Shown: positions 1 to 40,832 of the stretch, piece after piece
Position numbering within the stretch: the first letter of the stretch is position 1
Layout of the letters: each line of letters starts with the position of its first letter
Assembly: GCA_028820505.1 (NCBI GenBank)
Contig: JAPPIT010000189.1
Coordinates: forward strand, 1-40,832
DNA from: Defluviicoccus sp.
GTDB lineage: Bacteria; Pseudomonadota; Alphaproteobacteria; MPNO01
Length of the DNA stretch: 40,832 nt
Direction: 5' to 3'
Program-made: the position numbers and the translations under genes
The notes under the pieces: generated by a model
Seen by the model: the letters and a program-made list of their open reading frames with translations, nothing else
What the model was told of the DNA's origin: nothing
Databases searched by the model: none

Positions 1-9
1 CCCCCCGCC

Positions 10-120
10 GTCATGCCCGGACTTGTTCCGGGCATCCACGTCTTGCGGCATCGCGGTGCGAACCGGGCGCCGGCGAGGCGGCGGAGGCACGTGGATGCCC
101 GGAACAAGTCCGGGCATGAC
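10..120. repeat. 31-base perfect inverted repeat pair (palindromic dispersed element)
   Basis: Positions 10-40 and 90-120 are exact reverse complements over 31 bases, separated by 49 GC-rich bases. Each arm contains its own hairpin: GTCATGCCCGGA, a 5-base loop, then TCCGGGCAT. The same core recurs as a single palindrome at 35038-35066. Sequences of this kind are common between genes in alphaproteobacterial genomes; that statement is from general knowledge and was not searched here. The paired arrangement resembles two units inserted head to head. It lies before a glutathione transferase gene and could fold into a long cruciform or an RNA hairpin. Confidence 0.9.
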
Positions 121-253
121 CACAATGGGCCGGGCGCCGGAGAATCCCCGCCCCGCCCGACATTGTCCCCGCCCATGGGCGTGCAGCCCGCTCGACTTCC
201 GGTCCGAACGGACTACATTCCCGTGCGGCGAACAGGCGAGGGAGAAACCGGCC
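121..253. other. Leader region of the GST gene
   Basis: This gap lies between the inverted repeat and the first gene. It contains a short palindrome, GTCCGAACGGAC, at 202-213 and a purine-rich ribosome-binding stretch (GAGGGAGAA) just before the ATG at 254. I see no convincing -35/-10 pair. Confidence 0.4.
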
Positions 254-1225
254 ATGGGCATGCTGATCGACGGCAAGTGGATCGACGACGACGCGAAATA
301 CCGCAACCCGGAAGGCGGCGCCTTCGTCCGCGCCGAATCGGTCTTCCGTTCGTGGATCGCCGCCGACGGATCGTCCCCCTTCCCGGCCGAGAACGGGCGC
401 TACCACCTGTTCCTCGCGCCCAACTGCCCGTGGGCCCACCGGACGCAGATCGTCCGCTACCTCAAGGGTTTGGAGGACATGATCTCGATCACGCTCTCGG
501 ACCTGCCGCGCACGCGAAGCTGGGCCTATTCCGAGGGGATCGGCCGCGACCTGGTGCCGGTCGACGGCGTGTTCGAGCTGCACCAGGCCTATGTCTCCGC
601 CGATCCCTCCTATACCGGCCGGGTCACCGTGCCGACGCTGTTCGACAAGACGGAATGGACGATCGTCTCCAACGAATCGTCCGAGATCGTCCGCATGCTG
701 AACACCGAGTTCGACGGTCTCGGCGCGACGCCGCTCGACCTCTACCCGGAAGAATTGCGGGACGAGATCGACGCGTTCAACGACCGCATCTACGAGACCG
801 TCAACAACGGCGTCTACCGGACCGGTTTCGCGAAGACGCAGGAGACCTACGAGGAAGCCTGCAACAAGCTGTTCGACACGCTCGACTGGCTCGACGACCT
901 CCTGGGCGAGCGGCGCTATCTGTGCGGCGAGCGCCTGACCGAGGCCGACTGGCGGCTCTACCCGACGCTGATCCGCTTCGACTGCGTCTATTACGGCCAC
1001 TTCAAGTGCAACAAGCGGCGCATCGACGACTATGCGAACCTGTCGAACTATCTGCGCGAGCTCTACCAGCTTCCCGGCATCGCCGAGCGGACCGACATTC
1101 CCGGCATCAAGCGCGGCTACTATGCCGACATGAAGCACATCAACCCGACCGGGATCGTGCCGCTGGGCCCCGACATCGACCTCCACCGGCCGCACGACCG
1201 GGAGAGGCTGCGGAAGGCGGCCTAA
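254..1225 (+). CDS. Glutathionyl-hydroquinone reductase (GST Xi/omega-like)
   Basis: The 323-residue protein belongs to the glutathione S-transferase superfamily, in the subgroup that reduces glutathionyl-hydroquinones by thiol exchange (E. coli YqjG, PcpF). The signature is the active-site motif NCPWAHR with the nucleophilic cysteine at about residue 58 in the thioredoxin-like half. An all-helical C-terminal half contains a conserved W.LYPTLIRFD stretch typical of this subgroup. The length matches the family norm of about 320. The ATG at 254 is chosen because GAGGGAGAA lies just upstream and the protein then starts like its relatives; the reading frame also runs further upstream into the repeat, which is not credible coding. 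It acts in the cytosol. gshA, which makes the glutathione precursor, lies 8 kb away. Confidence 0.9.
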   Translation: MGMLIDGKWIDDDAKYRNPEGGAFVRAESVFRSWIAADGSSPFPAENGRYHLFLAPNCPWAHRTQIVRYLKGLEDMISITLSDLPRTRSWAYSEGIGRDLVPVDGVFELHQAYVSADPSYTGRVTVPTLFDKTEWTIVSNESSEIVRMLNTEFDGLGATPLDLYPEELRDEIDAFNDRIYETVNNGVYRTGFAKTQETYEEACNKLFDTLDWLDDLLGERRYLCGERLTEADWRLYPTLIRFDCVYYGHFKCNKRRIDDYANLSNYLRELYQLPGIAERTDIPGIKRGYYADMKHINPTGIVPLGPDIDLHRPHDRERLRKAA

Positions 1226-1228
1226 CGT

Positions 1229-1846
1229 TCAGCCCCGGAACGGCGGGAATCCGGCGTAGCTGTCCGCGTGATCGTCGTCGAAGCCCGGCATGCCCGGCCG
1301 GGTGAGGCAGCCCTTCGGGGCGGCGTAGCTGTCGATCCGCCGCGCCGGGCGTTCGTGCCACTGGATGTTGAAGGCGGCGAGCTTCGGAAAGAAGCAGAGG
1401 CGGGAATAGGGCAGGCGGTCGTGGACGAACCATGCCAGCGGCCGCCAGTCTCCGGTCTCCGCATATCGGTCGGCGAACCAGGGGATCACGATGCATGCCG
1501 TGGCGCCCATGCAGCCCTCGGCGTCGCGCCGGTCCCAGATGTGGCCTGCACGACTCGCCTCGTTGGAAGCGCAGTTGAGGCCGTTCCGGTTGCCGAAGCC
1601 GTTGACCTCTTCCGAGCGGTAGCCCGAACGCACCGAGACCGTTCCGAAGGTCTCGCGGAGCGGCTCCAGCAGCGTTTCGCAGAGCCGGGTGCCGGCGGCG
1701 ATCGCGAGGCCCGGATCGTCGGGAACGTTGGCGAGCCCGTAGAACGCGGCGATCTCGCTGTACAGGAAATCGCGCATGAAGAAGGAGGGGGAGAGCCGCA
1801 CCCGGCCGAGCTGTTCGAGCGCCCTCATCGAACCCGGCTTGCGCAT
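1229..1846 (-). CDS. Peptidase M15-like protein with altered metal site
   Basis: The 205-residue protein has features of the M15 (D-Ala-D-Ala carboxypeptidase-like) fold: a VRSGYRS..VN segment near residue 72, a GHIWD segment around residue 101, and IQWHE near the C-terminus that could carry the last zinc ligand. The usual SxHxxGxAxD motif is degenerate; the aspartate position reads as cysteine (GATACI). Zinc peptidase activity is therefore uncertain. It is the last gene of a leftward group, 11 bases after the COG0523 GTPase. The reading frame stays open far into that gene; the ATG at 1846 is chosen because it lies outside it, with ATG 1828 as an alternative. No signal peptide is seen, which is odd for a cell-wall enzyme. 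Confidence 0.6.
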   Translation of the reverse strand: MRKPGSMRALEQLGRVRLSPSFFMRDFLYSEIAAFYGLANVPDDPGLAIAAGTRLCETLLEPLRETFGTVSVRSGYRSEEVNGFGNRNGLNCASNEASRAGHIWDRRDAEGCMGATACIVIPWFADRYAETGDWRPLAWFVHDRLPYSRLCFFPKLAAFNIQWHERPARRIDSYAAPKGCLTRPGMPGFDDDHADSYAGFPPFRG

Positions 1847-1857
1847 CGCCCGATGTC

Positions 1858-2913
1858 CTAGCTCTCCCTCGCCATCCCCGCCTTCATGTCTTCCAGGAGC
1901 CGTTCGACGGTCTCCCGCGGCAGGTCCCGGGTGATGAAAACGATGCGGCTGCGCGTGTCGCCGTCGGGCCAGTCGGGGAGCCGGGCGGGGTCGTGGAACA
2001 GATGCTGCACGCCGTGGATCGCGATCGGCTTGTCCTGGCCCGCTACGTTGACGATCCCCTTGATGCGCAGGAGCTTTTCCCCGTGGGTCGCGATCAGCGT
2101 CCGGATCCACCCGACGAAAGGCTCCCAAGGCAGCGGCTCGTCGTAGCGCAGGCAGTAGGCGCGGATGCTGTCGTCGTGCCGGTTGACGTCGTGGTGGTGA
2201 TGGTGGTCGTCGTCGGCATAGGCCTCGTCGCGCAGCCAGCGCTGCACGTCGAGGCTCTTGGTCGACGGGTCGTAGAGCCCGGTGTCGAACAGCGCGTCGG
2301 GATGGATCGCTCCGAACTCGGCGCGGACGATGGAGGCGCCCGGGTTGAGCGCCCTCAGGCTGTCTTCCAGCGCGTCCAGCGAATCGTCCTCGGCGAGATC
2401 GCCCTTGGTGATGACGATCCGGTCGGCCACCGCCGCCTGCTTCACCGACTCCCGGTGGCGGTCGAGCTGGATTTCGGCGTTGACCCCGTCGATCGTCGCG
2501 ACCACCCCGTCCAGCGCGAAGCGGTTGGCGATCACGCGGTCGGTCATCAGCGTGTGGATGACCGGCGCCGGATCGGCGAGCCCGGTGGTCTCGATCACGA
2601 CCCGCGTGAACGGCGGCACGTCGCCCTTGACCCGCTTGATGAAGAGCTCGCGCAGCGCCCGGGCGAGGTCGTCGCGGACGGTGCAGCAGAGGCAGCCCGC
2701 GTTGAGCAGCACCGTGTCCTCGTCGATCTGCTCGATCAGGTGGTGGTCGAGCCCGATCTCGCCGAACTCGTTGACCAAAACGGCCGTCTCCGACATCTCA
2801 GGATGTTTCAACAGGGCATTGATAAGAGTAGTTTTTCCGCTTCCCAGAAATCCGGTGAGAAGGGACGTCTGGACGAGCTCCTCCGGCTCCGGCGGGGTGT
2901 GGGTCTCGGTCAT
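1858..2913 (-). CDS. COG0523 (CobW/P47K) GTP-dependent metal chaperone
   Basis: The 351-residue protein is a G3E-family GTPase. It shows Walker A GFLGSGKTT (residues 21-29), the metal-binding GCLCC motif with cysteines 74, 76 and 77, the guanine-specificity motif TKGD (about 169-172), and a histidine-rich loop with five consecutive histidines near 237-241. The CobW C-terminal domain follows. Members of this family load zinc (ZNG1/ZigA type) or other metals into client enzymes. The start ATG overlaps the stop of hisI as ATGA, so the two are translationally coupled. This fits zinc delivery, since HisI is a zinc enzyme; the link is inferred. It is not part of a cobalamin cluster here, so the name CobW should not be read as cobalamin synthesis. 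Confidence 0.9.
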   Translation of the reverse strand: MTETHTPPEPEELVQTSLLTGFLGSGKTTLINALLKHPEMSETAVLVNEFGEIGLDHHLIEQIDEDTVLLNAGCLCCTVRDDLARALRELFIKRVKGDVPPFTRVVIETTGLADPAPVIHTLMTDRVIANRFALDGVVATIDGVNAEIQLDRHRESVKQAAVADRIVITKGDLAEDDSLDALEDSLRALNPGASIVRAEFGAIHPDALFDTGLYDPSTKSLDVQRWLRDEAYADDDHHHHHDVNRHDDSIRAYCLRYDEPLPWEPFVGWIRTLIATHGEKLLRIKGIVNVAGQDKPIAIHGVQHLFHDPARLPDWPDGDTRSRIVFITRDLPRETVERLLEDMKAGMARES

Positions 2914-3347
2914 TCGCCGTAGAGCTCCGCCGGGTCGACCTCCACCTCCGCGACGGTCGCGAGCGTGTCGCCCCGGGCGGCGCGGAAGAAGCAGCTGCGC
3001 CGTCCGGTATGGCAGGCGACGCCGGTCTGGTCGACGGCGAGCAGCAGCGTGTCGCCGTCGCAGTCGACGCGCAACTCGACCAGGGTCTGGACCTGTCCCG
3101 AGCTCTCGCCCTTGCGCCACAGCGCCTTGCGCGAGCGCGAGAAATAGCAGACCCGGCCGGTCGCCAGGGTCTCGGCGACCGATTCGCGGCTCATCCAAGC
3201 CATCATCAGGACTTCGCCGCTGTCGTGCTGCTGGGCGATCGCCGGGACCAGCCCGTCGGCGTTCCACGCGATCGCATCGAGGGTCGCGGCGATGCCCGTT
3301 TCCGACACGCCCATGGTTTCCGTTTCCGATATGTCGGCACCGGCCAT
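2910..3347 (-). CDS. hisI: Phosphoribosyl-AMP cyclohydrolase
   Basis: The 145-residue monofunctional HisI hydrolyses phosphoribosyl-AMP to ProFAR-type imidazolecarboxamide (third step of histidine synthesis). The diagnostic DCDGD motif (Cys96 and the magnesium aspartates) and CHTGRRSC (Cys112 and Cys119) supply the three zinc cysteines, so this is a normal zinc-dependent form, not a cysteine-poor paralog. The N-terminus from ATG 3347 is slightly long; an internal ATG at 3314 gives a more typical length. No other his gene is present in the window. It sits 12 bases after metC and overlaps the COG0523 gene, indicating one leftward transcript. Confidence 0.95.
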   Translation of the reverse strand: MAGADISETETMGVSETGIAATLDAIAWNADGLVPAIAQQHDSGEVLMMAWMSRESVAETLATGRVCYFSRSRKALWRKGESSGQVQTLVELRVDCDGDTLLLAVDQTGVACHTGRRSCFFRAARGDTLATVAEVEVDPAELYGE

Positions 3348-3359
3348 TCTAGCCCGTCC

Positions 3360-4529
3360 TCAGCGCGCCACGTTCAGCCGTTCGAAGCCGCGTTCGAGAT
3401 CGGCGATCAGGTCGTCGATGTCCTCGAGCCCGGCATGGATGCGGACGGTCGGACCCTCGTCCCAGACCGTCGCCGTCCGGATCGGCGCCGGGTTGGTCGG
3501 CAGGATGAGGCTCTCGAAGCCGCCCCAGCTCGCGCCCATGGAGAACAGTTTCATGCCGTCGAGCATCGCCTCCACGGCCTTGGCCGGGGCCGGGTTCAGC
3601 ACCACCCCGAACAGGCCGCAGGCGCCGGTGAAGTCGCGCTTCCACAGCGCATGGCCGGGATCGTCGGGCAGGGCGGGGTGCAGGACGCGATCGACTTCCG
3701 GGCGCTGCTGTAGCCAGCGGGCGAGGATCAGCCCGTTCTCCTGGTGCTGGCGGAGCCTCACAGCCAGGGTGCGCAGGCCGCGCAGCGCGAGATAGACGTC
3801 GTCCGGCCCGCAATTGGCGCCGAGATCGGCGGCGGACTGGCGGACCCTGGGCCACAGCTCCTCCCGGGTCGTGACGGTGCCCATCATCACGTCGGAATGG
3901 CCGACGATGTACTTCGTAGCCGCCTGGACCGAAACGTCGACGCCATGCTCGAACGGCTTGTAGAGCACGCCGGCGCCCCAGGTGTTGTCGATGATCACGA
4001 CCGCGCCCGCCGCGTGCGCCGCTTCGGCGACGGCCGGCACGTCGGTCATCTCGAAGGTGAGGGAACCGGGCGTCTCGACATAGACGATGCGCGTTCGCTC
4101 GTCGATCAGCTCGGCGACGCCGCCGCCGATCCGGGGATCGAAATAGACGGTCTCGACGCCGAACCGTCCGAGGAAGCTGTCGCAGAAGCGCCGCGCGGGG
4201 CCGTAGACGTTGTCCGCCATCAGGATGCGGTCGCCGGTCTCGACGAAGGCGAGAATGGCGGCGTTGATCGCCGCGAGTCCGGACCCCAGGCAGACCGCCC
4301 GGTCGCCGCCCTCGACCGCCGCGACCGCCTCCTCCAGCGCCGTGTGGGTCGGGGTCCCGTGCCGCCCGTAGGTATAGACGTTGGGCTCCCAGCGCCGCTC
4401 GCGCGCAGCCCGCATCGCCGCCACCGTCGGGTGGGTGATCGTCGAGGCGTGATAGACGGGCGGGTTGACGATCCCGAAATTGGCCTCGGGATCGCGGCCC
4501 GCGGTGGTGATGACGGTGTCTTCCTTCAT
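3360..4529 (-). CDS. metC: Cystathionine beta-lyase
   Basis: The 389-residue PLP enzyme belongs to the Cys/Met metabolism family. It cleaves cystathionine to homocysteine, pyruvate and ammonia in methionine synthesis. Visible features are YGRHGTPT near residue 54, the TWG segment (IIDNTWGAGVLYKP) preceding the cofactor site, the Schiff-base lysine in ATKYIVGHSD (Lys206), and the C-terminal SWGGFESL segment typical of MetC rather than MetB. The ATG at 4529 is the only sensible start, but it lacks a clear Shine-Dalgarno sequence and lies only 20 bases after a terminator-like hairpin. It leads the metC-hisI-COG0523-M15-like group. A cysteine-desulfhydrase activity is possible for this family. 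Confidence 0.9.
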   Translation of the reverse strand: MKEDTVITTAGRDPEANFGIVNPPVYHASTITHPTVAAMRAARERRWEPNVYTYGRHGTPTHTALEEAVAAVEGGDRAVCLGSGLAAINAAILAFVETGDRILMADNVYGPARRFCDSFLGRFGVETVYFDPRIGGGVAELIDERTRIVYVETPGSLTFEMTDVPAVAEAAHAAGAVVIIDNTWGAGVLYKPFEHGVDVSVQAATKYIVGHSDVMMGTVTTREELWPRVRQSAADLGANCGPDDVYLALRGLRTLAVRLRQHQENGLILARWLQQRPEVDRVLHPALPDDPGHALWKRDFTGACGLFGVVLNPAPAKAVEAMLDGMKLFSMGASWGGFESLILPTNPAPIRTATVWDEGPTVRIHAGLEDIDDLIADLERGFERLNVAR

Positions 4530-4549
4530 GGCGCGGCTATGCGGTGGTG

Positions 4550-4578
4550 AAAAGGCCGCGCATCCTGCCAGCGCGGCC
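4550..4578 (-). terminator. Hairpin with T-run between sseA and metC
   Basis: On the minus strand a perfect 8-bp stem, GGCCGCGC/GCGCGGCC (4571-4578 and 4554-4561), with a 9-base loop is followed at once by TTTT (4553-4550). It sits 21 bases after the sseA stop and 20 bases before the metC ATG, in the direction of both genes. It reads as an intrinsic terminator for sseA, or as an attenuator in the metC leader. Confidence 0.6.
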
Positions 4579-4599
4579 CGGAAGGCGCCAGACGGTATT

Positions 4600-5466
4600 T
4601 CAGGTCTCGATCGGCGTGTCCGCCCGCATGCCCCATTCCGACCACGAGCCATCATAGACCGCCACGTCGTCCTGGCCGATCAGGTGCAGCCCGAAGGCGA
4701 GAAGCGAGGCCGTCACGCCCGACCCGCAAGTGGTGGTGACCGGCCGGGCCACGTCGATCCCCGCATCGTCGAAGAGCGCGCGGATTTCGTCCGGCGGCCT
4801 CATCTCCCCCGTCTCGGGATTTACCAGCCGGTTGTATGGCAGGTTCGCGCTGCCCGGGATGTGGCCCGACCGGCATCCGGGCCTCGGTTCCGGCTCGGTG
4901 CCGGCGAAACGGCCCGGCGCTCGGGCATCGAGAATCTGCAGCGCCGCGCCGTCGAGGCTCGCCACGATCGTGTCGAGGTCGGATATGCGTTCCGCGCGCG
5001 GGCGGGCGGTGAATGCGTCCGGCGCGGGACGGGACGATTGCGGCCCGGCCTCCGTCGGTCGGCCTTCCGCGGTCCACTTGCCGAAGCCGCCGTCCAGGAT
5101 CGACACCGAATCGTGGCCGAAATAGCGCAGCATCCACCAGGCCCGGCCGACGGTCATCATCCCCACCCGGTCGTAGGCGACGACACGGGTCGAATCGCCG
5201 ATTCCAAGCTCTTCCATATTGGAGGCGAACCCCGCCGGCGACGGCGCCATGTGGGGTCTCGGGTCGTCCGGGTCGGCGATGCCGTCGATGTCCCAGTACG
5301 CGGCGCCCCGGATATGCCCGGACTCGTACTCGGCGCGGCCCGAGCGGCCGTCGGTCGGCAGGTACCAGGTGGTTTCGACGACGCGGACGCCGGGGTCGTC
5401 GAGATGCGCTTCGAGCCAATCGGCGGTTACGAGGGAACCCGCTTCCGACACCGTTCGATCTCCCAT
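4600..5466 (-). CDS. sseA: 3-mercaptopyruvate sulfurtransferase
   Basis: The 288-residue protein has two rhodanese domains and transfers sulfur from 3-mercaptopyruvate to thiols or cyanide. The N-terminal domain contains GHIRGAAYWD and the C-terminal one GHIPGSANLPYN. The active-site loop CGSGVTA (Cys247) is the mercaptopyruvate type; thiosulfate rhodaneses differ in this loop. Length is normal. The ATG at 5466 is chosen; an upstream in-frame ATG at 5517 would add 17 residues and reduce the gap to the divergent fdhD gene. Pairing with fdhD, which also moves persulfide sulfur, suggests a shared sulfur-transfer role, which is inferred from position only. Confidence 0.93.
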   Translation of the reverse strand: MGDRTVSEAGSLVTADWLEAHLDDPGVRVVETTWYLPTDGRSGRAEYESGHIRGAAYWDIDGIADPDDPRPHMAPSPAGFASNMEELGIGDSTRVVAYDRVGMMTVGRAWWMLRYFGHDSVSILDGGFGKWTAEGRPTEAGPQSSRPAPDAFTARPRAERISDLDTIVASLDGAALQILDARAPGRFAGTEPEPRPGCRSGHIPGSANLPYNRLVNPETGEMRPPDEIRALFDDAGIDVARPVTTTCGSGVTASLLAFGLHLIGQDDVAVYDGSWSEWGMRADTPIET

Positions 5467-5564
5467 TTGCGTTGCGGCGGAACCGAATCTACATGACCCG
5501 ACCGCGGAATGAGACATCCAAATCTGTTGTCCGCCGCGCCGGGTACGCACATATTCCCCTGGCG

Positions 5565-6434
5565 ATGGACTATCTGGTCAAACCGGATCCCGCCGACGAA
5601 CGGCTCACCGAGCGCGTCCCGGGCGTCGATCAGGACGGCAAGGCGATCGAGACCTCGGTCACGGTCGAGCGCCCCCTGACGCTGTTCCTCAACAGCCAGG
5701 AGATCGTCACCCTGATGACGATCGGCGACTATGTCGACTGCCTGGCGGTCGGCTACCTGATCAACCAGAACATGCTCAAGAGCGGCGACGAGGTGACCGG
5801 CGTCGACTACGACGAGGAAATCGAGACCGTCGTCGTCCGCACCGCGCACGAGACCGATTTCGAGGAACGGATGAAGAAGCGCACCCGGACCTCCGGCTGC
5901 GCGCTCGGCACCGTGTTCGGCGACGTGATGGAGACCTTCGAGGAGGTCACCCTCGATCCCGACGCCGAGGTCCGGACCTCCTGGCTTTATGCGCTCGCCA
6001 AGGCGATCAACACGACGCCCAGCCTCTACCTGGAGGCGGGGGCGATCCACGGCTGCGTGCTGTGCGAGAGGGACCGCCCGCTGATCTACATGGAGGACGT
6101 CGGACGCCACAACGCGGTCGACAAGATCGCGGGGTACATGCACCTCAACCGCATCGCGCCGGAAGGCAAGATGTTCTACACCACCGGCCGCCTCACCAGC
6201 GAGATGGTGATCAAGGCGGTGCAGATGCGGATCCCGGTCCTGGTTTCGCGCTCTGGTTTTACCGCCTGGGGGGTGGATCTCGCACGGCAGGCCAACCTGA
6301 CTCTGATCGGCCGCGCGAGGGGACGGCGCTTCATCGCGCTCGCCGGCGAAAGCCGCATCGTCTACGACGCGGACCCCAGGGTCGTCGGGGAGGAGCCCAC
6401 GGAAATGCAGCGCAAGGGCGCGCGCGCCGGGTGA
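5565..6434 (+). CDS. fdhD: Formate dehydrogenase accessory sulfurtransferase FdhD
   Basis: The 289-residue protein matches FdhD, which passes sulfur from IscS to the molybdenum/tungsten cofactor of formate dehydrogenase. The family signature MEDVGRHNAVDKIAGY is intact, as are TTGRLTSEMVIKA and LVSRSGFTAWGV. Where E. coli has a CxxC loop, this protein has SGCALGT, so only the first cysteine remains; single-cysteine variants are known in the family. ATG 5565 is preferred because it leaves 98 bases for divergent promoters; ATG 5493 would add 24 residues. No formate dehydrogenase structural gene is in the window. It is followed after 7 bases by the GIY-YIG gene. Confidence 0.92.
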   Translation: MDYLVKPDPADERLTERVPGVDQDGKAIETSVTVERPLTLFLNSQEIVTLMTIGDYVDCLAVGYLINQNMLKSGDEVTGVDYDEEIETVVVRTAHETDFEERMKKRTRTSGCALGTVFGDVMETFEEVTLDPDAEVRTSWLYALAKAINTTPSLYLEAGAIHGCVLCERDRPLIYMEDVGRHNAVDKIAGYMHLNRIAPEGKMFYTTGRLTSEMVIKAVQMRIPVLVSRSGFTAWGVDLARQANLTLIGRARGRRFIALAGESRIVYDADPRVVGEEPTEMQRKGARAG

Positions 6435-6441
6435 GGACGCC

Positions 6442-7044
6442 TTGCGGCTGACGCTGGTCTGGCAGGGCCCGGTCGGCGCCGGCCTTTTTCCCGACGACCA
6501 GACGGCGCTCGAGGCGCTGCGCGGCCCCGGCGTCTATCTCCGCATCAAGAGCTACGGCCGGGGCCGGACGGTGAGCTATGTCGGGCAGAGCCGGCATTTG
6601 CTGACCCGGATCGACCAGCACCTGACGGCGATGCTGTCGCTCCAGACTCCGCTTCGGGACGACGACGCTCGCACGATCTTTTCCGGCGATGCCGGCGCGC
6701 GGCTCGCCGCCTATGGCGATATCCGGACGGCGGCGGGCGCGGCGGCGGCCGAAGTGCTGCGGACCCGCTTCTACGTCGCTCTTTGCGACGAGGATTTCGC
6801 GCCCGAGCGGCTCGACCTGGTCGAAGGTGCGCTCAAGGCCCGGCTGGAGCAGCGCATCGCCGCGGGGGCGGGACCGTTGGCCTGCGAGAACGTCCAAGGA
6901 ATCTCCGCGGACCCGTTCGCCGACATTGCCGAGATCGCCCAGGACACCGGGGTTCTCGCCCCGCGGGACGCGGAGATCGTTGCGCGGGCGCTCGGAACGG
7001 AGCCGATCCGGGTCGACGCCGCCCTGGCCGGGACGGATCCGTGA
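6442..7044 (+). CDS. GIY-YIG domain protein between fdhD and mobA
   Basis: The 200-residue protein starts at a TTG (6442) preceded by GTGAGGACG. It contains a GIY-YIG nuclease-like core: GVY at residues 30-32, YVG at 46-48, then SRHLLTRIDQH with a candidate catalytic arginine (56) and histidine (60), and a downstream glutamate in LVEGAL near residue 127. Proteins with this fold usually cut DNA or RNA. The remainder is alanine-rich and not recognised. It is 7 bases after fdhD and overlaps mobA as GTGA, so it is locked into a molybdenum-cofactor operon. Its role there is unknown; an RNA or DNA target is possible but not shown. Confidence 0.7.
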   Translation: MRLTLVWQGPVGAGLFPDDQTALEALRGPGVYLRIKSYGRGRTVSYVGQSRHLLTRIDQHLTAMLSLQTPLRDDDARTIFSGDAGARLAAYGDIRTAAGAAAAEVLRTRFYVALCDEDFAPERLDLVEGALKARLEQRIAAGAGPLACENVQGISADPFADIAEIAQDTGVLAPRDAEIVARALGTEPIRVDAALAGTDP

Positions 7045-7658
7045 GGCCGCGCGTCGCCGGGATCGTGCTCGCGGGCGGGCTGTCGCGGCGCATGGGCGGC
7101 GGCGACAAGACGCTCAGAACCCTCGGCGGGCGCACCATCCTGGACCGCGTCATCGCCCGGGCCGCGCTCCAGGTGGACGTGCTGGCGCTCAACGCGAACG
7201 GCGATCCGGGCCGATTCGCCGCCACCGGCCTGGCGGTGGTCCCCGATACGGTGGCGGGCTTTCCGGGCCCGCTCGCCGGCGTGCTCGCCGGACTCGAATG
7301 GGCGCGGGAACAGGAATGCGGCCATGTCGCGACATTCGCCTGCGACGCGCCCTTCCTGCCCGCCGATCTGGTCTCGCGGCTGCGGTGGGCGATGGAGGAG
7401 AACGACGCCGATATCGCGTCGGCGCGTTCGGACGGGCGGGAACACCCGGTCTTCGCGCTCTGGCCGGTCGCGCTCGCGGATGCGCTGCGGACCGCCGTCA
7501 TGGAGGAGGGAATCCGCAAGGTCGACATCTGGACCGCGCGCTACCGCCTCGTCCACGCCGAGTTCGACGCCGTGCCGGTCGATCCCTTCTTCAATGTCAA
7601 CCGGCCGGAAGACATAGAAGCGGCGGAGGCGGCGCTCAGCCTGCTATCCGGTCGATGA
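7041..7658 (+). CDS. mobA: Molybdenum cofactor guanylyltransferase
   Basis: The 205-residue nucleotidyltransferase attaches GMP to molybdopterin to make MGD for DMSO-reductase-family enzymes such as formate dehydrogenase. The GTP-binding LAGGLSRRMGGGDK motif is at the N-terminus, followed by PDTVAGFPGPLAG and FACDAPFLP (the metal-binding aspartate) and FFNVNRPEDI near the end. The GTG at 7041 overlaps the previous stop. The last 23 bases overlap the end of the convergent ubiA gene. Together with fdhD it points to a formate dehydrogenase or related enzyme encoded elsewhere. Confidence 0.93.
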   Translation: MRPRVAGIVLAGGLSRRMGGGDKTLRTLGGRTILDRVIARAALQVDVLALNANGDPGRFAATGLAVVPDTVAGFPGPLAGVLAGLEWAREQECGHVATFACDAPFLPADLVSRLRWAMEENDADIASARSDGREHPVFALWPVALADALRTAVMEEGIRKVDIWTARYRLVHAEFDAVPVDPFFNVNRPEDIEAAEAALSLLSGR

Positions 7659-8565
7659 CGACCGAGCCGAGAAGACACCAGCCGAACAGCCGGTTCGACC
7701 GGAACTTGGCGAGGCAGTCCCTGGGCGCGTCGAGATCGACCGCGGCGACCTGCCAGACCAGTTGCGCGGTCGCGAAGGCGAGCCCGGCGTAGAAGACCCA
7801 GCCAAGCCCCACCGCATGGCCGGTCGCCGCGAGCAGGGCGGCGGCGATTAGATAGAAGGCGTAGAGCCACGGCTTGCTGTCGAGGCCGAGGCGGCGCGCG
7901 GTGGACTTGACCCCCGCTGCGGGGTCGTCGCGGCGGTCCTGGTGCGCGTAGATCGTGTCGTAGCCGAGCGTCCAGAAGATGCCGCCGACATAGAGCAGGA
8001 CGGGTGCGAGGCCGATGTCCCCGCGCACCGCCGCCCAGCCGAGCAGGGCGCCCCAGTTGAACGCGAGGCCGAGCACGAATTGCGGCCAGTAGGTCACCCG
8101 TTTGCTGAGCGGGTAGGTGAAGACGAGCACCAGGGACGCCGCGCCGACGGCGATCGCGAAGGGATTGAGGGTAAGCAGGATCGCAAGCCCCGCGACGAGA
8201 AGGACGATGAGGAATACGACTGCCCCCCGCACCGTGACCTGGCCGCTCGGCAGCGGCCGGTCGCGGGTGCGGGCGACCTGGGCGTCGAAGTCGCGGTCGC
8301 AGATGTCGTTGAACGTGCATCCGGCGCCGCGCATGACCAGCGCGCCGATGCCGAACGTCGCGAACAGGATCAGGCTCTCGCGCGACAGCGGCTGGGACGA
8401 GGCGAAGGCGATCGACCACCAGCACGGGAACAGCAGCAGCCAGGTTCCGATCGGCCGGTCGAGGCGCGCAAGCCGGGCATAGGGGCGCGCCGGGGCGGGC
8501 AGGAGCCGGTCGACCCAGCCTCCCTTGGGGATATCGCTCGCGGCGGTATCGTCGATGCCCGACAT
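7636..8565 (-). CDS. ubiA: 4-hydroxybenzoate polyprenyltransferase
   Basis: The 309-residue integral membrane protein prenylates 4-hydroxybenzoate, the first committed membrane step of ubiquinone synthesis. The first aspartate motif NDICDRDFD (with ARTRDRPLPSG) and the second YDTIYAHQDRRDD are both present, with about eight hydrophobic helices between and after them. Length is typical. The gene is leftward, ends inside mobA (23-base tail overlap), and its start at 8565 lies 67 bases from the divergent rsmE start. Presence of ubiA indicates a ubiquinone-based respiratory chain, consistent with the cytochrome oxidase genes downstream. Confidence 0.94.
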   Translation of the reverse strand: MSGIDDTAASDIPKGGWVDRLLPAPARPYARLARLDRPIGTWLLLFPCWWSIAFASSQPLSRESLILFATFGIGALVMRGAGCTFNDICDRDFDAQVARTRDRPLPSGQVTVRGAVVFLIVLLVAGLAILLTLNPFAIAVGAASLVLVFTYPLSKRVTYWPQFVLGLAFNWGALLGWAAVRGDIGLAPVLLYVGGIFWTLGYDTIYAHQDRRDDPAAGVKSTARRLGLDSKPWLYAFYLIAAALLAATGHAVGLGWVFYAGLAFATAQLVWQVAAVDLDAPRDCLAKFRSNRLFGWCLLGSVVIDRIAG

Positions 8566-8632
8566 TGCTCTTTGGCTCCGGCCCGATTATATCGGCACCG
8601 GCCTTTTCCTTCGACGGCGGCGCAATTCTCCG

Positions 8633-9424
8633 ATGCAGCCAACGGTTCCGCGAGTCCGGCTATTCCTCGACCATTCGCTGGCGAGCGGTGCGGCCATCCC
8701 GCTCGACCGCGAACGGACGCATTACCTGAGGGACGTCATGCGGCTCGGGCCCGGCGATGCGGTCGCCGCGTTCAACGGGCGCGACGGCGAATGGCTCGGC
8801 CGGATCGCGACGGTGGAAAAGCGGAGCATCGCGCTTCGCATGGAGCGCCGCCTTTCGCCGCAACCGGACGGCGTCGATCTCTGGCTCCTGTTCGCCCCGC
8901 TCAAGCGTGGGCCGGGCGACCTTCTGGTGACCAAGGCGGTCGAGCTCGGCGCCTCGGCGCTGATGCCGGTCATGACGGCCCGCACCGCGGTCAGCCGCGT
9001 GAGGCGGGAGCGCATGAGAGCGCTCGCGATCGAGGCGGCCGAGCAATGCGGGCGCTGCGACGTGCCCGAAACCCGCGAACCCCTGCCGCTTCCCGCGCTG
9101 CTCGACGACTGGCCCGCGGAGAGGCGGCTCATGTTCTGCGACGAGAGCGGTCATGGCCTGCCCATCGTCGGTTTTCTGAATGAGGTCGGGCGCGACGGAA
9201 TCGCCGGGCCCTGGGCGGTGCTGATCGGCCCGGAAGGCGGCTTTACCGAGGAAGAGCGCGCGTCGTTGCGGGGACGACCGTTCGTCCATGCGGTGGATCT
9301 GGGGCCCCGGCTCCTGCGCGCGGAGACCGCGGCGATCGCGGCCCTGGTCTGTTGGCAGGCGACGATCGGCGACTGGCGCGGCGCCGGCGCGGCTCCTGCC
9401 CGCGCGGCGGCCCTGCGGGCATAG
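8633..9424 (+). CDS. rsmE: 16S rRNA (uracil-1498-N3)-methyltransferase
   Basis: The 263-residue SPOUT-class methyltransferase methylates U1498 of 16S rRNA using S-adenosylmethionine. It has an N-terminal PUA-like domain (RLFLDHSL..HYLRDVMRLGPGD) and the C-terminal trefoil knot with IGPEGGFTEEE and LGPRLLRAETAAIAAL, which bind the cofactor. ATG 8633 gives the normal family start MQPTVPRVRLF; the longer frame begins in the ubiA leader. A 13-base gap separates it from gshA, suggesting co-transcription, an arrangement (rsmE-gshA) often seen in alphaproteobacteria. Confidence 0.94.
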   Translation: MQPTVPRVRLFLDHSLASGAAIPLDRERTHYLRDVMRLGPGDAVAAFNGRDGEWLGRIATVEKRSIALRMERRLSPQPDGVDLWLLFAPLKRGPGDLLVTKAVELGASALMPVMTARTAVSRVRRERMRALAIEAAEQCGRCDVPETREPLPLPALLDDWPAERRLMFCDESGHGLPIVGFLNEVGRDGIAGPWAVLIGPEGGFTEEERASLRGRPFVHAVDLGPRLLRAETAAIAALVCWQATIGDWRGAGAAPARAAALRA

Positions 9425-9437
9425 GGCGCAGGCAGGC

Positions 9438-10802
9438 ATGGCCGCACCCCCGACAAGCCAGGGCGCTCCCATCGAGGATCGACGCCAGCTGGTCGAATTC
9501 CTGGAAGCCGGATGCAAGCCCCCCGAGGACTGGCGGATCGGCACCGAGCACGAGAAGTTCGTCTTTCATCTCGATACCCTCGAATCCGCGCCCTACGAGG
9601 GGAGCTGGGGCATCCGCGCGCTGCTCGAAGGGCTGACGCGTTTCGGCTGGGAGCCGGTGCTGGAAAACGGCAACCCCATCGCGCTCGCCAAGTCCGACTG
9701 CAACATCTCGCTCGAGCCCGGCGGGCAGCTCGAACTGTCGGGCGCACCGCTGGAGACGATCCACCAGACCTGCGACGAGGTGCACACCCACCTCGCCGAG
9801 GTGAAGGAGGTGGCGGGCGAGCTCGGCGTCGGCCTGGTCGGGCTCGGTTTCCATCCGCGCGCGAAGCGGGACGATATCCCGTGGATGCCCAAGGGCCGCT
9901 ACAAGATCATGCGCGACTACATGCCGAAGAAGGGATCGCTCGGGCTCGACATGATGGTCCGGACCTGCACCGTGCAGGTCAATCTCGACTTCGAGTCCGA
10001 GCTCGACATGGTGCGCAAGATGCGGGTCGGGCTGGCGCTCCAGCCGGTCGCTACCGCCCTGTTCGCCAACTCGCCCTTCGTCGAGGGAAAGCCGAGCGGC
10101 TACTACTCCTACCGCAGCCACGTCTGGGAAGACACCGACCCGGACCGCTGCGGCATCCTGCCCTTCGTGTTCGAGGACGGGATGGGTTTCGAGCGTTATG
10201 TCGACTATGTGCTCGACGTGCCGATGTATTTCGTCTACCGCGACGGCACCTATATCGACGCGAGCGGCCAGTCCTTCCGGGATTTCCTCGCCGGACGGCT
10301 GCCGGCGCTGCCCGGCGAAAAGCCGATGATGTCGGACTGGGCGGACCATTTGACGACGCTGTTCCCGGAGGTCCGCCTCAAGCGCTATATCGAGATGCGC
10401 GGCGCCGACGGCGGGCCGTGGCGGCGGCTCTGCGCCCTTCCCGCGCTCTGGGTCGGGCTGCTCTACGACGGGGCGGCGCTCGACGCGGCCTACGACCTGA
10501 TCGCCGACTGGACGATCGGGGAGCATCACAGGCTGAGGCACGAAACCTCGATCGAGGCTCTCAAGACGCCGTTCCGGGAGGGTACCCTGCTCGACGTGGC
10601 CCGCGAAGCCCTTCGGATCGCCCATGACGGGCTGCGGGCGCGCGCCCGGCTGGACCGGGTAGGCGACAACGAAACCGGCTATCTAAGCATCCTCGACGAC
10701 ATCGTCCGCCGCGGCTCGTGCCCGGCCGAGTACAAGCTCGAGCGTTATCACGGGGCGTGGGCCGGCGATATCGACCGGGTGTTCGAGGAGTTCGCTTACT
10801 GA
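9438..10802 (+). CDS. gshA: Glutamate-cysteine ligase
   Basis: The 454-residue enzyme joins glutamate and cysteine with ATP, the first step of glutathione synthesis. It is of the plant/alphaproteobacterial class, shown by WRIGTEHEKF, ENGNPIALAK, SLEPGGQLELSGAPL, and RTCTVQVNLDF. Cysteines that could form the redox switch of the plant enzyme are not obviously paired. The ATG at 9438 follows a GGCAGG sequence. The gene is downstream of rsmE and ends before a palindromic repeat that may serve as the transcription end. It supports the glutathione-dependent reductase at the start of the window. Confidence 0.94.
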   Translation: MAAPPTSQGAPIEDRRQLVEFLEAGCKPPEDWRIGTEHEKFVFHLDTLESAPYEGSWGIRALLEGLTRFGWEPVLENGNPIALAKSDCNISLEPGGQLELSGAPLETIHQTCDEVHTHLAEVKEVAGELGVGLVGLGFHPRAKRDDIPWMPKGRYKIMRDYMPKKGSLGLDMMVRTCTVQVNLDFESELDMVRKMRVGLALQPVATALFANSPFVEGKPSGYYSYRSHVWEDTDPDRCGILPFVFEDGMGFERYVDYVLDVPMYFVYRDGTYIDASGQSFRDFLAGRLPALPGEKPMMSDWADHLTTLFPEVRLKRYIEMRGADGGPWRRLCALPALWVGLLYDGAALDAAYDLIADWTIGEHHRLRHETSIEALKTPFREGTLLDVAREALRIAHDGLRARARLDRVGDNETGYLSILDDIVRRGSCPAEYKLERYHGAWAGDIDRVFEEFAY

Positions 10803-10817
10803 CACGGTGCCGCCGGC

Positions 10818-10914
10818 CGTCCCTCGATACGGCGCTGGCGCGCCTACTCGGGATGAAGAACCTGTATGCAAATGCCTCACCCTGAGTAGCCGCGAAGCGG
10901 CGTATCGAAGGGCG
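10818..10914. repeat. Palindromic intergenic repeat between gshA and tldD
   Basis: The outer arms at 10818-10830 (cgtccctcgatac) and 10902-10914 (gtatcgaagggcg) pair with one mismatch, and inner segments (CTACTCGGGATGA against TCACCCTGAGTAG) also pair, giving a long imperfect hairpin. The right half contains CCTGAGTAGCCGCGAAGCGG, a form I recognise from dispersed intergenic elements of alphaproteobacteria. It lies between two convergent genes and could act as a two-way terminator. The family assignment rests on memory, not a search. Confidence 0.8.
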
Positions 10915-10941
10915 TCCCTCGATGGCGACGGAGTCCGGCCC

Positions 10942-12375
10942 TCAGGCCGCGGTGCCGCCTACCGTGAGGTTGTCGATGAGGAGCGTCGGCTGGCCGACGC
11001 CCACCGGGACGCCTTGACCCTCCTTGCCGCAGGTGCCGACGCCGGGATCGAGGCTCATGTCGTCGCCCACCATCTTGACGCGGGTGAGCGCGTCCGGGCC
11101 GTTGCCGATGAGCGTCGCGCCCTTGACCGGCGCGCCGATGGCGCCGTCCTCGATCAGATAGGCTTCCGACGCGCTGAAGACGAACTTGCCCGAGGTGATG
11201 TCCACCTGTCCGCCGCCGAAATTGACGGCGTAGAGACCCTTGGGGACCGCCGCGACGATTTCCTCCGGCGATTTGTCGCCCGACAACATGTAGGTGTTGG
11301 TCATGCGCGGCATGGGCGAGTGCGCGAAGCTCTCGCGCCGTCCGTTGCCGGTGGGGCGGGCGCCCATCAGCCGGGCGTTCATGCGGTCCTGCATGTAGCC
11401 GGCCAGGATCCCGTCCTCGATCAGCACGGTGTTCTGGGTCGGCGTCCCCTCGTCGTCGATGCTGAGCGAGCCGCGCCGGTCGGCGATGGTCCCGTCGTCG
11501 ACCACGGTGACGCCCGGCGAGGCGATCCGCTCGCCGAGAAGGCCGGAGAACGCGGACGTCTTCTTGCGGTTGAAGTCCCCTTCGAGCCCGTGGCCGATCG
11601 CCTCGTGCAGCAGGATGCCGGGCCAGCCCGGTCCCAGCACCACGGGCATTTCGCCGGCCGGCGCGGGAACCGACTCCAGATTGACCAGCGCCTGGCGGAG
11701 CGCCTCGTCGACCTGGGCCTTCCAGGCGTCGTCGGCGAAATAGGCGGCGTAGGAGGTGCGCCCGCCGACCCCGTGCCCGCCGGTTTCCATGCGCTCGCCT
11801 TCGGCCGCGACGACCGCGACGTTGAGCCGCACCAGGGGGCGGATATCGGCCGCCCGGCGGCCGTCGGCGCGGATGATCTGTATCGCCTGCCACTCGCCCG
11901 TGATCGATGCGATCACCTGCACGACACGGGGGTCGAGGCCGCGGCCGTAGGCGTCGATTTCCTGGAGCAGGGCGACCTTGCGCTCGAACGGGATGTCGTT
12001 GAGCGGATTGTCCTCGGCATAGAGCGCCGTGTTGGTCGCGGCCGGGCCTTCTCCGGCCGTGCCGCTATGGCCCGAGCTGACCGCCTTGACCGTCATCGCC
12101 GCGCGCTGGATCGCGGGTTCCGAGAGCTCGGCCGCGTGCGCGTAGCCGGTCGCCTCGTCCGCGACCGCGCGGAGGCCGAATCCCTGGGTGGTGTCGAACG
12201 AGGCGGTCTTCAGCCTGCCGTCGTCGAACCCGAGACCTTCGGATTGACGGTATTCGAGGAACAGCTCGCCGTCGTCCGCGTCGGCGAGCGCGTCCGCAAC
12301 GATCGACTCCACCCTGTCGCGGTCGAGCCCGGTCCGGTCGAAGAACAGTTCGTCGGTTTTCGCGAGATCCGCCAT
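10942..12375 (-). CDS. tldD: Metalloprotease TldD
   Basis: The 477-residue TldD/PmbA-family protease subunit usually works as a heterodimer with PmbA (TldE), trimming unstructured peptides such as microcin precursors and antitoxins. The zinc motif HEAIGH (His257, Glu258, His262) followed by GLEGDFNRKKTS is intact, as is the C-terminal GTCGKEGQG stretch whose cysteine is a metal ligand in the family. No pmbA is in the window. A strong Shine-Dalgarno sequence (GGAGG, 12379-12383 on the reverse strand) precedes the ATG at 12375. It is divergent from the cytochrome oxidase operon, a conserved alphaproteobacterial neighbour. Confidence 0.95.
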   Translation of the reverse strand: MADLAKTDELFFDRTGLDRDRVESIVADALADADDGELFLEYRQSEGLGFDDGRLKTASFDTTQGFGLRAVADEATGYAHAAELSEPAIQRAAMTVKAVSSGHSGTAGEGPAATNTALYAEDNPLNDIPFERKVALLQEIDAYGRGLDPRVVQVIASITGEWQAIQIIRADGRRAADIRPLVRLNVAVVAAEGERMETGGHGVGGRTSYAAYFADDAWKAQVDEALRQALVNLESVPAPAGEMPVVLGPGWPGILLHEAIGHGLEGDFNRKKTSAFSGLLGERIASPGVTVVDDGTIADRRGSLSIDDEGTPTQNTVLIEDGILAGYMQDRMNARLMGARPTGNGRRESFAHSPMPRMTNTYMLSGDKSPEEIVAAVPKGLYAVNFGGGQVDITSGKFVFSASEAYLIEDGAIGAPVKGATLIGNGPDALTRVKMVGDDMSLDPGVGTCGKEGQGVPVGVGQPTLLIDNLTVGGTAA

Positions 12376-12388
12376 GGTACCTCCGGGT

Positions 12389-12410
12389 CGGTCCGGCGAA
12401 AACCGGACCG
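12389..12410 (-). promoter_or_regulatory. Perfect hairpin in the tldD leader
   Basis: CGGTCCGG (12389-12396) and CCGGACCG (12403-12410) form an 8-bp perfect stem with a 6-base loop, directly upstream of the tldD Shine-Dalgarno sequence. No T-run follows in either direction, so it is not a standard terminator. It may affect tldD translation or be a protein-binding palindrome. Confidence 0.45.
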
Positions 12411-12569
12411 CGCAAATCGTGTGTCTTCCGCTATATGATGGTGTCGATACTGCGGGTTGTCACCCCGCACGCCGGCCGCGTTGCGACATAAGGCCGCGAC
12501 AGCCGGATTCGAGTCGAGGAAGCCCACCGTCGGGCGGAATTCCGCTAGAATCGCCCGGCCATGGGTATC

Positions 12570-12598
12570 TTGTGTTTGGAACCTGTGCTGTGTATCAA
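12570..12598 (+). promoter_or_regulatory. Possible sigma70 promoter for the oxidase operon
   Basis: TTGTGT (12570-12575) and TATCAA (12593-12598) are separated by 17 bases, about 108 bases upstream of the ctaC ATG. The match to consensus is partial (3/6 and 4/6). This is a weak prediction based on spacing and position only. Confidence 0.25.
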
Positions 12599-12705
12599 TC
12601 GGGCCATCTCCAGGCCTTTGGCAGGGTTGCCCGCGTCGGGCTTGTTTCTGAGGCGTCTCGCTGCTCAAGGGCGGACATCCCGTGGACGTTAGGGACAGGA
12701 CACGA

Positions 12706-13554
12706 ATGCCGAACAGCGTAGGACGCATTCTTGCGGCGGGTGGGGCTCTGGCCGCATCCCTCATCGGAACCGGCGCGTCGGCCGGCGAGCCCACGCCCTG
12801 GCAAATGGGCCTTCAGCCGGCGGTGACGCCGCTGATGCAGAGCATCGACGACCTTCACGACATCCTCCTGGTCATCATCACGCTGATCACCTTGTTCGTG
12901 CTGGGCCTGCTGCTCTACGTCATGTGGCGTTTCCGCGAGAGCAGGAACCCGACACCGACCCGGACGACGCACAACACCACGGTCGAGGTGCTGTGGACGG
13001 TCATTCCGGTCGTGATCCTGGTGCTGATCGCGATCCCGTCCTTCAAGCTGCTCTACTACTCCGATACGATCCCCAAGGCCGACCTGACGGTGAAGGCGAT
13101 CGGTCACCAGTGGTACTGGAGCTACGAGTATCCCGACCATGGCAATTTCACCTTCGATGCGACGATTCTCGCGGACGACGAGCTGAAGGAAGGCCAGCCG
13201 CGCCTGCTGGAGGTCGACAACCGCATCGTGGTGCCGGTCAACAAAGTGGTCCGCGTCCAGGTCACCGCCGACGACGTGCTGCACGCCTGGGCGGTGCCGG
13301 CGTTCGGCGTCAAGACCGACGGCGTGCCGGGCAGACTCAACGAGGTCTGGTTCAAGGCGGAGAGAACCGGCGTCTATTACGGCCAGTGCTCGGAGCTTTG
13401 CGGCGTCAATCACGGCTTCATGCCGATCCGCGTCGACGTCGTCACGGCTCAGGAGTTCAACGCCTGGATCTCCTGGGCGAAGAAGGAATACGCCGCGGAC
13501 GACGGCGGCGGACCGCCGGCGACGAGGGTCGCCCGCATTGAGTCCACGCGTTGA
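12706..13554 (+). CDS. ctaC: Cytochrome c oxidase subunit II
   Basis: The 282-residue protein carries the CuA centre that accepts electrons from cytochrome c. A signal peptide ends near ASA|GEP (residue 26), two membrane helices follow (about 52-74 and 95-116), then the periplasmic cupredoxin domain with HQWYWSYEYP. The CuA ligands are visible as His193 and the C228-x-E-x-C232-x3-H236-x2-M239 motif. ATG 12706 is chosen over GTG 12682 because AGGA lies five bases upstream and the signal peptide then starts properly. It is the first gene of the aa3 oxidase operon. Confidence 0.96.
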   Translation: MPNSVGRILAAGGALAASLIGTGASAGEPTPWQMGLQPAVTPLMQSIDDLHDILLVIITLITLFVLGLLLYVMWRFRESRNPTPTRTTHNTTVEVLWTVIPVVILVLIAIPSFKLLYYSDTIPKADLTVKAIGHQWYWSYEYPDHGNFTFDATILADDELKEGQPRLLEVDNRIVVPVNKVVRVQVTADDVLHAWAVPAFGVKTDGVPGRLNEVWFKAERTGVYYGQCSELCGVNHGFMPIRVDVVTAQEFNAWISWAKKEYAADDGGGPPATRVARIESTR

Positions 13555-15165
<1,611 letters not shown>

Positions 15166-15180
15166 GGGCGGGCGAACAGC

Positions 15181-16095
15181 GTGGCCGACAGGACGATCGA
15201 GCTGACCGCCGGCGCGGCCCTCTTGGACGGGCCGCCGATCGGCGATTTCATCGCGCTGTTGAAGCCCCGCGTGATGTCGCTCGTCGTCTTCACCGCAATC
15301 GCCGGCCTCGTGCTGGCGCCCGGAACGATCCACCCGGTTCTGGCGGCGATCGCCGTTCTCTGCATCGCCGTCGGGGCCGGCGCCGCCGGCGCCATCAACA
15401 TGTGGTACGAGCGCGATATCGACGCCGCGATGGCGCGCACCAGCGGACGCCCGCTTCCGGCCGGCCGGATGATGCCCGGCGACGCGCTCGGCTTCGGCTC
15501 CGTGCTCGCCGTGGGCTCGATCAGCGTGATGGCGCTCGCGGTCAACTGGACGGCGGCGGCGCTGCTGGCGCTCACCATCGCCTTCTATGTCTTCGTCTAC
15601 ACCATCTGGCTCAAGCGTCGGACCCCGCAGAACATCGTCATCGGAGGGGCGGCCGGGGCGTTCCCACCGATGATCGGCTGGGCCGCGGTGACGGGCGATA
15701 TCGGGCTCGGCGGCATCGCCCTGTTCGCCCTCATCTTCATGTGGACGCCGCCGCACTTCTGGGCGCTCTCGCTCTACAAGAGCGGCGATTACGCCGCCGC
15801 CGGCATCCCGATGCTGCCGGTGGTTTCCGGCGCCGACGAGACCAGGCGCCAGATCCTGCTCTATTCCCTCCTGCTCGTGCCGGTGTCGCTGGCTCCGAGC
15901 TTCCTGGGCGTCACGGGAATCGCCTATGCGGCGGTCGCCGCCGCGATGAGCGCCGCGTTCGTGGTTCTCGCGTGGCGTCTCTGGCGGGCGAGGGACCTCG
16001 CCGGTGCGCCGCGGCTGTTCGGCTTCTCGATCCTCTATCTTTCCGTCCTGTTCGCGACGATGATCGCCGAGCGCCTTGTCCCCGGTGCGGCATAG
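15181..16095 (+). CDS. ctaB: Protohaem IX farnesyltransferase (haem o synthase)
   Basis: The 304-residue UbiA-superfamily membrane enzyme adds the farnesyl tail to haem b to give haem o, the precursor of the haem a used by CtaD. The aspartate-rich motif [18 protein letters not shown] and the second loop [21 protein letters not shown] are diagnostic of CtaB. The start is a GTG at 15181, preceded by AGGGGCGGG. It lies 15 bases after ctaD. Haem a synthase (ctaA) is not in the window. Confidence 0.95.
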
Positions 16096-16105
16096 GGCGA
16101 TGGCG

Positions 16106-16225
16106 ATGCCGTTGAGCGACCTTCACAAGCGCCGCCGGACCCGCAACATCGTCATGCTCACGGTGCTGCTGGGGCTGGTGGCCCTGTTCTTCGTGATGTC
16201 GATGGTCCGCATGGGGGGCTGGTGA
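16106..16225 (+). CDS. Small CoxF-like oxidase assembly peptide
   Basis: This tiny gene encodes about 39 residues: a short basic N-terminus (HKRRRTRN) and one membrane helix (about residues 14-33). It occupies exactly the slot between ctaB and ctaG where many alphaproteobacteria have the small CoxF protein. ATG 16106 is chosen because the AGGG at 16094-16097 is eight bases upstream; ATG 16100 would add two residues but is too close to that site. Function is inferred from position and topology only. The ctaG gene starts one base after its stop codon. Confidence 0.7.
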   Translation: MPLSDLHKRRRTRNIVMLTVLLGLVALFFVMSMVRMGGW

Positions 16226-16226
16226 G

Positions 16227-16802
16227 ATGGCGCGCGCACCCCGCCGGCGGAACGCCGCCACCGCGGCAGCGCTGCTCGCGGTCGTCGCGGGCATGGGCGG
16301 GCTCGCCTACGCCTCGGTGCCGCTCTACCAGTGGTTCTGCCAGGTGACCGGCTATGGCGGCACCACCCAGGTCGCGGCCGACGCGCCGGCGAAGGTACAC
16401 GAGCGTTCCGTCAAGATCCGGTTCAACGCCGACGTGAACTCCGCCCTGCCGTGGCGGTTCCAGCCCGTCGAGCGAAGCGTCAGGGTCAGGCTCGGCGAGG
16501 AGAAGCTCGCCTTCTACCGCGCGCGCAACATGGGCGACCGGCCGGTTACCGGCACGGCGACGTTCAACGTGACCCCGGCCAAGGCAGGACCCTATTTCTC
16601 GAAGCTGGACTGCTTCTGCTTCACCGAACAGACGCTCGCCGCGGGCGACAGCGTCGACATGCCGGTATCGTTCTACGTCGATCCCGAAATGGCCAACGAC
16701 CGGAACCTGGACGACGTGACGACGATCACGCTGTCCTATACTTTTTTCGCCGCACCCGGGAAGTCCGGAACCCCGGACCGCGCGCGGATCGCCGCAAATT
16801 GA
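16227..16802 (+). CDS. ctaG: Cytochrome c oxidase assembly protein CtaG (Cox11)
   Basis: The 191-residue, single-pass membrane protein has a periplasmic beta domain that delivers copper to CuB of subunit I. Copper ligands are seen in the LDCFCF motif (Cys129, Cys131), with a further conserved cysteine after the helix in YQWFCQVTGYGG (Cys38). The membrane anchor spans about residues 11-31. Length is usual. It follows the small CoxF-like gene immediately and precedes ctaE by 14 bases, where GAGAGAGGGG provides the ribosome-binding site. Confidence 0.95.
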   Translation: MARAPRRRNAATAAALLAVVAGMGGLAYASVPLYQWFCQVTGYGGTTQVAADAPAKVHERSVKIRFNADVNSALPWRFQPVERSVRVRLGEEKLAFYRARNMGDRPVTGTATFNVTPAKAGPYFSKLDCFCFTEQTLAAGDSVDMPVSFYVDPEMANDRNLDDVTTITLSYTFFAAPGKSGTPDRARIAAN

Positions 16803-16816
16803 GAGAGGGGTAAGTC

Positions 16817-17656
16817 ATGGCGCCAGCCGATTCGGCAGCCGAATACACCCATCACGGCCACAAGCATCCCTATCATCTGGTCGATCCGAGCGTCTGGCCG
16901 GCGGTCGGGGCGACCGGGGCGGGCTTGGCGTTCATCGGCGCCGTCTGGTACATGCACGAGGGCTCGTGGTGGCTGATGGCGCTCGGCAGCGTCCTGATCG
17001 CCGTCACCATGGTCGGGTGGTGGCGCGACGTGATCCGCGAAGCCACCTTCGAAGGCCACCACACGCCGATCGTGCAGCTCGGCATGCGCTACGGCATGGT
17101 GCTGTTCATCGCCTCCGAGGTGATGTTCTTCGTCGCCTGGTTCTGGGCCTATTTCAACGCCGGCCTATTCCCGCCCGAAGCGATCGAGAGCCAGTGGCCG
17201 CCGCCCAACATCGTCACCTTCGACCCGTGGGATCTGCCCTTCCTGAACACGCTGATCCTGCTGATGTCGGGCGTCACGGTGACTTGGGCGCATCACGCCC
17301 TCAAGGAAGGCAACCGGCAGCACGTCCTTCAGGGACTCGGCCTCACGATCGGCCTCGGAATCCTGTTCACCTGCGTGCAGGCCTACGAGTACAGCCACGC
17401 CGCCTTCAACTTCTCGGACGGCATCTATCCGAGCACGTTCTTCATGGCGACCGGGTTCCACGGCTTCCACGTGCTGGTCGGGACGATCTTCCTGATCGTC
17501 TGCTTCTTCCGGGCGTACAAGGACCATTTCAAGCCGGACCATCATTTCGGCTTCGAGGCGGCGGCCTGGTACTGGCACTTCGTCGACGTGGTGTGGCTGT
17601 TCTTGTTCTGCTGCATCTACCTGTGGGGTGCCGGCCCGAACGCCGGGGCGCACTAG
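16817..17656 (+). CDS. ctaE: Cytochrome c oxidase subunit III
   Basis: The 279-residue, seven-helix subunit stabilises the aa3 oxidase. Typical features are the N-terminal HPYHLVDPSVWP, the lipid- and proton-related FIASEVMFFVAWFWAYF with its conserved glutamate, TWAHHALKEGNR, and the C-terminal WYWHFVDVVWLFLF. It completes the three core subunits in this operon. The next gene, DUF983, follows after 6 bases. Confidence 0.97.
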   Translation: MAPADSAAEYTHHGHKHPYHLVDPSVWPAVGATGAGLAFIGAVWYMHEGSWWLMALGSVLIAVTMVGWWRDVIREATFEGHHTPIVQLGMRYGMVLFIASEVMFFVAWFWAYFNAGLFPPEAIESQWPPPNIVTFDPWDLPFLNTLILLMSGVTVTWAHHALKEGNRQHVLQGLGLTIGLGILFTCVQAYEYSHAAFNFSDGIYPSTFFMATGFHGFHVLVGTIFLIVCFFRAYKDHFKPDHHFGFEAAAWYWHFVDVVWLFLFCCIYLWGAGPNAGAH

Positions 17657-17662
17657 ACCGGA

Positions 17663-18040
17663 ATGACCCGGCCCGGCGTCCATCCGCCGCGGTCGCCCTT
17701 CGCCACCGGCCTCGCCTGCCGCTGCCCGCGCTGCGGTTCGGGAAAGCTCTATGACGGGCTGTTGACGGTCGCCGACAAGTGCGATGCCTGCGGGCTCGAC
17801 TTCGGACCGCACGACAGCGGCGACGGGCCGGCGGTGTTCGCGATCCCGATCCTGGGCGCCCCGGTCGTCGGGCTCGCCTTCCTGCTCGAGACCCTGGCCG
17901 GACCGCCGTTCTGGGTCCATGCGGCGATCTGGCCGCCGGCGATCGCGGTTCTCGCGCTGTTGTTGCTGCGCCCGATCAAGGGGCTGCTGGTCGCCCTCCA
18001 CTACAAGAACCTGCGCCATGAATACGACGACGAGCGCTGA
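17663..18040 (+). CDS. DUF983 membrane protein
   Basis: The 125-residue protein has an N-terminal four-cysteine zinc-ribbon-like module (CPRC at 21-24 and CDAC at 40-43) followed by two membrane helices (about 58-78 and 84-105) and a YKNLRHEYDDE tail. DUF983 genes are regularly found between ctaE and surf1 in alphaproteobacteria, which points to an accessory role in oxidase assembly. No biochemical function is assigned. Its last 23 bases overlap surf1. Confidence 0.88.
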   Translation: MTRPGVHPPRSPFATGLACRCPRCGSGKLYDGLLTVADKCDACGLDFGPHDSGDGPAVFAIPILGAPVVGLAFLLETLAGPPFWVHAAIWPPAIAVLALLLLRPIKGLLVALHYKNLRHEYDDER

Positions 18041-18761
18041 ACGCCGCCGGCGTTTCCGCCCGACGCTCTGGTCGACCGTCGCGGCCGCGGCAGCGCTCGC
18101 CGTGCTCGTCGGTCTCGGGACGTGGCAGGTTCAGCGTCTTCACTGGAAGGAGGGCGTGATCGCTTATCGCGAGGCGCGGCTCGCCATGCCGCCGGTATCG
18201 GTCGGCGGCGAAACCGCCGCTGTCGATCTCGCGTTCCGCCGCGCCAGCGCGACGGGCAGGTTCCTGCACGCCGTGGAGTTCCTGATCGCCAACCGCGTGC
18301 GCGGCGGACGGGCCGGGTTCGAAATCGTCGCGCCGCTTCGTCTGGGCCCGGCCGATCTCATCCTGGTCAATCGGGGCTGGATTCCGCTCGACCGCACCGA
18401 TCCCGGGACCCGGCGGAAAGGGCAGGTCTCCGGAGCGACGACGATAACGGGCGTGCTTCGCAAACCGGGCAAGACCAGCCGATGGGTTCCCGACAACGAA
18501 CCCGCCCGGGGCGTCTGGTACTATGCGGATCCCGGGGCCATGGCTTCCGCCGCCGGACTTGCCGGCATGCGCGATACGGTCCTCGTCGCGGATGAGACGC
18601 CCAATCCCGGCGGGTATCCCGTCGGACGGGCGGCAAGGGTGGAGATACCGAACCGGCATCTCGAATACGCGCTCACCTGGTACGGGCTCGCGCTCGTCCT
18701 TGTGGCGATCTACATCGCATTTCACTGGCGCCGCGAGGAGGCACCGGATGAACGGGTCTGA
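18018..18761 (+). CDS. SURF1 family oxidase assembly protein
   Basis: The 247-residue protein has the SURF1 layout: one membrane helix near the N-terminus (about 17-37, ending GLGTWQVQRLHWKE), a large periplasmic domain with LVNRGWIPLD, and a second helix at the C-terminus (YALTWYGLALVLVAIYIAF). SURF1 helps insert haem a into subunit I. The ATG at 18018 lies inside the end of the DUF983 gene. A 14-base overlap with the next gene indicates tight coupling. Confidence 0.92.
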   Translation: MNTTTSAERRRRFRPTLWSTVAAAAALAVLVGLGTWQVQRLHWKEGVIAYREARLAMPPVSVGGETAAVDLAFRRASATGRFLHAVEFLIANRVRGGRAGFEIVAPLRLGPADLILVNRGWIPLDRTDPGTRRKGQVSGATTITGVLRKPGKTSRWVPDNEPARGVWYYADPGAMASAAGLAGMRDTVLVADETPNPGGYPVGRAARVEIPNRHLEYALTWYGLALVLVAIYIAFHWRREEAPDERV

Positions 18762-20256
18762 GACCAGCTACGAAATTCTCGAGGCCCGGTTCGGGCAGAT
18801 CGGCGCGCTGGGCGAGGCGGCCCGGGTCCTGACCTGGGACCGGTCGGTCAACATGCCCAGGAAAGGCGCCGCCGGACGCGCCGAACAGCTGGCCTCGCTC
18901 AGGCGGGTGGTGCACGAGAAGACCACCGATCCCGCCATGGCCGACCTGCTCGATGCGGCGGCAGAAGAGGTCTCCGGCGATCCCTGGCGCGCCGCCAATC
19001 TGCGCGAGATGCGCCGCCGGTGGGTGCACGCATCCGCCGTCGACGGCGATCTGATCGCGGCGATGGCGAAAGCCGACAGCGCGTGCGAGATGGCGTGGCG
19101 GGACGCGAGGGAGGCGGACGACTACGAAACCGTCAAGCCCTGTCTCCAGACCGTCCTCGACCTCGTTCGGCGAGCGGGCGAGGCGAGGGCCGAGGCGCTC
19201 GGTTGCTCGGTCTACGAAGCGCTGATGGATGTCTACGAGCCGGGCGCGCGGACCGAACGGATCGACGTGCTGTTCGACGACCTCGCCGGTTTCCTCCCGG
19301 GATTTCTCGACCGGGTCCTCGATCTGCAAGCGCGCGAACCGGAACCCTTGCCGCTGGAAGGCCCGTTCGGCATCGAAGCGCAGCGTTCGCTGGGCGAACG
19401 ACTCATGGTCCAGCTCGGGTTCGATTTCGACGCCGGGCGCCTCGACGTCAGCCTGCACCCGTTTTGCAGCGGCGTGCCGGGCGATATCCGCGTGACCACC
19501 CGCTACGACACGGCGGACTTCACCCAGAGCGTGATGGCGGTCCTGCACGAGACCGGGCACGCGCTCTACAACGCGGGCCTGCCCCCGGAATGGCGCCGCC
19601 AGCCGGTCGGCGCGGCCCGCGGGATGGCGACCCACGAGAGCCAGTCGCTGATCGTCGAGATGCAGGCCTGCCGGTCGGCGGAGTTCATCGGCTTCCTGGC
19701 GCCGCTGGTGCGCGGGGCCTTCGGAGCGAGCGGACCCGCCTGGTCGGCCGGGAATTTGTGCCGCCATTACCGCCGGGCCGCCCGCAGCCTGATCCGGGTC
19801 GACGCCGACGAGGCGACCTATCCGGCGCATGTGATCCTGCGCTACCGGCTCGAACGGGAGCTGGTGGCCGGACGGCTGTCGCTCGACGACCTGCCGGAGG
19901 CGTGGGGCGACGGGCTGGACGCGCTGCTCGGCATCCGCCCCCCGGACGATGCCAGCGGCTGCCTGCAGGACATCCACTGGTACAGCGGGACCTGGGGCTA
20001 TTTCCCGACCTACGCGCTGGGCGCGCTCGCGGCGGCGCAGTTCTTCGCGGCCGCCCTGTCCGCTCGCCCCGGAATACCCGATGCGCTCTCCAGGGGCGAC
20101 TTCGCGCCGTTGACCGGCTGGCTCGGGGAGGCGGTCCATCGCAAGGGGTCGATGCCGGAATCGACGGACGAACTTCTCCGCGAGGCGACCGGCGCGCCGC
20201 TCGGCACCGGCCCGTTCAAGCGACACCTGGAAAAACGCTATTTGTCAGATCGTTAG
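18748..20256 (+). CDS. Carboxypeptidase Taq (M32 family)
   Basis: The 502-residue cytosolic zinc carboxypeptidase removes C-terminal residues from peptides. The HETGH zinc motif (His267, Glu268, His271), the third ligand in HESQS (Glu297) and the family segments DIRVTTRY and HWYSGTWGYFPTYALG are all present. The length fits the roughly 500-residue norm. The ATG overlaps surf1 by 14 bases, so it ends the oxidase transcript; threonine synthase more often follows surf1 in related genomes. Its 3' end overlaps the convergent nucleoside transporter gene by 12 bases. Confidence 0.94.
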   Translation: MNGSETSYEILEARFGQIGALGEAARVLTWDRSVNMPRKGAAGRAEQLASLRRVVHEKTTDPAMADLLDAAAEEVSGDPWRAANLREMRRRWVHASAVDGDLIAAMAKADSACEMAWRDAREADDYETVKPCLQTVLDLVRRAGEARAEALGCSVYEALMDVYEPGARTERIDVLFDDLAGFLPGFLDRVLDLQAREPEPLPLEGPFGIEAQRSLGERLMVQLGFDFDAGRLDVSLHPFCSGVPGDIRVTTRYDTADFTQSVMAVLHETGHALYNAGLPPEWRRQPVGAARGMATHESQSLIVEMQACRSAEFIGFLAPLVRGAFGASGPAWSAGNLCRHYRRAARSLIRVDADEATYPAHVILRYRLERELVAGRLSLDDLPEAWGDGLDALLGIRPPDDASGCLQDIHWYSGTWGYFPTYALGALAAAQFFAAALSARPGIPDALSRGDFAPLTGWLGEAVHRKGSMPESTDELLREATGAPLGTGPFKRHLEKRYLSDR

Positions 20257-21492
20257 GAGGCCGACGACGGTGCCGGTCATGCAGGCGGCAAGCGTCCCGG
20301 CGTAGATCGACCTGAGGCCGAGGCCGACGATCTCCGCCCGACGATCCGGCACCATGGCGCCGATCCCCGCGATCAGGATGCCCAGGCTCGCGAAATTGGC
20401 GAAGCCGCAGAGCGCATAGGTCATGATCAGCCGGCTGCGTTCGCCGAGGGTTCCCTCCGGCAGTCCGGCGAGCGAGAAGTAGGCGATGAGCTCGTTGAGG
20501 ACGATTTTGACGCCGAGCAGCGACCCGGCGGCGACGGCTTCGCTCCACGGTATGCCCATCAGCCATGCGACCGGCGCCATGACGTAACCCAGCAGCCGCT
20601 GCAGGGTGATCGGCTCCCCGGCGAGGTCGGGCAAGAGCCCGAGCAGCAGGTTCGCCAGATGAACGAGCGCGACCATGACGAACAGCAATGCGACGATGTT
20701 GAGGAGCAGGGTAAGCCCGTCCAGCGTGCCGCGGGTCAACGCCTCGAAGCTCGAACCGTAGAGCCGCTCGGGCGTCACCGAGCCCCCTACGGTTTCGGTT
20801 TCTTCCGGCACCATCACACGGGCGATCGCCACGGCGGCCGGCGCGCTCAAGAGCGACGCGGTGAGGAGATGGCCGACCGGGTTGTCGACGACGTCGGCGA
20901 GCGCGGTCGCGTAGAGCACCATGACGGTGCCGGCGATCGTCGCCATGCCCGCGGTCATCACGACGAACAGCTCGCTCCGGCTGAGCGCGTTCAGGTAGGG
21001 CCGGATGAGCAGCGGCGCCTCGACCATGCCGACGAAAATGTTGGCGGCGGTGGAAAAGCTCGCCGCGCCGCTGATCCTGAGCAGGCGGGAAAGCGCCCAG
21101 GCGAAGGCCCCGACGACCGCGGGCAGCACGCGCCAGTGATAGAAAAGAGCGGAGAGCGCGCTCACCAGCAGCACCAGCGGCAGGGCCTGAAAGGCGAAGA
21201 TGAAGGCGCCGCCGGGCGTCTTTTCGTCGAAGGGAAGCGCGCCGCCGCCGATATACCCGAAGACGAACGACGTGCCGGCATGGGTCGCGGCCTGCAGCGC
21301 TTCCACGATGCCGTTGAGCGCGAGGAGCAGCTGCCAGCCGGCCGACCATTTCAGCAGTATCAGCGCGAGGACGAGCTGGACCGCGATCCCGGCGAGCACG
21401 GTCCGCCACGGAAACCGCGCCCGGTCCTCGCTCACCAGCCATGCCAGCCCGACGAGGGCGGCCAACCCGACCACGCCCTGGACGATCGTCAT
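20245..21492 (-). CDS. Concentrative nucleoside transporter (NupC/CNT family)
   Basis: The 415-residue membrane protein couples nucleoside uptake to an ion gradient. CNT signatures are FVFGYIGGGALPF, the segment GAASFSTAANIFVGMVEAP with its conserved glutamate, AGMATIAGTVMVLYA, and near the end NELIAYFSLAGLP and YALCGFANFASLGI. About ten hydrophobic stretches are seen. ATG 21492 is chosen for its GGGAGG ribosome-binding site and because the protein then begins with the family TM helix; the longer frame up to 21684 is not convincing. Substrate range cannot be told. Confidence 0.9.
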   Translation of the reverse strand: MTIVQGVVGLAALVGLAWLVSEDRARFPWRTVLAGIAVQLVLALILLKWSAGWQLLLALNGIVEALQAATHAGTSFVFGYIGGGALPFDEKTPGGAFIFAFQALPLVLLVSALSALFYHWRVLPAVVGAFAWALSRLLRISGAASFSTAANIFVGMVEAPLLIRPYLNALSRSELFVVMTAGMATIAGTVMVLYATALADVVDNPVGHLLTASLLSAPAAVAIARVMVPEETETVGGSVTPERLYGSSFEALTRGTLDGLTLLLNIVALLFVMVALVHLANLLLGLLPDLAGEPITLQRLLGYVMAPVAWLMGIPWSEAVAAGSLLGVKIVLNELIAYFSLAGLPEGTLGERSRLIMTYALCGFANFASLGILIAGIGAMVPDRRAEIVGLGLRSIYAGTLAACMTGTVVGLLTI

Positions 21493-21869
21493 GTGGGGCG
21501 CCTCCCTGTGTGTCGGGCGTGAGAACGAAACGCCGAAGGGCGTCCTCATCCCGCTTGCTGACCGCTCACGCCATCGGACGAAAAAAGCCGCTGTGCAACC
21601 CGTGTTTAACTCAAGGGGCGCTTGGGCGGCGGCGTCCGCCGCGCACTTGCGCAGACGGTCCCCGAACCGCCACGCGGCTTCCAAGCCTCTCTATACGAAG
21701 CACGGGGTAACGAAGCAATGCGGGAACGCGGAGAAGCCGCCCCGATGCTTGAGGGAACGGTCGCGCGGATGTCGCCGCAAGCGGTAGTGCCGAACGCGGT
21801 GCCAAAGGGGGGCGACCGGCGAAAGCACTTCCTACGTCGAAAACGAAGCGTCTCCACCCCCGGATAAGA
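21493..21869. other. Non-coding or decayed stretch upstream of the CNT gene
   Basis: These 377 bases contain open frames on both strands, none with a recognisable protein, ribosome-binding site or codon pattern like the neighbours. The composition is somewhat more A-rich than adjacent genes. The first 28 bases resemble 22653-22680. It may hold the CNT promoter plus debris of an inserted segment. I see no terminator hairpin with a T-run. Confidence 0.4.
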
Positions 21870-22427
21870 TTACATCACCGGCGCGCCGAAGAGCGTGTCG
21901 TGGAAAGCCGCCAGGAGCCCTGCGACAATCAAGCCGCCGCCGACAGCAGCTATGTCCATGACGATACGGGGCACGGGCTCCTTCGGCGGGCCTTTGCCTC
22001 GCGCTACCGCGCTGACAATCTCAACCACCGCGAACAATGCGAAGCCGCCGAACAGCACGACGGAACGTACTTCGCCATTGGAGAGAAGGTGGGCGAAAGC
22101 CCACAGCAGCAGCCCGAGAAGCATCGGGTGCCGGACTAGGGCGCGTATGCGGGTGGGCATGTTGGCCGCAGCGAACAGCACCAGTGCGATTGGCACCAGG
22201 ATCATCGAGGCTCGATGCCCCCAAACCGGGGGCGCGTAGACCTCTTCGAAGGGGGAGCGCGAGAAGCCCCACACAACGGCCACCAGGGAGAGCAGCACGA
22301 CCGCACTGAACACGCCGCGATAGGGCTTCGCTCCCAACCGCTCCACCAAGGCGGCGCGCAATCTCGGAGCGCTCGGTATCAGGTGGATTGCGGTGAACAG
22401 CACGAGGCCGGCTACCAACAGTGACAT
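21870..22427 (-). CDS. NnrU family membrane protein
   Basis: The 185-residue protein has about six membrane helices and the NnrU/zeta-carotene isomerase-like (Z-ISO) signature: an early helix with LFTAIHLIPSAPRLR, then PVWGHRASMILVPIA, ALVRHPMLLGLLLWAFAHLLSNGE. The histidines in these helices bind haem b in Z-ISO. NnrU was named from nitric oxide metabolism, but many homologs have no known function. A GGAG sequence lies upstream of the ATG. No denitrification or carotenoid genes are visible nearby. Confidence 0.85.
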   Translation of the reverse strand: MSLLVAGLVLFTAIHLIPSAPRLRAALVERLGAKPYRGVFSAVVLLSLVAVVWGFSRSPFEEVYAPPVWGHRASMILVPIALVLFAAANMPTRIRALVRHPMLLGLLLWAFAHLLSNGEVRSVVLFGGFALFAVVEIVSAVARGKGPPKEPVPRIVMDIAAVGGGLIVAGLLAAFHDTLFGAPVM

Positions 22428-22442
22428 GCGTGTACTCCAGGT

Positions 22443-22643
22443 TCAGTTGTCGTCCATGGATATCGGAGCGACGGACTCCGGAAAAGGCTTCGTGCTGACA
22501 TCGAATCGGTTTTCCCTTGCCGATGCCATTGCCGCCGCGACGATACTACCGACCTTCTCCGCCGCTTCGACAGGGTGCGCGTAGCCCGCCGGGGTGGAGC
22601 GCGTGAGCCATAACGCTCCGTAGCTACGCCAGTAGCCGCGAGT
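22443..22643 (-). pseudogene. C-terminal remnant, possibly creatininase-like
   Basis: A 66-codon open segment follows an in-frame TGA (22644-22646) and ends at TGA 22443-22445, 15 bases before the NnrU start. It has no start codon near its beginning. Its translation looks protein-like: YWRSYGALWLTRSTPAGYAH followed by PVEAAEKVGSIVAAA. The TPxG....P..A.EK pattern recalls the C-terminal end of creatininase-family amidohydrolases, but this is a weak match made by eye. The upstream part of any such gene is missing. Confidence 0.35.
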
Positions 22644-22672
22644 TCACGCGATGGTGGGCGCCTCTCTGCGCG

Positions 22673-23914
22673 TCAGGCGGGCGCCGGAACCCGGACGAAA
22701 CCCGTCCGGTGCGGCTCATGCACCAGAATCGAAAGGAAGGCCGCCAACAGGGCGAGGGCGAAGGAAGCGAGCCACATCCAGTCGTATTGCGCGAACAGGT
22801 CGAACACCCAGCCGCCGGCGAACGACCCGAGCGCGCCGCCCACCGAATGGAGCGAGAACAGGAGGCCCATGGTGAGCCCCATGATCCTGAGCCCCATGTG
22901 GGTGCCGACGATGTTGGCGACGACCGGGAAGGTCGCGAAGTCGAACAGCCCGAACAGCGCCGCGAAGGTGAAAAGCAGCGCCGAATCGCCCGGGATGAAC
23001 ATCAGGAGAATGAAGCAGAGCGCGCGCAGGAAGTAGATGGCGGCGAGCAGCGCGGGACGGTGGAATTTATCGGCCGCGGCGCCGAAGCCGATGATCCCCA
23101 TCGCCGACGTCGTCGCCAGCACCCCGAACGCGGTGGCGCTCTCGATCGGCGGGAAGCCGCACGCCGCCGCATAGGGCAGGAAGTGGATCCGGATCGCGCC
23201 AATGGTGGTGAAGCCGCACACTATGTACCCGATGCCGAGCAGCCAGAAGGTACGGTCCCGCATCAGGTAGCCGAGCTGCGTCCAGATCGTGTTGCCGGCA
23301 TCGGCCTGCGGTCCGCGCATCCGGCTCTCCGGCGCCTCGCGTCGGATCAGCGTCCAAGTGAGCAGGGCCGTCGCGGCCAGCAGCAGCCCGACCGCCAGGA
23401 AGCTGGCGCGCCAGCCGACGGTGCCGAGACCGAGGGCGAGCAGCGGCATCAGCACGAGCTGGCCCCCGGTCGCGCCCGAGGTCGCTATGCCGGTCGCAAG
23501 CCCGCGCCGGGCATCGAAATAGAGCGCGACCGTCGCGCCGATCAGCGGGGCGGAAACGATCGAGAAGCCGATCCCACCGATCAGCCCGAACGCGGCGATG
23601 AAGTGCCAGTCTTCCCACATGCCCGCGGTCAGGCACACGGCGACGGCGGTCAGGAGAATCGCCATCACGAATATCGTTCGCGCGCCGTAACGGTCGAGCG
23701 CCATGCCGGCAATGGGCGAGCCGATCGCCATCACCGTCAGCATCACCGAACCGCCCGTCGAAATGAACGTGCGGTCCCAGGCGAACTCCTTCTCCCACTC
23801 GGGGATCAGGAGACCGAGCGCGGAACGCGCGCTCATCACCAGGGTGAGGACCGTGAAGAGGACGGCAACGACAAGCCACCCGTAAGGGTTTTCTCGGATC
23901 GTTCTGAGAAGCAT
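22673..23914 (-). CDS. MFS transporter (monocarboxylate/oxalate-formate type)
   Basis: The 413-residue protein has 12 predicted membrane helices and the MFS loop GMALDRYGARTIFVM between helices 2 and 3. The N-terminus (EWEKEFAWDRTFISTGGSVML) and the FDARRGLATGIATSGATGGQL segment are typical of the monocarboxylate and oxalate/formate antiporter branch. The substrate is probably a small organic acid, which is an inference. It is divergent from the Kef-type antiporter across 125 bases. It is the carrier gene nearest to the catabolic operon and could serve it, but there is no direct evidence. Confidence 0.85.
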   Translation of the reverse strand: MLLRTIRENPYGWLVVAVLFTVLTLVMSARSALGLLIPEWEKEFAWDRTFISTGGSVMLTVMAIGSPIAGMALDRYGARTIFVMAILLTAVAVCLTAGMWEDWHFIAAFGLIGGIGFSIVSAPLIGATVALYFDARRGLATGIATSGATGGQLVLMPLLALGLGTVGWRASFLAVGLLLAATALLTWTLIRREAPESRMRGPQADAGNTIWTQLGYLMRDRTFWLLGIGYIVCGFTTIGAIRIHFLPYAAACGFPPIESATAFGVLATTSAMGIIGFGAAADKFHRPALLAAIYFLRALCFILLMFIPGDSALLFTFAALFGLFDFATFPVVANIVGTHMGLRIMGLTMGLLFSLHSVGGALGSFAGGWVFDLFAQYDWMWLASFALALLAAFLSILVHEPHRTGFVRVPAPA

Positions 23915-24039
23915 GGAAACGGGGTACCGAATAAGCGGGACGCCGGAGTCTATAGCAATCGGTTTGCCGGGCGAACCCGATGCGCCGATTCGCGGCGAAC
24001 GGGATAGTCTGGGCCCGCCCCGGGCGTTGGAGGCCGCGC

Positions 24040-25665
24040 GTGCCCCACATCGACCTCAGCGACGTCGTCATCATCCTCGCCGCGGCGGTCGCCGCGCTGT
24101 TCGTCCTGCGGCGCGTGAACCTGTCTCCGGTGCTCGGCTACCTCGCCGCGGGCATGCTCATCGGTCCGTTCGGGATCGGGCTCGTCACCGACGTGGACAG
24201 CATCCACGCCTTCGCCGAGTTCGGCGTGGTGTTCCTGCTCTTCACCATCGGCCTCGAACTGCCATGGGAACGGATCAAGGTTCTTCCCCCCGCCCTGTTC
24301 GCGCTCGGGCTGACGCAGATCCTGGTTACGGGCGCGGCCATTTCGGGCATCGCGCTCGCGCTCGGCGTCGCCCTCGATGCGGCGATCGTGATCGGCGCCG
24401 CCCTTTCCCTGTCCTCGACCGTCTTCGTCATCCAGATATTGGTGGACCGCAGGCAACTTCCGACCCGGTTCGGCCGCGCCTCCTTTACCGTCCTGATGAT
24501 GCAGGATCTCGCCGTCGCGCCCATCCTCGTGCTGACGGTTGCGCTGACGAACCGCGAAGGGGGGCTCGTCGAGTCCCTCGGCATCGCGGCGCTGCAGGCG
24601 GCCGCCGCCCTGGTCGCCATCGTGGTGCTGGGCCGCTTCGTGCTGCGGCCCCTCTTCGCCGTGGTGGCCGCCGAACGGAACGACGACATCTTCGCCGCCG
24701 CGACCCTGCTGGTGGTGGTCGGCATCGCGGGATTTACCGATTTCGTCGGCCTATCGCTGGCGCTCGGCGGGCTGCTCGCGGGAATGCTCCTGGCGGAGAC
24801 CGAGTACCGCCACCAGGTCCTGGCAGAGATCCAGCCGTTCCGCGCGTTGCTGCTCGGGCTGTTCTTCATGCTGATCGGGATGCAGACGGATCTGGGCGTC
24901 GCGGTCGACCGGGCGCCGTTCGTGTTGCTCGCGACCATCGGGCTGATCGCGACCAAGGCGGTTATCCTCGCGTTGCTGGTGGTCCTGTTCCGCCTTCCCG
25001 GCCTCTACGCGTGGCCGCTCGGCCTGCTGCTGGCGCAAGGCGGCGAGTTCGCTTTCGTGGTGTTCAACGTGGCGATGGGCGGCGGGCTGATCGAGGGAAC
25101 GCTCGGCCAGGTGCTCATCGTCGCGGTGGCGCTGTCGATGATGGCGACGCCCGCGCTCGCCTGGGCCAGCGCCCGGCTTGCGCACTGGACGGCGATGAGG
25201 GGATCGGCCAGCGTGGAGGAACTCGCCGGGGACATGCCCGACCTCGTCGATCATGTCGTGATCGCCGGCTACGGCCGCGTCGGGCGCGCGGTCGCGCGCG
25301 ACCTCGAGCAAAAGGGAATCGGGTTCATCGCCGTCGACCGCGATCCCGTCGTCGTGTCGACCGCCCGGTCGCAGGGGGAGCCCGCATATTTCGGAGACGC
25401 GAGCAGGGCCGACGTGCTCCAGAACCTGCATCTCGAATCGGCGTTGTCCGTGGTGGTGGCGGTCAGCGATTCGGACGCGGCGACCAGGCTGGTGGCGACG
25501 CTCCGCCATAGCCTGCCGGACATTCCCGTTCTCGCCCGCGCGACGAACGATTCCCACGCCGCGGAGCTGGTGCGGGCGGGCGCGTCGTTCGTCGTGCCGG
25601 AGCTCGTCGCCACCGGAAAACGGCTTGCCGAACAAATAACCGTTTCCTATCGGCCCCGGCCGTGA
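24040..25665 (+). CDS. Kef/CPA2-type monovalent cation:proton antiporter
   Basis: The 541-residue protein combines an N-terminal Na+/H+-exchanger-type membrane domain of about 12 helices (GYLAAGMLIGPFGIGL, FLLFTIGLELP, SLSSTVFVIQIL, MMQDLAVAPIL) with a C-terminal TrkA-N/RCK nucleotide-binding domain starting near residue 406 (VVIAGYGRVGRAVARDL). Such proteins extrude K+ or Na+ and in the KefB/C group are gated by glutathione adducts. The start is a GTG at 24040 with GGAGG six bases upstream; the ATG at 23980 has no such site. It lies 55 bases before the catabolic operon on the same strand. Confidence 0.92.
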   Translation: MPHIDLSDVVIILAAAVAALFVLRRVNLSPVLGYLAAGMLIGPFGIGLVTDVDSIHAFAEFGVVFLLFTIGLELPWERIKVLPPALFALGLTQILVTGAAISGIALALGVALDAAIVIGAALSLSSTVFVIQILVDRRQLPTRFGRASFTVLMMQDLAVAPILVLTVALTNREGGLVESLGIAALQAAAALVAIVVLGRFVLRPLFAVVAAERNDDIFAAATLLVVVGIAGFTDFVGLSLALGGLLAGMLLAETEYRHQVLAEIQPFRALLLGLFFMLIGMQTDLGVAVDRAPFVLLATIGLIATKAVILALLVVLFRLPGLYAWPLGLLLAQGGEFAFVVFNVAMGGGLIEGTLGQVLIVAVALSMMATPALAWASARLAHWTAMRGSASVEELAGDMPDLVDHVVIAGYGRVGRAVARDLEQKGIGFIAVDRDPVVVSTARSQGEPAYFGDASRADVLQNLHLESALSVVVAVSDSDAATRLVATLRHSLPDIPVLARATNDSHAAELVRAGASFVVPELVATGKRLAEQITVSYRPRP

Positions 25666-25720
25666 CATCGCCGGAGTTTCGCGTAAACATGCGCCCCCCA
25701 ATCAGGAACGAGGCGCTGGT

Positions 25721-26500
25721 GTGAGCTATCGGACGATCCTCTACGAAGAGGACGGGCCGGTCGGGACGATCACGCTGAACCGTCCAGACGACGGCAACAT
25801 GTTCACGATCGAGACCTGCCACGAGGTGCGCGGCTGCATCGACGGAATCCGGCGCGAGACCCGGACGCGCGCGATCGTGCTGACCGGCGCGGGGGACAGA
25901 TTCTTCTGCATCGGCGGGCGCAAGGACGGGGCGGAGCCCACCCGTCTCTATGCCGGCATGCTGCCGACGCTTGAGATGTACGAGGCGATCGACAAGCTCC
26001 AGAAGCCGGTGATCGCGAGCGTCAACGGGTTCGCGGTCGGCGGCGGCAACGTGCTCCAGATGGTCTGCGACCTCACCATCGCCAAGGAAAGCGCGGTGTT
26101 CCGCCAGGTCGGCCCCATGATGGGGTCGTTCGACGCGGGTTACGGCACCTGGTATCTCGAAGACCTCGTGGGCAAGAAGCGGGCCAAGGAAATCTGGTAC
26201 ACCAACCGGCGAATCAAGGCCGTGGAAGCGCTCGAGATGGGGCTGATAAACCGGGTCGTGCCCGACGCCGAACTCGCCGAGCGGACGCGCGAATACGCCC
26301 TGGAGGTGGCCGAGCGCGGCAGCTTCGCGCTGGCCTCGATCAAGGGCGCGTTCAACGCCCGCCACGGCGGCGTGTCGGGGCTTGCCCGGATGGCGCACGA
26401 TCTGCTGCTGCCCGGCTATCTCGACAGCGAGGAGTCGAAGGAGCTCGGCGCCGCCTTCCGCGAGCGCCGCTCGCCCGACCCCGACCGCTTCGGACACTGA
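25721..26500 (+). CDS. MenB/BadI-type ring-cleaving crotonase
   Basis: The 259-residue crotonase carries the pattern of DHNA-CoA synthase (MenB) and 2-ketocyclohexanecarboxyl-CoA hydrolase (BadI), not of ordinary hydratases. The diagnostic stretch is RQVGPMMGSFDAGYGTWYL (Ser136, Asp138), followed by GKKRAKEIWY; the oxyanion loop is AVGGGNVLQMVCDLTI. Tyrosines at about 77 and 233 match those used in MenB for carbon-carbon bond chemistry. The glutamates of hydratases are missing (Asn110 replaces the first). No other men gene is present, so a BadI-like hydrolysis of a cyclic beta-ketoacyl-CoA is the better inference. The GTG at 25721 is preceded by AGGAACGAGG. It heads the nine-gene operon. Confidence 0.82.
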   Translation: MSYRTILYEEDGPVGTITLNRPDDGNMFTIETCHEVRGCIDGIRRETRTRAIVLTGAGDRFFCIGGRKDGAEPTRLYAGMLPTLEMYEAIDKLQKPVIASVNGFAVGGGNVLQMVCDLTIAKESAVFRQVGPMMGSFDAGYGTWYLEDLVGKKRAKEIWYTNRRIKAVEALEMGLINRVVPDAELAERTREYALEVAERGSFALASIKGAFNARHGGVSGLARMAHDLLLPGYLDSEESKELGAAFRERRSPDPDRFGH

Positions 26501-26512
26501 ACGGCACGGAAA

Positions 26513-28138
26513 ATGCGTGCCTTTCTGACACTTCACACGCCGCGCGCGGCGAAGCGGTACTACGAGACCGGCGTCTGGCGCGACGACACGTTCTACGGCC
26601 TGCTGGAGCGCCACGTGGCCGAGCGCGGCGATGCTCCGGCGCTCCGCGACGGGACCCGGCGGCTCGCCTGGCGCGAGGTCAAGGCCTGGGCGGACGGCGT
26701 TGCGGCCGATCTGGCGGCGCGCGGGCTGGTCGAGGGGGACCGGGTCTCGATCTGGCGCGGCAATGCGATGGAGACGGTCATCGTCCTGCTGGCGTGCTCG
26801 CGCCAGGGCTATGCCTGCAACCCGACGCTGCACCGGACCCATACCTGCGCCGAGGTGGCGACGCTCTTGAAGCGGCTCAGAACGGCGGCGTTCTTCACCG
26901 AGCCCGGCTGGGGCGCCGACCGCGCCGACGCCGACCTCGAAGCGCTGCTGGCGGAGATCGGGCATCTGAAGGCGGTCTATCCGGATCGGCGCATCGCCGG
27001 CCCCGGCGCGGCGCCGGAACGCGAACCCGTGACCGATCCGGACAAGGTCGCCTATCTCGCCTTCACCTCGGGCACCACGGGGATGCCCAAATGCGTGATG
27101 CATTCGGACAACACGCTGTTCGCGAACGCGCGCGACATGGTGGAAACCTGGAACGTCGGGCCGGACACGCGGCTGCTGTCCCTGAGCCCCCTGTCCCACC
27201 ACATCGCTTGGGTCGGGGCGGCGCAGTGGGCGCTCTCGGGCTGCGAGTTCATCACCGACGACCGGCCGGACGGCGTCGACAAGGTCGACTGGCTGGCGGA
27301 GACCGGCGCGACCTACGCGATGGGCGTGCCCACGCATGCGATGGACGTGCTGGCGGAACAGCGCACCAGGGGTCTGGACCGCATCGGGTCGCTGAAGACC
27401 TTCTACATGGCGGGCGCGCCGATCCCGCCGTCGGTCTGCGAGGCGTTCGTGGCCCAGGGCATCAGGCCGCAGAACATCTACGGCATGACGGAGAACTCCT
27501 CGCATCACTTCACCTGGCCGGACGACGACGCGGAGACGGTCACGCGGACCTGCGGGCGCGGCGGGCCGGCCTACGAGGTCGCGATCTTCGACATGGCGGA
27601 CCCCAATAAGCCGGTCCGCCCCGGGGTCAGCGGACAGATCGCCGGGCGGGGCGGCGCGTTGATGCTCGGCTATTTCGCCAATCAGGAGGCGACGGAGGAA
27701 AGCTTCAACGAAACCGGCTGGTTCCTTTCGGGAGACCTCGGATCTCTCGACGGGAACGGCAACCTCTCCATCGACGGGCGGCTCAAGGACCTGATCATCC
27801 GCGGCGGCCACAACATCTACCCGTCGGAGATCGAGGCGCTAGCGATCCGCCATGACGGCGTCGAGAGGGTGGCCGTCTTTCCGGTCCCCGACGAGCGCCT
27901 TGGCGAGAAGGGTTGCATCGCGGTGATCGGCGGGGTCGGCCCGGACGCGCTCTTGTCGCATCTTCATGCCGAGGGGCTCTCGCGTTATGACATGCCGGAG
28001 TATTTCATCCGCATGGATGCGTTTCCCCTGACGGCGAGCGGCAAGATCCTCAAGCGGGAGCTCGTCGAGATGGCCAGGCAGGGGACGATCCGGCCGGACC
28101 CGGTGCGCTTCGACCCGGCGAGGGAGGCCGCCCAATGA
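26513..28138 (+). CDS. Acyl-CoA ligase, cyclohexanecarboxylate-CoA ligase-like
   Basis: The 541-residue class I adenylate-forming enzyme activates a carboxylic acid to its CoA thioester. It shows the P-loop AFTSGTTGMPK (183-193), YGMTENSS, the hinge region GDLGSLDGNGNLSIDGRLKD, LIIRGGHNIYPSEIE and the C-terminal catalytic lysine in TASGKILKREL (Lys511). The overall order and the medium-chain-ligase style fit AliA-type ligases, but the acid cannot be identified from motifs. It follows the BadI-like gene by 12 bases and overlaps the hydratase as ATGA. Confidence 0.85.
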   Translation: MRAFLTLHTPRAAKRYYETGVWRDDTFYGLLERHVAERGDAPALRDGTRRLAWREVKAWADGVAADLAARGLVEGDRVSIWRGNAMETVIVLLACSRQGYACNPTLHRTHTCAEVATLLKRLRTAAFFTEPGWGADRADADLEALLAEIGHLKAVYPDRRIAGPGAAPEREPVTDPDKVAYLAFTSGTTGMPKCVMHSDNTLFANARDMVETWNVGPDTRLLSLSPLSHHIAWVGAAQWALSGCEFITDDRPDGVDKVDWLAETGATYAMGVPTHAMDVLAEQRTRGLDRIGSLKTFYMAGAPIPPSVCEAFVAQGIRPQNIYGMTENSSHHFTWPDDDAETVTRTCGRGGPAYEVAIFDMADPNKPVRPGVSGQIAGRGGALMLGYFANQEATEESFNETGWFLSGDLGSLDGNGNLSIDGRLKDLIIRGGHNIYPSEIEALAIRHDGVERVAVFPVPDERLGEKGCIAVIGGVGPDALLSHLHAEGLSRYDMPEYFIRMDAFPLTASGKILKRELVEMARQGTIRPDPVRFDPAREAAQ

Positions 28139-28902
28139 CCGTCGAGCTGACCCGCGTGGAGGAAGCGGCGCTCATCACGCTGAATCGCCCCGAGGCCCTC
28201 AACGCCTTGTCGTTTTCGATAATCCGCGAGCTCAGCGAGGCGTTCGACGAGGCGGCGGCGAGCGATGCCCGGGTTCTGCTGATCACCGGCGCCGGCGACC
28301 GGGCGTTTTGCGCCGGCGCGGATATCAAGGAGCTTCGCCACCGCACGATCCACCGGGAGAAGGCAGACACCGAGTTCGGGCAACGGACGATGGCGAAGCT
28401 CGACTCGCTGCCGATCCCGTCCGTCGCGCTGATTAACGGCTACGCCTTCGGCGGCGGGCTGGAGATCGCGCTCGCCTCGACCTTCCGGATCGCCGGTCCC
28501 GGCGCCAAGCTCGGCATGCCGGAGGTCAAGCTCGGCCTGATCCCGGGCTATGGCGGCACCCAGCGCCTGCCGCGGCTGATCGGCGAATCGCGCGCGCTCG
28601 ACATGATCCTCACCGGCCGCACCGTCGGCGCGGAGGAGGCCGAACGCATCGGGCTGGTCAACCGCATCGCCGAGGGCGACCTCGTCGAGGCGGGGTTGGA
28701 ATACGCGCGTCAGTTCACCCGCCATAGCCTGCCGATCCTCCGCTACGCCCGGGAGGCGGTGCAACGCGCGCTGGATGCGCCGATCGGGGAAGGGCTGAAG
28801 ATCGAGGCCGACCTGTCGACGCTGGCCTACCGGACGGAGGATGCCGACGAAGGCATGGCGGCGTTCGAGGAGAAGCGCAAACCCGGCTTCCGGGATGCGT
28901 GA
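28135..28902 (+). CDS. Enoyl-CoA hydratase (BadK-like position)
   Basis: The 255-residue classical crotonase has both catalytic glutamates: Glu110 in AFGGGLEIALA and Glu130 in GMPEVKLGLIPGYGGTQRL. It adds water across an alpha,beta-unsaturated acyl-CoA. AFCAGADIKEL gives the oxyanion hole. In this operon it would hydrate a cyclic 1-ene-1-carboxyl-CoA, the BadK step, as inferred from neighbours. The start overlaps the ligase stop (ATGA), and the end overlaps the SDR start by 8 bases. Confidence 0.88.
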   Translation: MTVELTRVEEAALITLNRPEALNALSFSIIRELSEAFDEAAASDARVLLITGAGDRAFCAGADIKELRHRTIHREKADTEFGQRTMAKLDSLPIPSVALINGYAFGGGLEIALASTFRIAGPGAKLGMPEVKLGLIPGYGGTQRLPRLIGESRALDMILTGRTVGAEEAERIGLVNRIAEGDLVEAGLEYARQFTRHSLPILRYAREAVQRALDAPIGEGLKIEADLSTLAYRTEDADEGMAAFEEKRKPGFRDA

Positions 28903-29605
28903 GGGGCGGATCATCGTCACCGGCGCGAGCAAGGGGCTCGGCGCCGCGACCGCGAGAGCGCTCGACGAGGCGGGCTACGAGGTCGTCGGCCTGTCCCGGA
29001 GCGGCACCTGTCCGGCCGGGCGGGGGATCGTCTGCGACATGACCGACGAGGCGGCGGTCAAGGCAGTCTTCGCCCAACTCGCGGACGACCCGGCGCCGGC
29101 GGTGGGGCTGGTCAACAACGCGGGCGCGCACGGCCAGTCGGCGAGCACGGAAATAGACATCGCGGACTACGAGCGGGTGATGGCGCTCAACGCGACCGCC
29201 GTGGTCGTGGCCTCGCGCGAGGCGTATCCGCTGCTCAAGCGCGCCGGCGGCGGGCTGATCGTCAACATGGGATCGGTGTTCGACAAGCTCGGCGTCAAGG
29301 AACATCTGGCCTATTGCGTGTCGAAGGCGGCGGTCGGCGCGATCACCCGCTGCCTTGCCGTCGAATGGGCGGAGGACGGCATTTCGGTCGTCAACGTGGC
29401 GCCGGGTTATGTCGAGACCGACTTCAACCGCGACTTCATGCGGCGCGATGCTGTCAAGCGCTGGCTGGAACGGCGTATCCCCGCCGGGCGGACCGGCACC
29501 CCGGAAGAGGTCGCCGGCCTGGTGGCGGCATTGTTCGACATGCGGAGTCCCTACCTGACGGGCGAGACGATCTACCTCGACGGCGGGCACGGGATGCACC
29601 ACTGA
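28895..29605 (+). CDS. Short-chain dehydrogenase/reductase (BadH-like position)
   Basis: The 236-residue classical SDR has TGASKGLG (cofactor loop, residues 9-16), NNAG (74-77), and the catalytic Ser127, Tyr140 and Lys144 in YCVSK. The C-terminal region has PEEVAGLVAALFD and TGETIYLDGGHGM. The arginine at 35 (LSRS) may indicate NADPH preference, which is uncertain. In context it would oxidise a 2-hydroxycyclo-acyl-CoA to the 2-keto form, the substrate for the BadI-like enzyme. The ATG at 28895 lies inside the end of the hydratase gene. Confidence 0.85.
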   Translation: MREGRIIVTGASKGLGAATARALDEAGYEVVGLSRSGTCPAGRGIVCDMTDEAAVKAVFAQLADDPAPAVGLVNNAGAHGQSASTEIDIADYERVMALNATAVVVASREAYPLLKRAGGGLIVNMGSVFDKLGVKEHLAYCVSKAAVGAITRCLAVEWAEDGISVVNVAPGYVETDFNRDFMRRDAVKRWLERRIPAGRTGTPEEVAGLVAALFDMRSPYLTGETIYLDGGHGMHH

Positions 29606-30771
29606 TGCAGATCTTCGACCGCTTCGACGACAGCCGCGGCTGGTCGGAGGGCGAGCGCATCCTGCTCGACCAGGTGACGCGTCTTGCCGACGAGGTCATC
29701 GCGCCGAATGCCGAGCGCTTCGACCGCGAGGCGTCCTTTCCCTGGGAAAATGTCGAGTCGATCAGGGAGTTGGGGCTCAACGCGATCTTCGTTCCCGACG
29801 CGTATGGCGGCGCGCCGATGTCCTACCGCGTCTATCTCGAATGCATGAAGCTGATCTCGGAAGCCTGCGCGGCGACCGGGATCGTCTACGGCACCAACTT
29901 CCACGCGATGGGACCGGTGCTCGACTTCGGGCCGGAGGAGCTGAAGGCGAGGATCATGCCGCGCGTCGCGGAGGGCGCGATCTGCTCGCTCGCGATCACC
30001 GAACCCAACGCCGGGTCGGACGCGACCGGGATGACGACGCGGTTTTCCCCCGACGGCGACGAAATCGTCATCGACGGCGGCAAGATCTTCATCACCTCCG
30101 GCGACGTCGCCGACCTGATCCTGCTGTTCGGCAAATGGTCCGGGATCGAGGACGACCGCGGCGCGATCACCGCCCTGGTGCTGGAAAAGGGCGCGCCCGG
30201 ATTCACGGTCGAGAGGACCGAGGACAAGATGGGTATCCGCGCCTCGTCCACGGCGGTGCTCTCGTTCGACGACTGCCGCGTGCCGCGCGCGAACCTCGTC
30301 GGCGCGCCGGGGGAGGGGCTTTCCATCCTTCTCCTGTCGCTGAACAAGTCGCGGCCCAGCATCGCGAGCCACGCGCTCGGCATCGCCGATGCGGCGTTCA
30401 AGGACATGGTCGCCTTCATGAACGACCGCCGTCAGTCGGGACAGCGCATCGTCGACTTCCAGGGCAATCAGTTCATGCTCGCCGACCTCGCCGCGGAGCT
30501 GGCGATGACGAAGGCGTGGATCGACTACGTGGGGCGGCTGGTCGACGGCGGCGCGAAGGATTACGGCGTGGAGGCCTCCATCGCCAAGCTGCGCGCCTCG
30601 GACCTCGCAATGAAAATGACGACGGAGGCCGTGCAGATGCACGGCGGCTACGGTTTCTGCAAGGATTTCCGGGTGGAACGGCTGATGCGCGATGCCAAGA
30701 TCACCCAGATCTGGGAGGGCACCAACCAGATCCACCGGCAGTTCATCGGCCGGAGTTTCGCCAGGCGATGA
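29605..30771 (+). CDS. Acyl-CoA dehydrogenase (AliB-like position)
   Basis: The 388-residue flavoprotein oxidises an acyl-CoA to the 2,3-enoyl-CoA and passes electrons to ETF. It has the FAD-contact motif CSLAITEPNAGSDATGM, QMHGGYGFCKDFRVERLMRDAKI, and the catalytic-base position Glu371 in IWEGTNQIHR. It is of the short/medium-chain type and of normal length. In this operon it would make the ring double bond (the AliB step); a role in later side-chain beta-oxidation is also possible. The start overlaps the SDR stop by one base (TGATG). Confidence 0.88.
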   Translation: MQIFDRFDDSRGWSEGERILLDQVTRLADEVIAPNAERFDREASFPWENVESIRELGLNAIFVPDAYGGAPMSYRVYLECMKLISEACAATGIVYGTNFHAMGPVLDFGPEELKARIMPRVAEGAICSLAITEPNAGSDATGMTTRFSPDGDEIVIDGGKIFITSGDVADLILLFGKWSGIEDDRGAITALVLEKGAPGFTVERTEDKMGIRASSTAVLSFDDCRVPRANLVGAPGEGLSILLLSLNKSRPSIASHALGIADAAFKDMVAFMNDRRQSGQRIVDFQGNQFMLADLAAELAMTKAWIDYVGRLVDGGAKDYGVEASIAKLRASDLAMKMTTEAVQMHGGYGFCKDFRVERLMRDAKITQIWEGTNQIHRQFIGRSFARR

Positions 30772-31646
30772 CCGGAATCCGCAAAGTCGGCGTGTGCGGC
30801 GCGGCGGGGACCATGGGCTCCGGCATCGCGATCGTCTCGGCGCGCGCCGGGTTCGAGACCGTCTGCCACGACGTCGACGGCGAAGGGCTGGAACGCGCGG
30901 CAACCCAGACCGCCTCGTTCTTCGCGCGCTCCGTCGAGCGCGGCCGGATGACGGAAGAGGATCGGGAAACGGCGCTCGGCAGGCTCTCGCCTGCGACCGA
31001 ACTCGACGCGCTCGCCGACTGCGACCTCGTCATCGAGGCCGTGTTCGAGGATTTGTCGACCAAGCAGGCGTTGTTCCGCGCCCTGAACCCCGTTTGCAAG
31101 GCCGACGCCATCTTCGCCTCCAACACATCCACGCTGTCGATCGCCCAGATCGCGTCGGGTTGCGGACGCGAGGATCTCGTGGTCGGCATGCATTTCTGCC
31201 TGCCCGCCCAGCTCATGAAGCTGATCGAGATGTCGCCCGGCCTGAACACCTCCGAGGAGGCATTCGCGGCCGCCTGGGCGTGGACCGAGGCGGCCGGCCA
31301 GACGCCGGTGCGGACCCGGGACCGCCCCGGCTTCATCCTCAACGCGCTGCTGGTGCCCTTCAACAACGACGCGATCCGCGCGGTCGAGGCCGGCGTCGCG
31401 AGCCCGGCGGACATCGACACGGCGATCAAGGCCGCGCTCGGCTACAGGATGGGGCCGCTGGAGCTGATCGACCTGATCGGGCTCGACACCCAGATCCTGC
31501 TGTCCGAAGCGTTCTACCCGATCACGCTCGACCCGCGCGCGGCGGCGCCGCCCTTGCTTCGCCGGATGGTCGCGGCCGGCCGGCTGGGTCGCAAATCGGG
31601 CCGCGGCTTCCACGATTACGAAGACAGCGCGATGTACGGGGCATGA
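30768..31646 (+). CDS. 3-hydroxyacyl-CoA dehydrogenase, N-terminal half (PaaH-like)
   Basis: The 292-residue protein contains the NAD-binding domain and the first 3HCDH C-terminal domain. It oxidises 3-hydroxyacyl-CoA to 3-ketoacyl-CoA. The catalytic pair is His142 (GMHF) and Glu154 (LMKLIEM); NTSTLSI and PGFILNALLVPF also match. The glycine loop reads GAAGTMG, one residue longer than the usual GAGTMG. It overlaps both neighbours as ATGA. With the next gene it equals one 500-residue PaaH/PaaC-type enzyme in length and domain order. It probably acts on the opened chain after ring cleavage. Confidence 0.87.
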   Translation: MTGIRKVGVCGAAGTMGSGIAIVSARAGFETVCHDVDGEGLERAATQTASFFARSVERGRMTEEDRETALGRLSPATELDALADCDLVIEAVFEDLSTKQALFRALNPVCKADAIFASNTSTLSIAQIASGCGREDLVVGMHFCLPAQLMKLIEMSPGLNTSEEAFAAAWAWTEAAGQTPVRTRDRPGFILNALLVPFNNDAIRAVEAGVASPADIDTAIKAALGYRMGPLELIDLIGLDTQILLSEAFYPITLDPRAAAPPLLRRMVAAGRLGRKSGRGFHDYEDSAMYGA

Positions 31647-32278
31647 CGATGGCCTATGCGATTCACCGGACCGGCGAGAGCCGTTCGTTTCCCGCGGGCG
31701 ACGCGTTCCTGGACGGCGCGGCGGAAGACGCCGACGTGCTGGTTCTGCTCGGCGTTCCCTACGAACCGGACCCGTCCAGGACGGCGATCCTGATCGAGCT
31801 CGGGACCGAATGCCTCGGCGTTCACACCGGCGAGGCGGCGGGGGAGGAAGGCTCGAACGCGCTCGGTTTCGCGCGTTACCGGAACGGCGGCGACCCGCCC
31901 TCGGATTTGGTCGAGTTGGTGCGTCAGCCCAATACGGAGGAACGCGCGATCGAGGCGGCGCGCGCCGTGTTCGAGGGTGCGGGGCTCACCGTCGCGGTTT
32001 CCGCCGACCGCGTCGGGCGCATCGTCGACCGCCTGGTCCGGCCCAAATACAACGCGGCGCTGCGGCTGCTCGACGACGGGCTCGCGAAGGCGGAGGACAT
32101 GGATCTCGCCTGCCGGCTGGGGCTCGGCTATCCCGACGGGCCGGTGGAACGGACGGTGCGCGGCGGACTCGCCTATCACCACGACGTATCGAGCGCGCTG
32201 TTCGCGGCGAGCGGCCAGCCGGGCGACGCGCCTGCGCGGGCCGCGGTCGTAGCCAGGGCGCGGTCCGAAGGCCGATGA
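31643..32278 (+). CDS. 3-hydroxyacyl-CoA dehydrogenase C-terminal half, separate gene
   Basis: The 211-residue protein resembles the C-terminal half of PaaH-type dehydrogenases: a reduced Rossmann-like region (DADVLVLLGVPYE.. to LVELVRQPNT) followed by a second 3HCDH domain (RPKYNAALRLLDDGLAKAED, LGLGYPDGPVERTV). It has no NAD-binding glycine loop and no catalytic histidine, so alone it should be inactive as a dehydrogenase. The ATGA overlap with the preceding gene suggests the two products assemble. This looks like a stable gene split, since both genes have clean starts and stops. Confidence 0.8.
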   Translation: MTMAYAIHRTGESRSFPAGDAFLDGAAEDADVLVLLGVPYEPDPSRTAILIELGTECLGVHTGEAAGEEGSNALGFARYRNGGDPPSDLVELVRQPNTEERAIEAARAVFEGAGLTVAVSADRVGRIVDRLVRPKYNAALRLLDDGLAKAEDMDLACRLGLGYPDGPVERTVRGGLAYHHDVSSALFAASGQPGDAPARAAVVARARSEGR

Positions 32279-33390
32279 CCGCTCCGCTCGAAGGAATCCT
32301 GGTCCTCGACTTCTCCACCCTGCTGCCGGGGCCGATGGCGACCCTGATGCTCGCCGAGGCCGGCGCGGAGGTGGTCAAGATCGAACGGCCGGGCGGCGAG
32401 GAAATGCGCCGCTACGTGCCGAAATGGGGCAGGGAAAGCGTCAACTTCGCGATGCTGAACCGGGGCAAGAAATCCCTCGTGCTCGACCTCAAGCGGGAGG
32501 CCGACAAGGCGCGGCTGAGGCCGCTCCTAGAACGCGCCGACGTTCTCGTCGAGCAATTCCGCCCCGGCGTGATGGCGCGCCTCGGGCTGGATCCGGAAAC
32601 GGTGCGGAAAATCAATCCCGGCATCGTCTACTGTTCGATCACCGGTTTCGGCCAGTCGGGTCCGAAGCGGGACATGGCCGCCCACGACCTCAACTATATC
32701 GGCGAGACCGGGGTGCTTTCCCTCTCGATGGGCCCCGGGGACCGTCCCGTGGTCCCGCCGGTGCTGATGGCCGATATCGCGGCGGGGTCCTACCCGGCGG
32801 TCCTCAACATCCTGCTCGCGCTGCGGGAACGGGACAGGACGGGCGAGGGGTCCACGCTCGACATCGCGATGGCGGACAACCTGTTTCCCTTCATGTTCTG
32901 GGCGATCGGCAACGCGCAGGCGGCGGGGCTGTGGCCGGAGAATGGCGGCGATCTGGTCACCGGAGGCTCGCCCCGCTACCGGCTCTATCCGACGGCCGAC
33001 GGCAAAGTGCTGGCGGCGGCCCCGCTGGAACAGCAATTCTGGGACGCCTTCGCCGAGACGATCGGACTTCCCGAGGAGTGGCGCGACGACAGCGTCGATC
33101 CCGAGGGAACGGCGGCGGCGGCCGCCGCGCTGATCGCCGCCCGGCCGGCGGCGTACTGGGAAGAGAGGGTCCGCGGGGTCGATTGCTGCTGCTCCATCGT
33201 GCGGACCCTGGAGGAGGCGCTGGCCGATCCGCATTTCCGGGAGCGCGGCCTGTTCGTCGAACGCCTCGCCAACGAGGCCGGCGAGGAAATGCCCGCTTTG
33301 CCGATGCCGATAGACCGCGCGTTCCGGGCCGGTCTCGGCGAGGCCCGCCGCGCGCCCGCGCTCGGCGAAGACGCGCCCGGCGGGGAGTAA
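32275..33390 (+). CDS. CaiB/BaiF family CoA transferase or alpha-methylacyl-CoA racemase
   Basis: The 371-residue class III CoA-transferase-fold protein starts with LVLDFSTLLPGPMATLMLAEAGAEVVKIE-type sequence (residues 9-37) typical of the family. The aspartate at 167 (LMADIAAGS) is at the catalytic position shared by the whole family. His137 in AHDLNYIGETG matches the histidine used by alpha-methylacyl-CoA racemases (GHDINY motif) and absent from true transferases. It could therefore invert the alpha carbon of a branched or cyclic acyl-CoA. Both options remain open. It overlaps the previous gene as ATGA. Confidence 0.8.
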   Translation: MTAPLEGILVLDFSTLLPGPMATLMLAEAGAEVVKIERPGGEEMRRYVPKWGRESVNFAMLNRGKKSLVLDLKREADKARLRPLLERADVLVEQFRPGVMARLGLDPETVRKINPGIVYCSITGFGQSGPKRDMAAHDLNYIGETGVLSLSMGPGDRPVVPPVLMADIAAGSYPAVLNILLALRERDRTGEGSTLDIAMADNLFPFMFWAIGNAQAAGLWPENGGDLVTGGSPRYRLYPTADGKVLAAAPLEQQFWDAFAETIGLPEEWRDDSVDPEGTAAAAAALIAARPAAYWEERVRGVDCCCSIVRTLEEALADPHFRERGLFVERLANEAGEEMPALPMPIDRAFRAGLGEARRAPALGEDAPGGE

Positions 33391-33408
33391 CGCATTCGGG
33401 AGAAGACA

Positions 33409-34980
33409 ATGGGGAAGGTCCGCAACATCCTGTTCATCATGGCCGACCAGTTGAGGGCGGATTACCTCTCCTGCTACGGCCATCCCCATCTGGAGACGCC
33501 GAATCTCGACGGTCTCGCCCGCAGGGGCGTCCGCTTCGACCGGGCCTACATCCAGTCGCCGGTCTGCGGCCCGTCCCGGATGTCGTTCTATACGGGGCGG
33601 ACGGCGTTCAGCCACGGCGCGACCTGGAACTTCGTGCCGCTGCCGGTCGGCGAGGTCACGCTCGGCGACCATCTGAGCGCGCACGGCATCCGGACGGCGC
33701 TGGTCGGCAAGACCCACATGATGCCCGACATCGAGGGGATGGAGCGGGTCGGGCTCTCGCCTGACTCCGCACGGGGACTCGACATTTCGCAATGCGGGTT
33801 CGAGCCCTATGAGCGGGACGACGGCGAGCATCCGCATCCGAAGGTCGATCCGGACCTTGCCTACAACCGCTACCTGCGCGAGCGGGGCTACGACGTTCCC
33901 AACCCGTGGAACGACTACGCGAACGCCGGGGAGGGGCCGGACGGCGAGGTGCTGGAAGGCTGGTACATGCGGAACGCGCCGCTGGCCGCGCGCGTGGCGG
34001 AAGAGCACTCGGAAACCGCCTACATGACCGACCGCGCGCTCCAGTTCCTCGACGAGCAGGGGGACGCGCCGTGGTGCCTGCACCTCTCCTACATCAAGCC
34101 GCACTGGCCCTATATCGCGCCCGCGCCCTATCACGACATGTACGGCCACAACCAGGTGCTTCCCGCCGTGCGCGACGAGCGCGAGCGCCAGGACCCGCAC
34201 CCGGTCTACGGCGCCATCATGAACCACAAGGCGGGCCAGGCGTTCTCGCGGCAGGAGGTCCGAGACGCCGTGATCCCCGCCTATATGGGGCTGATCAAGC
34301 AGATCGACGATCATCTCGGCCGGGTCTTCCGCCATCTCGAGGAGAGCGGGCGGATGGACGACACGATGATCGTCTTCACCTCCGATCACGGCGATTACCT
34401 GGGCGATCACTGGCTCGGCGAGAAGGAATTCTTCCACGAACAGTCGGTGCGCGTTCCGATGATCGTCTACGACCCGGACCGAAATGCCGACTCGACGCGC
34501 GGAAATGTCGACAGCCGCTTCATCGAAGGCATCGACCTCGTGCCGACTTTCCTGGAGGCGTGCGGAATCGGCATTCCCGACCACATCGTCGAGGGCAGGT
34601 CGGCATTGTGGCGGCTGCGGGACGGCACGGGCGAGGTCCGAGATCATGCCTACAGCGAGCTCGACTATGCGTTCTACCAGGCGCGTGTCGAGCTCGGCGT
34701 CGGTCCGCACGAGGCGCGGATGTTCATGGTCCGGACGGAGGACTGGAAATACGTCCACGCGCTCGGTTTCGAGCCGCTGCTGTTCGATCTCCGGAACGAC
34801 CCGTTAGAGCTCGTCGATCTCGGACGCGATCCCGGCTACGCGGCCGTCCGGAACGAGCTCCACGACACGATCTTCGAGCGCATCGCCCGGCGAAAGAACC
34901 GCGTCGCCATCGCCACGAAGAAGGTCCTCGACCGGACCGACGGCGTCCACAGGCACGGGGTGCTGATCGGCTACTGGTAG
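33409..34980 (+). CDS. Sulfatase, phosphonate monoester hydrolase-like
   Basis: The 523-residue alkaline-phosphatase-superfamily hydrolase has the formylglycine signature C-x-P-S-R at Cys53 (SPVCGPSRMSFYTGR), metal ligands Asp13 and SDHGDYLGDH (Asp326, His327). Segments such as YIKPHWPYIAPAPYHDMY, GLIKQIDDHLGRVF and the C-terminal LLFDLRNDPLELVDL match phosphonate monoester hydrolase/arylsulfatase relatives. There is no signal peptide, so it is cytosolic. Its cysteine must be converted to formylglycine by an enzyme not in this window. It follows the CaiB gene by 18 bases and closes the operon, suggesting it removes a sulfate or similar ester from the pathway substrate. Confidence 0.85.
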   Translation: MGKVRNILFIMADQLRADYLSCYGHPHLETPNLDGLARRGVRFDRAYIQSPVCGPSRMSFYTGRTAFSHGATWNFVPLPVGEVTLGDHLSAHGIRTALVGKTHMMPDIEGMERVGLSPDSARGLDISQCGFEPYERDDGEHPHPKVDPDLAYNRYLRERGYDVPNPWNDYANAGEGPDGEVLEGWYMRNAPLAARVAEEHSETAYMTDRALQFLDEQGDAPWCLHLSYIKPHWPYIAPAPYHDMYGHNQVLPAVRDERERQDPHPVYGAIMNHKAGQAFSRQEVRDAVIPAYMGLIKQIDDHLGRVFRHLEESGRMDDTMIVFTSDHGDYLGDHWLGEKEFFHEQSVRVPMIVYDPDRNADSTRGNVDSRFIEGIDLVPTFLEACGIGIPDHIVEGRSALWRLRDGTGEVRDHAYSELDYAFYQARVELGVGPHEARMFMVRTEDWKYVHALGFEPLLFDLRNDPLELVDLGRDPGYAAVRNELHDTIFERIARRKNRVAIATKKVLDRTDGVHRHGVLIGYW

Positions 34981-35037
34981 AGTCGCGGCTCAACGATTCG
35001 CGTCCCGTCGGATCGGTATCGCACCCGCCGCCAAGTC

Positions 35038-35066
35038 GTCATGCCCGGAACAAGTCCGGGCATGAC
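35038..35066. repeat. Single palindromic dispersed repeat, possible two-way terminator
   Basis: This 29-base palindrome has a perfect 12-bp stem (GTCATGCCCGGA / TCCGGGCATGAC) and a 5-base loop. It is the same unit as in the pair at 10-40 and 90-120. It sits between the convergent sulfatase and acyl-CoA dehydrogenase genes, where a strong hairpin could stop transcription from both sides. No T-run follows. Confidence 0.9.
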
Positions 35067-35101
35067 GGTGAGGGACAGCGGGACGAGATCGGGGGCAGCA
35101 G

Positions 35102-36808
35102 TCAGACCCGGGCGATCCGCTCCGAATCGAGCGTGTAGAGAAGCTCTCCCGGCATCAGCGCGCGGCGGGCGAGCGTGTCGGTCTCCGGCATGATGTCGGC
35201 GGCGTAGAACCGCGCCAGCGTCCGGATTTCGTCGCCGTGCGGGTCGTCCCCGGCCGCCGCCGCCATGCGGAGCCACATCCATCCCATCAGCACCGTGCCG
35301 GCGAGGCGCAGATACGGCGTGGCCCCGGACAAGCCGTCGTTGACGTCGGTTCCCAGCCGCTCCAGCAACAGCGAGGAAACGCGGCGCCATTCGTCGAGCC
35401 CGGCCGCGACCGCGTCGCCGATCTCGCTGCCGGCGGCGAGGTCCAGATCGCCCCCGACGCGATCGAGCAGCGCGCCCGGCGTCCTCGCCTCGTCCCGGCC
35501 GATCTTGCGGAGCAGCAGGTCGACCGCCTGGATCCCGTTGGTGCCCTCGTAGATCGGCGTGATGCGCGCATCGCGCATCAGCTGTTCCACCCCATGCTCC
35601 GATATGTAGCCGTGGCCGCCGTGAACCTGGATCGCGAGGCTCGCCACCTCGACCGCGATCTCGCTCGCCACCGCCTTGCAGATCGGCAGCAGGAACCCGG
35701 CCTCTTCGCTTCGGCCGCGGTCGAGCAGCGCGGCGGTCTCGTAGCACAGCCCGCGCGCCCCGCCGGTGAGCGCCTTCATCCTGAGAAGGGTCCGGCGGAT
35801 GTCGGCGTGCTCCACGATGGCGGTTGCCGCGCCGCCGCTGCCGCCCTGGACGCGCTCCGACGCGTAGCGGGCGGCTTTGTCGAGCGCCGCGCCGGCGATG
35901 CCCACCCCTTCGAGCGCGACTTCGAGCCGCATCGTGTTGATCATGGTGAACATGTTCTGGATGCCGCGTTCCGGCTCGCCGAGCAGGTATCCGGTCGCGC
36001 CGTCGAGACGCATCTCGCAGGTGGGCGAGCCGTGGATGCCCATCTTCTCCTCGAGGCGGGAGGCGGCGATGGCGTTGCGCGGGCCGAGCGTTCCGTCGGC
36101 CTCCATCGTCACGCGCGGGACGAGGAACAGGCTGAGCCCGCGGACGCCCGGCGGCGCGCCCTCGATGCGGGCCAGAACGATGTGGGCGTTCTGCGGCGTC
36201 GCGTCATGGTCGCCGAAGGAGATAAAGATCTTGGTGCCGGTGAGGGCATAGCTGCCGTCGGCCCGCGGCACCGCCCTGGTCCGGGCCTGGCCGATGTCGG
36301 AGCCCGCGTGCGGCTCGGTCATGACGATGGTGCCGGACCATTCGCCGCTCGTGAGCTTCGGCACCCAGAGGTCCTGGATCCCGGGCCCGGCATGGGCGAG
36401 CAGCACCCGGACCGCCGCCCGTCCGCACACCGCCAGCATCGAGAAGGCGAGCGAGGCCCCGTTCGACATCTCCGACAGCGCGGCTTGCGCGATCTCGGGC
36501 ATCGCCTGCCCGCCGTGTTCCTCAGGCAAGGCGAGGCCCGGCCAGCCCCCGTCGCGGAACGCCTCGTAGGCGTCGACGAAGCCGGGCGGCAGGCGGACGA
36601 CCCCGTTCTCCAGCCGGGCGCCGATGCGGTCCGCCGGGGCGTTCACCGGGGCCACGATTTCCGATGCGACCCGGCCCGCCTGACGGACCGCGGCCTCCAG
36701 GCTTTCCGGATCGACATGGGCGAATTCCGGACGTGCGAGGATGGAATCGGCGCCGATCACCTCGCGCAGCAGGAACAGGATGTCGTCGATCGGGGGACGG
36801 TAGGTCAT
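35102..36808 (-). CDS. Large acyl-CoA dehydrogenase (DmdC-like)
   Basis: The 568-residue enzyme belongs to the long acyl-CoA dehydrogenase group with an extra N-terminal segment (MTYRPPIDDILFLLREVIGA) and an added C-terminal helical domain, as in 3-methylmercaptopropionyl-CoA dehydrogenase DmdC. It has the flavin motif MTEPHAGSDIG, QVHGGHGYISEHGVEQLMRDARI, and the catalytic glutamate at about residue 421 in IYEGTNGIQ. Substrate is not predictable; many paralogs act on other acyl-CoAs. It overlaps hyuB as ATGA and is the last gene of the leftward operon. Confidence 0.87.
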   Translation of the reverse strand: MTYRPPIDDILFLLREVIGADSILARPEFAHVDPESLEAAVRQAGRVASEIVAPVNAPADRIGARLENGVVRLPPGFVDAYEAFRDGGWPGLALPEEHGGQAMPEIAQAALSEMSNGASLAFSMLAVCGRAAVRVLLAHAGPGIQDLWVPKLTSGEWSGTIVMTEPHAGSDIGQARTRAVPRADGSYALTGTKIFISFGDHDATPQNAHIVLARIEGAPPGVRGLSLFLVPRVTMEADGTLGPRNAIAASRLEEKMGIHGSPTCEMRLDGATGYLLGEPERGIQNMFTMINTMRLEVALEGVGIAGAALDKAARYASERVQGGSGGAATAIVEHADIRRTLLRMKALTGGARGLCYETAALLDRGRSEEAGFLLPICKAVASEIAVEVASLAIQVHGGHGYISEHGVEQLMRDARITPIYEGTNGIQAVDLLLRKIGRDEARTPGALLDRVGGDLDLAAGSEIGDAVAAGLDEWRRVSSLLLERLGTDVNDGLSGATPYLRLAGTVLMGWMWLRMAAAAGDDPHGDEIRTLARFYAADIMPETDTLARRALMPGELLYTLDSERIARV

Positions 36809-38544
36809 GGTTCTCTCAGCGCCGCGGTCGCCTCGCGGTCGATTTCCAGGGTCTCGGGGTCCACGGCGACACGGTAGACCTCGCGCGCGGCTTCCGGCGA
36901 GATCAGGCCGTCGCGCACTTCCTCGGCGACCGTCCCGGCCGGACGCTCCCGGGGCGGACCGTAGCCGCCGCCCCCTCCGGCGCGCTGGCGGAACACGGTG
37001 CCGGGCGGGATGCCGCGGACGATCTCCTTCGATCGGGCGATCTTCTCGCTGCCGTCGGGGAAGCGGAAGACGCTGGCGTTGACGCTCCCCGCCCCGCCGC
37101 CGAACAGGCCGAAGGCGCGGGCGCGCTCCTCGATCCCGTCCCCGAAGGCGACCGCGGTGACGTCCTCGCCCTCGATCCGCATCTCCGTCTCCACTCCGAG
37201 CCCGCCGCGCCAGCGGCCCGGCCCGGCCGAATCGATCAGGTATTCGTGGCGTTCCAGCAGGAGGGGGTTGTGGATTTCGAACATCTCGTAGTCCTGGGCG
37301 AGGATGCCGCCGGCGCAGTTGATCAGCCCGATGTGATCGTAGCCGTCCGCCTCCCAGGTCGCGCCCGAGCCGCCCTTGAGGGCGAGGAACAGAATGTCGA
37401 CGAAATGCCGATTCAGGCGCGGGTCGTCGCCAGAGACGGCAAAACCGAGAAAGCGGTTCCAGCCGGCGGTAACGGTCTTCGGCAGAGCGCCGGCGAGCGC
37501 GCGCATGATCGCGTCCGAGGTCGGCCCGGTGATCGAATTGCCGAATGTCGTCGCCGCCGGAAATGCCGCGTTGAGGAACGAGCCTTCCGGGTTGACGATG
37601 CGGATCGGCCGCAGCAGCCCGGCATTGTGCGGAATGTCGGGGTCGATCAGCATCAGGAAGGTCAGCATCGTCGCCGAGGCGGTCGCGGCATACGGCGCGT
37701 TGACGAATCCCGGCGTCTGCGGCGAGGAGCCCGAGTAGTCGAACGCGATGCCGCCGCCCTCGACGGTGACTTCGAGACGAATCGTCATTTCCGTGCCGTC
37801 GGTGACGCCGTCGTAGAACACCGTGCTCTCGCCGCGATAGGTGCCGTCCGGGATCGCCTCGATCTCGCGCGCGACCATGCGTTCGGTCGAAGCGAACAGT
37901 TCCTCCTTGTGGGCCTGGAACGTGTCGAGACCGTAGCGCCCGATCAGCTCGAGGATGCCGCGTTCGCCGACCGCCGTGCCGCCGATCTGCGCCTCGATGT
38001 CCTGCTCGACGATGGCGTAGCGGATATTGGCGAACACCATGCGCCAGACGTCCTCGCGCCGTTTGCCGCGCTCGATGACCTTGAGCGGCGGGATGCGCAG
38101 CGCCTCCTGCCAGACCTCGCGCGCGTCGGGGTTGTAGCCGCCGGCCACCGCGCCGCCGATATCGGCCTGGTGGCCCTTGCAGGCGGCCCAGGCGACGAGC
38201 TCGCCGTCGACGAAGACCGGGCGGAACGCCGCCACGTCGTTGTTCTGGTTGCCGCCCGAGAACACGTCGTTGTGCAGGATCACGTCGCCCGGGTGCAGAT
38301 CGTCGCCGAAGAACGCGGCGATCTCCTTGCACACCGGCTGGAGCGCGAATGCGAGGACCGGGATGTACTCGGTCTGCTCCAGCATGTCGCCGGCCTCGTC
38401 GTAGAGCCCGGTGACGAAATCGCGCGCCTCGTTGAGGATCGGCGAGCGCGCGGTCCTGAGCAGGGCCAGCCCCATCTCCTCGGTGATCGACTTGAGCCGA
38501 CGCTGGATGACCGCCGTCAGGATGGGGTCGATGCAAGCGGTCAT
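36805..38544 (-). CDS. Hydantoinase B / oxoprolinase-type subunit
   Basis: The 579-residue HyuB-family protein pairs with HyuA in ATP-dependent cleavage of cyclic amides (N-methylhydantoin, 5-oxoproline) or, in related enzymes, in carboxylation of ketones. Family segments seen are RSPILNEARDFVTGLYD, HNDVFSGGNQNNDVAAF, KGHQADIGG, TFGNSITGPTSDAI and the glycine-rich end RAGGGGGYGPP. The start overlaps the hyuA stop as ATGA. No acetone-carboxylase gamma subunit follows; an acyl-CoA dehydrogenase does. The reaction is therefore open, with lactam or hydantoin opening most likely. Confidence 0.9.
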   Translation of the reverse strand: MTACIDPILTAVIQRRLKSITEEMGLALLRTARSPILNEARDFVTGLYDEAGDMLEQTEYIPVLAFALQPVCKEIAAFFGDDLHPGDVILHNDVFSGGNQNNDVAAFRPVFVDGELVAWAACKGHQADIGGAVAGGYNPDAREVWQEALRIPPLKVIERGKRREDVWRMVFANIRYAIVEQDIEAQIGGTAVGERGILELIGRYGLDTFQAHKEELFASTERMVAREIEAIPDGTYRGESTVFYDGVTDGTEMTIRLEVTVEGGGIAFDYSGSSPQTPGFVNAPYAATASATMLTFLMLIDPDIPHNAGLLRPIRIVNPEGSFLNAAFPAATTFGNSITGPTSDAIMRALAGALPKTVTAGWNRFLGFAVSGDDPRLNRHFVDILFLALKGGSGATWEADGYDHIGLINCAGGILAQDYEMFEIHNPLLLERHEYLIDSAGPGRWRGGLGVETEMRIEGEDVTAVAFGDGIEERARAFGLFGGGAGSVNASVFRFPDGSEKIARSKEIVRGIPPGTVFRQRAGGGGGYGPPRERPAGTVAEEVRDGLISPEAAREVYRVAVDPETLEIDREATAALREP

Positions 38545-40655
38545 GCGCCCGTGTCCGTCAGGATCAGCGACCCGAAGCGGTCGACCTCGAGATCGAAGCC
38601 GGGCGGTACCAGCGCCGTGGTGAGCGGGGCTTCCACGATCGCCGGCCCGGCGCCGCGGAATCCCGCGGGAAGGCTCGCGCCGTCGTAGACCGCGACCTTT
38701 TCGAAGCTCTCCCGGCCGGGCAGGCGGACCTCGCGGAAACGCTTCCCGGGCGGGTTCCCGCCGGCCGGAATCGGTCGCGGCGCCGGTTTCTCCGTCATGC
38801 CGTATGCGGCGAGCCTGACATTGATCAGCTCGACCGGCGCGTGCCCGTCGGACAGCGCATAGCCGTAGAGCCGGTCGTGCGCGGCATGGAACGCCCCGGT
38901 CATCGCCTCGATATCGGTCAGCATCGCCATATCGGCGGCGCTCACCTCGACCTCGTGGTACTGGCCGGCATAGCGGAGGTCGAGGGCGAAGTCGAGCCGA
39001 TGGCGGTCCTCGGGGACGTTGTCCGCCGCGAGCGCCGCATGCGCCTCCGCCGCCATCGCGCCGGCCAGGCGGCGGAGCCCGTCGACATCCGTTCGGTCCG
39101 CCGCGAAGAGGCCCGGCAGGGAGCGCACGAAGTCGCGGCGCAGATCGGTCGTCAGCATGCCCGCCGCGCACAGGACCGAGGCGATCCGGGGCACCACGAT
39201 CCGGCCGATCCCGAGTTCGCGCGCGATCGCGGCCGCATGGGTCGCGCCCGCGCCGCCGGCGCAGACCAGCGGGAAATCGCGCGGATCCAGCCCGCGCTCC
39301 ACCGAGATTTCGCGGATGGCCGACGCCATGCCGACATTCATGACGCGGTACATGCCGGCCGCCGCGGCGGCCGCGTCGAGGCCGAGCGGGCCGGCGATCT
39401 CGCGCTCGACCGCCTCCCTGGCGGCGTCGATGTCGAGCGCCATGCGCCCGCCCGCGAACCCGTCCGCGTCGAGATAGCCGAGGAGCAGGCTGGCATCGCT
39501 GCAGGTGGGCTGCGTTCCGCCGAAGCCGTAGCAGGCGGGCCCGGGCGCGGCGCCGGCGCTCGCCGGTCCCATGCGGAGCAACCCGCCGCCGTCGATCCAG
39601 CCGATCGACCCGCCGCCGGCGCCGATGGTCTTGATGTCCATCGCGGGGAGCGCCATGGCGAAGCGGTCGACCGTGGCGCCGCGCGTCACCGCCGGCGCGC
39701 CGTCCCGCACCAGCGAGGCTTCGAAGCTGGTCCCGCCCATGTCGATGGCGATGAAGCTGTCCTCGCCATGCGGCGCGAGCACGGCGAGACCGGCGGACGG
39801 CGCCGCCGCAGGTCCGGACAACAGCGTCGTCGCCGCGTTGGCCGCCGCCCGTTCCGGCGTGGCGACGCCCCCGTTCGACTGCATGATCGACAGCGGACCG
39901 CCGAAGCCGGACTCCGCCAGCCGGCCGGTCAGCCGCGCGGCATAGCGTCCGAAGATCGGCCCCACCGCGGCGGCGAGGACCGTGGTCGACGTCCGCTCGT
40001 AGTAGCGGAGCTCGGGGAGGATGTCGATCGATGCCGCGACGTAGACATCCGGCAGGCATTCGCGCATCCGATCCGCCGCCCTGCGCTCGTGCTCGTCGTT
40101 GGCGTAGGCATGGAGCAGGCATATCGCCACGGCCTCGACGCCTTCTCGGGCGAAAATGCCGGCGGCCTTGTCGACATCCTCGATGACGATCGGCCGGCGC
40201 ACGGTGCCGGCCCGGTCGATCCGTTCGCGGATCGGCAATCGAAGCCGGCGCGGCACGATGGGCGTGGGCGCGGCGTACTTGTTGTCGTAGAGCTTCTCGC
40301 GGATGCCCCGCCGCATGGCGAGCGCGTCGCGGAAACCCGCCGTGGCGAGCAGTCCCGTCTTCGCCATCCCGCCGGTCAGGACGGCATTCGTCGTCACCGT
40401 GGTGCCGTGGACGATCCGCACCGTGTCGGCGAGGAATGCCGAAATGTCGAGTCCCTCACCGTCCGCGATCTCGGCGAGGCCCCGCATGACGGCATCGGTC
40501 GGGTCGTCGGGCGTCGACGGGATTTTGTGGATGCGGTCCGATCCGCCGCCGTCCGTCAGGTAGAAGTCGGTGAAGGTGCCGCCCACGTCCACGCCGATGC
40601 GAATTCCGCCGTGGACATTAGGTCTTTTTGACTGTTTATCAATACTTTGTGGCAT
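38541..40655 (-). CDS. Hydantoinase A / oxoprolinase-type subunit
   Basis: The 704-residue HyuA-family protein is the ATP-binding partner of HyuB. It has the actin-like phosphate loop IGVDVGGTFTDFYL, IVHGTTVTTNAVL, SGPAAAPSAG, and the second phosphate motif AIDMGGTSFEASLV, then GAGGGSIGWID and AGGAGATHAAAIAREL. The ATG at 40655 is preferred because the family core begins about 28 residues later; an in-frame ATG at 40685 would add ten residues, and neither has a clear ribosome-binding site. It leads the three-gene leftward operon. Confidence 0.9.
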   Translation of the reverse strand: MPQSIDKQSKRPNVHGGIRIGVDVGGTFTDFYLTDGGGSDRIHKIPSTPDDPTDAVMRGLAEIADGEGLDISAFLADTVRIVHGTTVTTNAVLTGGMAKTGLLATAGFRDALAMRRGIREKLYDNKYAAPTPIVPRRLRLPIRERIDRAGTVRRPIVIEDVDKAAGIFAREGVEAVAICLLHAYANDEHERRAADRMRECLPDVYVAASIDILPELRYYERTSTTVLAAAVGPIFGRYAARLTGRLAESGFGGPLSIMQSNGGVATPERAAANAATTLLSGPAAAPSAGLAVLAPHGEDSFIAIDMGGTSFEASLVRDGAPAVTRGATVDRFAMALPAMDIKTIGAGGGSIGWIDGGGLLRMGPASAGAAPGPACYGFGGTQPTCSDASLLLGYLDADGFAGGRMALDIDAAREAVEREIAGPLGLDAAAAAAGMYRVMNVGMASAIREISVERGLDPRDFPLVCAGGAGATHAAAIARELGIGRIVVPRIASVLCAAGMLTTDLRRDFVRSLPGLFAADRTDVDGLRRLAGAMAAEAHAALAADNVPEDRHRLDFALDLRYAGQYHEVEVSAADMAMLTDIEAMTGAFHAAHDRLYGYALSDGHAPVELINVRLAAYGMTEKPAPRPIPAGGNPPGKRFREVRLPGRESFEKVAVYDGASLPAGFRGAGPAIVEAPLTTALVPPGFDLEVDRFGSLILTDTGA

Positions 40656-40832
40656 CGCATCGACCCGGAACACACAAGACGGCATCGGGCCGGTGTAAGC
40701 GTACTGTAAGCGGATTCATTCCAATGTCCGTCCGCTCGCGCCAGTGGTAACAGCGGCGAAACCCGGGAGGACCCGAATCCCGGTAAGCGTTCCGCCAGAC
40801 CGTGGAGATGGTTATCCGCTCAATGGCACGCT
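40656..40832. other. Upstream region of hyuA with GTAAGCG repeats
   Basis: The sequence GTAAGCG occurs three times on the plus strand at 40695-40701, 40706-40712 and 40783-40789; the first two are 11 bases apart, about one helical turn. This spacing would suit an operator. A possible rightward gene may start at GTG 40802 or ATG 40808 and run off the window, but only about ten codons are visible. No clear -35/-10 pair is seen. Confidence 0.35.

Follow-up and report, generated by a model that had tools for sequence, protein, structure and literature searches.

The closest described systems are nucleases of the GIY-YIG superfamily. In Eco29kI, the substitutions Y49A, R104A, H108F, E142A and N154L abolished activity or cut it strongly, according to the accessible part of the study (PMC1952068), while the active-site asparagine is given as N88 in UvrC and as N90 in I-TevI in the available portion of another report (PMC2630997). 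A GIY-YIG domain also occurs in the plant protein GRXS16, where it is fused to a CGFS glutaredoxin, and the domain alone is credited with endonuclease activity in the excerpt available (PMC5890173). Among open-access full texts, as represented by their titles and the beginnings of their abstracts and with no subscription papers in the pool, we met no GIY-YIG gene tied to formate dehydrogenase (FDH), fdhD, molybdopterin or the molybdenum cofactor.

The window considered here is the whole stretch of DNA that was analyzed, namely 40,832 nucleotides of Defluviicoccus sp. (contig JAPPIT010000189.1), taken from a 5.49-Mb assembly of 228 contigs. It contains, at 6442..7044 on the plus strand, a gene with a TTG start for a 200-residue GIY-YIG protein, recognized by its homologues, a structural model and dN/dS values; the closest named relatives of the protein come from genomes that are likewise titled Defluviicoccus sp. 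Upstream lies fdhD, coding for the formate dehydrogenase accessory sulfurtransferase (5565..6434, +; PF02634, E 1e-72) and the single FdhD match in the window's genome. An alternative upstream ATG is found at 5493, and the alignments of many relatives begin near 5565. Against TIGR00129, the FdhD protein scores 134.9 bits, slightly below the cut-off of 140.9. Downstream lies mobA, coding for the molybdenum cofactor guanylyltransferase (7041..7658, +; TIGR02665, 205 bits against a cut-off of 151.85). On these profile matches, the FdhD and MobA identities can be considered secure. As the sequence-only reading of this DNA had claimed, and as the sequence confirms, seven bases (6435..6441, +) separate the fdhD stop from the TTG start, and the GIY-YIG gene shares four bases with mobA, with the tetranucleotide GTGA (7041..7044, +) holding both the GTG start of mobA and the TGA stop of the GIY-YIG gene. 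A convergent open reading frame, ubiA-like as named by eye (7636..8565, -), overlaps the 3' end of mobA and was used as a marker when comparing neighbourhoods. On the other side of the operon, a Cys/Met-metabolism PLP enzyme and a two-domain rhodanese are encoded divergently upstream of fdhD (window 3360-5550, -), so that sulfur genes adjoin the sulfurtransferase operon.

The protein is not recognized by standard family thresholds. Against the Pfam GIY-YIG family (PF01541), it yields an E of 0.18 and 12.5 bits, under the cut-off of 22.6, which should be read as a threshold and not as a biological feature. Ten of the 22 aligned members match PF01541 weakly (best E 0.019), and one member matches GIY_YIG_2 (PF20815, E 0.00089). 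An AlphaFold2 model (m983a605416ea, with 17 sequences as input) reached a pLDDT of 87.9 and a pTM of 0.85. Its strands (residues 30-37, 43-50 and 108-114) and helices (53-65, 94-107 and 121-140) form a core in the order strand-strand-helix-helix-strand-helix, which is the GIY-YIG topology. When the model was compared with known structures by VIA-align, rows 1-12 were all GIY-YIG proteins with Z values from 5.8 to 4.0, and the row after them stood at 2.5; these Z values are modest, and it should be considered that a Z below 8 can reflect a common arrangement. The structures concerned were I-TevI (5.8 and 5.6), T4 EndoII (5.3), UvrC (5.0-4.7) and the 5hmC-specific nuclease PD-T4-3 (4.2-4.0), of which we take T4 EndoII and PD-T4-3 to be GIY-YIG structures. 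Foldseek returned nothing from the PDB at an E of 0.001 or lower and no GIY-YIG chain in the best 50 rows, and against viral models most of its top-ranking rows belonged to GIY-YIG or intron endonucleases (E of at least 0.01). A profile search of PDB sequences gave two hydrogenase matches (E 0.5), taken as chance, and no GRXS16-type chain. We consider the GIY-YIG assignment firm because all 12 VIA-align top rows agree with the sequence motifs, among them the half-motifs G-V-Y (residues 30-32; 6529..6537, +) and Y-V-G (residues 46-48; 6577..6585, +). The fold named by the sequence-only reading is thus borne out, and structure prediction, which it had proposed as a check, gave a GIY-YIG core with a complete predicted active site.

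The residues of this active site were followed in an alignment of 27 members, the most distant of which are about 25% identical to the window protein. Y32, Y46, G48, R56 (the predicted phosphate-binding arginine; 6607..6609, +) and N150 (the predicted active-site asparagine; 6889..6891, +) are invariant in 27/27, and G30, H60 (6619..6621, +) and E128 (the predicted metal-binding glutamate, within model helix 121-140; 6823..6825, +) are kept in at least 90%. R56 and H60 fall in the first helix of the model. The family can also be told by its N-terminal strand, in which L5, W7, G9 and P10 are invariant. By motif position, Y32, Y46, R56, H60, E128 and N150 correspond to Eco29kI Y49, Y76, R104, H108, E142 and N154, and R56 also to I-TevI R27, with the numbering of the arginine and histidine positions taken from the accessible part of PMC1952068. 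The end points of the structural alignments place N150 near N88 of UvrC and N90 of I-TevI. The conserved arginine, histidine and glutamate of the earlier reading are therefore found here as R56, H60 and E128, and the conserved set is wider than had been claimed, as Y32, Y46 and N150 also belong to it. On the model and the residues together, an active GIY-YIG nuclease is plausible. Two divergent members are altered at single positions, with Tyr in place of H60 in one (L034) and a residue other than Glu in the E128 column of the other (L023), as might be expected if the fold had been kept for binding nucleic acids or nucleotides by a protein that is no nuclease. We regard such a protein as very improbable. 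Y32, Y46, R56 and N150 are unchanged down to the most distant members, and UvrC itself has a tyrosine, Y43, at what we take to be the counterpart of the histidine position; the UvrC mutant Y43F is named in the titles of matched structures.

Of the 27 genomes of the window's order, 22 carry the gene, and in most of these it lies between fdhD and mobA. Both flanking genes were seen on the same fetched stretch in 20 of the 22 carriers; in the other two, the locus is spread over two contigs (G004) or stops at a contig end (G010). Outside the order, both flanks are also present in three genomes (G042, G221 and G390). The junction between the GIY-YIG gene and mobA is an overlap in 22 of 24 loci, and of 11 bases in 17 loci, where the mobA start was set in the junction table as the start codon nearest to the start projected by BLAST. 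The junction between fdhD and the GIY-YIG gene is a 4-base overlap in 5 of 24 loci, and the two genes are 6-67 bases apart in the rest. The GIY-YIG gene has pairwise dN/dS values of 0.07-0.31 in 11 pairs, compared with 0.04-0.16 in 9 pairs of fdhD and 0.04-0.33 in 10 pairs of mobA; it thus evolves faster than fdhD and about like mobA, and is clearly constrained. It is under purifying selection. A chance open reading frame is ruled out by the homologues in the 22 genomes together with these dN/dS values. As a whole, the earlier observation of the gene order stands, since the reading frame is real and conserved across the window's order. To call the gene locked between fdhD and mobA, however, was too strong, as junction lengths vary and copies outside the slot exist.

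Such a conserved order invites the explanation that the protein is an accessory factor of FDH expression or maturation, for example as a nuclease of RNA or DNA that tunes the operon, or as a phosphodiesterase with nucleotide forms of the cofactor as its substrate. The order-wide conservation of the fdhD-GIY-mobA arrangement with its overlapping junctions speaks for it, as does the place of the FDH alpha gene in nine f2 genomes, where it comes directly after mobA in convergent orientation. The same link agrees with one genome (G006) that keeps mobA but has neither fdhD nor the GIY-YIG gene, and whose best FDH alpha match (E 1.8e-30) is not a true FDH alpha. In another genome (G008), FDH alpha was found and neither fdhD nor the GIY-YIG gene was.

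If the protein served FDH, the gene should be kept wherever FDH alpha, fdhD and mobA are kept, and this fails in G018, where FDH alpha is present with a score of 748.8 bits and fdhD is separated from mobA by 3 bases. The G018 assembly is a draft, 93% complete and 7% contaminated. A second genome (G015) also keeps fdhD and mobA, about 200 bases apart, and in neither of the two was the GIY-YIG gene found in the slot or as a copy elsewhere in the genome. The FDH alpha gene near fdhD in G015 is, however, in two pieces (540.7 and 144.3 bits, both below the cut-off), possibly through a break in the gene or an assembly error, so that G018 is the sole clean case. For gene absence, G001 and G010 are uninformative, as their contigs end there. 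Among 385 genomes of the class outside the order, the GIY-YIG gene was counted in 9, excluding two weak matches (L035 and L036), and fdhD in 209. All 9 carriers have fdhD, which favours an FDH factor, although fdhD is common anyway, and 200 of the 209 fdhD-bearing genomes do without the GIY-YIG gene. The refuting outcome named by the sequence-only reading, a lack of the gene at related fdhD-mobA loci, is thus what the class shows outside the order. Partial arrangements also weigh against an FDH factor. In G107, mobA follows the GIY-YIG gene and a solute-binding-protein gene precedes it, in the place of fdhD. In G252, fdhD precedes the GIY-YIG gene, and no adjacent mobA was seen, either as a MobA match in the first 3 kb or among the open reading frames of at least 150 residues on the 6.2-kb contig. 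The cluster of G252 is unusual in its own right: fdhD adjoins a large protein with several 4Fe-4S domains and a gene that is moaA-like by eye (L099:2503-5785), and the cluster includes a divergent GIY-YIG member with His replaced by Tyr.

The slot between fdhD and mobA also holds other genes. Our survey of it in other alphaproteobacteria was made by eye among the matches listed, and covered 13 loci with a long fdhD-mobA gap (L054-L066) and a chosen set in which the two genes are directly adjacent. Empty junctions exist. Among the matches listed for the 13 long-gap loci, the occupants were GGDEF genes in 5, GNAT together with GGDEF in 2, and GNAT, DUF29, DUF559 and MobB/MoeA-like genes in 1 each, with other open reading frames in the remaining 2. 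The labels come from Pfam for L054, L055, L056, L057, L061 and L063, and the remaining GGDEF, GNAT and MobB/MoeA labels were given by eye. In position, the GGDEF, GNAT, DUF29 and DUF559 genes are like the GIY-YIG gene, yet they are unrelated to it in family. From such varied genes it follows that the slot takes passengers. Two of the occupants deserve a remark of their own. GGDEF genes lie between fdhD and mobA in several families (L057 by Pfam, L074 and L075 by eye), the one of L057 with a CZB zinc-binding match below the cut-off, and a link of c-di-GMP signalling to the FDH maturation operon is possible. The DUF559 gene (L063:1184-1561 of G082; PF04480, E 7e-40) encodes what we presume to be a nuclease-like fold. 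In SAR11, two locus numbers fall between fdhD (0681) and mobA (0684), as given in the available part of PMC3160333.

Copies of the GIY-YIG gene are also found away from fdhD and mobA. In the order to which G407 belongs, 4 of 43 genomes carry the gene, each at a different locus. One copy (L043) shares ATGA with the end of an MFS gene that precedes it, and another (L046) shares GTGA with a preceding methyltransferase gene. A third (L143) stands alone next to a gene that matches radical-SAM proteins weakly, and the fourth (L144) is truncated to 66 residues. Of these genomes, G790 has fdhD and a truncated GIY-YIG copy only, and G786 has an intact copy and no fdhD match; completeness is not stated for G786, and the missing match is possibly an assembly gap. 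With this reservation, a free copy in a genome without an fdhD match argues against an FDH factor, to which G006 and G008, missing both genes, form the counterpart. Two of the free copies (L043 and L046) are placed within the f3 slot copies (support 97/91), and once L143 is included, all three free copies join six slot copies of f3 in a single group (94/99). By comparison, a quick tree of FdhD separates the proteins of G407 and G408 from those of the window's order, which form a group (SH-aLRT 96), and by eye the fdhD-mobA slot of these two genomes is occupied by a GGDEF-type gene. Lateral transfer may thus be the source of the free copies. On inspection, the active-site residues are kept in the three intact free copies. 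Compared pairwise with one another and with one slot copy of f3, they give dN/dS values of 0.13-0.19 in 5 of the 6 pairs, and the remaining pair is saturated.

A possible mover of this kind would be a free-standing homing endonuclease with the fdhD-mobA junction as its home site, spreading by cutting empty sites followed by repair copying. The T4 Seg proteins are free-standing homing endonucleases, and I-TevI is the top structural match of our model. Empty junctions, as noted above, exist, and the GIY-YIG gene adjoins fdhD in families of the class that are not sisters by their FdhD proteins: on an FdhD tree of 60 rows, its presence beside fdhD requires 8 changes, at least 4 of them forced by well-supported branches. 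It should be noted that this quick tree contains a row that diverges strongly (L066), and that G010, G107 and the second copy of G221 (L071) were excluded from it. Against homing stand the four loci of the free copies, the flanks of which share no sequence visible by eye with one another or with fdhD-mobA, so that a common insertion target was discarded. Moreover, a separate DNA-binding domain is not evident in the 200-residue protein, no match was found in phages, plasmids or viral contigs, and homing genes do not usually persist for long with their active site intact. Taken together, we judge homing to be quite improbable. Also unlikely, in our estimate, is a wider reading, in which a chromosomal family of nucleases moves from one alphaproteobacterial lineage to another by parking at the stop codons of genes unrelated to each other, is expressed through ATGA or GTGA overlaps and has its most stable home at the fdhD-mobA junction. 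Its members would be either small stand-alone defence enzymes or homing elements that have been domesticated.

The searches of mobile elements behind the above statement were made by tblastn with the window protein against 50,697 phage and 72,556 plasmid records, with no match at an E of 0.1 or lower, and in viral contigs, where 13 pattern matches included no relative. A phage or plasmid gene is disfavoured by these match-free collections, and the absence from them fits a chromosomal accessory gene. In the phylum, 398 genomes gave a full match only in the window's own. Short matches occurred in 12 others (E 8e-4 to 9e-3), one of which (L133) was examined and is UvrC by Pfam, and a wider spread in the phylum was dismissed on this basis.

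A lead towards defence comes from PADLOC. All 22 aligned members match the candidate defence family PDC-S14 at an E of 1 or lower (best 1.1e-7), and in the window protein residues 23-62 align to positions 57-97 of the 301 of the profile. As the match is short (about 40 positions) and confined to the motif region instead of running along most of the profile, membership in PDC-S14 was rejected, and the likeness, which may be plain superfamily likeness, is a lead from sequence and not a classification. On inspection of the neighbourhood, no defence genes were noticed beside the window gene. As a separate observation, a distant protein with a W-x-G-P start and a GIY-YIG motif (L036:1129-1728) is encoded downstream of a gene with a WYL/WCX domain by Pfam (L036:2085-3164), and hhalign places it on columns 3-63 of the family with a probability of 79.

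Considering all of the above, we hold it to be somewhat probable that the gene encodes an autonomous GIY-YIG nuclease that travels as a passenger of the fdhD-mobA operon and has a function of its own rather than one as an FDH factor. The passenger is more likely than the FDH factor because relatives that keep the flanking genes do without it, because copies exist elsewhere and because the slot is mixed; an FDH factor we regard as unlikely, though it retains some weight. The stability of the gene in the order and the neighbouring FDH alpha of family f2, together with the pattern of G006, form the counterweight and should be considered when referring to this conclusion. A role in molybdenum-cofactor metabolism, in particular, is not supported, given G018, the copies elsewhere and the mixed slot. 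Of the sequence-only reading, then, the fold, the predicted active site and the conserved tight order remain, and the molybdenum-cofactor role does not.

As a passenger, the protein would be a small metal-dependent GIY-YIG endonuclease, probably active as judged from its model and residues, of an undescribed alphaproteobacterial subfamily that the N-terminal L-x-W-x-G-P strand would mark. The gene would have settled between fdhD and mobA early in the lineage and would be produced with them by translational coupling at the stop/start overlaps. Its most likely task would be DNA cutting, either in genome maintenance or against foreign DNA, which presupposes a nucleic-acid substrate and some benefit to the cell, and it would take no part in the maturation of FDH or of the molybdenum cofactor. 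The case illustrates that conserved gene order can mislead, as an fdhD-X-mobA arrangement with overlaps resembles a new step of molybdenum-enzyme maturation, and the evidence pointing to a passenger comes from relatives that keep the pathway without the gene, from copies elsewhere and from other occupants of the slot. It also adds an undescribed family of candidate nucleases, with a complete predicted GIY-YIG active site that lies below the Pfam threshold.

In comparison with known systems, the window protein has the same predicted core topology as I-TevI, the N-terminal domain of UvrC, T4 EndoII, Eco29kI and PD-T4-3, and has in common with the GIY-YIG superfamily the set of Tyr, Tyr, Arg, His, Glu and Asn. 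With GRXS16, as far as the available excerpt describes it, the likeness is that of a GIY-YIG domain tied to cofactor (Fe-S) biology, and the difference is that the window protein has no fused glutaredoxin. Unlike the known GIY-YIG proteins, it has its own N-terminal L-x-W-x-G-P strand and its own C-terminal tail, and unlike the known GIY-YIG systems, its gene is chromosomal and placed within a metabolic operon, with a product that falls below the Pfam GIY-YIG cut-off.
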